A program made the translations under genes and the position numbers. DNA of 40,999 bases from Armatimonadota bacterium (GTDB lineage Bacteria > Sysuimicrobiota > Sysuimicrobiia > Sysuimicrobiales > Humicultoraceae): positions 1-40,999 of the forward strand of contig JAVKIA010000022.1 of the NCBI GenBank assembly GCA_031459715.1, given 5' to 3'. The notes beneath the pieces are model-generated. The model was given only the letters and a program-made list of their open reading frames with translations, had not been told where the DNA came from and made no database searches. How positions within the stretch are numbered: the stretch's first letter is position 1; each line of letters starts with the position of its first letter. Below, in pieces: positions 1 through 40,999 of this stretch.

Positions 1-1
1 C

Positions 2-97
2 GAGATCTTCCTCTCGCGCATGGTCATGTGCCGCCGGGCGGCGGAGTTCCTGGGGTGCTCCTTCAAGCTGCAGATCAACGGGGTGAAGCTCCTCTAG
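2..97 (+). CDS. C-terminal end of an unrecognised protein (partial)
   Basis: An open frame enters from the left edge and stops with TAG at 95-97, giving 31 residues (beginning EIFLSRMVMC and ending NGVKLL). Composition and GC-rich third positions look coding. The frame stops 14 bases before the ATG of the next gene. The tail is too short to assign to a family, and I do not recognise it. The upstream sequence would decide. Confidence 0.4.
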   Translation, partial: EIFLSRMVMCRRAAEFLGCSFKLQINGVKLL

Positions 98-111
98 CGT
101 CTGTCATCACC

Positions 112-3100
112 ATGGCCACGGTCGACCCCGGGACGATCCGCTGCCCCCGCTGCGGGATGGAGAACCCGCCGCAGGCGCAGTTCTGCATGCATTGCGGCTC
201 CCCCCTGGTGCAGCGGTGTCACCTCTGCGGTGCGCCCAACTCTCTGGAGGCCCACTTCTGCCTGCGCTGCGGCGCGCCCCTGCGCGGAGAGCAGGCTCCG
301 GAGCGGCGTGTGGTCAGCGTGCTCTTCGCCGACCTGGTGGGTTCCACGTCGCTGGTGGGGCGCCTCGACCCCGAGACGATGCGCCGCCTGATTGGTGAGT
401 ACTTCGCCGCCATGCGGGAGGAGATCCAGCGGCACGGCGGGACCGTGGAGAAGTTCATCGGCGATGCGGTCATGGCCGTCTTCGGCGTGCCCGCCGCCCA
501 CGAGGACGACCCAGAGCGCGCCGTGCGCGCCGCGCTGGCCATGCAGCACCGGATGCCCGCACTGAACGCCGCGCTGGGAGCCGACCTGCACATCCGCATC
601 GGCATCGGCACAGGCGAGGTGGTAGCCGACCCGCGGGCGAGGGAGGGCGGGGAGTTCATGGTCACCGGAGACGCGGTTAACCTGGCCGCCCGGCTGCAGC
701 AGCACGCCCCCACGGACGGCATCGTGGTGGACGACCGCACCCGCCGGGCCACCCGCCTGGTCCTGCGCTACCTCCCCCTGGCGCCGGCCAGTGGGGAGAT
801 GGCCGGGCAGGCCCGCTGGCAGGTGGCCGGGGTGGCGGAGCGCCACGAGGACAAAGGGCTTCGTGCGCCCCTGGTAGGCCGGGACGACGAGATGCAGTTC
901 CTCCTGGCCCTCTACCGGCGGGTGGTGGACGGGCGGCGGCACCACCTGGTGACCATCATCGGCAGTGCCGGGGTGGGGAAGACCAGGTTGGTGGAGGAGG
1001 TGCTGGCCGCGCTGGCGGACGGCGCCGATCCGCCCCACGTGCTCCGCGGTCGTTGCCCGGCGTACGGCGAAGGCCTGACCTACTGGCCGCTGGCCGAGAT
1101 GCTCAAGCAGGAGTGCGGCATCAAGGACAGCGATCCCGCCACCGTGGCCGCGGATAAGCTGCGGGCGTGCGTGACGCACCTCTTGATCCCGCTGCTGGGC
1201 GCGGAGGAGAGCGCACGCCTAGCCGCTGACCTGGCGGCAATCCTGGGGGTGGCGGCGCGGGATGGTGCAGGCCTGCGGGAGGAACAGCACCGCGGGCGCA
1301 AGCTGGCAGAGGAAGGTCTTGCCGCCGTCGCGCGGGAGGGACGGGGAGCGGCCGACCGGCCCAGTGGGGATGCCGTGCTGCGGGCGTTCCGCAGCTTCCT
1401 GCTGGCCAGGGCGCGGGAACGCCCGCTGTTAGTGGTCTTCGAAGATCTGCACTGGGCGGAGGAGAGCCTGCTGCGCCTGGTGGAGCACCTGGCCCTGCGC
1501 GGCGTGGAGGCGCCGGTGCTGACGCTCTGCCTGGCCCGGCCGGAGCTGCTGGAACGCCACCCGGACTGGGGTGGCCGCATCCGCAACTACACGGCTCTGG
1601 CGCTACCTCCCCTGCCCAGGGAGGAGGGCCGGCGCCTGGTCGGCGCGTTGCTGCGGGGGGAAGCTGTTCCCCCCGAAGTGCGCGACGCCATCGCGGCCAA
1701 GGCCGAAGGCAACCCGCTCTTCATCGAGGAGATCCTTCGCATGCTCATCGACGGCGGCAGCCTGGTCCGCGGAGAGCGCGGCTGGCGCCTGGCCTCCCCC
1801 GCTGTGGAGATACGCATTCCCGAGACCATCCACAGCATTCTGGCCGCCCGTCTGGACCTGCTGCCTTCCCTGGAGCGCCGCGTCACCCAGGACGCCGCGG
1901 TGATGGGCCGCGTCTTCTGGCTGGGGGCGCTGCTGGCGACCGGCGGCCTGAACGCGGCGGAAGCGGTGGCGGCGCTGGAGCGGTTGCAGGAGCGGCAGCT
2001 GGTGGAGGAGCGCGTACCCTCCTCCCTGGCCGGGGAGCGAGAGTTCGCCTTCAAGCACGCCCTGGTCCGGGAGGCGGCCTACTCCACTCTGCCCAAGGCG
2101 GCCCGCAGCTACAGGCACCTGCGCTTTGCCCGCTGGCTGCAGGGCAACGCCACCCAGAGTGCCGACAAGTTCCTGGAGGTCCTGGCCTACCACTACGAGC
2201 AGGCCTGGCGCTATCGCTTCGAGACCGGCGACAAAGCCGCAGACCTGGCGCGGCAGGCCATTGCTGCCCTGCGCGCGGCGGGGGCCCGCGCCCTCAGCCT
2301 GCGCACCTTGCCCGAGGCGCGTCGCCTGCACGAGCGGGCACTGGCCGTGCTGCGCAACTCTGGCCTGGAGGAGGACGTGGTACTGCTTCTGGAGCTCCTC
2401 ACCGGCCGCAGCGAGGTGGTCAAGTGGATGAGCCAGCCCGCGGTGCTGCTGGAGGACACGGAGACGGTGTTGCGGGTGGCACCCACCATCGGCCGGGATG
2501 ACCTCCTTGCCCGCGCCTGGCTCAACCGCGCCTTCGCCGAGTACCTGTACGAGCGGCTGGATGCCTCTGAGGAGGCCCTGGGCCGTGCCCTACAGCTGTT
2601 CGCCGGCCTGGGCGACCGGCAGGGGGAGGCGGAGGCGCTGGAGGTGCTGGGCCGGATCACCCAAGGGCTGCGGGGGACGCTGAGCAAGGCGCACGTGGCC
2701 TACCGCAAGGCCATGGCGCTGTACCGCCAGTTGCAGGACGGCCAGGGCCTGGCGCGCACCATGGCCCACCTGGGTCGCAGCCTGCTGGACGGGGGTGATC
2801 TTGAGGAGGCCGGCCGCGTCCTGGCCGAGGGACTGGCCCTGGCACGACAGCACCACGAGCGCATCAGCGAGGCCAAGTGCCTGATGGGCCTGGGGGTGCT
2901 GGCGCATCTTGTGGGCGATTCCCCCACAGCCATCAAGCGGCACGAGGAGACCATCGACCTGGTCCAGGAGCTGGGCGATGCGGTGGGCGCAGCCGCAGTG
3001 CGCCGTCACCTGGGGATGCACTACCTGCGGCACCGGCGGGCGGATGAGGCGGAGCGGGAGATGCGCGCCGCCTACGCCCTCTACCGCGAGCACGCAGCCG

Positions 3101-3504
3101 ACGAGCCGGCTTTCATCCTGCGGGGTCTGGCCGAGGTCCTGCTGGCCAGGGGGGACCTCCTGGCCGCTGCCGACCATGCGGAGCGGGCTCTGGCCGGTAT
3201 CGCACCCGAGGATCCCGTGGGCCTGGCCACATACGGTGCCACCCTTGGCAAGGTCCGGGCGGCCCAGGGAAGGGGGGAGGAGGCGGAGGCGCTCTTCCGA
3301 CGCAGCCTGGAGCTGCTGGAGAAGAGCGAGTACCGCGTAGATCTGGCCCTCACCCTGTACAAGTACGGCGAGGCGCTGCGGCTGCTGGGCCGGGAGGCGG
3401 AGGGCCGACAGGTCTTGCAGCGGGCGCGGCAGCTCTTCGCCCAGATGGGGGCCACCGGGTTTGCCCGGGAGATCGGCGCGCTGCTGCCGGTGGTGACCGC
3501 GTGA
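112..3504 (+). CDS. Zinc-ribbon / class III nucleotide cyclase / AAA ATPase / TPR regulatory protein
   Basis: A 1130-residue multidomain signalling protein. Two CxxC zinc ribbons come first (Cys11/14/25/28 and Cys36/39/50/53). A class III adenylate/guanylate cyclase domain follows, about residues 64-240. Its metal-binding aspartates are in FADLVGST (D74) and KFIGDAV (D118), with a substrate lysine candidate K114 and the transition-state pair N190 and R194 in NLAAR. Next is an AAA/STAND-type ATPase with Walker A GSAGVGKT (284-291) and a Walker B-like VVFEDLHW. The remainder, from about residue 700, is helical TPR repeats. I chose the ATG at 112 because the longer frame from 28 lacks family similarity and overlaps the preceding gene. 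Proteins of this layout are usually annotated as cyclase/ATPase regulators of unknown input. A decayed paralogue lies at 38301-39835. The stop overlaps the next start (GTGA). Confidence 0.9.
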   Translation: MATVDPGTIRCPRCGMENPPQAQFCMHCGSPLVQRCHLCGAPNSLEAHFCLRCGAPLRGEQAPERRVVSVLFADLVGSTSLVGRLDPETMRRLIGEYFAAMREEIQRHGGTVEKFIGDAVMAVFGVPAAHEDDPERAVRAALAMQHRMPALNAALGADLHIRIGIGTGEVVADPRAREGGEFMVTGDAVNLAARLQQHAPTDGIVVDDRTRRATRLVLRYLPLAPASGEMAGQARWQVAGVAERHEDKGLRAPLVGRDDEMQFLLALYRRVVDGRRHHLVTIIGSAGVGKTRLVEEVLAALADGADPPHVLRGRCPAYGEGLTYWPLAEMLKQECGIKDSDPATVAADKLRACVTHLLIPLLGAEESARLAADLAAILGVAARDGAGLREEQHRGRKLAEEGLAAVAREGRGAADRPSGDAVLRAFRSFLLARARERPLLVVFEDLHWAEESLLRLVEHLALRGVEAPVLTLCLARPELLERHPDWGGRIRNYTALALPPLPREEGRRLVGALLRGEAVPPEVRDAIAAKAEGNPLFIEEILRMLIDGGSLVRGERGWRLASPAVEIRIPETIHSILAARLDLLPSLERRVTQDAAVMGRVFWLGALLATGGLNAAEAVAALERLQERQLVEERVPSSLAGEREFAFKHALVREAAYSTLPKAARSYRHLRFARWLQGNATQSADKFLEVLAYHYEQAWRYRFETGDKAADLARQAIAALRAAGARALSLRTLPEARRLHERALAVLRNSGLEEDVVLLLELLTGRSEVVKWMSQPAVLLEDTETVLRVAPTIGRDDLLARAWLNRAFAEYLYERLDASEEALGRALQLFAGLGDRQGEAEALEVLGRITQGLRGTLSKAHVAYRKAMALYRQLQDGQGLARTMAHLGRSLLDGGDLEEAGRVLAEGLALARQHHERISEAKCLMGLGVLAHLVGDSPTAIKRHEETIDLVQELGDAVGAAAVRRHLGMHYLRHRRADEAEREMRAAYALYREHAADEPAFILRGLAEVLLARGDLLAAADHAERALAGIAPEDPVGLATYGATLGKVRAAQGRGEEAEALFRRSLELLEKSEYRVDLALTLYKYGEALRLLGREAEGRQVLQRARQLFAQMGATGFAREIGALLPVVTA

Positions 3505-4271
3505 ACGTGGGCCGGGTGCTGGTGGTCATCCCCCTGTTCAACGAGGAAGGGACGCTGGCACAGGTGCTGGCCGAGGTCCGCCGGGCCGTGCCGGACGCGG
3601 ACATCCTGGTGGTGAACGATGGCTCCACCGACCGCTCCGCTGCCATCCTGGCAGAGGCGCAGGCGCAGGATCCGGCGCTGGCGGTGATCACGCACCGGGA
3701 GAACAAGGGGTACGGGCAGTCCCTGATCGACGGCTTCGCCTACGCCCTGGCCCGGGGCTACGACGCGGTGGTGACCATCGACTGCGACGCGCAGCACGAG
3801 CCGCGACAGATCCCGCAGCTCCTGGCGGCACTGGCGGGTGCGGACATAGTCTCCGGCAGCCGCTACCTCGACCCCGGGCAGGGCGGGGACCCGCCCCCCG
3901 CGGATCGCCTGGCCATCAACAGGGAGACCACCGTCCGGCTGCGGGAGTTGACGGGCTACCCGCTGACCGACGCCTGGTGCGGGTTCAAAGCCTACCGTGT
4001 CTCGGCCCTGCGCCGCCTGCGCCTGAGCGAGCCGGGGTACGGGATGCCCCTGCAGGTGTGGATTCAGGCGGCCCGGCACGGCCTGCGGGTCGCCGAGGTG
4101 GCGGTGCCGCGCATCTACAAGAACCCGCAGCGCCGCTTCTGGGGCGGGCTGGACGACGCCGCAGCTAGACGCCGCTACTACCAGGAGGTGCTGGAGCGGG
4201 AGCTGCGGGAGGGCGGCCCGGTCCGGGTGGCGTGCCGGGGTAGCGAGCGCGGGCGGGCAGGAGGGGGGTAG
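3501..4271 (+). CDS. Family 2 glycosyltransferase, dolichyl/polyprenyl-phosphate sugar synthase-like
   Basis: A 256-residue GT-A fold enzyme starting with GTG and overlapping the upstream stop by 4 bases. The N-terminus shows the nucleotide-binding pattern VVIPLFNEEGT and VVNDGSTDRS. The metal-binding acidic motif DCDAQHEP follows near residue 95, with the acceptor-loop WCGFKAYR later. There is no hydrophobic membrane tail, so it resembles the soluble DPM1 type that transfers a sugar from an NDP-sugar to a lipid phosphate. It sits directly before a BshB1-like deacetylase and a BshC-like gene. It might therefore make the glycoside precursor of that thiol, although the known enzyme for that step, BshA, is a GT4 enzyme. 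Sugar and acceptor cannot be read from the sequence. Confidence 0.85.
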   Translation: MNVGRVLVVIPLFNEEGTLAQVLAEVRRAVPDADILVVNDGSTDRSAAILAEAQAQDPALAVITHRENKGYGQSLIDGFAYALARGYDAVVTIDCDAQHEPRQIPQLLAALAGADIVSGSRYLDPGQGGDPPPADRLAINRETTVRLRELTGYPLTDAWCGFKAYRVSALRRLRLSEPGYGMPLQVWIQAARHGLRVAEVAVPRIYKNPQRRFWGGLDDAAARRRYYQEVLERELREGGPVRVACRGSERGRAGGG

Positions 4272-4278
4272 TCAGACG

Positions 4279-4962
4279 GTGGCCCGCATTCTGGCGGTCG
4301 GGGCCCACCCCGACGACGTGGAGATCGGCATGGGAGGGACCATTCTGGCCCTGCGGGCCCAGGGGCACGAGGTGGTGCTCTGCGACCTGACCAACGGTGA
4401 GCCCACGCCGCAGGGGACACCGGAGCGGCGCGCCGCCGAGGCAGCGGAGGCGGCCCGCCTCCTGGGGGTGAGCCGGCGGATCACCCTCCCTCTGCCCAAC
4501 CGCATGCTGGCGGACAGCGTAGAGAACCGCATGCGCCTGGCCGGGGTGATCCGCGAGGTGCGACCCGACTTCTTCTTCATCCCCTACTGGGTGGATGCCC
4601 ACCCCGACCACGTGGCCGCATGCACGCTGGCGGAGGCCGCCCGCTTCTACGCCAAGCTCACCAAGACTGAGATCCCCGGCGAACCCTTCTACCCGCCGCG
4701 GGTCTTTCACTTCTTCTCCACGCACTACGACCTGCACATCAAGCCCACATTCCTCTTCGACATCAGCGACCACTTCCAGGGCAAGCTGGCCGCCGTTGCC
4801 GCCTACACCTCCCAGTTCGCCGATGAGCGGGGCGAGATGCGCATCCTGCAGTACTTGAGAACCGTCAACACTTACTGGGGCTACCTGATCAACCGGCCGC
4901 AGGCGGAGGCCTTCGTCTGCCGGGAGGAGCTGGGGCTGCGCAGCCTGGACGGGGTGCTCTAG
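4279..4962 (+). CDS. bshB1: PIG-L family N-acetylglucosaminyl deacetylase, BshB1-like
   Basis: A 227-residue zinc-dependent deacetylase of the PIG-L/LmbE family. The zinc motif AHPDDVE starts at residue 9, and the second histidine motif, DAHPDH, is near residue 111. Length (about 235 in the family) and the C-terminal half (SQFADERG, then TYWGYLI) fit BshB1, which deacetylates GlcNAc-malate to GlcN-malate in bacillithiol synthesis. The start is GTG at 4279, preceded by a strong purine-rich AGGAGGGG about 10 bases upstream. The next gene is BshC-like, which supports the assignment. bshA is not in the window, and the neighbouring glycosyltransferase is GT2. A mycothiol- or inositol-type deacetylase is the alternative, but it is less likely next to a BshC homologue. 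Confidence 0.82.
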   Translation: MARILAVGAHPDDVEIGMGGTILALRAQGHEVVLCDLTNGEPTPQGTPERRAAEAAEAARLLGVSRRITLPLPNRMLADSVENRMRLAGVIREVRPDFFFIPYWVDAHPDHVAACTLAEAARFYAKLTKTEIPGEPFYPPRVFHFFSTHYDLHIKPTFLFDISDHFQGKLAAVAAYTSQFADERGEMRILQYLRTVNTYWGYLINRPQAEAFVCREELGLRSLDGVL

Positions 4963-4971
4963 GAAGCTGCC

Positions 4972-6522
4972 GTGATCGACGTTCCCCTGGAGATCCCCGA
5001 GCGCTCCGGCGAGGTGGTCCTGGTTCCCCCCGCTGCAGACCTGGTGGAGGTGGCGCGGGAGAACAGGGACCGCCTGGGGATGGAGGAGCTCCTCCTGGGG
5101 GGGACGCCGTTGCAGGAGTTGCGGCGGCAGGCGCGCCAAGAGGTCCTGGCGCTGGGCCGGGCGTACAGCGCAGCTCTGGGCGCCGGGCCCGTTCCCGAGG
5201 GGGAGCTGCTGCTGGCAACCGGCCACCAGCCCGTCTTTCCCCACCCCGGCATCTGGGTGAAGTACCTGCTGCTGGACCGTCTGGCCGCGCGCGGGCACAC
5301 CGGGCTGGCGGTGGTGGTGGACAGCGACGCCATGGAGCAGGTTGGGGTGGATGTTCCCTCGCGCCATGCTTCCTTCCTGGAGCGCCGGCGGGAGGTGTTG
5401 CGCACCGCCGCTCCGGAGGAGCCGTACGAGGGGCAGGCGGCGCCTGGCGGGGCGGAGTGGTCCGACTTTCTGCAACGGATCGACCGGCACGTGCGCTCCC
5501 TGGAGTCCGAGGCGGTGCGACGTCCCTGGGAGGCGTTCCGCGCCCTCCCGCCACCCGCCGCCCGGGACTATCCTGCCTTCGTCACGGCACTGCGCCGACG
5601 CTACGAGGGACCGCGCCGCTACCTGGACGTGCCACTGTCTGCCGCCTGCGAGAGCGTGGCCTTCCGCGCCTTCTTCCTGCACATCGCCGCAGGGGCCGCT
5701 CGTTTTCTGGAGGTCCACAACGCCCACCTGCAGGCCTACCGGGGACGGCAGCGTATCCGCACTGAGGCGCAGCCCTTCCCCGACCTGCAGCGGGAGGGGG
5801 AGCTTATCGAGCTGCCTTTCTGGACTCTGGCCGGCGGAAGGCGGCGCCGCCTCTTCCTGGACGGACGACGCCGCGCGCTGCGGGTAGCCGGCGGGGAGAG
5901 GGAAGGAGAATGGTCCTTCCCCAACCACCCCGCCGATCCGCGCTTTGCCCACCTGCGGCTGCGCCCGCGGGCTCTCACCCTGACGGCGTTCCTCCGCCTG
6001 CTGGTGGTGGATCTCTTCATCCACGGCATCAGCGGCGGCCGCTATGACCGGGTGACCGACGCGGTGATCGCCGACTTCTTTGGCATTGCTCCGCCGCACT
6101 ACGCTGTGGCCTCGGCCACCCTGCACCTGCCTCTGGGCCAGGCGGCCAACCCGGAGGCCACGCGGCGCTCCCTGCAGCGCCTGCTCCTGCAGGCCCGCCA
6201 CAATCCCGAGCGCCTGCTTACCGCGCCCACAGCCCGGCAAGAAGCGCTTGTCGCCCAGAAGTGGGAGCTGATCCGTCGGCTGGAGGCACCGGGGCTCACC
6301 CGGCGGGAGCGGCGCGCCGCCACGCAGAGCATCCGCGCCCTCAACGCGCAGCTCTGCGCCGCCCTGGCTGACCGCATCGCCGCGTGGGAGGAGGCCCTGC
6401 GAACCATGGAGCAGCACAGCGCTCCCTCCGACGCGGCGACCTACCGGGGATATCCCTACTTCCTCTACGAGCGAGAGCAGGTCGAGGCACTGGTCACCAG
6501 GATGCTGGAAGGGGGTGCCTGA
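4972..6522 (+). CDS. bshC: BshC-like putative cysteine ligase (bacillithiol-type thiol biosynthesis)
   Basis: A 516-residue protein, close to the roughly 540 of BshC (PF10079). The N-terminal half contains the family's nucleotide-fold segment, here LLATGHQPVFPHPGIWVKY (about residues 81-99) followed by VVVDSDAM. Typical Bacillus BshC has TGQQ at the first site, so this is a divergent member with TGHQ. The C-terminal half is long charged helix, as in the coiled coil of BshC. BshC is thought to attach cysteine to GlcN-malate. The start is GTG at 4972, nine bases after the deacetylase stop, so the two are co-transcribed. I am fairly sure of the family. Whether the product is bacillithiol itself or a relative is inferred. 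Confidence 0.7.
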   Translation: MIDVPLEIPERSGEVVLVPPAADLVEVARENRDRLGMEELLLGGTPLQELRRQARQEVLALGRAYSAALGAGPVPEGELLLATGHQPVFPHPGIWVKYLLLDRLAARGHTGLAVVVDSDAMEQVGVDVPSRHASFLERRREVLRTAAPEEPYEGQAAPGGAEWSDFLQRIDRHVRSLESEAVRRPWEAFRALPPPAARDYPAFVTALRRRYEGPRRYLDVPLSAACESVAFRAFFLHIAAGAARFLEVHNAHLQAYRGRQRIRTEAQPFPDLQREGELIELPFWTLAGGRRRRLFLDGRRRALRVAGGEREGEWSFPNHPADPRFAHLRLRPRALTLTAFLRLLVVDLFIHGISGGRYDRVTDAVIADFFGIAPPHYAVASATLHLPLGQAANPEATRRSLQRLLLQARHNPERLLTAPTARQEALVAQKWELIRRLEAPGLTRRERRAATQSIRALNAQLCAALADRIAAWEEALRTMEQHSAPSDAATYRGYPYFLYEREQVEALVTRMLEGGA

Positions 6523-6988
6523 TGTGAAGGAAGGTCAACCGGCTCCCGACTTCGCTCTGCCCGACGCCGCCGGGCGCACGGTCCGCCTGCGCGACTTTCG
6601 CGGGCAGACCGTCGTTCTCTACTTCTATCCCCGGGACGAGACTCCCGGATGCACGACGGAGGCCTGCGGCTTCCGCGACGACCACGCGGCCTTCACCGGC
6701 CGCGGGGCGGTGGTCATCGGTGTCAGCCCCGATGACCCTGCGGCGCACGCCCGCTTCGCCCGGAAGCACAACCTTCCCTTCATCCTCCTGGCCGACCAGG
6801 AGCACACCGCGGCCAGGGCCTACGGCGTCTGGAAGGAGAAGCGGCGCTACGGCCGCACCTTCTGGGGTGTGGAGCGGACCACATTCCTCATCGACCCGCA
6901 GGGGCGGATTGCCCGGATCTTCCGCAACGTGCGCCCTGCGGGGCACAGCCGCCAGGTGCTGGCCGCTCTGGATGCACAGGCGCAATGA
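6515..6988 (+). CDS. bcp: Thioredoxin-dependent peroxiredoxin, BCP/PrxQ type
   Basis: A 157-residue peroxiredoxin with the AhpC/TSA fold. The peroxidatic cysteine is Cys46 in DETPGCTTEAC. The likely resolving cysteine is Cys51, five residues later, which is the atypical 2-Cys PrxQ pattern. It reduces hydrogen peroxide and alkyl hydroperoxides in the cytoplasm with thioredoxin or a similar thiol. GTG at 6515 overlaps the end of the BshC-like gene by 8 bases; an in-frame GTG at 6524 is possible. The overlap suggests translational coupling, and placing a peroxidase after low-molecular-weight thiol genes makes sense as a redox-defence operon. No signal peptide is present. Confidence 0.92.
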   Translation: MPDVKEGQPAPDFALPDAAGRTVRLRDFRGQTVVLYFYPRDETPGCTTEACGFRDDHAAFTGRGAVVIGVSPDDPAAHARFARKHNLPFILLADQEHTAARAYGVWKEKRRYGRTFWGVERTTFLIDPQGRIARIFRNVRPAGHSRQVLAALDAQAQ

Positions 6989-7054
6989 CGGTGAGACGGG
7001 CGGAAAGCGGAAAAAGGAAGTCCGCACTGCTGGGTGGAACCTAAGGACGGCCGC

Positions 7055-7975
7055 ATGTCCAGGGTACCGATCGTCGTCTTGCTGCTGTGCGGGCTCGTCC
7101 TCCTGGCCGCCTGTCAGCCCACCGTGGGCCTCTCCCCGCGCATCGCACCGCTGCCGGAAGTCCCGCTGCAGGGTGCACCTATCGTAGCCGACGAGCAGGG
7201 GCGGTCCCTCGTCCCTGCGGCGGCGCAGGGCCGCGTGGTCTACGAGCGCGTCTGCGCCCAGTGCCACGGAGTGGAAGGGCGGGGGGACGGGCCGCTGGCC
7301 GCCTTCCTCAAGGCACCCCAGAAGAACCCCTTCACCGACACCATGCGGCTGCTAGGATTGGACGTGAAGGGCGAGGACCTGCCGTCGCGGCCGGCCAACT
7401 TCCACAACCAGGTGCAGATGCGTCTGAACAGCCCCACCAACATGTACGAAGTGGTCACCCTGGGCCGTCCCCACACCGCCATGCCGGCCTTCGGTCCCAA
7501 GCCGGCATATGGCGCCAACGACGGCATCCCGGGGCCGCGGTTCCTCGGGGAGACAGAGCGGTGGAACGTGGTGTTCTACGAGTGGACCTTCGCCACCTCG
7601 CCCGAGTCCATCGCCCGCGGCCGGCAGCTCTTCCAGGAACGCGAATTTCCGGTGAGCATTCCCGGCCTGGGCAGGGTGCGCGCCACCTGTGCCTCCTGCC
7701 ACGGCGCGGACGGAGACGGGCGGGGCGGCGCGTACAGCCAGGTCATGGCCCGCCGCACCTGGGGCTGGCGCCTGGGACGGGGCCCGGGGATTTTCCGCGA
7801 CCGGGACTTCATGGTGAAGCGCAAGCCCAGCGAGCTCTTCGCCTGGATCTACGACGGGATCGGGCTGATGCCGCCCTACAAGCAGTTCCTCACCGTGGAG
7901 GAGATCTGGTCGCTGGTGGACTACATCTGGACCTTTGTCTACACCTACACGCCGCCGCGGGGCCAGCAGCCGTGA
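7055..7975 (+). CDS. Diheme cytochrome c lipoprotein
   Basis: A 306-residue exported electron carrier. Residues 1-20 are a lipoprotein signal ending in the lipobox LAAC (Cys20), so the protein is anchored to the outer face of the membrane. Two class I haem c sites follow: CAQCH at 67-71 and CASCH at 211-215. Methionines in TAMPAFG (142) and GLMPPYK are likely axial ligands. The upstream GTG at 7034 is in frame, but ATG at 7055 places the signal peptide correctly. It is the first gene of a Rieske/cytochrome b operon and most likely accepts electrons from the Rieske cluster, in the position of cytochrome c1, although it is unlike c1 in sequence. Its partner oxidase is not in the window. Confidence 0.9.
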   Translation: MSRVPIVVLLLCGLVLLAACQPTVGLSPRIAPLPEVPLQGAPIVADEQGRSLVPAAAQGRVVYERVCAQCHGVEGRGDGPLAAFLKAPQKNPFTDTMRLLGLDVKGEDLPSRPANFHNQVQMRLNSPTNMYEVVTLGRPHTAMPAFGPKPAYGANDGIPGPRFLGETERWNVVFYEWTFATSPESIARGRQLFQEREFPVSIPGLGRVRATCASCHGADGDGRGGAYSQVMARRTWGWRLGRGPGIFRDRDFMVKRKPSELFAWIYDGIGLMPPYKQFLTVEEIWSLVDYIWTFVYTYTPPRGQQP

Positions 7976-8039
7976 ACTCCCGCAGGGCCGTTGGCGCCGG
8001 CCGCGGTAGACAGGTCCCCGCCGCACCCGGGTGGTGAGC

Positions 8040-8708
8040 ATGGGAACCCAGGAGCATCTGCAGCGTCGGAGGTTTCTCCGCCTTGTTACCGGGGTGCCGG
8101 TCCTTGGGGCCGCGCTGTCCTTCCTCTCGCCGCTGCTGCGGCTGCTCAAACCCAACGACCGCCCCTTCGAAGTGTTCTACAATCCCACGCGGCGGGACAT
8201 CCCCCTGGGCGAGGTGACCGTTGCAGCCAGCCTGCGCGAGGTGGCCCGCCCCTGGGACTTCAAGTACTTCGTCTTCACCCAAAAGTACCCGCAGTACACC
8301 CCCACCGGGCTGCGCCAGGCCAGCGTGCCCGCCGTGGTGCTGCGCCTGCCGCAAAAGATCCGCCTGCCCTGGGATTGGGCCGGCCAGATCGGCAAGCCTC
8401 AGCTGGTGGGGCGGGAGAGCGACATCATCATCTTTTCCCGCATCTGCCCCCACCTGGGATGCATCTTTAACTTCGTCCCCAACTGGCAGGAGGTCACCGC
8501 AGGCTACGGCGGCTACGTGCCGCCGCCGCCGCGGCGGCATGCGCTCATCGCCTGCCCCTGCCACCTTTCCATCTTCGACCCGGCAGACCCGCAGCAGCCG
8601 GGACGCGTCCTCTCCGGGCCAGCTCCCCGCCCTCCGCGGACCTTCCTCTACGAGATTCGCGGTGAGCAGATTGTGGCCACGGACGTGGAACCGGGAGGCA
8701 TCGCCTGA
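8040..8708 (+). CDS. Rieske [2Fe-2S] protein of a cytochrome bc-type complex
   Basis: A 222-residue Rieske protein. The N-terminus carries a twin-arginine motif, RRRFLR (9-14), before a hydrophobic segment that would remain as the membrane anchor. The cluster boxes are CPHLGC (Cys136, His138, Cys141) and CPCHLS (Cys172, Cys174, His175). The usual glycine after the last histidine is leucine, which may tune the potential. I chose ATG at 8040 over the GTGs at 8031 and 8034 because GGTGGTGAG just upstream serves as the ribosome site. The domain between anchor and box I is unusually long. The gene sits between the cytochrome c and the first cytochrome b, one base before the latter. Two tatA genes and tatC at 15.4-17.3 kb could export it. 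Confidence 0.92.
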   Translation: MGTQEHLQRRRFLRLVTGVPVLGAALSFLSPLLRLLKPNDRPFEVFYNPTRRDIPLGEVTVAASLREVARPWDFKYFVFTQKYPQYTPTGLRQASVPAVVLRLPQKIRLPWDWAGQIGKPQLVGRESDIIIFSRICPHLGCIFNFVPNWQEVTAGYGGYVPPPPRRHALIACPCHLSIFDPADPQQPGRVLSGPAPRPPRTFLYEIRGEQIVATDVEPGGIA

Positions 8709-8709
8709 G

Positions 8710-9891
8710 ATGGCCATTGCCGACTGGATCCGGGAGCGGAAGGCCCACCTGGATCTCTTCGACGAGACCAAGACCCAGTACCAGTACAACCCGCTCTACC
8801 TGCTGGGGCCGATGCTCTACTACTTCTACCTGCTCACGGTGGTCAGCGGGGTCATCCTCATGCTGTGGTACGAGCCCACCACCAGCGGCGCCTACGACTC
8901 CATCGTTCGCATCTCCCGGGAGATCGGGCGGGTCACCGTGGGGGGCGTGGTGGTTCCCCTGGGGTCGCTGGTGCGGGGCATTCACAAATACGCGGCCGAT
9001 GCGGTCTTCCTCTGCTTCATTCTGCGCATCTACCGCATGTACTTCGCCGGGGAGTACAAACGCCCCGGGGAGCTATCCTGGATGCTGTTCTTCCTGGGGC
9101 TGGTCCTGACCATGATCTCCGGCGTCACCGGGTACCTGCTCATCTGGAACCAGCGCTCCTTCTGGGCGGCCAAGACCATCCTCACGGTGCCGGTGTACCT
9201 GGACGAGCTCACCGCCTGGATTCCCCGGGTGGGGGAGCAGCTCAAGTTCGGCTCGATGATCGCCTACATCTTCCTGGGCGGGTCGGCCATCGGGCAGGCC
9301 ACCATTACCCGCTTCTACGCCATCCACTTCGGCATCTCCATCGTCCTGCTGCTGCTCATCGAGGTGTACGTCTACCGCACGCGCCGCGCCAGGCTGAAGA
9401 TGTCCTGGTTCCCCATGCTACTGCTGTTCCTCATGGTGCTCTTCGTGGCCTGGGCCCTGCCGGCGGAGATGGGGCGACGGGCTGACCCCAACCGCACGCC
9501 CCTGCCTATCCTCTCTGACTGGTACTTCCTGGCCCTCTACCAGTACGTGAAGTACACGCCGCCGCTGTGGGCGGGGCTGGGGCCGGGGCTGCTGATCGGC
9601 GTGGGCATGCTGGTGCCCTTCCTCGACCGGTCGAAGTCTCGCCACCCCCTGGACCGTCCCCTCTTCCTCGTGCTGGGGCTGCTGGCTCTGGCCTACTTCC
9701 TGGGCTTCACCGCACTGATCATGTGGAACATCGCGCAGATCGAGCGGGAGCCGCCCATCGTCCTGCTGGCCACAGTGCTGATCATGGGCGGGGGGTTCCT
9801 CTGGCACCTGCGCCGTCGCTGGCAGGAGGCCCGCGCCGTGGCTGCTCCTCCTCCCGCGGCGGTGCGGACGCGGCAGGAGGAGAGAGCCTGA
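8710..9891 (+). CDS. Cytochrome b, full-length (b6 plus subunit IV type), lacking n-side haem ligands
   Basis: A 393-residue membrane protein with about eight helices, a fusion-length cytochrome b. Helix B has the p-side haem ligand His92, but the residue 14 further on, normally the n-side ligand, is Arg106. Helix D has His206, but the partner position is Tyr220. The first haem site is therefore kept and the second is lost. In the ef loop the PEWY motif of the quinol-oxidation site reads SDWY (269-272), and the following YQYVKY matches the family. I chose ATG at 8710; the open frame extends much further upstream but overlaps the Rieske gene and has no cytochrome similarity. The ATG lies just after the Rieske stop. 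It should form the quinol-oxidising membrane subunit with the Rieske protein and pair with the cytochrome b at 10361-11536. Confidence 0.9.
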   Translation: MAIADWIRERKAHLDLFDETKTQYQYNPLYLLGPMLYYFYLLTVVSGVILMLWYEPTTSGAYDSIVRISREIGRVTVGGVVVPLGSLVRGIHKYAADAVFLCFILRIYRMYFAGEYKRPGELSWMLFFLGLVLTMISGVTGYLLIWNQRSFWAAKTILTVPVYLDELTAWIPRVGEQLKFGSMIAYIFLGGSAIGQATITRFYAIHFGISIVLLLLIEVYVYRTRRARLKMSWFPMLLLFLMVLFVAWALPAEMGRRADPNRTPLPILSDWYFLALYQYVKYTPPLWAGLGPGLLIGVGMLVPFLDRSKSRHPLDRPLFLVLGLLALAYFLGFTALIMWNIAQIEREPPIVLLATVLIMGGGFLWHLRRRWQEARAVAAPPPAAVRTRQEERA

Positions 9892-10145
9892 TGCGTACGC
9901 TCCTCTCCTGGGCAGCGTTCGCCGCAGCCGTCTACGCTTTCTCCGGGCTTTGGGCGGCCTTCCGCGGTGCGCTCCAGGGCCGACCGACGGTGTCCCCGGC
10001 ACCGTTCCTGGGCCTGGTCGCCCTTTTCCTGATCAGCATGGCCTACCTGGCCTTCGTCGTCTACGCGGCCGACCGCGGCGCTGGACGGGTGCGGCGGCGC
10101 ATCGCCCTATTCGAGCGGATCCTTGACCGGGGGCAGCATGGATAG
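9891..10145 (+). CDS. Small two-helix membrane protein of the cytochrome operon
   Basis: An 84-residue protein whose ATG overlaps the cytochrome b stop by one base (TGATG). There are two hydrophobic helices (about residues 5-25 and 40-60) and then an arginine-rich, amphipathic C-terminus (RVRRRIALFERIL) likely to lie on the cytoplasmic side. I do not recognise a family. Layout and position resemble small structural subunits or CcmD-like membrane peptides. Tight overlap with both neighbours implies stoichiometric expression with the complex. Confidence 0.75.
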   Translation: MRTLLSWAAFAAAVYAFSGLWAAFRGALQGRPTVSPAPFLGLVALFLISMAYLAFVVYAADRGAGRVRRRIALFERILDRGQHG

Positions 10146-10347
10146 CCGGCGGACCGCCCTGACAGCCGTTCTGTTCCTGGCCGCGGTCAGCCTGCTGCTG
10201 GCAGGGCTCATCATCATCGCCGAGCTGCGGGACGACTATGCACTGGGCGGCGTCGCCCTGGGAGCCATCCTGGTGGCCTACGGGCTGATCGTCCTCTTCC
10301 TGCGGCGGCTGGACCTGATCGGGCCGCGCCGAGCGGAAGGGAAGTAG
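10138..10347 (+). CDS. Small two-helix membrane protein of the cytochrome operon
   Basis: A 69-residue protein starting at ATG 10138, overlapping the preceding gene by 8 bases, with GGGGGCAG just upstream as the ribosome site. Two hydrophobic segments are separated by a short polar turn (AELRDDYALGG), followed by a basic end (FLRRLDLIGPRR). No family is recognised. It sits between the two cytochrome b genes, so a structural or assembly role in that complex is the simplest reading. Confidence 0.72.
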   Translation: MDSRRTALTAVLFLAAVSLLLAGLIIIAELRDDYALGGVALGAILVAYGLIVLFLRRLDLIGPRRAEGK

Positions 10348-10360
10348 GCAGGAGGAGTCC

Positions 10361-11536
10361 ATGTACCGACGGGCCCTGACCTGGCTGCTGCGGCAGACGG
10401 TGAAGCTGGATGTCTATATCAACCGGATCTACCCCTCCGACTGGAACCCCCTCTACTACACCGGCGGGTTAGCGCACTTTTTCCTCTTCTTGCTGGTCCT
10501 CTCCGGGATTCTGCTCTTCTTCTACTACGTGGCCAGCCTGGACGGGGCCTACGCCAGCATCCGCTACCTCAGCGAGGAGGTGCCCTACGGGTTTCTCCTG
10601 CGTGGCCTGCACCGCTACGCCGCCGACGGGTTCATCGTCGCCGTGCTGCTGCACCTGTTCCGCAACTGGTTCACCGACCGCTACCTCTTCGCCCGCGACG
10701 GCCCCTGGATCTCCGGGATGTTCCTGCTCATCCTGGGGGGCTTCGTCGGCGTGAACGGCTACCAGCTGGTCTGGGACCAGCGGGCCCAGGCCGTCACCGA
10801 GATCTTCGTGGCCATCCTCGGGGCCGTCCCCCTGGCCGGGGCGACACTGGTGCGCCTCTTCCTGGGCAGCGAGGGCATCAGCGCCGCCATGCTGCCGCGG
10901 ATCCTCTTCCTGCACGTGGGGGTGGCCTCGTTCCTCTACGTCCTCCTGTGGTGGCACTACGTCCGCCTGCGCCACCCTAAGATCTGGCCGCCGGCCACCT
11001 GGGTGCTGCTGCTGCTGGGACTGCTCGTCTTGCTCTCCGCGCTGCCCGGGACGCGGCCCACCGCGGGGGTGCCGGCCCAGCCCGGCGTGCGGGTCACCGC
11101 CTACCCCCTGGACGTCTTCTTCCTGCTGCCCTTCTGGTTGGCCAGCTACCTGCCCCCGGGCGTGGTTGGAGCCGGGCTGGCCGGGCTTTTACTGCTGGGC
11201 TACCTCATTCCCTACCTGAAGCGGGAGGACGAATCCCGGATGGGCCCGCGGCACGCCGGCGTGGCTCAGGTCATCGACGGTAACTGTACCGGGTGCGAGC
11301 TCTGCTACTACGACTGCCCCTACGACGCCATCGTCATGGTCCCCTCACCCCATCCCGGCCTGACCAAGGCGGCGGCCAGCCGAAAGCTGCTGGCGGTGGT
11401 CATAGACTCGCGCTGCGTGGAGTGCGGCATCTGCGTGGGCGCGTGTCCCTTCCAGGCGCTGGAGCTTCCCCGGTTCCTGGAGGCGGACCTGATGCGGCGT
11501 ATCGCTGAGCTGGTGCGGGCCCGGGCGCCGGCTTAG
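10361..11536 (+). CDS. Cytochrome b6-like protein fused to a C-terminal two-[4Fe-4S] ferredoxin domain
   Basis: A 391-residue fusion. Residues 1-285 are a cytochrome b with about six helices. All four haem ligands are present with the canonical spacing of 14: His84/His98 on helix B and His184/His198 on helix D. No PEWY-type motif is visible after helix D, and the last helices of a full cytochrome b are absent. Residues 300-365 form a ferredoxin with two complete CxxCxxCxxxCP motifs: Cys308/311/314/318 and Cys351/354/357/361. By the usual cytochrome b topology this domain would face the cytoplasm. ATG at 10361 follows the ribosome site AGGAGGAG. The fusion offers a direct route from the n-side haem to cytoplasmic iron-sulfur clusters, and the next gene encodes an FlpD-like protein that could dock there. 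Confidence 0.9.
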   Translation: MYRRALTWLLRQTVKLDVYINRIYPSDWNPLYYTGGLAHFFLFLLVLSGILLFFYYVASLDGAYASIRYLSEEVPYGFLLRGLHRYAADGFIVAVLLHLFRNWFTDRYLFARDGPWISGMFLLILGGFVGVNGYQLVWDQRAQAVTEIFVAILGAVPLAGATLVRLFLGSEGISAAMLPRILFLHVGVASFLYVLLWWHYVRLRHPKIWPPATWVLLLLGLLVLLSALPGTRPTAGVPAQPGVRVTAYPLDVFFLLPFWLASYLPPGVVGAGLAGLLLLGYLIPYLKREDESRMGPRHAGVAQVIDGNCTGCELCYYDCPYDAIVMVPSPHPGLTKAAASRKLLAVVIDSRCVECGICVGACPFQALELPRFLEADLMRRIAELVRARAPA

Positions 11537-11642
11537 GGGATGTCCGGGGAGCGTTGCTCAGCACCGCCTGACCACCTGTGGCCCCGGCAGTGGGCGAGAG
11601 CAGATTTTCGGGGTGGGCGACAAGGAGGACGCGGGAGGACGG

Positions 11643-12080
11643 ATGAAGGTTATTGGTTTTGTATGTGACTGGGCGGTGTCCACAGAAGGGCTGGTGGACG
11701 GGCGCGGGGAGCTGAAGGCGTATCCTGGCGTGCACATCGTGCGCATCCCCTGTTCGGGGTTTATGCGCCCGGACTGGCTGGAACAGTCTCTGCGCGCCGG
11801 GGCCGATGGCGCCTTCGTCACCGGCTGCCCCTACGGCGACTGCCTCAACCGTGAGGGCAACTACCTGATGCGGGACCGGATGGAGCAGCTGGCCCGGCGG
11901 CTGCAGCGGCGGCGCGTCGATCCGGGCCGCGTGGCCATGTTCGCCCACGGACTGCACGACCAGCAGGCTTTCCTCGCCGAGGTGGGGGCCTTCCTCCGGC
12001 GCCTGGAGAGCCTGCCCCAGCCGGCCGCCCGGCCGGTGCGCCCCGCTGTGGGAGCCGCCGCAGGGGAGGCGGCCGAATGA
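11643..12080 (+). CDS. MvhD/FlpD-like (methyl-viologen-reducing hydrogenase delta subunit family) iron-sulfur protein
   Basis: A 145-residue cytoplasmic protein of the MvhD/FlpD family (PF02662). Diagnostic segments are IGFVCDW near the start, VRIPCSG (Cys37), GADGAFVTGCPYGDC (Cys62, Cys67) and GNYLMRDR. The family start usually reads CCNWC; here only Cys8 of that trio remains. Four cysteines (8, 37, 62, 67) are left, enough for one [2Fe-2S] cluster. In methanogens and FlxABCD-Hdr systems this subunit passes electrons between a flavoprotein or hydrogenase and HdrA. No Hdr or hydrogenase gene is nearby, and the neighbour is the cytochrome b-ferredoxin fusion. I chose ATG at 11643, preceded by GGGAGGACGG. 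The last ~25 residues are a low-complexity Pro/Ala tail. Confidence 0.82.
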   Translation: MKVIGFVCDWAVSTEGLVDGRGELKAYPGVHIVRIPCSGFMRPDWLEQSLRAGADGAFVTGCPYGDCLNREGNYLMRDRMEQLARRLQRRRVDPGRVAMFAHGLHDQQAFLAEVGAFLRRLESLPQPAARPVRPAVGAAAGEAAE

Positions 12081-12190
12081 CTCGGCGCCGCCTGCCGCTG
12101 CACACCCTGCTGCTCTACCTGCTGTTCTACCTGGTGTTTTTCCTGCTGCTGCTCTTCGTCGCGTCGTTCGGTCTGGTGGCGGAGGCGTGA
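12077..12190 (+). CDS. 37-residue single-helix membrane peptide
   Basis: A short frame starting at ATG 12077, overlapping the FlpD-like stop by four bases (ATGA), and ending with TGA at 12188-12190. It encodes a basic start (MTRRRLPLH), a long leucine/phenylalanine-rich helix and a short acidic end (LVAEA). Size and layout resemble PetL/PetM/CcoQ-type single-helix subunits of respiratory complexes. The overlap and the clean basic-helix-acidic pattern argue for a real gene. No homology can be claimed. Confidence 0.6.
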   Translation: MTRRRLPLHTLLLYLLFYLVFFLLLLFVASFGLVAEA

Positions 12191-12207
12191 GGGCAGGAGG
12201 AGCCGGC

Positions 12208-13179
12208 GTGGACCTGGCGCAGATCTACGCGCCCATCCAGCACGACCTGGACGCCCTGGACGGGCTGCTGCGGGCCGAGCTGGCCAGCGAGGATCCCCTG
12301 GTGGGGGAGCTGGTGACCTACGTGCTCTCTACGCGGGGCAAGCTGGTGCGCCCGGCACTGACCTGCCTGGCCGCCGAGGCCATCGGCGGCGGGGAGGAGG
12401 AGCGCCTCTACCTGGCGGGCACGGTCGAGCTCATCCACATCGCCTCCCTGATCCACGACGATATCATCGACCAGGCCGACGTGCGCCGCGGCAGCCCCAC
12501 GGTCAATGTGCAGTGGGGCAACCAGCTGGCCGTCCTGCTGGGGGACCTGCTGTTCGCCCGGGCCTTCGACTTGATCAGCCGGGTGCGCCATCCCCAGGTG
12601 GCACCGGCGGTGGCCCACGCTGCGGTGCGCATGAGCCAAGCGGAAATCAAGCAGCTGGAGTATGCCGCGGAGCCTCACCAGCACGAGGGGGTCTACCTGG
12701 AGATCATCGAGGGGAAGACGGCAGCGCTCTTCTCCGCCGCCTGCCGCGGCGGTGCCCTCCTGGCCGGGGGGACCGCGGAACAGGCGGCGGCGCTGGCGGA
12801 GTTTGGCTTGAGTTGGGGGATGTCATTTCAGATCACCGACGACACCCTGGATCTGACCAGCCGGCCGGAGGCGCTGGGCAAGCCCATCGGCTCGGACATC
12901 CAGGGGGGGAAGGTGACATTGCCGGTGATCCACGCCCTGCGATGCGCCTCCCCAGGGGACCGGGCCGAGCTGCTGCGGCTGCTGCAGACGCCGTCCGCGG
13001 ACGGACAGGTGGAAGAGGTCCGCCCCCTGCTGGATCGCTATGGGGCCATCGAGTACGCCGTGGACGTGGCCCGTCGCTATGCGGCGCGCGCCGCTGCGGC
13101 CCTGGAGGCGCTACCGCCCTCTCCCGCCCGGCAGAGCCTGCGCGCGCTCACCGAGTTCGTCCTGGTCCGCCCGCGCTGA
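12208..13179 (+). CDS. Long-chain trans-polyprenyl diphosphate synthase (menaquinone side chain)
   Basis: A 323-residue all-helical isoprenyl synthase. Both aspartate-rich Mg-diphosphate motifs are present: LIHDDIIDQAD (about residue 82) and QITDDTLD (about residue 210). GKLVRP and the KPIGSDIQGGKVTLP segment are also present. Small residues rather than bulky aromatics precede the first motif, which fits long-chain (heptaprenyl/octaprenyl or longer) products. I chose GTG at 12208 because AGGAGG lies 8 bases upstream; the GTG at 12187 lacks one. It would make the menaquinone tail, fitting the quinol-dependent complex encoded upstream, and may share its transcript. Confidence 0.88.
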   Translation: MDLAQIYAPIQHDLDALDGLLRAELASEDPLVGELVTYVLSTRGKLVRPALTCLAAEAIGGGEEERLYLAGTVELIHIASLIHDDIIDQADVRRGSPTVNVQWGNQLAVLLGDLLFARAFDLISRVRHPQVAPAVAHAAVRMSQAEIKQLEYAAEPHQHEGVYLEIIEGKTAALFSAACRGGALLAGGTAEQAAALAEFGLSWGMSFQITDDTLDLTSRPEALGKPIGSDIQGGKVTLPVIHALRCASPGDRAELLRLLQTPSADGQVEEVRPLLDRYGAIEYAVDVARRYAARAAAALEALPPSPARQSLRALTEFVLVRPR

Positions 13180-13296
13180 CCGCCATCCTCACCGGCGTTC
13201 TAGTCAGCACGGCGGCAGGGATCGGGTTTCCTCCCGGCAAACCCTGTTGGTGTTTTTGTGGCGCGTTGGGCCACGAGTGTGGAAGAGGCAGCGACG

Positions 13297-14901
13297 ATGC
13301 AGGTGACGTGCATCATTCCCGCCTACAACGAGGCCGAAGGCATCGCCGCCGTGGTGGCCGCGGCGCGCGGCTGCGACCAGGTCACCGAGATCATCGTCGT
13401 CTCCGATGGGTCCACGGATGAGACGGCCCGGCGGGCGGCCGCCGCTGGCGCTGACCGGGTGCTGATCCTGCCACGCAACCGGGGGAAGGGCGGCGCCGTG
13501 GCGGCCGCGGTGCCCCACGCCCGGGGCGAGATCCTCCTGCTGCTGGACGCGGACCTGCGCGGGTTGCGCCCCTGGCACCTCAGCCGGTTGCTGGGCCCCA
13601 TATGCGCCGGCCGGGCGGAGATGGCAGTAGGGGTGTTCACAGACGACCCGCTGCACGGGATGCTGCCCTGCCTCTCGGGCCAGCGGGCGGTGCAGCGGCG
13701 GCTGCTGCGCCATCCCGAGGTGCTGGCGGGTACGGGGTTCGGCTTCGAGCTGGCGCTGGACCGCCTGGCCCGGCGAGAGGGGGTGCGCGTGGTGGAGGTG
13801 CCTCTGGAGGGGGTGGCCCACCGGCGGAAGCGGCAGAAGTACGGGCCAGTGCGGGGGCTGCGCCAGGAAGTGCGGGCCTCGTCCGACCTCCTGCGGCAGG
13901 TCCGGCGGATGGTCATCCCGCGCCGGGCGGCCGCCCGCCCGCGCCCGTGGTATCCCATGAAGGCGAGGCGCAAACCGATGGTCCTGGCAGGCATCGTCCT
14001 GGTTCTGCTTATCCTCGTGCTGGCGCCGGTGTTCCTGGCGCCAGCGTCCCACGCGGCGCACGTGCCCATCGTCTCACCGCTGCACCCGGGAGACCGTCTG
14101 CTCGTGGTGGTGGCGCATCCCGACGACGAGGTCGTGGGCGCCGGGGGGCTGGTGGCGACCGCCCGCCGTCTGGGGGTGCCGGTGAGCGTCCTGGTCCTGA
14201 CCAACGGTGACAGCAACCGGCTGAGCGCCACCCTGATCGGGCGCCACCTGCGCCCGGGCCCCGCCGACTTCCGGCGCACGGGGGCGGTGCGCCAGGAAGA
14301 GTCGCAGGAGGGGCTGCGCCGCCTGGGCGTCCCGGCCGAGGCGGTCTTCTTCCTGGGCTTTCCCGACCGGGTGCTCCCCCAGGTCCTGGCCAGTGAAGTG
14401 CCGGTGACCTCGCCGTTCACCCGCATGGACCACGCGGAGTATCCACGCGTGGTCGCGCCCGGGGGGCCCTACACCGCGGAGACCCTGCGCGTGCTGCTGC
14501 AGCGGGTGGTGGAGCAGGTGCGGCCCACCGTGGTCATCACCCACGCGCCGTTTGACCGGCACGGCGACCACCAGGCTGCCTACGCGTTGGTCAGCCCGTT
14601 GCTGGGCACGGTCCGCCTCTACACCTTCCTGGTGCACGCGCCCGGTTTTCCCCGCCCGCTGCGCTTCGCCCCAAGGGAGCCCCTGCAGCCTCCTGCCGGC
14701 CTGGCCCAACTGCGCGGATGGTCGTGGGTGGAGTTCCCCCTGTCGGCGGAGGCGCAGCGCGGCAAGCAGGAAGCGCTGAATGCGCACCGCAGCCAGCTGG
14801 AGACGCCGTACCTGCGGCTGCTCCTGGGCGCATTCGTCCGCACCAACGAGCTGTTCGCCGTTCCCCGCCAGGTCAATCCACCCGGCGAAGTGTCCAGGTG
14901 A
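13297..14901 (+). CDS. Fusion of a GT2 glycosyltransferase, a transmembrane helix and a PIG-L deacetylase
   Basis: A 534-residue two-enzyme fusion. Residues 1-210 are a GT-A glycosyltransferase with CIIPAYNEAEG, VVSDGSTDET and the metal motif DAD (84-86). One hydrophobic helix spans about 228-249. Residues 265-534 are a PIG-L deacetylase with the zinc motif AHPDDE (273-278) and a second histidine site, FDRHGDHQA. If the single helix crosses the membrane, the two catalytic domains lie on opposite sides. If it is a re-entrant anchor, both are cytoplasmic. A GT that adds GlcNAc paired with a deacetylase that unmasks the amine recalls GlcNAc-inositol and bacillithiol chemistry. The separate GT2 and PIG-L genes at 3501-4962 mirror it. 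I chose ATG at 13297. The 3' end overlaps the convergent methyltransferase by 29 bases. Confidence 0.85.
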   Translation: MQVTCIIPAYNEAEGIAAVVAAARGCDQVTEIIVVSDGSTDETARRAAAAGADRVLILPRNRGKGGAVAAAVPHARGEILLLLDADLRGLRPWHLSRLLGPICAGRAEMAVGVFTDDPLHGMLPCLSGQRAVQRRLLRHPEVLAGTGFGFELALDRLARREGVRVVEVPLEGVAHRRKRQKYGPVRGLRQEVRASSDLLRQVRRMVIPRRAAARPRPWYPMKARRKPMVLAGIVLVLLILVLAPVFLAPASHAAHVPIVSPLHPGDRLLVVVAHPDDEVVGAGGLVATARRLGVPVSVLVLTNGDSNRLSATLIGRHLRPGPADFRRTGAVRQEESQEGLRRLGVPAEAVFFLGFPDRVLPQVLASEVPVTSPFTRMDHAEYPRVVAPGGPYTAETLRVLLQRVVEQVRPTVVITHAPFDRHGDHQAAYALVSPLLGTVRLYTFLVHAPGFPRPLRFAPREPLQPPAGLAQLRGWSWVEFPLSAEAQRGKQEALNAHRSQLETPYLRLLLGAFVRTNELFAVPRQVNPPGEVSR

Positions 14902-15457
14902 CCCCCGGTCCGGCCACAGTCTCCCGGGGCGTACCCAGCGCAGGGGGGACCGCGCGCCAGAGCAGCCAGCGACGCAGGGCGGGAGGCAGGGCGCCGGCGG
15001 AGGAGAGAGCCACCAGCAGCGTACCCCCGGGCAGGAGCACGCGGGCCAGCTCCCCGAAGGGCGGCGGCGCGTTCTGTAGCACCACCACCTCCAGCGCTCC
15101 GGTGGCCAGCGGCAGCGCCCACCCGTTGCCCACCACGCGGTATAGGGCAGGAGCGGGGCGCAGCCGCGCCAGCATCGCCGGCGAGAGGTCCACGGCTACG
15201 ATGCGGGCGCGGGGAAAGCGGGTTCGCAGCAGGCGGGTAGCCGAGCCCGTCCCTGCGGCGATGTCCCCGCACCACCGGGGGTCGCCCCCGGTGGCTTCCA
15301 GCGCGGCGCGCAGCGCCGCGTCGTACCCGGGAGTGCGGGCGATGACGTCCGCCTCGTAGCGGGGGGCCGCCCGGCGATAGCGCCAGCGAAAGAGAGGGCC
15401 GAGGCGGGCTCCCACCGCGGGGAATGCCGCCTGCAGCAGGTAACCCAGGTCGGTCAG
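14873..15457 (-). CDS. Class I SAM-dependent methyltransferase
   Basis: A protein of about 194 residues with a UbiE-like Rossmann fold. The glycine-rich motif I reads DIAAGTGSATRLL, the acidic end of beta 2 is VAVDLSPAMLARL, and motif post-II is around LPLATGALEVVV. Then come LARVLLPGGTLLVAL and a C-terminal strand. The start is uncertain. A CTG at 15457 overlaps the tatA stop (CTGA) and keeps the plausible N-terminal residues; the first standard start is GTG at 15415, giving 180 residues. The open frame continues far upstream but only as an antisense shadow. The methyl acceptor is unknown; quinone-ring methylation is possible but unproven. Confidence 0.75.
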   Translation of the reverse strand: MTDLGYLLQAAFPAVGARLGPLFRWRYRRAAPRYEADVIARTPGYDAALRAALEATGGDPRWCGDIAAGTGSATRLLRTRFPRARIVAVDLSPAMLARLRPAPALYRVVGNGWALPLATGALEVVVLQNAPPPFGELARVLLPGGTLLVALSSAGALPPALRRWLLWRAVPPALGTPRETVAGPGVTWTLRRVD

Positions 15458-15645
15458 GACGGCCCCGCAGGGGGCTCGTCGGGGGGCGATGGGGGCTCCT
15501 CCTCGGGCGCTTCCAGCGTGCGGCGGAACTCGCGGATCGCCCGGCCCAGGGCCGCGCCCATGCCGGCCAGACGCTGCGGACCGAAGACCAGCAGGGCGAT
15601 GGCCAGAATCAGGATCATCTCGGGAAAACCCACGTTCGGCAGCAT
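15454..15645 (-). CDS. tatA: Twin-arginine translocase subunit TatA (copy 1)
   Basis: A 63-residue protein starting MLPNVGFPEM. It has one N-terminal helix, the FGP motif (LVFGPQRL) at the hinge, an amphipathic helix (GRAIREFRRTL) and an acidic/proline tail, the standard TatA layout. TatA forms the pore-like element that moves folded Tat substrates across the membrane. The ATG at 15645 was chosen because the helix begins directly after it. A -10-like CATAAT on this strand at 15670-15665 would start transcription about a dozen bases upstream. Its stop overlaps the methyltransferase. A second tatA with tatC lies 0.7 kb away on the other strand. Confidence 0.9.
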   Translation of the reverse strand: MLPNVGFPEMILILAIALLVFGPQRLAGMGAALGRAIREFRRTLEAPEEEPPSPPDEPPAGPS

Positions 15646-15781
15646 ACCCGTCCACCTCGACCTCATTATGCACCTGGGGATGCGGCGCCGCCAGGTGACG
15701 GCAGGCCCGAGGCATGGGTCCTGCAGCCATGGCTGGACGAGGGAGGAGGGGCCGCGGCGTCACAACGGGAATGTTACCGGC

Positions 15782-16174
15782 GTGAGCGAGGTCGGGCGCG
15801 AATCCACCTCGGCCATCCTGCGCCGGCTGGCGGGAAACGTCGCCGCCCTGCTGCAGACCTACGCGCTCCTGACCGGCGCGGAGGCGCGCGCCTCCATCCG
15901 GGACGTCATGAGTGGCATCCTCCTGCTGGCCGTCGCAGGGCTGCTGGCTGTTGTGGCGCTGGGGTTGGCCGTGGTCACGGCAGTGCTGCTGCTCTCGCTG
16001 GTCCTGCAGCCCTGGGAGGCGGCCGCCGTGGTCTTCGCCTCCAGCGGAATGGTGATGGTGCTGTGCGCGGGGATCGGCCTGGCCCGCCTGCGGCGGCGGC
16101 GCCTGCGGAAGGTGGTGGACGCGTTCAAGGAGGACCTGCGGTGGCTGCGTCGCCAGCTCCTGGAGAGCGACTGA
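15782..16174 (+). CDS. Phage-holin-superfamily (PF07332-like) membrane protein
   Basis: A 130-residue protein starting at GTG 15782. An N-terminal amphipathic stretch is followed by two long hydrophobic helices (about residues 42-68 and 74-96) and a basic, charged C-terminal helix. This is the layout of the 'putative Actinobacterial holin-X / phage holin family' proteins, which are chromosomal and not lytic as far as is known. It overlaps the next small gene by 34 bases. Its role is unknown; membrane stress or envelope association is the usual guess. Confidence 0.7.
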   Translation: MSEVGRESTSAILRRLAGNVAALLQTYALLTGAEARASIRDVMSGILLLAVAGLLAVVALGLAVVTAVLLLSLVLQPWEAAAVVFASSGMVMVLCAGIGLARLRRRRLRKVVDAFKEDLRWLRRQLLESD

Positions 16175-16362
16175 AGACGCTGCGCGCGGATATCGCGCGG
16201 GACGCGGCGGAGGTACGCCGTCGCTGGCGGGCGGTGCGGGAGCGGGTCCCCCGGGAGTGGCGCGAGGTGCGCGTCGCCAGCCGGGAGGTGCTGGACCTGC
16301 TGTGGCTGGTGCTGCGCCGCCGCGCACCCGCAGACCGACCAGCCCCGCCTCCCCCGCGGTGA
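16141..16362 (+). CDS. Small basic helical protein, hypothetical
   Basis: A 73-residue protein with GTG start at 16141 inside the end of the preceding gene. It is preceded by AAGGAGG seven bases upstream, a strong reason to believe it. It consists of arginine-rich amphipathic helix (AEVRRRWRAVRERVPREW) ending in a proline-rich tail. Partners of holin-X-like proteins are often such DUF3618-like small helical proteins, but I cannot claim homology. It is translationally coupled to the upstream gene. Confidence 0.6.
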   Translation: MAASPAPGERLKTLRADIARDAAEVRRRWRAVRERVPREWREVRVASREVLDLLWLVLRRRAPADRPAPPPPR

Positions 16363-16368
16363 TATAAT
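16360..16368 (+). promoter_or_regulatory. Extended -10 promoter for tatA-tatC-DUF4321
   Basis: TGATATAAT contains a perfect TATAAT hexamer (16363-16368) preceded by TG with one spacer base, the extended -10 form that tolerates a poor -35. Nothing close to TTGACA lies 17 bases upstream. Predicted initiation is about 16375, only some 11 bases before the tatA ATG at 16386, with GGAGGTGG between as ribosome site. Confidence 0.65.
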
Positions 16369-16385
16369 CGACGCGGAGGTGGCGC

Positions 16386-16568
16386 ATGCCCAACGTCGGA
16401 CTGCCCGAGCTGCTCATAATCTTCCTCATCCTCCTCCTCCTCTTTGGGGCGAACCGCCTGACCGGCATCGGCCAGGCGCTGGGACGCACCATCCGGGAGT
16501 TCCGCAAGGAAGTGCGCGACGTGGAGGAGGACGTGCGCGGCGAGGGGCGTCCCAAGACCTCTGCCTGA
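16386..16568 (+). CDS. tatA: Twin-arginine translocase subunit TatA (copy 2)
   Basis: A 60-residue TatA starting MPNVGLPEL. It has one hydrophobic helix, the hinge FGANRL (FG kept, proline replaced by alanine), an amphipathic helix ([11 protein letters not shown]) and an acidic end. It is followed after 21 bases by tatC, making the core Tat translocase. Ribosome site GGAGGTGG. It differs from copy 1 mainly in the hinge and in the shorter, non-proline tail, so the two may serve different substrates or form a mixed complex. Confidence 0.92.
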
Positions 16569-16589
16569 CCCGGGCTCCCCGTCCCCGCC

Positions 16590-17339
16590 ATGGCCGTCGA
16601 CCGGCCGATGACCATCGTGGAGCACCTGGAGGAGCTGCGGCGGCGGCTCCTGATGGCCATCGTGTCCCTGGCGGCGGCCACAGCGTTGTGCTGGTTCTTC
16701 GCCGACCCGCTCCTTTCGCTGCTCATCAGGCCGGTGACGGCATCGAGCGGGCGGGGAGTAATCTTCGTCGGGGTGACGGAGGCCTTCTTCGTCCGCTTGA
16801 AGCTGGCCCTCCTGGCGGGAGTCTTCCTCAGCCTTCCGGTAATCCTGTACCAGGTGTGGGCTTTCGTCGCCGTGGGGCTGACCCCTGTGGAACGCCGGTA
16901 CGCGTTGTGGCTGCTGCCCCCGGCTTTGGTCCTCTTTGTCGGCGGCGCCCTCTTCGCCCTGCTGGCCATCGTTCCCGTGGGCGTCCGTTTCCTCCTCTCC
17001 TATCAGGTGCCCGGGGTGCTGGAACCCATGATCAGCGTGGGGGCCTATGTCTCCTTTCTCACCGCCTTCATGCTGGCCTTCGGCGCCGTCTTCGAGCTGC
17101 CCATCGTCCTCATTTTCCTGGCCAAGCTGGGCGTGATCACGCCGGCGCAACTGGCCGGCGGGCGGCGCTATGCCCTGGTGGCCATCGTCGTCCTGGCCGC
17201 CGTGCTCACGCCTGGAGGTGATGTCTTCTCCCAGCTGCTCATGGCCGTGCCCGCCTACCTGCTGTACGAGGCCTCGGTGTGGATAGCCCGTCTGGTCGCC
17301 CCCTCCCCCGCAGCGATGCAGCAGGTTGAGGGGCGCTAG
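16590..17339 (+). CDS. tatC: Twin-arginine translocase subunit TatC
   Basis: A 249-residue six-helix membrane protein. The N-terminal signature IVEHLEELRRRL (residues 9-20) forms the conserved Tat signal-binding site with the first cytoplasmic loop. LIRPV and VYQVWAFVAVGLTPVER are further family marks, and the central periplasmic helix FELPIV is present. It recognises the RR motif of Tat substrates such as the Rieske protein at 8040-8708. It lies in an operon with tatA before it and DUF4321 15 bases after. Confidence 0.96.
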   Translation: MAVDRPMTIVEHLEELRRRLLMAIVSLAAATALCWFFADPLLSLLIRPVTASSGRGVIFVGVTEAFFVRLKLALLAGVFLSLPVILYQVWAFVAVGLTPVERRYALWLLPPALVLFVGGALFALLAIVPVGVRFLLSYQVPGVLEPMISVGAYVSFLTAFMLAFGAVFELPIVLIFLAKLGVITPAQLAGGRRYALVAIVVLAAVLTPGGDVFSQLLMAVPAYLLYEASVWIARLVAPSPAAMQQVEGR

Positions 17340-17354
17340 GCGGAACCAGGAAGC

Positions 17355-17624
17355 ATGGCCCGCCGCCGCACCCGAAGCCCGTGGTGGGTCCTCCTTTTCA
17401 TAGTGTTTGTCGGCGGGGTGCTGGGCAGCGTCATCTCCGAGGCGCTGGCCGCCTATCCGTCGCTGGGGTTCCTCACCCGGGAAGTACGTCTGGCCCTGGC
17501 CGACCCGCCGTTCACCGTCGACCTGCGCCTGCTCACGGTGACCTTCGGGCTGACCATCCGCCTGAACCTGGCCATGGTGGGCGGTGTCTTCCTGGCCGTC
17601 TGGCTCTTCCGCCTTATGGTCTGA
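17355..17624 (+). CDS. DUF4321 family small membrane protein
   Basis: An 89-residue protein with an N-terminal helix (WWVLLFIVFVGGVLGSVI) and a C-terminal helix (LNLAMVGGVFLAVWLF), linked by a segment with the family pattern TFGLTIRLN. This is DUF4321 (PF14209), which in clostridia and relatives typically sits just before maf/radC/mreB, as here apart from the missing maf. Function unknown. It closes the tat transcript. Confidence 0.8.
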   Translation: MARRRTRSPWWVLLFIVFVGGVLGSVISEALAAYPSLGFLTREVRLALADPPFTVDLRLLTVTFGLTIRLNLAMVGGVFLAVWLFRLMV

Positions 17625-17663
17625 TGGGGGCCAGAAAACGTCCCGCCCCCGCCGATAGTCCTG

Positions 17664-17690
17664 TTGAGGCCTGCGGGCCCATGCTATACT
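17664..17690 (+). promoter_or_regulatory. Promoter upstream of radC
   Basis: TTGAGG (17664-17669) and TATACT (17685-17690) are separated by 15 bases. The -10 is extended by TG at 17682-17683. Predicted initiation is near 17697. The first coding start downstream is 17943, leaving a leader of about 245 bases that folds strongly (separate entry). Confidence 0.6.
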
Positions 17691-17696
17691 GCTTTA

Positions 17697-17942
17697 TGAT
17701 GTGAAAGTTTCGGCTCCAGCGGGGCCCCGCCGGAAAAGGGAATGGCGGTGCGTTCCCGTTTCGGGTCGAGCGTGCACGCGCAGCTCGGCCTTCGATGGTT
17801 CATCCGGGCAGCGGGGAGGCGGGTGCCAGCGGTCGGGGTGGCCGCGGCAGCCGCCCGGGTCCTCGCTGTGTCCGGATGAGTCGACCGCCCGGTCTCGCTC
17901 GCCGATCGACGCCCGGGAGCCGAGGACCGGAGGCTCTTTGCG
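17697..17942 (+). ncRNA. Long structured leader or unassigned small RNA before radC
   Basis: No convincing coding frame occupies this stretch. It begins at a predicted promoter and contains several inverted repeats: the palindrome GCGGGGCCCCGC, a CGAGC/GCTCG stem, and a long hairpin at 17801-17878. In that hairpin CATCCGG pairs with CCGGATG, CAGCGGGGA with TCCTCGCTG (one G-U), GGCGG with CCGCC, TGCC with GGCA and GCGG with CCGC. It could be a regulatory leader or a separate RNA. It matches no riboswitch consensus I can apply with confidence. Confidence 0.4.
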
Positions 17943-18671
17943 GTGGAGGTGTCCGGCAGCCCGCGGAACGCTGTGCTTCGCGGGGCTCCCGCCCGTCCCA
18001 AGGTCACGGCTCTGCCCAGTGAGGCGCGGCCGCGGGAGCGGTTACACCTGGTCGGTCCCCAGGCCCTGGGGACAACAGAGCTGCTGGCCATCGTCCTCGG
18101 CACCGGAACCCGCGGCCGCGGGGTCCTGCCCCTGGCCGAGCACCTGCTGTCCGCCTTTGGCTCGCTGCAGGATCTCAGCCAGGCCCGCCTGGAGGAGATC
18201 GACCGGGTGCAGGGGGTTGGTCCGGCCAAGGCGGCCGCCCTGGTGGCCGCCTTCGAGCTGGGGCGGCGGGCCCACGGCCCGGCCCCGGCCTCCCGCTACG
18301 CCATCCGCACACCCGCCGACGCCGCCCGTCTGCTCCTGCCGCTGATGCGCTACCTGGACCGGGAGCACTTTCGGACGGTGCTGCTGAACACACGGCACGA
18401 GGTCATGGCCATCGTGGAGGTGGCGGTGGGCAGCCTGGACAGCGCGCCCATCCACCCGCGGGAAGTCTTCAAGGAGGCGGTGCGCCGCAGTGCCGCCGCC
18501 CTGATCCTGGCGCACAACCACCCCTCCGGCAATCCTGAGCCCAGCGGTGACGACCTGGCCATCACCGAGCGCCTGCGCGCTGCGGGGCGGATCGTGGGCA
18601 TCGATGTCCTGGACCACCTCATCACCGGGAATGGCAGTGTTGTCAGTCTGCGCGAGCGAGGCGCGCTCTAG
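17943..18671 (+). CDS. radC: RadC family JAB1/MPN-type protein
   Basis: A 242-residue protein. An N-terminal UPF0758 region carries a helix-hairpin-helix (IDRVQGVGPAKAAAL). The C-terminal MPN/JAB domain has the metal-site pattern HNHPSGNPEPSGDD, with a glutamate provided by REVFKEA, and DHLITG near the end. Despite the name, a DNA-repair role is not established for the family; a metallo-hydrolase is inferred. The start is uncertain: GTG at 17943, with another in-frame GTG at 17949. It is followed 25 bases later by mreB, the usual neighbour. Confidence 0.92.
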   Translation: MEVSGSPRNAVLRGAPARPKVTALPSEARPRERLHLVGPQALGTTELLAIVLGTGTRGRGVLPLAEHLLSAFGSLQDLSQARLEEIDRVQGVGPAKAAALVAAFELGRRAHGPAPASRYAIRTPADAARLLLPLMRYLDREHFRTVLLNTRHEVMAIVEVAVGSLDSAPIHPREVFKEAVRRSAAALILAHNHPSGNPEPSGDDLAITERLRAAGRIVGIDVLDHLITGNGSVVSLRERGAL

Positions 18672-18696
18672 GTGAGGATCGCCAAGGAGGACGACG

Positions 18697-19734
18697 GTGT
18701 TTGACTGGCTGGTCGGACGGCTGTCACGCGATATGGGGGTGGATCTGGGGACGGCCAACACCCTGGTCTACATCCGCCGTGAGGGGGTTGTGCTCCGCGA
18801 GCCCTCCGTGGTGGCAAAGAGCACCGAGGACGGGCACATCCTGGCGGTGGGGGAAGAGGCCAAGCGGATGCTCGGCCGCACCCCGGGCCACATCACGGCC
18901 ATGCGGCCGCTGCGCGACGGGGTCATCGCCGACTTCGACACCACGGCGGCGATGCTGGCCTACTTCATCAAGAAGGGCATGCGTACGCGGGCCCTCTTCC
19001 GGCCGCGGGTGGTCGTTGGCATCCCCTCGGGCGTCACGGAGGTGGAGAAGCGGGCCGTGGTGGACGCCACCATGCAGGCCGGGGCGCGGGAGGCCTACCT
19101 GATCGAGGAGCCCATGGCCGCCGCCATCGGCGCCGGGCTGCCGGTCTCCGAGCCGGTGGGGAGCATGATCGTGGACATCGGCGGCGGCACCACGGAGGTG
19201 GCGGTCATCGCCCTGGGGGGGATTGTCACCAGTCGCTCCATCCGCGTCGCCGGCGACGAGATGGACGAGGCCATCATCCAGTACGCGAGGCGTGCCTACA
19301 ACCTGCTGATCGGGGAGCGCTCCGCGGAGGAGATCAAGATCGCCATCGGCTCGGCCTATCCCCTGGACCACGAGGAACAGGTAGTGGACGTCCGGGGGCG
19401 GGACCTGCTCTCCGGGCTGCCCCGGACGGTGCGCATGACCAGCACCGAGATCCGCGAGGCCATGGCCGAGCCCATCCAGGCCATCGTCGAGGCGGTCAAG
19501 CAGACCCTGGAGCGGACTCCGCCGGAGCTGGCAGCCGACATCGTGGACCGTGGCATCGTGCTCACCGGCGGCGGCGCGCTCCTCCGCGGGATGGACCGCC
19601 TGCTGGCCGAGGAGACGGGGATGCCGGTGACCCTGACCGACGACCCGCTGTCCGACGTCGCCCTGGGGACGGGGCGGGCGCTGGAGGAGATCGAAACGCT
19701 ACGCAAGATCCTCATCGCCCCCAAGCGCGGGTGA
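18697..19734 (+). CDS. mreB: Rod-shape-determining actin homologue MreB
   Basis: A 345-residue actin-like ATPase. The phosphate 1 loop is [12 protein letters not shown], the phosphate 2 loop [12 protein letters not shown] and the adenosine motif [24 protein letters not shown] is typical of MreB. It polymerises on the inner membrane and directs the elongation machinery encoded by the following genes. GTG at 18697 is preceded by AAGGAGG. It heads the mreBCD-pbp2-rodA cluster, which implies a rod-shaped cell. Confidence 0.97.
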
Positions 19735-19787
19735 TGCGCCGGCAGTAACTGGCGGCCCGGGACGGGGGCGGAGCCCGGAGAAGACCC

Positions 19788-20615
19788 ATGAGCGGACGGC
19801 ACGCCACCTTCCTCTTCCTGGTGTTGGTGCTGGCGGTCCTGGTGCTGCTCACCGGCCAGGTGCGGGGGGAGGACCGCCGCCACCTGGGGCCTCTGGGGAG
19901 TGGCGTCCTCGTCGCGCTGGCCCCGCTGCAGACCGTCATGGCTCGGGCCGCTGACTCCCTCTCCCGCGGCTGGCAGGTGTACACGGAGATCGGACGGCTG
20001 CGCATGGAGAACGCGCGGCTGCGCGAAGAGGTGCAGCGGCTCACCCGTGAGGTCTCCCGCCTGCGCGAGACCGCCCAGGCAGCGCAGAGATTGGAGGCGC
20101 TCCTGGCGTTTAAGGAACAGGTTCCTTACCGCGTGCTGGCCGCCCGGGTGATTGGTCGGGATCCGGCCTCCTGGTTCGCCACCATCGTGGTAGACCGGGG
20201 GAGCAATGAGGGTGTGGCGCGCGGTAGCCCGGTGGTCACCGCGGAGGGAGCGGTGGGCCGGGTGATGGAGACCACGCCCTTCACCGCCAGGGTCCTGCTG
20301 TTGTCCGATCCCCGCAGCGCCGTGGGCGTGATTCTGCAGGATTCCCGGGAAGTAGGGGTGGTGGAGGGAAACGGCCAGGGGGACCTGCTGATCAAGTACC
20401 TTTCGCGCGCCACCGCCGTGCGGCCGGGAGACGTGGTTATCACTTCCGGGCAGGGAGGCGTCTTCCCCCGCGGACTGGTGGTGGGGCGGCTGCAGACCAT
20501 CCGCCCGGCGGAAGGGGGGGCAGTCTTCCGTGAAGGGACGGTGCGCCCGGCTGTCGACCTGAGCCGCCTGGAAGAGGTACTGGTGTTGCTGCCGGAAGGG
20601 AGTCCGCGCCACTGA
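19788..20615 (+). CDS. mreC: Rod-shape-determining protein MreC
   Basis: A 275-residue bitopic protein. One N-terminal membrane helix is followed by a coiled coil at about residues 60-105 (heptads in IGRLRMENARLREEVQRLTR). The paired beta-barrel domain comes next, with family signatures RDPASWF, VDRGSNEGV and DPRSAVGV. It links MreB to the penicillin-binding protein. The stop overlaps the mreD start by one base. Confidence 0.95.
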   Translation: MSGRHATFLFLVLVLAVLVLLTGQVRGEDRRHLGPLGSGVLVALAPLQTVMARAADSLSRGWQVYTEIGRLRMENARLREEVQRLTREVSRLRETAQAAQRLEALLAFKEQVPYRVLAARVIGRDPASWFATIVVDRGSNEGVARGSPVVTAEGAVGRVMETTPFTARVLLLSDPRSAVGVILQDSREVGVVEGNGQGDLLIKYLSRATAVRPGDVVITSGQGGVFPRGLVVGRLQTIRPAEGGAVFREGTVRPAVDLSRLEEVLVLLPEGSPRH

Positions 20616-21124
20616 TGGCTGTGGTGGTTGTCGCCCTGCTCCTCCTGAACGCGCTGGTGCACAGCGTCTGGCTGGTGCGCCTCCCCCTGTGGGGGCAGGT
20701 GGCCGACCCGGCCATCCCCCTGATCGTCGCCGTGGCGCTGCGCCGCCCGGGCTGGGGGCCACTGGTGGGACTGGGGGCGGGTCTGCTGCAGGACCTCCTC
20801 TTCGGCGGCAGCGTGGGGTTGGTGGCGCTGGCCAAGCTGGTCGTGGGACAGGTGGCGGGAGTGCTGGGGCGGACGGTGCTGGTGGACCAGCCGCTGCTTC
20901 CCTGGGCCATCACGGCGCTGGCCACGGTGCTGCACCAGGGGGCGCTGGCGGCGGTGCTGGCGGTCACCGGCCTGCTGCCCGTCTCGCCCGCCATCTTCGG
21001 CCGGCCGCTGCTGGGGCAGGTGGCGCTGAACCTGCTGGCGGTCTGGCCAGCCTTCGCCGCCGTCCGCTGGCTGTGGCCCGGGCCGCGCGCGGCGCCGAAG
21101 CGGGAGCGGCCTCATGCCCTCTGA
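20615..21124 (+). CDS. mreD: Rod-shape-determining membrane protein MreD
   Basis: A 169-residue, almost entirely hydrophobic protein with about five helices. The family pattern GLGAGLLQDLLFG is around residue 55. It completes the MreBCD membrane scaffold. ATG overlaps the mreC stop, and its end overlaps the pbp2 gene by 11 bases, so the four genes are tightly coupled. Confidence 0.9.
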   Translation: MAVVVVALLLLNALVHSVWLVRLPLWGQVADPAIPLIVAVALRRPGWGPLVGLGAGLLQDLLFGGSVGLVALAKLVVGQVAGVLGRTVLVDQPLLPWAITALATVLHQGALAAVLAVTGLLPVSPAIFGRPLLGQVALNLLAVWPAFAAVRWLWPGPRAAPKRERPHAL

Positions 21125-22883
21125 GCGCACCTCCAGGCGGCTGGCGGCCTTTACCGTCATCAGCGTGCTGCTCTTCGCCCTGCTGCTGGGGCGCCTGTGG
21201 CAGATGCAGGTGCTGCAGGGGCATCGCTTCCGGCAGCTCTCCGAGGAGAACCGGCTGCGCGACCTCCGGCTGCCCGCGCCCCGCGGCATCCTGTATGATC
21301 GCAGAGGCCGACCGCTGGTCACCAACCGCGCCGCCTTCACCGTTTCCCTGTTGCCCATGGAGCTGCGCAGTCCGCAGCAGGTGCTACCGCGTCTGGCGGC
21401 GATACTGGAGGTGACCCCCGCAGAGATCCAGCAGCGTCTGCAGCAGGCCCGGCGCCGCCCCTTCGAGCCGGTGCGGCTGCTGCGGGACGCCCCCAAGCGA
21501 GTCGTGGCTATGGTGGAGGAGAACCGTCTTGACCTTCCCGGGGTGATCATCGAGGTGGAGCCGGTGCGGCATTACCTGTACGGGTCGCTGGCCGCCCACG
21601 CGCTGGGCCACCTGGGGGAGATCGACGCGGCGGAGCTGGCCAGCCCGGCGTGGGAAGGCTACCGCATGGGCGACCTCATCGGGAAGGCGGGCGTGGAGCG
21701 GTCCTACGACCGCGAGCTCCGCGGCCACGACGGCCGGCTGCGTGTGGAGGTGGACGCACGGGGGCGGGCGCTGGGCATCCTGGGGCGCGACCCCGCTCAT
21801 CCCGGGCGGTCGCTGGTCCTGACCATCGACCTGGACATCCAGAAGGCCGCCGAGGCCGCCCTGGGGGAGATGGTCGGAGCCGTGGTCGTCTTGGACGCCC
21901 GCAACGGGGAGGTCCTGGCCATGGCCAGCCACCCGACGTTTGATCCCAACGCTTTTGCCGCTGGGATCTCTCCGCAGGCCTGGGCCCGCCTGGCCGCGGA
22001 CCGCAGCCTGCCCCTGCTCAGCCGCGCGGTGGACAGTACCTACGAGCCGGGGTCGGTCTTCAAGGTGGTCACCGCCGCGGCGGCCCTGGCGCGGGGCACG
22101 GCCACCCGCGCCACCCGCGTGACCTGCAACGGGACCTTCCGCCTGGGCGGATGGGTCTTCCGCGACCTGAAGGCGCACGGCACCGTGAACTTCATCGAGG
22201 GCGTCGCCCAGTCGTGCAACGTCTTCTTCTGGACCCTGGGCACGCGCACCGGAGGCGAGGCCATGGCGGAGATGGCCCGGGCGCTGGGCCTGGGGGAGCG
22301 CACCGGGATCGACCTGCCCTCCGAGAGCCCCGGCCTAATTCCCGACAGCCACTGGAAGCAGCGGACGCAGGGCGAGCCCTGGTACCCGGGGGACAACGCC
22401 AACATGGCCATCGGGCAGGGCTGGGTGAACGTCACCCCGCTGCAGGTGGCACGGATGATCGCCGCCATCGGCAATGGGGGAACGCTGGTCCGGCCGCACC
22501 TGGTGCGCCAGGTGCTGGATGCGGACGGCAGGCCGTCCCGCAGCCTCACCGTGCCGCCGGCGGGCCGCGTGGCCTTTCGCCCTGATGTGCTGGCCACGCT
22601 GCAGGAGGCGCTGGCGGCGGTGGTGCAGCGGGGCACCGGCCGGGGCGTGGCGATTCCGGGGCTGTCCGTCGCCGGCAAGACCGGCAGCGCGGAGAACCCC
22701 CGCGGGCGGCCCCACGCCTGGTTTGCGGCCTACGCCCCGGCGGAGAACCCGCGGGTTGCCGTGGCCGTGCTGGTAGAGCACGGCAGGCGCGGTGGACTGG
22801 TGGCCGCGCCCGTGGCCAGGGCGGTGTTGCAGGCCGCCTTCGGGATAAGCGGGGTGCCCCAGGCGAGGGGAGGCCCGCCGTGA
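21114..22883 (+). CDS. mrdA: Penicillin-binding protein 2, peptidoglycan DD-transpeptidase
   Basis: A 589-residue class B PBP. An N-terminal membrane anchor (about 11-31) is followed by the dimerisation domain, beginning with the usual NRLRDLRLPAPRGILYDR, and then the transpeptidase domain. The active-site motifs are all present: SVFK (the SxxK serine) in EPGSVFKVV, SCN (SxN) in AQSCNVFF, and KTG in VAGKTGSAEN. It cross-links side-wall peptidoglycan with RodA, encoded next. ATG at 21114 overlaps mreD; the end overlaps rodA by four bases. Confidence 0.96.
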   Translation: MPSERTSRRLAAFTVISVLLFALLLGRLWQMQVLQGHRFRQLSEENRLRDLRLPAPRGILYDRRGRPLVTNRAAFTVSLLPMELRSPQQVLPRLAAILEVTPAEIQQRLQQARRRPFEPVRLLRDAPKRVVAMVEENRLDLPGVIIEVEPVRHYLYGSLAAHALGHLGEIDAAELASPAWEGYRMGDLIGKAGVERSYDRELRGHDGRLRVEVDARGRALGILGRDPAHPGRSLVLTIDLDIQKAAEAALGEMVGAVVVLDARNGEVLAMASHPTFDPNAFAAGISPQAWARLAADRSLPLLSRAVDSTYEPGSVFKVVTAAAALARGTATRATRVTCNGTFRLGGWVFRDLKAHGTVNFIEGVAQSCNVFFWTLGTRTGGEAMAEMARALGLGERTGIDLPSESPGLIPDSHWKQRTQGEPWYPGDNANMAIGQGWVNVTPLQVARMIAAIGNGGTLVRPHLVRQVLDADGRPSRSLTVPPAGRVAFRPDVLATLQEALAAVVQRGTGRGVAIPGLSVAGKTGSAENPRGRPHAWFAAYAPAENPRVAVAVLVEHGRRGGLVAAPVARAVLQAAFGISGVPQARGGPP

Positions 22884-23971
22884 GGCGGGTGCTGCGCGCC
22901 CTGGACATGCCGCTGCTGGTGACCACCGGGCTGCTGGTCGCCTTTGGACTGGTAGCCCTGGCCAGCGCCGCCGTCCCCCTGGGCGGGCCCTGGGCCTACG
23001 TGCGCACGCGCCTGCTCCACCTGGCCTTCGCCCTGGGGGCGATGGTGGCCGCGGCCCTGGTGGACTACCGCCGTCTGGCCGGATATTCCCGGTGGCTCTA
23101 TGCGGCCATGCTGGTCCTGCTGGTGGCGGTGCTGCTTTTGGGGGTCACCCGGCTGGGCGCGCAGCGCTGGATCCCGCTGGGACCCCTCGGTGGCTTTCAA
23201 CCGTCGGAGCTGGCAAAGATTGTGCTCGTCCTGAGCCTGGCGCGGTCCCTGAGCACGCAGCCGCTCCCGTCCACCCTGTCCGATCTGCTGGCTCCCCTGG
23301 CCCATGTGGGGATCCCCATGGTCCTGATCTTCCGGCAGCCGGACATGGGCAGCGCCATGGTTCTGGGGGCCATCCTGCTGGGGATGCTCTTCCTGGCCGG
23401 AGTCCGGCTGAGGCTGCTGGTCGGCCTGGGAGGGCTGGGCCTGATGGGCGCACCCTTCCTCTGGTCGGCCCTGCGCGACTATCAGCGTCAGCGCCTGCTG
23501 GTCTTCCTCGACCCGGGGATCGACCCGCTGGGCGCGGGCTATGCCCTCAACCAGGCCAAGATCGCGGTGGGCTCGGGGCAGATCTGGGGAAAGGGGGTGT
23601 TTGCCGGCACGCAGAACCTGCTGCGGTTTATCCCCGAGCAGCACACCGACTTCATCTTCACCGTCATCGGGGAGGAGATGGGATTCGTCGGCGGAGTCCT
23701 TCTCCTGCTGCTCTTCCTGATCTGGATCTGGCGCGCACTGCAGATTGCTTACACCGCCGCGGACCGGCTGGGGATGCTGGTCGCCGGCGGCATCGCCGTC
23801 ATGACCGTCTTCCACGTCTTCGTGAACATCGGGATGACGGTGGGGCTGATGCCGATCACGGGCATTCCGCTTCCCTTCATCAGCTACGGCGGCAGCTCCC
23901 TGCTCACCATGGGCGTGGCCACGGGGCTGCTGCTCGGCATCGGGGCGCGGCGGAGAAAGATTCTCTTGTGA
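22880..23971 (+). CDS. rodA: SEDS glycosyltransferase RodA
   Basis: A 363-residue polytopic protein with about ten helices. SEDS-family marks include GAQRWIPLGPLGGFQPSELAK, the FRQPDMGSAMV segment and PEQHTDFIF with the catalytic-site aspartate. FVNIGMTVGLMPITGIPLPF and SYGGSS follow. It polymerises lipid II into glycan strands together with PBP2. GTG at 22880 overlaps the mrdA stop. Confidence 0.96.
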   Translation: MRRVLRALDMPLLVTTGLLVAFGLVALASAAVPLGGPWAYVRTRLLHLAFALGAMVAAALVDYRRLAGYSRWLYAAMLVLLVAVLLLGVTRLGAQRWIPLGPLGGFQPSELAKIVLVLSLARSLSTQPLPSTLSDLLAPLAHVGIPMVLIFRQPDMGSAMVLGAILLGMLFLAGVRLRLLVGLGGLGLMGAPFLWSALRDYQRQRLLVFLDPGIDPLGAGYALNQAKIAVGSGQIWGKGVFAGTQNLLRFIPEQHTDFIFTVIGEEMGFVGGVLLLLLFLIWIWRALQIAYTAADRLGMLVAGGIAVMTVFHVFVNIGMTVGLMPITGIPLPFISYGGSSLLTMGVATGLLLGIGARRRKILL

Positions 23972-23980
23972 GGAGTGGAT

Positions 23981-25648
23981 ATGGGACGCGAGATCTTTGC
24001 CAACGTTGAGCCCTACGAGACTCGGGTGGCCGTCACCGAGGACGGCACCCTGGTGAATATCTTCGTGGAGCGGGGCGAGCCCCTCGCCGGCAACATCTAT
24101 AAGGGCAAGGTGGTGAACGTCCTCCCGGGCATGGAGGCCGCGTTTGTGGACATCGGCCTGGAGCGCAACGCCTTCCTGCACGTGGCCGACATCCGCAGCC
24201 AGCGGTTGGCCGGCGAGGAGCTGGACGAGTCCTTCGGGCGGGGGGCCATCGCCGACCGCCTCCGCCCCGGCCAGGAGATCCTGGTGCAGGTCACCAAGGA
24301 GCCCATGGGCAGCAAGGGGGCGCGGGTGACCACCTACATCGCCCTGCCAGCCCACTACCTGGTGCTGATGCCCACCGTGAACTACGTGGGCGTCTCCCGG
24401 CGCATCGAGGCGGAGGCAGAGCGCAAGCGCCTGCGCCAGATCGCCGAGGCCATCAAGCCGGAGAAGATGGGGGTGATCGTGCGCACCGCCGCCGAGGGGG
24501 TCAGCGAGAAGGAGCTGAAGGCGGACGTGGACTTCCTTCTCTCGGTGTGGAACCGGGTGACGGAGCGCGCGCGCAACGGGCGGGCGCCGGTCCTGATCTA
24601 CCAGGACGTGCGCCTCATCCGCCGCGTGGTGCGCGACCTGCTCACCGAAGACGTGCAGCGGTTTGTCGTCGACTCCCCGGAGGAGTACGGTCGCATCCTG
24701 GATCTCCTCTCCTCCTTTGCCCCGGCGCTGAAGTCCCGGGTCGTCCTGTACAAGGGGGAGGAGCCCATTTTCGAGCACTTCGGCGTGGAGAAAGAGCTGG
24801 AGCGCGCGCTGCGGCGCAAGGTCTGGCTGCGCTCGGGCGGGTACATCGTCATCGACCGCACCGAGGCGCTCACCGTGATCGACGTGAACACGGGCAAGTA
24901 CGTGGGCAAGACCGACCTGGCCAGCACCATCTTCAAGACCAACCTGGAGGCGGTGGAGGAGATCGTCCGCCAGATCGTCCTGCGCGACATCGGGGGGATC
25001 ATCCTGGTGGACTTCATCGACATGGAGAACGAGCGGCACCGCAAGCGGGTGCTGCAGGCGCTGGAGGAGGCGGTGCGGCGGGACCGCGCCAAGATCCACA
25101 TTATCGACCTGACCCAGCTGGGGCTGGTGGAGATCACCCGCAAGCGGGTGCACCAGGATCTGGAAGAGGTGATGCGCATCCCCTGTCCCTACTGCGAGGG
25201 GCGGGGACGGGTACTCAGCCCGGAGACCATGAGCCTGCGGGCCCGGCGGGAGGTGCGGCGGCTGGCGCGGACCAGCCGGGCGCGGGCCCTGCTGGTGGAG
25301 GTCCACCCGCAGGTGCATGCGCTGCTGGCGAGAGACGGCGACGCCTGGCTGCACCAGCTGGAGGAGAGCAGCGGCAAGCGCATCCTCCTGCGGCCGCGGG
25401 ACGGGCTGCACCTGGAACGGATCACCGTCACAGAGGCGGCCGAGGCGGCGGCGCTGGAGCGGGAGGAGGCCCTGGTCGGTGCGGGCCGGCGCACCCAGCT
25501 GCGCTGGCTGGAGGAGGAGCCCGAGGAGGCGGTGGAGCTGGCGGAGGAGGAAGAGGAGGAGTACGGGCACGCGGCGCTTGTCGGCGCATCGTCCTCCGGG
25601 GGCATCCTGGCACGGCTGCGCCAGCTCTTCGCGGTGCGACGAAGCTGA
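23981..25648 (+). CDS. rng: Ribonuclease E/G family endoribonuclease, RNase G type
   Basis: A protein of 555 residues. An S1-type domain near the N-terminus (GNIYKGKVVNVLPGMEAAFVD) is followed by the 5'-sensor/RNase H-like region and the catalytic domain. Metal-binding aspartates are in LTVIDVNTG (about residue 305) and ILVDFIDMEN (about 345). The Zn-link CPYCEGRGRV contributes to dimer/tetramer formation. A glutamate-rich tail lies near residue 520 (EEEEEEY); there is no RNase E-type degradosome scaffold. It processes rRNA and mRNA. ATG at 23981 is preceded by AGGAG; the GTG two codons earlier lacks spacing. Its position between rodA and rplU is common in clostridia-like genomes. Confidence 0.94.
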   Translation: MGREIFANVEPYETRVAVTEDGTLVNIFVERGEPLAGNIYKGKVVNVLPGMEAAFVDIGLERNAFLHVADIRSQRLAGEELDESFGRGAIADRLRPGQEILVQVTKEPMGSKGARVTTYIALPAHYLVLMPTVNYVGVSRRIEAEAERKRLRQIAEAIKPEKMGVIVRTAAEGVSEKELKADVDFLLSVWNRVTERARNGRAPVLIYQDVRLIRRVVRDLLTEDVQRFVVDSPEEYGRILDLLSSFAPALKSRVVLYKGEEPIFEHFGVEKELERALRRKVWLRSGGYIVIDRTEALTVIDVNTGKYVGKTDLASTIFKTNLEAVEEIVRQIVLRDIGGIILVDFIDMENERHRKRVLQALEEAVRRDRAKIHIIDLTQLGLVEITRKRVHQDLEEVMRIPCPYCEGRGRVLSPETMSLRARREVRRLARTSRARALLVEVHPQVHALLARDGDAWLHQLEESSGKRILLRPRDGLHLERITVTEAAEAAALEREEALVGAGRRTQLRWLEEEPEEAVELAEEEEEEYGHAALVGASSSGGILARLRQLFAVRRS

Positions 25649-25702
25649 ACTGGATGGTCCAGGGTGCAGGCACGAGGGTGCCGCCGGCGGACCGCAGGGC
25701 GT

Positions 25703-25731
25703 TTGACGGAGGGGAGGGCGGCTGCTAAAGT
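25703..25731 (+). promoter_or_regulatory. Promoter for rplU-rpmA
   Basis: TTGACG (25703-25708) and TAAAGT (25726-25731) are separated by exactly 17 bases, a good sigma-70-type match. Predicted initiation is near 25738, giving a 30-base leader before the rplU GTG at 25768, with GGAGGAGAGG as ribosome site. Confidence 0.65.
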
Positions 25732-25767
25732 AGCCTTCTGGGTGTTTGGGCCCGCGGAGGAGAGGCA

Positions 25768-26178
25768 GTGTACGCGGTCATCGAGGCAGGGGGAAAGCAG
25801 CTGCGTGTGCGGGAAGGAGACACCGTACGCGTGGAGCGGCTGCCTGGGGCTCCGGGGGACCGGGTGACGCTGGACCGCGTCCTGCTGGTGGGCGACGGGA
25901 GGACCGAGATCGGCAGGCCTCTGGTCGCCGGCGCCACTGTCCGGGCCCGGGTGCTGCGGCAGGGACGGGCTCGCAAGGTTCGGGTGGTGAAGTACAAGCC
26001 GAAGGCGCACTACCGGCGGCGGCAGGGGCACCGTCAGGCCTTCACGGAGCTGCGCATCGAGAAGATCGAGCTCACCGAGGCGGCCGCGGCCCCTGAGCAG
26101 GAGGCTGTCCGGGAGTCCCCGCGAGCGGCGCGCCGGCGGCGGCCAGGGGTGGAGGTCAGAGAGGCGGGAGGCGCGTAG
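25768..26178 (+). CDS. rplU: 50S ribosomal protein L21
   Basis: A 136-residue protein. The first ~105 residues are canonical L21 (YAVIEAGGKQLRV at the start, VVKYKPKAHYRRRQGHRQ near 70-90). The remaining ~30 residues are an Ala/Glu/Arg-rich extension (for example RAARRRRPG), longer than the usual ~103-residue protein. GTG start at 25768. rpmA begins on the next base after the stop. Confidence 0.96.
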   Translation: MYAVIEAGGKQLRVREGDTVRVERLPGAPGDRVTLDRVLLVGDGRTEIGRPLVAGATVRARVLRQGRARKVRVVKYKPKAHYRRRQGHRQAFTELRIEKIELTEAAAAPEQEAVRESPRAARRRRPGVEVREAGGA

Positions 26179-26436
26179 ATGGCACACAAGAAGGGCGGCG
26201 GCAGTTCGCGCAACGGACGGGACAGCCAGAGCAAGCGGCTGGGCGTCAAGGCCTTCGCCGGGCAGCGGGTCAGCGCGGGGTCGGTGCTGATCCGACAGCG
26301 CGGCACCCGGGTGCGGCCTGGTCGCAACGTGGGCATGGGCCGGGACTTCACCCTCTTTGCACTGATCGACGGGATCGTGGCCTTTGAGCGCCGCGGCCGC
26401 GACGGGCGGCAGGTGAGCGTGGAGCCGTTGCACTGA
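26179..26436 (+). CDS. rpmA: 50S ribosomal protein L27
   Basis: An 85-residue L27 whose ATG directly follows the rplU stop. It starts [16 protein letters not shown] with no N-terminal extension, so it needs no Prp protease trimming, unlike L27 of most Bacillota. [20 protein letters not shown] and [12 protein letters not shown] are characteristic. The N-terminal tail reaches the peptidyl-transferase centre. Confidence 0.98.
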
Positions 26437-26451
26437 GGGGTGCGGATGTAG

Positions 26452-27530
<1,079 letters not shown>

Positions 27531-27531
<1 letters not shown>

Positions 27532-28193
27532 TGGCCGCACGCCGTCGCCTGGGCATCATGGGCGGGACCTTCGACCCCATTCACTACGGGCACCTGGTCA
27601 CCGCCGAGGAGGCGCGGGTGCAGTTCAACCTGGAGCGGGTGGTTTTCATCCCCAACCGCCACCCCCCACATAAGGACCCCCGCGAGGTCTCCGACCCCGC
27701 CCACCGCTACCTGATGACGGTGCTGGCCACGGCCACCAACCCCTACTTCACCGTCTCCCGCGCGGAGATTGACCGGGAAGGGCCCTCGTACACCATCGAC
27801 ACGCTGCTGGCCTTCCGGCAGCGCTACCCGGAGGCGGGCCTCTACTATATCACCGGCGCGGATGCCATCCTGCAGATCCTCCGCGGGGAGTGGGAGGACT
27901 CCCCGCGCCTGCTGGGCCTGTGCGACTTCATCGCCGCCACCCGTCCCGGCTTCGTCCTGGACCACGAGTCGGTCCGGACGCACAACGTGACCGGCCGGCG
28001 GCTGGAGAACATCCACTTCATGGAGATTCCAGCCCTGGCCATCTCCTCCACCGACATCCGCCGCCGCGTCGCCCAGGGGAAGCCCATCAAGTACCTGGTG
28101 CCCGAGCCGGTGGAGCACTACATCGTCAAGCACGGCCTCTACCGGCTCGCGCCGGCGGACCACGCCGGGGTTCGCCGCTCCCGGGATGGGTGA
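27531..28193 (+). CDS. nadD: Nicotinate-nucleotide adenylyltransferase
   Basis: A 220-residue nucleotidyltransferase. [15 protein letters not shown] holds the (H/T)xGH-type site (HYGH), and the [10 protein letters not shown] motif binds the triphosphate. NRHPPHK and [11 protein letters not shown] are family marks. It makes deamido-NAD from nicotinate mononucleotide and ATP. ATG overlaps the obgE stop, and its end overlaps rsfS by 8 bases. Confidence 0.96.
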
Positions 28194-28551
28194 GCCTCCC
28201 AGCCTCCTCCGAGCGCGGACAGCAGCAGCCGCGGCGGAGGGCAAGGCCGCCGAGCAGGTGGTCGTCCTCGACCTGCGCACGCTGACCCTGGTCACCGACT
28301 TCTTCGTCATCTGCACGGCCACCAGTCGCGTGCACATGAAGGCGGTGCGCGAAGGGATCGAGGAAGCCATGGAACGGGCCAGCTTCCGGCTGCAGGCGCG
28401 AGAGGGCGATGAGGAGGCGCAGTGGGTGCTGCTGGACTACGGCGATGTGGTGGTGCACCTGCTCAGCCCCCAGACGCGGGCCTTCTACAAGCTGGAGCGG
28501 ATGTGGGCCAGGGCCCCCCAGGTGGCCGTTTCCGGCGGGAGGACGGGGTAG
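28186..28551 (+). CDS. rsfS: Ribosome silencing factor RsfS
   Basis: A 121-residue protein of the RsfS/Iojap family: [25 protein letters not shown] and [16 protein letters not shown], then [11 protein letters not shown]. It binds L14 and blocks subunit joining when nutrients are limited. The usual neighbour of nadD, with which it overlaps. Confidence 0.95.
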
Positions 28552-28579
28552 GCGGCGGCGCTGCTGTGCGGCCTACCCC
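28545..28579 (+). terminator. Terminator-like hairpin after rsfS
   Basis: GGGGTAGGC (28545-28553) pairs perfectly with GCCTACCCC (28571-28579) around a 17-base loop, followed by CTTTCC. The stem includes the rsfS stop codon. The short pyrimidine run makes it a moderate intrinsic terminator. It separates the obgE-nadD-rsfS transcript from the promoter at 28596. Confidence 0.6.
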
Positions 28580-28595
28580 CTTTCCAGCGGTCGGT

Positions 28596-28625
28596 TTGAC
28601 AGCGACCGGGAGCCTTCGCTATGCT
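28596..28625 (+). promoter_or_regulatory. Promoter with consensus -35, probably giving a leaderless mRNA
   Basis: A perfect TTGACA (28596-28601) and TATGCT (28620-28625) are 18 bases apart. Initiation seven or so bases after the -10 would fall at about 28631-28634, at or just before the ATG at 28635. No ribosome site could then fit. Confidence 0.65.
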
Positions 28626-28634
28626 GGCCGCGCC

Positions 28635-29060
28635 ATGGACGGCGTGCTGCCCGCAGCCAACCGCTGCTTTATCTGCGGTCCGGACAACCCCGTGGGACTG
28701 CGCCTGGGGTTTTCCCCGCAGGGCCCCGGCGTGGCCGCCGAGTTCGTCCTGGGACAGGAGCACATCGGCTGGGAGGGGGTGATCCACGGGGGACTCATCG
28801 CGGCGGTCCTGGACGACGCCATGGCCAACATCTGGGCCTGGCGCGGCACGCCCGCGGTGACCACCAGTATCTCCGTGCGCTTCCGCCGTCCGGTCCGCCC
28901 GGGAGAGCGGCTGCGGGTCTTCGCCGAGCCTGTGGGGGCGCGGCGATCGGCCATGCAGCGGGCCCGGGGGACGGTGATGCGGTCCGACGGCATCCCGGTC
29001 GCCGAGGGAAAGGGCGTGGTCCTGATAGGGCCCCGCGCCGCCGGCCTGGCAAAGGACTGA
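28635..29060 (+). CDS. PaaI-family hot-dog thioesterase
   Basis: A 141-residue hot-dog-fold protein. An N-terminal [12 protein letters not shown] (a CxxCxxxN pattern seen in many PaaI-like proteins) precedes the hot-dog signature [20 protein letters not shown], where the HGG loop and the aspartate form the acyl-CoA site. Substrate unknown. ATG at 28635 lies about 10 bases after a predicted -10. The stop overlaps smpB by one base, so smpB may be translated from the same message. Confidence 0.88.
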
Positions 29061-29542
29061 TGGCCGGAACGGATCGCCAGCGCGATATCGCCACAAACCG
29101 CCGGGCCCGCTACGAGTACCACATCGAGGAGACGGTGGAGGGCGGCCTGGTCCTCACCGGTACCGAGGTGAAGTCACTGCGCGCCGGCCGGGCCAGCCTG
29201 GCAGAGGCGTTCGCCCGGGTGGAACGCGGCGAGGTCTGGATCCACGGGATGCACATCCCCCCCTATGAGGCGGGCAGCGTCTTCAACCACGACCCGCTGC
29301 GCTCCCGCAAGGTCCTGCTGCACCGCAGCGAAATCAACCGGCTGCTGGGGAAGGCGCAGCAGAAGGGCTACACCCTGGTCCCCCTGCGCCTGTACTTCAA
29401 GGGGGGCCTGGCCAAAGTGGAACTGGCCGTGGCGCGGGGCAAGAAGGCCTACGACAAGCGGGAGGCCATCGCCCGGCGGGAGGCGCAGCGGGAGATGGCG
29501 CAGGCGCTCAAGCGCGGTCTCCGGGGGCCTGGGCGGCGGTGA
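29060..29542 (+). CDS. smpB: tmRNA-binding protein SmpB
   Basis: A 160-residue SmpB: the start [20 protein letters not shown], then [35 protein letters not shown] and the basic tail [17 protein letters not shown]. That tail reads the empty mRNA channel during trans-translation. ATG at 29060 overlaps the thioesterase stop. Its partner ssrA starts 31 bases downstream. Confidence 0.97.
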
Positions 29543-29546
29543 CTTC

Positions 29547-29555
29547 TGGTATACT
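29547..29555 (+). promoter_or_regulatory. Extended -10 promoter for ssrA
   Basis: TGGTATACT: TG, one spacer base, then TATACT (29550-29555), just after the smpB stop. No good -35 is visible at the usual distance. Initiation near 29562 would give a precursor with a 5' extension of about 12 bases, removable by RNase P at 29574. Confidence 0.6.
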
Positions 29556-29573
29556 TGTAGGCGGTCGGGATAC

Positions 29574-29921
29574 GGGGGCGATCGGTCTCGACTGGGTGGG
29601 AAGAAGCAGGGTGGCGAGCCGAGGTGCCAGGACCTCGTTAATCAACTGGCAGACGCGATAAGCGTCAACACCAACTACGCACTCGCCGCTTAAGAAGCGG
29701 TGACGTCCTCCCGGGAGGGCCGGTGGCCCGGGCAGGGCGCGACAAGCCGGCTACCCGTCGCGGTCTCGGCCCGGGGCCGCGCCGGGGAAGGCAATCGGGC
29801 TGGCCGCCGGAGGATCCGGTCCGCGGGAGCACCGGCGGCGAGACGAAAACGCGGGCTACGCTCGTAGAGGCTCTGCCCTCACTCACTCAGGACGCGGGTT
29901 CGATTCCCGCCGCCTCCACCA
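29574..29921 (+). ncRNA. ssrA: Transfer-messenger RNA (ssrA)
   Basis: A 348-base tmRNA. The 5' end GGGGGCG pairs with CGCCTCC just before the encoded 3' ACCA, forming the acceptor stem (one G-U). GGTCTCGACTGGG near the 5' end and the T-arm GGGTTCGATTCCC near the 3' end are typical. The resume codon is GCA at 29649 and the frame ends with TAA at 29691-29693. The encoded tag is ADAISVNTNYALAA, carrying the usual ALAA degron. It rescues stalled ribosomes with SmpB. Confidence 0.97.
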
Positions 29922-29934
29922 AAGGATTTTGCCT

Positions 29935-29971
29935 GCAGGACGCGGGGTTTACGCTCGCGTTCTGCTCTTTC
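29935..29971 (+). terminator. Intrinsic terminator of ssrA
   Basis: GCAGGACGCG (29935-29944) pairs with CGCGTTCTGC (29956-29965) with a single G-U, around an 11-base loop, followed by TCTTT. It lies 13 bases after the tmRNA 3' end. Confidence 0.65.
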
Positions 29972-29980
29972 CCTGCCCCG

Positions 29981-30166
29981 TGCCTGGGATAACCAAACCC
30001 TGAGGGTCGCGCGGTGTGGCAAGTATCGCCGGCTGGCCAGGTGGTCGTTGATCACCAACCCAGGGATCGCGTCTGGGGATGTGTAACGCGCGATGCTTCG
30101 CTCGTCGTCCATCCTCACAATTTCGGCGTCAACGATCCCTAGACTGTTGAGGACCTCAGCCACCAT
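29981..30166 (-). pseudogene. C-terminal remnant of a small thioredoxin-fold protein
   Basis: Read on the - strand this gives about 62 residues: VAEVLNSLGI, then DAEIVRMDD, AIPGLVINDHL and RATLRVWL. This is the C-terminal two thirds of a redox-active 'thioredoxin_3' protein, with the cis-proline segment IPGLVI. The N-terminal CxxC half is missing; its place is taken by the permease fragment on the other strand. The frame runs without a stop into the tmRNA gene, so the original end is also lost. It appears to be a product of a rearrangement. Confidence 0.6.
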
Positions 30167-30727
30167 AACCTGCTCGCCCTGATCTACACGGGCAGCATCC
30201 TGGGGGCCGGGGTGGCCTGGACGCGAGTCCTGACCGCCCTGGCCATGGCCTTCATCGTCGGCTGGGCGATGACCCTGGCCTTGCGCCGGGAGGAGGCGCA
30301 GCGGCTGGAGAAGCAGCCGGGCAACGCGAAATCCCGCATCCTGAGCGCTACCGACCTCACCATCCTGGCCCTTTTGGTTGTGGCACTGCTGGCTCCCAAC
30401 TACCTGGTGCGAGGCGGTCCATATGTCCAGAGGGTAGCGGTCTGGGCGGCCGGGATGACCCTGGTGGCCGCCTACGCGTGCTGGAAGAAGACCCGCGAGC
30501 AGGTCCGCCGCTGGCTGGAGGAAACCTGGTGGTTCGTGCGCGTCATCTTCCCTCTTTTGCTCGTCGGCGTGTTTATCGTCGGCGTCATCGGGCCCGGGCT
30601 CAGCCTCCCCAACTGGCTGGCCATCGGTCGGGTGTTGGGGGCGAAGAAGGCCGTCGTGTACGTGGGCACGATCATCGTCCTGGGGACCATCGGCGGCTGG
30701 TTCGCCGGGACGTTCATCTTCAGGTAA
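30143..30727 (+). pseudogene. C-terminal half of a predicted permease (PF03773/ArsP-YraQ type), truncated
   Basis: The open frame begins right after a TAG (30140-30142) and has no ATG. Homology-like sequence starts about HNLLALIYTGSILGAG and runs to the natural stop, giving about 190 residues with six hydrophobic stretches (final segment GTIGGWFAGTFIF). Full-length members of this permease family have about 330 residues, so the N-terminal half is gone. The first usable start is GTG at 30212 inside a helix. Such permeases commonly sit beside small thioredoxins, as here. Confidence 0.65.
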
Positions 30728-30740
30728 AGGAGGAGACAGC

Positions 30741-31001
30741 ACGGTCACAGTGGAGATCTTCGGTCCGGGGTGCCCGCGGTGTCACGCCACCAAGCAGGCC
30801 GTCCAACAGGCGGTGCGCGCGCTCGGCCTGGAGGCGACCATCACGGAGATCGCCGACCCGAAAGAGATGGCCAGACAGCGGATCATTTTCACCCCGGCCG
30901 TGCGGATCAACAGCGAGGTGAAGTGCGCCGGCCGTGTCCCGCAGGTGTCAGAGGTCACGAGCTGGCTGGCCACGGCGGCCGCGACCGCTGAAGGGACTTA
31001 G
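30741..31001 (+). CDS. Small thioredoxin-fold redox protein (thioredoxin_3 type), start codon questionable
   Basis: About 83-86 residues: IFGPGCPRCHATKQAV carries the active-site CPRC, IIFTPAVRINSEV gives the cis-proline strand, and GRVPQVSEVTSWL ends the fold. In the family it pairs with the upstream permease. AAGGAGG (30727-30733) is ideally spaced to an in-frame ACG at 30741, not to the first standard start, GTG 30750, which is 16 bases away. The ACG may be a mutated ATG. With GTG the protein still keeps the whole fold. It may be functional or decaying with its neighbours. Confidence 0.6.
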   Translation, partial: TVTVEIFGPGCPRCHATKQAVQQAVRALGLEATITEIADPKEMARQRIIFTPAVRINSEVKCAGRVPQVSEVTSWLATAAATAEGT

Positions 31002-31026
31002 TGGCAGCAGAGGGGATGGGGCTGAG

Positions 31027-31111
31027 ACGAAGGTCAAGGTGCTGTTCTGCAACTGCAAGGGACTCTGTGACTCTTTCAAAAGATACGGACATGAATACGC
31101 TGGATCCCGCC
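31027..31111 (+). pseudogene. N-terminal remnant of a putative iron-sulfur (ferredoxin-like) protein
   Basis: From an ACG at 31027 the frame reads KVKVLFCNCKGLCDSFK. Removing one A from the AAAA run at 31078-31081 continues it as DTDMNTLD before a TGA at 31112. The CNCKG start followed by DMNTL recalls the beginning of multi-[4Fe-4S] proteins I have seen annotated as 4Fe-4S ferredoxins, but I cannot confirm that by search. It is truncated after about 28 residues. Confidence 0.35.
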
Positions 31112-31114
31112 TGA

Positions 31115-31249
31115 AGCCCCGACGGCCGCCGCCTCGCCTTCCTCTCCAGCCGCTCGGGAGACCTGGCACTGTGGGTCATGGAGACGACCCCAGGCGGGGT
31201 GCGGGGGGCAGACCTCCTGGAGTCGCCTGCCATTCTTGGGGTGCCCTAG
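31115..31249 (+). pseudogene. C-terminal scrap of a TolB/PD40-type beta-propeller protein
   Basis: Directly after a TGA, 44 codons read SPDGRRLAFLSSRSGDLALW and on to a TAG at 31247-31249. SPDGRRLAFLSSRSG is a textbook PD40/WD40-like beta-propeller repeat. No start codon or further repeat is present, so this is a leftover of a longer gene joined here by rearrangement. Confidence 0.5.
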
Positions 31250-32019
31250 GCCAGTTGTACCTCCAGGCCGGCCTGGCGGAGGCGCGCGACCTCCTCGGGT
31301 GGCGCACCGCTATCGGTGATGATCAGGTGGGCGGCACCGATGGGGCAGATCTGGACCAGGGTGGTCTTGCCCAGCTTGGTGTGGTCGGCCACCACCACCA
31401 CGCGCTGCGCTGCATAGACCATGGCCCGGTTCACCTCCGCCTCCTCCTCGTTGAAGGTGGTCAGCCCCCGCTCCACCGAGATGCCGTTCACCCCGATGAA
31501 GGCCAGGTCCACATTCAGCCCCTGGAGCGCCTGAGCAGCCGCGCTGCCCACGAGCTCGTAGGAGGACCCGCGCAGCCGACCACCGGTCAGGTGGACGCGG
31601 ATGCGCTCCTCCCTCGCCAGCTCCATGGCGATGTTCACCGCGTTGGTCACCACCACCACTTCACGCCCGCGCAGGGCCCGGGCCACGGCGGTGGTGGTGG
31701 TGCCCCCGGTGAGGGCCACGGTCTGGCGCTCGGCGACCAGGGCAGCGGCGGCCAGCCCGATGCGGCGCTTCTCCGCGCTGCAGGTACGCTCACGCTGGCG
31801 GAAGGAGGCCTCATAAAGGGAAAGCTCCGGGGTCGTCGCCCCGCCGTGCCGCCGGATCGCCAGTCCCTGACGCTCCAGCAGCCGCAGGTCCCGGCGCGCC
31901 GTGGCCGGAGAGATGTCGAACTGCGCGATCAGGTCTTCCACCCGGACCTCGCCGCCTGTTCGCAGGGCCTCCAGGATCTGCAGGCGCCGGGTGGCGGGCT
32001 TCGCTGACTTCATCTTCAT
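31246..32019 (-). CDS. DeoR-family transcriptional regulator
   Basis: A 257-residue repressor-type protein. An N-terminal winged helix-turn-helix (RRLQILEALRTGG to DISPATARRDLRLLERQG, about 11-55) is followed by HGGA. The DeoR C-terminal sugar-phosphate sensor follows, with LTGGTTTTAVARAL, the GGRLR loop and DHTKLGKTT. ATG at 32019; the second ATG two codons on is possible. It faces a SIS isomerase/ABC/ROK operon and most likely controls it in response to a sugar phosphate. An inverted repeat lies over its own promoter. Confidence 0.92.
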   Translation of the reverse strand: MKMKSAKPATRRLQILEALRTGGEVRVEDLIAQFDISPATARRDLRLLERQGLAIRRHGGATTPELSLYEASFRQRERTCSAEKRRIGLAAAALVAERQTVALTGGTTTTAVARALRGREVVVVTNAVNIAMELAREERIRVHLTGGRLRGSSYELVGSAAAQALQGLNVDLAFIGVNGISVERGLTTFNEEEAEVNRAMVYAAQRVVVVADHTKLGKTTLVQICPIGAAHLIITDSGAPPEEVARLRQAGLEVQLA

Positions 32020-32066
32020 CGCTACATGCAGGCACCGTGGCTGCGTGGCACAGGCTTCTCCTACCG

Positions 32067-32098
32067 ATTTTGTCAGAATCCGACCGATCAGTCAAAAT
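32067..32098. promoter_or_regulatory. Inverted repeat, candidate DeoR operator
   Basis: A 32-base imperfect palindrome with outer arms ATTTTG-N-C and G-N-CAAAAT. On the - strand it spans TTGACT and CAAAAT, 17 bases apart, the likely -35 and -10 of the regulator gene, so binding would repress it. It lies immediately upstream of the + strand promoter at 32100-32128. Confidence 0.5.
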
Positions 32099-32099
32099 G

Positions 32100-32128
32100 T
32101 AGACATATTTGTGATCAAATGCTAAAGT
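32100..32128 (+). promoter_or_regulatory. Promoter for the SIS/ABC/ROK sugar operon
   Basis: TAGACA (32100-32105) and TAAAGT (32123-32128) are 17 bases apart. The same TAAAGT -10 is used before rplU. Initiation near 32135 leaves a leader of about 38 bases to the GTG at 32173. The region is strikingly AT-rich for this genome. Confidence 0.5.
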
Positions 32129-32172
32129 GCTTGTAGCCGATCGATCAATCTCCGGACCTATCGAGGATCCCT

Positions 32173-33237
32173 GTGACGGAACGCCTCGGCCGATTCACTG
32201 AGGCAGAGATCCTCGCCCAACCACGGGCCTGGGGTGAGGTCCTGCACCTCGCGCAGGGTACGGTGAGTCCCCTGCGGGACCTGTGGCACTGTAGCCCTCC
32301 GGCGCAGCTCCTGCTCACCGGGTGCGGGTCGTCGTACTACCTGGCGCTGGTCGGAGCACACCTCCTCCAGGCGCAGCTTCGGGTGCCCTGCCGCGCGCTG
32401 CCGTCCTCGGAGATCGTCTTCGCCCCCGACGAGGCGGCCCTTGGTGCCTCGTCCCTCCTGCTGGTGGCCCTGTCCCGCTCTGGCGAGACCACGGAGACGG
32501 TGTGGGCGGTGGAGCGCCTGCGGGAGCGCGGCGCTACCACGGTGGCGCTCACCTGCAGCGCCACCGGACCGTTGCTGCAGGCCAGCCACTTGGCCATCCC
32601 CCTGCCGGTGGAAGAGCGCAGCGTGGTGATGACCGGCTCCTTCACCTCGATGCTGCTCACCCTGGCCGCGCTGGCGGCCGCTCTGGCCGGTGACGAGCCG
32701 GCACTGGCGGCGCTGCGGCCCGCTCCGGAGCTGGCCGCGGCGGAGATGACGGCGCTTGCGGCCCACGCCCGAGAGGTGGCCGCGGCCCCCTCCGGCGGTT
32801 TCGTCTACCTGGGGACGGGGCCGACGTTTGGCCTCGCCGCCGAAGGTGCGTTGAAGATGGTCGAGATGAGCCTGATGCCGGGATGGGCCTACCACACCCT
32901 GGAGTTTCTGCACGGTCCCAGGGCGGCTGTATCCAGGGAGATGGTGGTTGTGGGGCTGCTCTCCGCACCGGGGGCTACCTTCCAGCGGCGGGTCCTGCAG
33001 GACGTGGCCGCTCTGGGGGCGCGGGTGGTCGCCGTGGGGGAGAAGGTGGAGGGTCTGCCCTCTCTGGCCCTGCCCGCACCACCCGGCTCGTTGCCGGCCA
33101 TGCTGCTCGGCACCGTCTGGCTGCAGTGGCTGGCCCTGCACACGGCGCGGGCCCGGGGGGTCGATCCCGATGCGCCGCGCTTCCTGCAGCCCGTGGTGAA
33201 GTGGAGCGAAGATCTGCGGGAAGGAGGTGAGGGATGA
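32173..33237 (+). CDS. SIS-domain sugar-phosphate isomerase/deaminase (AgaS/GlmS-C-like)
   Basis: A 354-residue protein of two SIS domains. The first has the sugar-phosphate loop LLTGCGSSYYLAL and the second loop LSRSGETTETV (about residues 95-105). The second domain begins around GFVYLGTGPTFGLAAEGAL and includes AYHTLEFLHGPRA. This double-SIS layout matches AgaS and the isomerase half of GlmS, which interconvert amino-sugar and keto-sugar phosphates. GTG at 32173. In this operon it would convert the phosphorylated product of the ROK kinase. The exact sugar is unknown. Confidence 0.87.
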   Translation: MTERLGRFTEAEILAQPRAWGEVLHLAQGTVSPLRDLWHCSPPAQLLLTGCGSSYYLALVGAHLLQAQLRVPCRALPSSEIVFAPDEAALGASSLLLVALSRSGETTETVWAVERLRERGATTVALTCSATGPLLQASHLAIPLPVEERSVVMTGSFTSMLLTLAALAAALAGDEPALAALRPAPELAAAEMTALAAHAREVAAAPSGGFVYLGTGPTFGLAAEGALKMVEMSLMPGWAYHTLEFLHGPRAAVSREMVVVGLLSAPGATFQRRVLQDVAALGARVVAVGEKVEGLPSLALPAPPGSLPAMLLGTVWLQWLALHTARARGVDPDAPRFLQPVVKWSEDLREGGEG

Positions 33238-34136
33238 TCAGGGTCCTCTATGCGGGTGGGGCGGGGGCGGTGTTCGGCCCGCTGTTCGCCCTCTCCCCGT
33301 TTGCCCTGGAGGTGAAGGGCCTGCAGTTCCACAACTGGGCCCGCCCCTTCATCGAGGGGTTGGAGCGCGGGGGAGACATCCAGGTGACGCAAATGCCCAG
33401 CTGGGAGGTCTACGCCAGCTTCCCCCGCGAGCTGGCCGAGCTGAAGGCCTATCACGTAGTGGTCATCGAAGAGGTGGAGGCCGACATCTTCTACTTCTAC
33501 CCCGAGTTCTACACCCCCGAGGCCTGGACATCTCCCAGGGTCATCGTGCTGCCCAACCGGCTGGAGCTCATTCGCCAGTTTGTCCAGGAGGGTGGGGGGC
33601 TCTTGATGGTGGGTGGGTGGCTCTCCTTCCAGGGGCGGTTCGGCCACGGTGTGTGGCACGGCACGCCCGTGGAAGAGGCGTTGCCCGTAGTCTTCCAGCC
33701 CACTGACGACCGGGTGGAGACGCCGCAGGGCGCGCTGGTAACGGTGGTGGACCGGTCGCATCCGGTGATGGGTAGCATCGCCTGGGAGGGCTTTCCCCCG
33801 CTCCTGGGCTACAACCGCGCCGCGGCACGGCCCGATGCCCGGGTGCTGGCTACGGTGCGCGCCGGGCCGCAGGCGCCGGAGGATCCCCTGATCGTCGTGC
33901 GCGAGTACGGCCGCGGGCGCACCATGGTCTTCGCCTCCGACACCACCCCGCACTGGGGCGTGAACTTCATGAAGTGGCCGGGCTACCAGCAGTTCTGGCG
34001 GCAGGCCGTGCTCTGGTTGAGCGGTCAGATGACCGCCCCGCAGGCGGTTCCACCGGGGCGGGAGGCGCGGGCGGGCAGGCGTGTCCCGCAGCGCCGAACG
34101 AGCCGGACACGCCACAGGGAGTCTAAGGAGCGGTAG
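33234..34136 (+). CDS. GATase1-like (PF07090-type) protein without cysteine
   Basis: A 300-residue protein with a class I amidotransferase-like fold: VVVIEEVEADIFYFYPEF, the elbow region GGGLLMVGGWLSFQG, RSHPVMGSIAW and MVFASDTTPHWGVNF. Members are called 'putative glutamine amidotransferase', but the elbow here has no nucleophile cysteine and the whole protein contains none. It cannot be a normal glutaminase. About 30 C-terminal residues are a basic, disordered-looking tail. It overlaps the SIS gene by 4 bases, with AAGGAGGTGAGGG before the ATG. A sugar-binding, ThuA-like or regulatory role in sugar use is possible. Confidence 0.75.
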   Translation: MIRVLYAGGAGAVFGPLFALSPFALEVKGLQFHNWARPFIEGLERGGDIQVTQMPSWEVYASFPRELAELKAYHVVVIEEVEADIFYFYPEFYTPEAWTSPRVIVLPNRLELIRQFVQEGGGLLMVGGWLSFQGRFGHGVWHGTPVEEALPVVFQPTDDRVETPQGALVTVVDRSHPVMGSIAWEGFPPLLGYNRAAARPDARVLATVRAGPQAPEDPLIVVREYGRGRTMVFASDTTPHWGVNFMKWPGYQQFWRQAVLWLSGQMTAPQAVPPGREARAGRRVPQRRTSRTRHRESKER

Positions 34137-34152
34137 AGGGAGGTGAAAACAG

Positions 34153-35445
34153 ATGCACGTGCGTGCGCTGGTCGCCAGCCTGGCCGTCCTCATGCTGACC
34201 GCCACCGCGGCGCTGGGTGCGGCCCCTGTTCAGCTGACCTTCACGGTCTGGTCGTACAGCACCGACGTCATCCTGGACAACATCAAGAAGTTCGAGGCTA
34301 GGTATCCCGGGATCAAAGTCAGCCTGCAGGACTTCGCCTGGGAGAAGTACACGGACGTGATGACCGCCCGCTTTGTGGGCAAGACACCCACAGACCTGGC
34401 GTACTCCTCCGACCACTGGCTGCAGCAGTGGGCGGCGGCCAACTGGATCGTCCCGCTGGAGGACTACTTCCCTCAGGTGAAGGCGTACAAACCCGACTTC
34501 GCCCCCTACGCCATCGAAGGTATGACCTACCGGGGGAAGCTCTACGGGCTGCCCTACTACGCGGACACCATCATCTTCATCTACAACGAGGAGATGCTCA
34601 AGCGAGCGGGGTTTACCAAGCCGCCGGCCACCTGGGACGAGGTGACCCGGATGGCTCTGGCCATGAAGGAGAAGAAGATCGTCGAGTACCCCATCATGTT
34701 CCAGTTCCAGGACATCACCCCCTGGTACATCGAGGTCTTCCTCTCCATGGTCTACTCCTACAAGAACTACCAGATGTTCGACGCCAGCCTGAACCCGATC
34801 TTTGACCGGGAGGGGACGGCTGCCCACAAGGTAGCCCAGTGGCTGGTGGATGGTATGCGCAAGCACAAGATCATCAACCCGGCCTCCCTGGAGACCACGG
34901 AGATCCCCCTGGTCAAGGCCATGGGGGCGGGCCAGGTGGCCTTCGCTGTCCTGCCCAAGTACAACCTGGCCGACCTGAACACGCCGGGGGCGCACGCCCA
35001 GGCGGGCAAGTTCAAGATGGCCCTGATGCCCGGGGAGACGCACGGGACGGTGGGTTTCGTCCGCTTCTACGCCATGACCAAGATGGCCGCCGACCGGGGG
35101 AAGGCCGTGCAGGACGCGGCCTGGAAGTTCCTAGAGTACTTCGGCGGGAAGACGGATGGCAAGTTCGTGGTAGTGAAGCGGTGGGCCCTGGAGAAGGGCC
35201 TGGGCTTCGCCCAGCTGCCGCTTTACCAGGATCCCGAGATCCGTGCGGCCATCAACAAGTGGGGCAACGTCAGCCTGGAGGAGGAGCAGGCGAAGGTGGC
35301 CCGGGCCAAGGAGGCCCTCACCCCGTTCTGGGGGACCTGGAGCCTGGAGTTTCAGAAGGAGATGAACAAGGCGCTGCTGGGCCAGAAGAGCGCGCTGGAT
35401 GCCCTCAAGGCCGCGGCGGCCAAGTGGAAGGAGATGAAGAAGTAG
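34153..35445 (+). CDS. ABC transporter sugar-binding protein (family 1 solute-binding)
   Basis: A 430-residue extracytoplasmic binding protein. A Sec signal peptide (about 1-23, cleavage around ALGAAP) has no lipobox. The mature part begins VQLTFTVWSYSTD and contains FEARYPGIKV, the early SBP signature, then GKLYGLPYYADTIIFIYN and the aromatic-rich sugar cleft. It delivers a sugar to the permeases encoded after a strong hairpin. GGGAGGTGAAAA precedes the ATG. The ligand cannot be named from the sequence. Confidence 0.93.
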   Translation: MHVRALVASLAVLMLTATAALGAAPVQLTFTVWSYSTDVILDNIKKFEARYPGIKVSLQDFAWEKYTDVMTARFVGKTPTDLAYSSDHWLQQWAAANWIVPLEDYFPQVKAYKPDFAPYAIEGMTYRGKLYGLPYYADTIIFIYNEEMLKRAGFTKPPATWDEVTRMALAMKEKKIVEYPIMFQFQDITPWYIEVFLSMVYSYKNYQMFDASLNPIFDREGTAAHKVAQWLVDGMRKHKIINPASLETTEIPLVKAMGAGQVAFAVLPKYNLADLNTPGAHAQAGKFKMALMPGETHGTVGFVRFYAMTKMAADRGKAVQDAAWKFLEYFGGKTDGKFVVVKRWALEKGLGFAQLPLYQDPEIRAAINKWGNVSLEEEQAKVARAKEALTPFWGTWSLEFQKEMNKALLGQKSALDALKAAAAKWKEMKK

Positions 35446-35465
35446 GGGGCTCCCGCGCGGATGCC

Positions 35466-35496
35466 GAAGGGGGACGGCGGGTGGCTGTCCCCCTTC
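35466..35496 (+). terminator. Intra-operon hairpin after the binding-protein gene
   Basis: GAAGGGGGAC pairs perfectly with GTCCCCCTTC around an 11-base loop; there is no T-run after it. In ABC operons such stems protect the binding-protein mRNA and reduce permease expression. The permease ATG follows 10 bases later without an obvious ribosome site. Confidence 0.7.
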
Positions 35497-35506
35497 CCGG
35501 GACCTT

Positions 35507-36415
35507 ATGCGTCTAGTTGCCCTGCCCCGCCGGCGATACCGTGAGGCGCGCTATGCGTATGCCACGGTGTTGCCGGTCGTGCTGCTGGTGGCGCTCTTCA
35601 CCATCTACCCGTTGCTCTTCGCCCTCATCACCAGCCTGCGCGAGGTCGTTCTCTACCGGCCCTGGAGCCAGCCCTTCGTCGGATTGAAAAACTACCTGGA
35701 TGTGGTCCGCAGCGAGTTCTTCGCCAGCGCCTGGGCACACACCCTCACCTTCGTGGTCGGGGCGGTGCCCCTGGCCACGGTGCTGGGCTTTGCCATCGCC
35801 CACCTGCTCAACGGGCGAAGCCGGCTGGCGGCCTGGCTGAACGTGACCATTCTCCTGCCCTGGGCCATCCCCACGGTGATCAGCGGGATCATCTGGGCGT
35901 GGATCTTCAACAGCAGCTACGGAGCCTTCAACGGGGCGCTCTACTCCCTGGGCCTGATCGACTCCTACGTGCCCTGGCTCTCCCGGCCGCGTTCCGCCCT
36001 GCTCTGCGTCCTCTTCGCCCACGTGTGGAAGGAGGTGCCGCTGACCTCCATCCTCTACCTGGCGGCGCTGCAGGCCATCCCCGACGAGCTCTACGACGCC
36101 GCGCGGGTGGACGGGGCGGGAACGCTGGGCATCCTCCGCCGCGTGACTGTCCCGCTGCTGCTCCCCACCACCCTGATCATCGTGGTGTACGAGACCATGG
36201 TGGGTATCGTCACCTTCGACCTGCTCTACGTGATGACGGGCGGCGGGCCGGCCGGGGCCACCTCGCTGATCTCCTACTACCTCTACAACAGCATGTTCGT
36301 CGCATACAACTTCGGCCAGGGAGCGGCCCTGGCGGTGCTGCTGGCCGCCGCCCTGGTGGTCTTCATCCTGGTGTACATGCGGCTGCTGCGCAGCGAGGAG
36401 ATCTACGCCACATGA
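35507..36415 (+). CDS. ABC sugar transporter permease, MalF/UgpA-type
   Basis: A 302-residue inner-membrane protein with six helices. The start YATVLPVVLLVALFTIYPLL is typical. The EAA loop reads YDAARVDGAGTLGILRRVTVP (about residues 199-219), the contact for the ATPase. GGGPAGATSLISYYLY near the end matches the MalF/UgpA subfamily. Its stop overlaps the next permease start (ATGA). Confidence 0.94.
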   Translation: MRLVALPRRRYREARYAYATVLPVVLLVALFTIYPLLFALITSLREVVLYRPWSQPFVGLKNYLDVVRSEFFASAWAHTLTFVVGAVPLATVLGFAIAHLLNGRSRLAAWLNVTILLPWAIPTVISGIIWAWIFNSSYGAFNGALYSLGLIDSYVPWLSRPRSALLCVLFAHVWKEVPLTSILYLAALQAIPDELYDAARVDGAGTLGILRRVTVPLLLPTTLIIVVYETMVGIVTFDLLYVMTGGGPAGATSLISYYLYNSMFVAYNFGQGAALAVLLAAALVVFILVYMRLLRSEEIYAT

Positions 36416-37305
36416 GGCGGGCACGGCTGCTGGGGCGCGGCCTGGGGAGCCTGCTGGGGCTGCTGGTAGCCGCCTATATCCTGGCGCCCTTTCTCTGGGT
36501 GGCCGCAAGCAGCATCCAGCCGGAGAAGGAGCTGTTCCGCGTTCCCCCCCGCTGGATTCCCCGGGTGCTGACCGCGGACAACTACCGCTTCGTCTTCACC
36601 GGTCAGTTCCCCGCGGGGTACGAGGAGACGGGCATCGCCCGGGGGCGAATTTCGGAGAAGGCGCGGGACGCGCTGCCGGCGCTGCGCAACAGCACCATGG
36701 TGGCGGTGAGCGTGGCCGTGACCAACCTGGTCCTGGGCACCATGGCTGCCTACACCTTCTCGCGTCTGCGTTTCCGCGGGGCGGGATCCCTGTACACCTT
36801 TGTCCTGGCCAGCCGCCTCCTGCCGCCCATGGCCGTGGCCATTCCCTACTACCTGATCGTCAACCGCCTGGGCCTGCTGGACCGCTATGCCGCTCTGGTT
36901 CTCATCCACTCGGTTTTCACCCTGCCCTTCAGCGTGTGGTTCCTCACCCTCTACTTTCGCCGCGTGCCCCCGGACATGGAGGAAGCGGCGTTGGTGGATG
37001 GATGCACCCGCCTGCAGGCCCTGTTGCGGGTGGTCGCTCCCATGACCGCGCCGGCCCTGGCGGCAACCGCGGCCTTCAGCTTCATGTTCTCGTACAACGA
37101 CTTCCCCTTCGCCCTCTTCGTCACCTCGACTATCCGCTCCCAGACCATTCCGGTGATTGTGGCCAACACCGCCATCAACCCCGACGTCAGCTTCGGCGTG
37201 GTGGCTGTCACCGTGGTCCTGACCATGTTGCCTCCGGTAGCCTTCGCCATGATCTTCCGCAACTACATCACCCGCGGGCTGATCGCCGTCACCACCACGC
37301 GGTAG
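36412..37305 (+). CDS. ABC sugar transporter permease, MalG/UgpE-type
   Basis: A 297-residue six-helix permease. The N-terminal FLWVAASSIQPEKELF and RWIPRVLTADNYRFVF are family marks. The EAA loop is MEEAALVDGCTRLQALLRV (about 189-207). The end, MIFRNYITRGLIAV, matches the MalG/UgpE terminus. The long frame opening upstream is only the shadow of the first permease. No ATP-binding gene follows, so a promiscuous MsmX/UgpC-like ATPase elsewhere is likely. Confidence 0.94.
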   Translation: MRRARLLGRGLGSLLGLLVAAYILAPFLWVAASSIQPEKELFRVPPRWIPRVLTADNYRFVFTGQFPAGYEETGIARGRISEKARDALPALRNSTMVAVSVAVTNLVLGTMAAYTFSRLRFRGAGSLYTFVLASRLLPPMAVAIPYYLIVNRLGLLDRYAALVLIHSVFTLPFSVWFLTLYFRRVPPDMEEAALVDGCTRLQALLRVVAPMTAPALAATAAFSFMFSYNDFPFALFVTSTIRSQTIPVIVANTAINPDVSFGVVAVTVVLTMLPPVAFAMIFRNYITRGLIAVTTTR

Positions 37306-37314
37306 GAGGCGGCC

Positions 37315-38253
37315 GTGCGGGTGGCGCTGGCGGTGGACCTGGGGGGGACGCTGTTGCGCACCGGTCTGGTCACGGAGGAGCGCCTCCTGCTCCACCAGGC
37401 GGTGCAGCGGGTGGAAGACCGCAGGGGTAACGCCGCGGTGGAGGCCCTTCTGCGCGCCGCCCTGCGAGCCGCGACGGAAGAGGCCCGGGCGCGGGCGCTG
37501 CAACCTGTCGGGGTGGGCCTGGCGGTGCCCGGGCTGGTGGACCCCCGGCGGGGGGTGATCCGCTACTCCGCCAACCTGGAGCTGCGGGAGCTGGCGGTGG
37601 CGGAGGTGGCCCGGCAGGTGCTGCCGCTCCCGGTGGTCGTGGAGAACGACGTCCGTGCCGCCGCCTGGGGGGAGTGGCGTTGGGGCGCAGGCCTGGGCGT
37701 GCGGACCATGGCCTACCTGAGCGCGGGAACGGGGATCGCCGCGGCGCTGGTCCACGGCGGCCGGCTCTACCACGGGGGGACCGCGGCGGCGGGCGAGGTC
37801 GGCCACATCCCCGTCGTTCCGGACGGTGACCGCTGCCGCTGCGGGCAGCGCGGATGCCTGGAGACCGTGGCGGGCGGCTGGGGCATCGTGCAACGAACGG
37901 GGCGGCTGGCGGCGGGGTCACCAGGTGGGCAGGCGGGGAGCGTTGAGATGCGCTCCACGGAAGCCATCTTCCAGGCTGCCACCGCCGGTGATCCTGTGGC
38001 TTGCGCAGTGGTCCGCGAGGCCGGAGAGTTCCTGGGACGGGCGGCGGTGACCGCGGTGCGGATGTGGGATCCGGAATGTCTCGTCCTGGGAGGGGGGCTC
38101 TTCTTTCCCGGCTCGCCGCTGGCGGACGCAGTGCGCCGGGCCGTGGTGGAAAGCGCCTTCTACGGCCAGGAGCCCCCGCCGGTCCCCCTGGCGGCGTTCG
38201 GGGGCACCGCGGGACTGATGGGGGCGGCCTGCCTGGTGCTGGCGCCGGCGTAG
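37315..38253 (+). CDS. ROK-family sugar kinase
   Basis: A 312-residue ROK protein without an N-terminal DNA-binding domain, so a kinase, not a repressor. ATP loop LAVDLGGTLLRTGLV; catalytic aspartate in VVENDVRAA (about residue 110); GEVGHIPV followed by the zinc site CRCGQRGCLE (about 171-180). GTG at 37315 after TAGGAGGC, ten bases from the permease stop. It would phosphorylate the imported sugar (glucose, N-acetylglucosamine or N-acetylmannosamine type) before the SIS isomerase acts. Confidence 0.92.
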   Translation: MRVALAVDLGGTLLRTGLVTEERLLLHQAVQRVEDRRGNAAVEALLRAALRAATEEARARALQPVGVGLAVPGLVDPRRGVIRYSANLELRELAVAEVARQVLPLPVVVENDVRAAAWGEWRWGAGLGVRTMAYLSAGTGIAAALVHGGRLYHGGTAAAGEVGHIPVVPDGDRCRCGQRGCLETVAGGWGIVQRTGRLAAGSPGGQAGSVEMRSTEAIFQAATAGDPVACAVVREAGEFLGRAAVTAVRMWDPECLVLGGGLFFPGSPLADAVRRAVVESAFYGQEPPPVPLAAFGGTAGLMGAACLVLAPA

Positions 38254-38300
38254 GAGCAGGCCTACGCGGGAGACTGGCGGCCGTATCGAGATCAGCGGCC

Positions 38301-39835
38301 AACCATACCACATTGGCGGAACGCTTGCAGCGCAGCGCTTCCCCCGGCGGGATCGTCCGGAAGCCCCGGCCCAGGGCGTGGGGGGAGTGCGCGCTTCGGT
38401 GGTCAACCGGGAGCGGGGACTCGCCGAGTTGCTTGCCGCGGCCGGTCAGCTGCGCCGTGGCCAGGGACAGATCGTCTTCATTTTTAGGAGAGGCCGGGGT
38501 GGGAAAATCTCGCCTCGCCGCCGAGCTGCGCAATCGCCTGGACGCCCGAACGCCCTTTCCAGTCACACGCTGCCCTGAGTACTCCCGCAGGGTCAGCCAC
38601 GGCGTGCTGCTGCAGTGGCTGCGGGCCTGGACGGGCATCGGCGATCTGTAGGAGACCGAGGCTGCGCAGGTGCGGCTGGCGGCGGCCCTGCGGGACCTCT
38701 TCGGACGCCCCGCGCCCGAGGAGCAGAAAGCGCTGGCGCATCTGCTCGGGCTGCCCGCTCCTGAGGCGGATGGCTAGCCGCTCCCCCGGCCGATGGAAGA
38801 GGTGGCTCCGGACGAAGTCGGTCGCCGGCTGCAGTGGATCCTGACGGCTTTCTGGGAGCGGGCGGCGCAGCGGCCGCTCGTGCTCGTGGTCGAGGATCTG
38901 CACTGGGTGGATGCCGCTTCTGCGGAGAGCCTGCGGCGTCTGTTCGACGTGGCGGAGCGGGCCTCGCTTCTGCTACTGTGCGCCTCCCGGCCGGAGCGCC
39001 GCTCGGCTGCCTGGGACCTGCGGGCGGTGGCCAGGCGGGACTACCCGCACCCGTACCGGGAGATCCGGCTGGACCCGCTGCCGCCGCGGGAGACCGAGCG
39101 GCTGGCCGGAGCGCTGCTGGAGCGGATGGCGCTGCCATCCTCCCTCAGGCAGTCCATCGCGCACCTCAGGCAGGGGAGGACGACCGGCCTGCCGTCATCC
39201 GCTCGCGGAACAACCTGGCCAACCTCCTGCTGTTCACCGGCCGACTCGACGAGGCCGAGGAGCAGGTCGCAGCGGCGGTGGCCCTGGCCGAGCGGTTGGG
39301 ATTGGTCGTCCCCCTGGTCCTGCCGCAGGTCACGGCCGCCGAGATCCTCCTTGAGGGGGGCGGGTGGTCGGAGGCGCGTGCCGTGCTGGATGCGGTCAGG
39401 GACCGCGTGTGGCAGCACGATCTGGGCGCGTCCTAGCGGGCCCTGGTTCTCCGCGAGCAGGCCTTCCTGGATCTGGCTGAAGAGGCGTGGCACGAGGCCG
39501 TGCGGCGCCTGGAGGAGGCCAGGCTTCTGGAGGAGCGGATGGGGATCTCGCGTCACCTGCCGAAGACCCACCGTGGGCTGGCGGAGGCGTACCTCGGCCT
39601 GCGCGACGCTGTGCGCGCCCAGCCACGCCGGCAGGGTGAGAATTCTGGAGCGCGGCAGCAATCCCATCGAGACGCCGGCAGCCATGCGCGTCCTGGCGGT
39701 CTTGTCGCGGGAGGCGGGAGCGGTGAGGCGGGCCCTGCACCTCCTGTAGGCCGGACACGGCCAGCTGGCTCAGCGGAGGGTCCGCAGCGAGCACGCCCGG
39801 ATCCTGCTGGAGCTTGCCTGGCGAGAGCAGAGAAG
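38301..39835 (+). pseudogene. Decayed cyclase/ATPase/TPR regulator, paralogue of the gene at 112-3504
   Basis: Fragments appear in the order of the intact gene: a cyclase scrap (TLAERLQRSASPGGIV), then NRERGLAELLAAAGQLRRGQ and Walker A GEAGVGKSRLAAELRNRL, reached only after a frameshift near 38480. The Walker B region VLVVEDLHWVDAASAES follows, then TPR-like helix (RSRNNLANLLLFTGRLDEA). In-frame TAG codons lie at 38649, 38775 and 39434, a frame change with probable internal deletion near 39170, and another frame change near 39640. Most of the cyclase domain is missing. The longest surviving frame, 38793-39749, is not a credible gene by itself. Confidence 0.8.
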
Positions 39836-39846
39836 GGGGAAGGGGC

Positions 39847-40143
39847 ATGGGATACAGGCGGGGGCAGGAGATCCGGGCATGGCTGGTGGCGGAGGCCCAG
39901 CAGTGGCAGGACCTCTGGTTCATCAAGCGCATCGACACCACTGATCTTCAGCAAAGCCGGAGGGTGTTCCGCGGCACAAAGTTCGCGCCGCAGACCTCCT
40001 GGACCCTGATGGTCGCCCTCAAGGCGTGGGACGACGCGGCGCCGGGCACGGCCCTGGGGGAGATCACCGAGGCGCTGAAGCGAGGGGGCATGCAGGATCC
40101 CGAGGGGCGCGTCGTCACGCGCTCCATGGCCTGGGACTGGTAG
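39847..40143 (+). CDS. Hypothetical 98-residue cytoplasmic protein
   Basis: ATG at 39847, with GAAGGGGGAAGGGG before it. The product is soluble, rich in Trp/Gln/Arg (AQQWQDLWFIKRIDTTD) and ends in RSMAWDW. No signal peptide, membrane helix or known motif. It follows the decayed regulator directly and could be a real small gene or a remnant. The clean frame and ribosome site favour real. Function unknown. Confidence 0.5.
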   Translation: MGYRRGQEIRAWLVAEAQQWQDLWFIKRIDTTDLQQSRRVFRGTKFAPQTSWTLMVALKAWDDAAPGTALGEITEALKRGGMQDPEGRVVTRSMAWDW

Positions 40144-40375
40144 CGGTCCGGTCCACGCCCGCTGCCGCGCCACTTCCACCTCTGTGCCGAATGGATCCGT
40201 CAGGGTGAGCCCCCAGGCAGCGGCGCGCAGGGGGAGGCCGCGGGAAACGCCATGGGGTCATCCTAACACTTCGGGTGACCTGAGGGCGTGCCGGCACCGC
40301 GGTGCCGGGGCGCGGCGTCGTTACCCCTCCGTGACGCGGGCGAGGTATCTGTGGTCGCAAGAGGGGGTGAGAGAG
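40144..40375. other. Intergenic region with an 18-base perfect palindrome
   Basis: 232 bases without a convincing gene. CCGGCACCGCGGTGCCGG at 40291-40308 is a perfect palindrome and could be an operator or a hairpin in the leader of the secreted-protein gene. On the - strand about 40145-40235 a short frame reads WGLTLTDPFGTEVEVAR, faintly like the end of a VOC/glyoxalase domain. It is too short to call. No clear promoter hexamers seen. Confidence 0.4.
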
Positions 40376-40831
40376 ATGGCACGTCTGCTCGCTGCCGTGA
40401 CCGTGATGGGAGTAGCCGTCCTGGGGCTGGCCAGCGCTGGCTACGCACCGTATCACACGCAGCAATACCCTCCGGCCGCAGCCGCCGACGTCAAGGGTCA
40501 GGTGACCACGGCGGTGGCCCACGCGGGGTTCGCCGCCGCGGCCACGACCTTCGGGGGAGCGCAGCAGCACCTGGGGCATGCCCTCAACTGCATTGAGGGG
40601 AAGAACGGCAAGAACTTCAACGCCTCCTGGGGCCACCCCTGTGAGGGGCAGGGGAACGGCATCCTCAACGACCTGCGCGGAGTCGTCGGAAGCGGGGCGC
40701 TGATGCCGCTGGCGCAGAGTGCTGACTCGCTGGCCACAAGCGGCGTCAGGAGCAACGACCTCACCGCGGCCCGCCTGGCAGCCAGGGGCGTGGAGGCGCT
40801 GCTGCGGCTGGTCGCGGAGAACCTGAAGTAG
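40376..40831 (+). CDS. Secreted small protein with conserved-looking His/Cys pattern, unknown function
   Basis: A 151-residue exported protein. Residues 1-24 form a Sec signal peptide (MARLLAAVTVMGVAVLGLASAGYA). The mature chain has histidines and two cysteines placed like functional residues: AVAHAGFAA, HLGHALNCIEG, then FNASWGHPCEGQGNGIL. The rest is alanine-rich helix (LAQSADSLATSGV). There is no CxxCH, so not a c-type cytochrome. The helical, His-containing layout suggests a metal- or haem-binding helical bundle with one disulfide, but this is inference. ATG at 40376 after GAGGGGGTGAG. Confidence 0.75.
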   Translation: MARLLAAVTVMGVAVLGLASAGYAPYHTQQYPPAAAADVKGQVTTAVAHAGFAAAATTFGGAQQHLGHALNCIEGKNGKNFNASWGHPCEGQGNGILNDLRGVVGSGALMPLAQSADSLATSGVRSNDLTAARLAARGVEALLRLVAENLK

Positions 40832-40868
40832 CCGTCGCGGGGGTCGCCGAAGAGCGGAAGTAGCCGTC
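40825..40868 (+). repeat. 12-base direct repeat at the end of the secreted-protein gene
   Basis: GAAGTAGCCGTC occurs at 40825-40836, including the stop codon, and again at 40857-40868. The 20 bases after each copy differ. It may be an old local duplication. No terminator is visible here. Confidence 0.5.
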
Positions 40869-40976
40869 TAGACAAGATGGAAGGACCGGACTCTCGGCTC
40901 GCGGCGTCGTAGGTTACGCTGTGGGCTCGGGAGCGCACAGCGCAGAGCTACACGCGAGGTTAAGGAGGTCCGGTCC

Positions 40977-40999
40977 ATGATCCAGGATACCATCTTCGT
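40977..40999 (+). CDS. Start of a further gene (partial, runs off the window)
   Basis: ATG at 40977 preceded by a near-perfect ribosome site TAAGGAGGT (40960-40968). Seven codons are visible (MIQDTIF). Nothing can be said about the product. Confidence 0.5.

Follow-up and report, generated by a model that had tools for sequence, protein, structure and literature searches.

Can two dissimilar cytochromes b, encoded between a Rieske protein and an FlpD-like protein, work as halves of one quinol-oxidizing complex, and where would such a complex send its electrons? The question is raised by an operon at positions 7055-12190 of the window, the whole 40,999-nucleotide stretch analyzed here from contig JAVKIA010000022.1 of Armatimonadota bacterium GCA_031459715.1, a member of the phylum Sysuimicrobiota (CSP1-3). 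A preliminary description had listed a diheme cytochrome c, a Rieske protein, two cytochromes b, three small membrane proteins, iron-sulfur clusters and FlpD, and all eight protein genes were found there on the + strand, with Pfam in agreement. It had also spoken of nine co-occurring genes, for which eight were listed; the ninth conserved neighbor could be the polyprenyl synthase gene that follows. Several neighboring genes overlap by a few bases, and domain-profile searches found no FAD/NAD(P) oxidoreductase domain in any operon protein. The genes are as follows.

7055..7975, + strand: diheme cytochrome c lipoprotein of 306 aa; CxxCH present twice; lipobox LLAAC near the N-terminus; PF13442/PF00034
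8031..8708, + strand: Rieske [2Fe-2S] protein, 225 aa; N-terminal membrane anchor; CPHLGC...CPCH
8710..9891, + strand: cytochrome b1, 393 aa; 8 transmembrane stretches; Qo motifs and bL ligands, without bH ligands
9891..10145, + strand: small membrane protein 1 (84 aa), hydrophobic in two stretches; without a family match
10138..10347, + strand: small membrane protein 2 (69 aa), hydrophobic in two stretches; without a family match
10361..11536, + strand: cytochrome b2 with 2x[4Fe-4S], 391 aa; four heme His; C-terminal 8-Cys domain
11643..12080, + strand: FlpD/MvhD-like protein, 145 aa; four Cys (C8, C39, C62, C67)
12077..12190, + strand: single-span membrane peptide, 37 aa; C-terminal end [FY]G[LI][IV]AE[AT]
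12187..13179, + strand: polyprenyl synthase, possibly for the side chain of a quinone; gene overlapping that of the peptide; synteny confined to Sysuimicrobiota

Conservation and co-inheritance of the gene set

The gene set is kept in approximately 40 genomes of the source's order, and the co-occurrence that the preliminary description had proposed to look for extends to non-photosynthetic members of the Vampirovibrionia (Vampirovibrio chlorellavorus and Obscuribacter among them), one Symbiobacterium-labelled MAG and one other bacterium. Synteny was seen in the 20 order members looked at closely, except where a contig ended and for a handful of small genes that have diverged strongly, and together with the presence of the set in other bacterial groups this argues that the operon is not a chance arrangement. 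The Rieske gene precedes that of b1 in 75/75 loci, and FlpD follows b2 in 68/68. The possibility that the two cytochromes b might belong to unrelated operons, which had been named as a point against a joint complex, is not borne out: b2 follows b1 in all 67 loci with enough sequence. Distances among the b1 proteins correlate with those among the b2 proteins (r=0.95), and the tree clades of one are mirrored by those of the other.

Complementary losses in the two cytochromes b

Both proteins belong to the cytochrome b family, with Pfam scores of 86.9 bits (PF00033) and 30.1 (PF00032) for b1 and of 104.3 bits (PF00033) and 40.2 (Fer4) for b2, and their PDB sequence matches to bc1/b6f cytochromes b go down to E 1e-25 to 1e-42. 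Single-chain AlphaFold2 models, which rest on shallow alignments and have weak pLDDT values (63 for b1 and 61 for b2), give b1 a full-length cytochrome b fold.

The cytochromes b of bc1/b6f complexes carry four heme histidines and a Qo motif each, and the operon departs from both features. In b1 only the bL pair is present (H92/H206, 78/78 sequences); no other histidine column is invariant, and both bH ligands are missing from all 78. In their place the source protein has R106 and Y220, which align on H100 and H202 of the solved b6; position 106 is R in 71 sequences and K in 7, and E218, at or near the bH ligand position, is found in 78/78. The quinol-oxidation site, by comparison, is well kept in b1, where the Qo motif SDWYFL and the cd1 motif WNQRxFWA are invariant or nearly so, with SDWY present in 78/78. 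In b2 the reverse applies: the four heme histidines (H84, H98, H185 and H199) occur in 70/70 true b2 sequences, as do the eight cysteines of the cluster domain except for one column at 69, and the Qo motifs (FWA and PEWY-type) are degenerate or gone. Five further sequences that resembled b2 proteins without bH ligands were b1 proteins from contigs ending before b2 (L063, L071, L103, L130 and L137) and were left out of the b2 counts.

An alignment artefact or lineage-wide drift was considered as the source of the bH loss in b1 and rejected. A second, canonical cytochrome b of the source genome (G000:C21) keeps four histidines and PEWY, which marks the loss as specific; the closest outside match (G249) likewise has four histidines and PEWY, and the alignment with the solved structure agrees. 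A selenocysteine or split gene in b2, suggested by matches with one TGA codon in several order members, was also discarded: wherever the gene was located, the TGA was its final stop codon, which the alignment covered.

By these alignments, b1 and b2 are complementarily degenerate across phyla, one without bH ligands and the other without Qo motifs. This is the key point, and it was absent from the preliminary description. The proposal made there, of a quinol complex that is heterodimeric and has a wire on the n-side, draws strong sequence support from the complementary losses, the gene adjacency and the mirrored trees; its bifurcation to ferredoxin or NAD(P) is a part that we, too, still infer.

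A candidate quinol-bifurcating wire

The remaining proteins have the ligands expected of electron carriers. The Rieske protein scores slightly below the Pfam cut-off (18.4 against 20.3) with an invariant CPHLGC...CPCH motif, and the cytochrome c, which has a single N-terminal hydrophobic stretch, matches PF13442 with 69.4 bits and has invariant heme motifs at C67/C70/H71 and C212/C215/H216. FlpD matches PF02662 with 91.0 bits (cut-off 22.3) and MvhD of 5odc at 4.9e-16, and its C8, C39, C62 and C67 line up with the MvhD cysteines.

On balance, and with slightly better than an even chance, we favor a reading in which the operon encodes a complex III-like Rieske/cytochrome b menaquinol oxidase whose core would be a b1-b2 heterodimer acting as a quinol-bifurcating wire, not as a symmetric Q-cycle. 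Cytochrome b1 would be the quinol-oxidizing half, with a Qo site and heme bL but no heme bH, and b2 the exit half, with hemes bL and bH, no Qo site and a fused cytoplasmic two-cluster ferredoxin domain, presumably on the n-side, on which FlpD would dock. Quinol, probably menaquinol, would be oxidized at the b1 Qo site; the first electron would pass to the Rieske protein, the diheme cytochrome c and a heme-copper oxidase, and the second from bL(b1) to bL(b2) and bH(b2), then over the two [4Fe-4S] clusters to FlpD, which would hand it to an acceptor in the cytoplasm, for example ferredoxin or NAD(P). The crossing from bL(b1) to bL(b2) would be required because b1 offers the second electron no exit.

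The same consideration bears on another possibility, namely that b1 and b2 are two separate homodimeric membrane proteins that share only an operon, with b1 forming a Rieske complex that feeds cytochrome c alone and b2-FlpD an independent ferredoxin-linked cytochrome b. Fused b2-Fd-FlpD proteins are found without a nearby b1 in other bacteria, so b2 can stand alone. A b1 homodimer, however, would leave the second electron stranded, and the losses in b1 and b2 are exactly complementary and strictly co-inherited; we therefore consider two separate proteins improbable.

Several points count against a bifurcating wire. The electron step from the p-side to the n-side opposes the membrane potential; the Vampirovibrionia carriers, reported as heterotrophs, have no obvious need for low-potential electrons; and HdrA, the usual partner of FlpD, is not in the operon and is absent or unlinked in most carrier genomes. 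HdrA was for this reason rejected as the general partner of FlpD in most carriers, where FlpD is the sole copy; the source genome has a separate HdrA-FlpD locus elsewhere.

Direction of electron flow

In a rival reading the heterodimer is the same, but electrons enter through the iron-sulfur/FlpD arm. A cytoplasmic donor such as ferredoxin would reduce bH of b2, and at a remodelled Qi site the ferredoxin electron would join one from Qo in reducing menaquinone. The net reaction would oxidize ferredoxin with cytochrome c and translocate additional protons, resembling a hard-wired form of the b6f role discussed in cyclic electron flow. NuoF was not detected in 5/5 Vampirovibrionia with the complex, and a partial complex I, possibly ferredoxin-fed, has been reported for Melainabacteria (PMC6349859), which together suggest that Vampirovibrionia may use a ferredoxin-linked chain. 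The fused b2-Fd-FlpD relatives adjoin Sco-like and heme-copper oxidase/NO-reductase-like genes with no Rieske gene detected beside them, and these proteins are most simply read as passing electrons from the cytoplasm to the p-side. Also in favor of an input, N29 of b2, near the n-side, is invariant. Against an input, the D-E loops of b1 and b2 are approximately half as long as that of the canonical cytochrome b in the same genome, and in bc1/b6f this loop helps to form Qi; the usual Qi pocket thus looks absent from both proteins, and a remodelled site in b2 is possible. Qi residues are not recognizable there, and comparison with the b6 sequence places Y33, not Cys, at the heme-cn position. Overall, we regard an input role as unlikely, though far from negligible.

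The linked oxidases bear on a further possibility, that the complex runs mainly in reverse by confurcation, with low-potential cytoplasmic electrons arriving through FlpD/b2 and high-potential ones from cytochrome c to reduce menaquinone at Qo. Qo chemistry is reversible in principle, which counts in favor of this direction. Autotrophs have also been described within Sysuimicrobiota (PMC11604079). Against it, the Vampirovibrionia operon starts with CcoN-CcoO-like genes of a cbb3-type oxidase, and in the source's order COX1 and the complex occur together in 38/39 genomes, the 4 genomes without the complex also lacking COX1, a correlation that rests on one genus and hence on one evolutionary event. 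Such oxygen reductases would pull electrons from cytochrome c, and no pathway for a high-potential donor was seen near the operon; reverse running is accordingly very improbable.

Relation to known complexes

The operon shares with bc1/b6f complexes a Rieske protein, a p-side cytochrome c and the cytochrome b fold, with the Qo motif and bL ligands in b1, but it differs in having two dissimilar cytochromes b, an n-side iron-sulfur domain with FlpD, and no canonical D-E loop. The best NCBIfam models for b1 and b2, the ExtP/ExtQ b-type cytochromes of a selenite/tellurite operon, score 112 and 125 bits, far under the cut-off of 290, and that operon differs.

The n-side redox arm has its nearest precedent in anammox bacteria, in Rieske/b complexes that bear NAD(P) oxidoreductase arms (Kuste4569-4574 and Kustd1480-1485) and have been proposed to make NAD(P)H; their n-side iron-sulfur arm has been suggested to receive the low-potential electron when quinol is bifurcated, and their Qn site is doubtful (PMC12954380). 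What sets the operon apart is the ferredoxin-fused b2 with FlpD, in place of which the anammox complexes have an FAD/NAD(P) subunit and multiheme cytochromes c around a single cytochrome b6 with subunit IV, for which a homodimer containing normal b hemes and heme cn has been modelled. FlpD itself shares PF02662 and the four cysteines with FlpD/MvhD of HdrABC-MvhADG, although MvhD-type FlpD is encoded beside Hdr or hydrogenase and the operon FlpD beside a cytochrome b. The cytochrome b-Fd-FlpD fusions (L055, L056, L057 and L058) have a b2-like heme-b domain, two [4Fe-4S] clusters and an FlpD domain and cluster with b2 in the tree; unlike the operon proteins they are single polypeptides, with no b1 or Rieske gene in the stretches examined.

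A further parallel is a laboratory construct. In cross-inactivated bc1 fusions (Swierczek 2010, Czapla 2013), a Qo-dead half and a bH-dead half (H212N) are joined only by bL-bL transfer, and the enzyme functions (PMC4330944). In the operon the split would have arisen naturally; both bH ligands are missing, and an iron-sulfur exit would replace Qi. A literature search for natural heterodimeric or bH-less cytochromes b gave only engineered constructs or passages that use these words in another sense; an earlier description, notably in Soo et al. 2017, is possible.

Implications

By analogy with these fusions, nature seems to have built a cross-inactivated heterodimer like that engineered in Rhodobacter to prove bL-bL transfer. 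We suggest tentatively, at a little under an even chance, that the two cytochromes b form a natural heterodimer that is obligate, because the low-potential electron would have no route but bL-bL transfer, and in which quinol oxidation by oxygen would drive ferredoxin or NAD(P) reduction via b2 and FlpD. If true, this would be a third outcome of Qo bifurcation, beside the Q-cycle and the reduction of NAD(P) proposed for the anammox type. The operon would also add a second kind to the Rieske/b complexes that have a redox arm on the n-side. Physiological bL-bL crossing in complex III has so far been argued from engineered asymmetric mutants; as the asymmetry has apparently been fixed by evolution in several bacterial groups, a natural enzyme could settle whether this transfer carries full flux. 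Finally, the complex III annotated as cytochrome b6f-like in aerobic non-photosynthetic relatives of Cyanobacteria (PMC6349859) may be a different machine, which would bear on reconstructing the origin of respiration around Cyanobacteria.

The twin cytochrome b operon

An operon of Rieske, twin cytochrome b, ferredoxin and FlpD genes had been described at 7055-12190 of the window, and this assignment is borne out. Gene calling gives eight plus-strand genes, tightly packed and several of them overlapping, and profile searches in Pfam and NCBIfam are in accord with the assignments.

7055-12190, + strand: operon for a dihaem cytochrome c, a Rieske protein, b1, two small membrane proteins, b2, FlpD and a 37-aa peptide
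8710-9891, + strand: b1, cytochrome b, 393 aa
10361-11536, + strand: b2, cytochrome b with two [4Fe-4S] clusters, 391 aa

Sequence comparison relates b1 and b2 to cytochromes b6 and b of solved structure, the two-cluster ferredoxin domain being an addition carried by b2. Hydropathy profiles and modest-quality AlphaFold2 models give eight membrane helices in b1, whose model matches full-length bc1 cytochrome b in Foldseek, and about six in b2, so that the ferredoxin domain would face the cytoplasm. The FlpD protein is similar to MvhD from the HdrABC-MvhADG structure 5odc (4.9e-16), and the four conserved cysteines line up between the two; because FlpD is present as a sole copy in most carrier genomes, it appears to be part of the twin-b complex and not of an Hdr enzyme.

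Elsewhere in the window, a single ORF (13258-14901) contains both a family 2 glycosyltransferase and a PIG-L deacetylase domain, and a second PIG-L gene (4279-4962) adjoins that of a 516-aa protein (4972-6522) with no Pfam match. A 377-aa ORF directly upstream of the tmRNA (28409-29542 and 29574-29921, respectively) matches SmpB at residues 227-368 only, which probably reflects a start called too far upstream and not a fusion.

Conservation and spread

The host genome (2.76 Mb, 75 contigs, the window being contig C22) belongs to CSP1-3, presently named Sysuimicrobiota, a phylum whose description makes no mention of Rieske or cytochrome b (PMC11604079). Within its order b1 occurs in 39 of 43 genomes, the majority as strong full-length matches, and the 20 loci examined there keep the gene order cytochrome c, Rieske, b1, two small genes, b2, FlpD, small peptide and polyprenyl synthase, except at contig ends and where some small genes are too divergent for detection. 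A survey of 386 genomes added one carrier outside the order with the full gene set (G157). Scanning with the b1 alignment, one genome per species, yielded 80 loci, including Sysuimicrobiota under various labels, a MAG labelled Symbiobacterium thermophilum (L083) and many Melainabacteria/Vampirovibrionia, among them Vampirovibrio chlorellavorus (L093) and Candidatus Obscuribacter phosphatis (L124). The Rieske gene lies ahead of b1 in 75/75 loci, b2 follows b1 in all 67 with enough downstream sequence, and FlpD follows b2 in 68/68.

Complementary losses in b1 and b2

The p-side haem bL pair of b1, H92 of helix B and H206 of helix D (in each case the first histidine), is invariant in 78/78 sequences, and these are its only invariant histidine columns; the second, haem bH, histidines of both helices are absent. 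When b1 is aligned with solved b6, H100 of b6 corresponds to R106 and H202 to Y220. Position 106 is arginine in 71 of the 78 sequences and lysine in seven, while the helix D position is Y, F, L or similar; the single sequence with histidine there has arginine as the partner in helix B. Two residues ahead of this position E218 is invariant, and we infer that a buried arginine-glutamate pair replaces haem bH, which fits their co-conservation. The quinol-oxidising (Qo) signatures WNQR-FWA and SDWYFL are retained. In its residues b2 is the mirror image of b1, the two having complementary losses: four haem histidines are present in 70/70 sequences, as are the cysteines of the two clusters, eight in number (69/70 in one column), and FWA and PEWY are not found in these 70, xD[WV][FL] standing in the place of PEWY.

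The second Rieske/cytochrome b locus of the same genome served as a control, and the nearest match outside (G249) is likewise canonical.

G000:C21; L060 9035-11854: canonical Rieske/cytochrome b locus with four haem histidines and PEWY, followed by a multihaem cytochrome c

The D-E loops of b1 and b2 are about half as long as that of this canonical cytochrome b, so the loop lining the usual quinone-reduction site is missing from both halves.

Quinol could be split in b1 alone, where the bL electron would have no n-side exit; b2, lacking a quinol-oxidising site, could offer one through bH, the two [4Fe-4S] clusters and FlpD. The most parsimonious interpretation is that b1 and b2 pair as a heterodimer, within which electrons would pass from one bL haem to the other. 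The original proposal of a quinol complex that is heterodimeric and connected to the cytoplasm gains support from the complementary losses. The branching of b1 clades matches that of b2 clades and pairwise distances correlate (r = 0.95), the pattern expected of co-inherited partners, though not by itself proof of contact. Fused Rhodobacter cytochromes b with exactly this asymmetry have been constructed, G158W disabling Qo in one half and H212N haem bH in the other, and in these electrons flowed bL-bL-bH at catalytically relevant rates (PMC4330944). A heterodimer predicts three b haems per b1-b2 pair, not four.

Oxygen and the direction of electron flow

In Vampirovibrionia the first genes of the operon resemble those for CcoN and CcoO of cbb3-type oxidases, and the loci inspected in L093 and L124 carry the complex together with such genes. 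In several Sysuimicrobiota genomes (L046 and also G012, G013, G015, G021, G024, G027, G030 and G033) a CcoN-like match (PF00115) directly follows FlpD. At the one such locus inspected (L046 3185-4576, minus strand), neither an RxxH haem ligand nor the CuB histidines could be made out by eye in the CcoN-like protein adjoining the operon; it may be an inactive oxidase subunit retained as a structural or electron-transfer part. Within the order, COX1 is present in 38 of the 39 genomes with the complex and absent from all four without (Fisher p = 4e-5, although effectively one evolutionary event, the four genomes being of one genus). This genus, g2 of the same family (G002, G008, G009, G010), keeps extra FlpD copies, and its members may be anaerobes in which the oxygen chain was lost or never existed. 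From the cbb3-like genes and the COX1 co-occurrence, the complex acts like the complex III of a chain that respires oxygen, and oxygen is very likely the end of the high-potential branch.

We are less sure of the low-potential branch. We favour output to ferredoxin or NAD(P), since a normal quinone-reduction site cannot be seen and b2 carries a fused Fe-S arm. The main rival is that the Fe-S/FlpD arm is instead an electron input. NuoF (Complex1_51K) was undetected in five of five Vampirovibrionia genomes (L093, L124, L119, L114, L087), which points to a ferredoxin-fed complex I, and the suggestion that Melainabacteria complex I accepts ferredoxin (PMC6349859) also counts for input. So do single-chain fusions in distant bacteria: they adjoin genes resembling those for Sco and for haem-copper oxidase/NO reductase, and the stretches examined showed no Rieske gene.

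Cytochrome b-2x[4Fe-4S]-FlpD fusions
L055 8875-10515: with Sco/SenC-like and haem-copper oxidase/NO-reductase-like neighbours
L056 3830-5443
L057 about 8670-10190
L058 7531-9558: neighbours as in L055

These fusions may represent an undescribed cytoplasm-to-p-side electron wire.

Relation to known complexes

A precedent for a cytoplasmic redox arm comes from two anammox Rieske/b complexes, Kuste4569-4574 and Kustd1480-1485, for which bifurcation of quinol electrons to NAD(P) has been proposed; their models are homodimers that contain a flavoprotein, haem cn and the normal set of b haems (PMC12954380), whereas the twin-b complex has two unlike cytochromes b. The Obscuribacter and Vampirovibrio genome papers note just 'complexes I to IV' (PMC4040986, PMC4451040), cytochrome b6f-like subunits are annotated in PMC6349859, and a literature search, with key subscription papers outside it, found no description of a twin cytochrome b or split haem set. 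A Rieske/b complex with a cytoplasmic redox arm is therefore of a kind already proposed, and the element that seems new is the complementary division of labour between b1 and b2.
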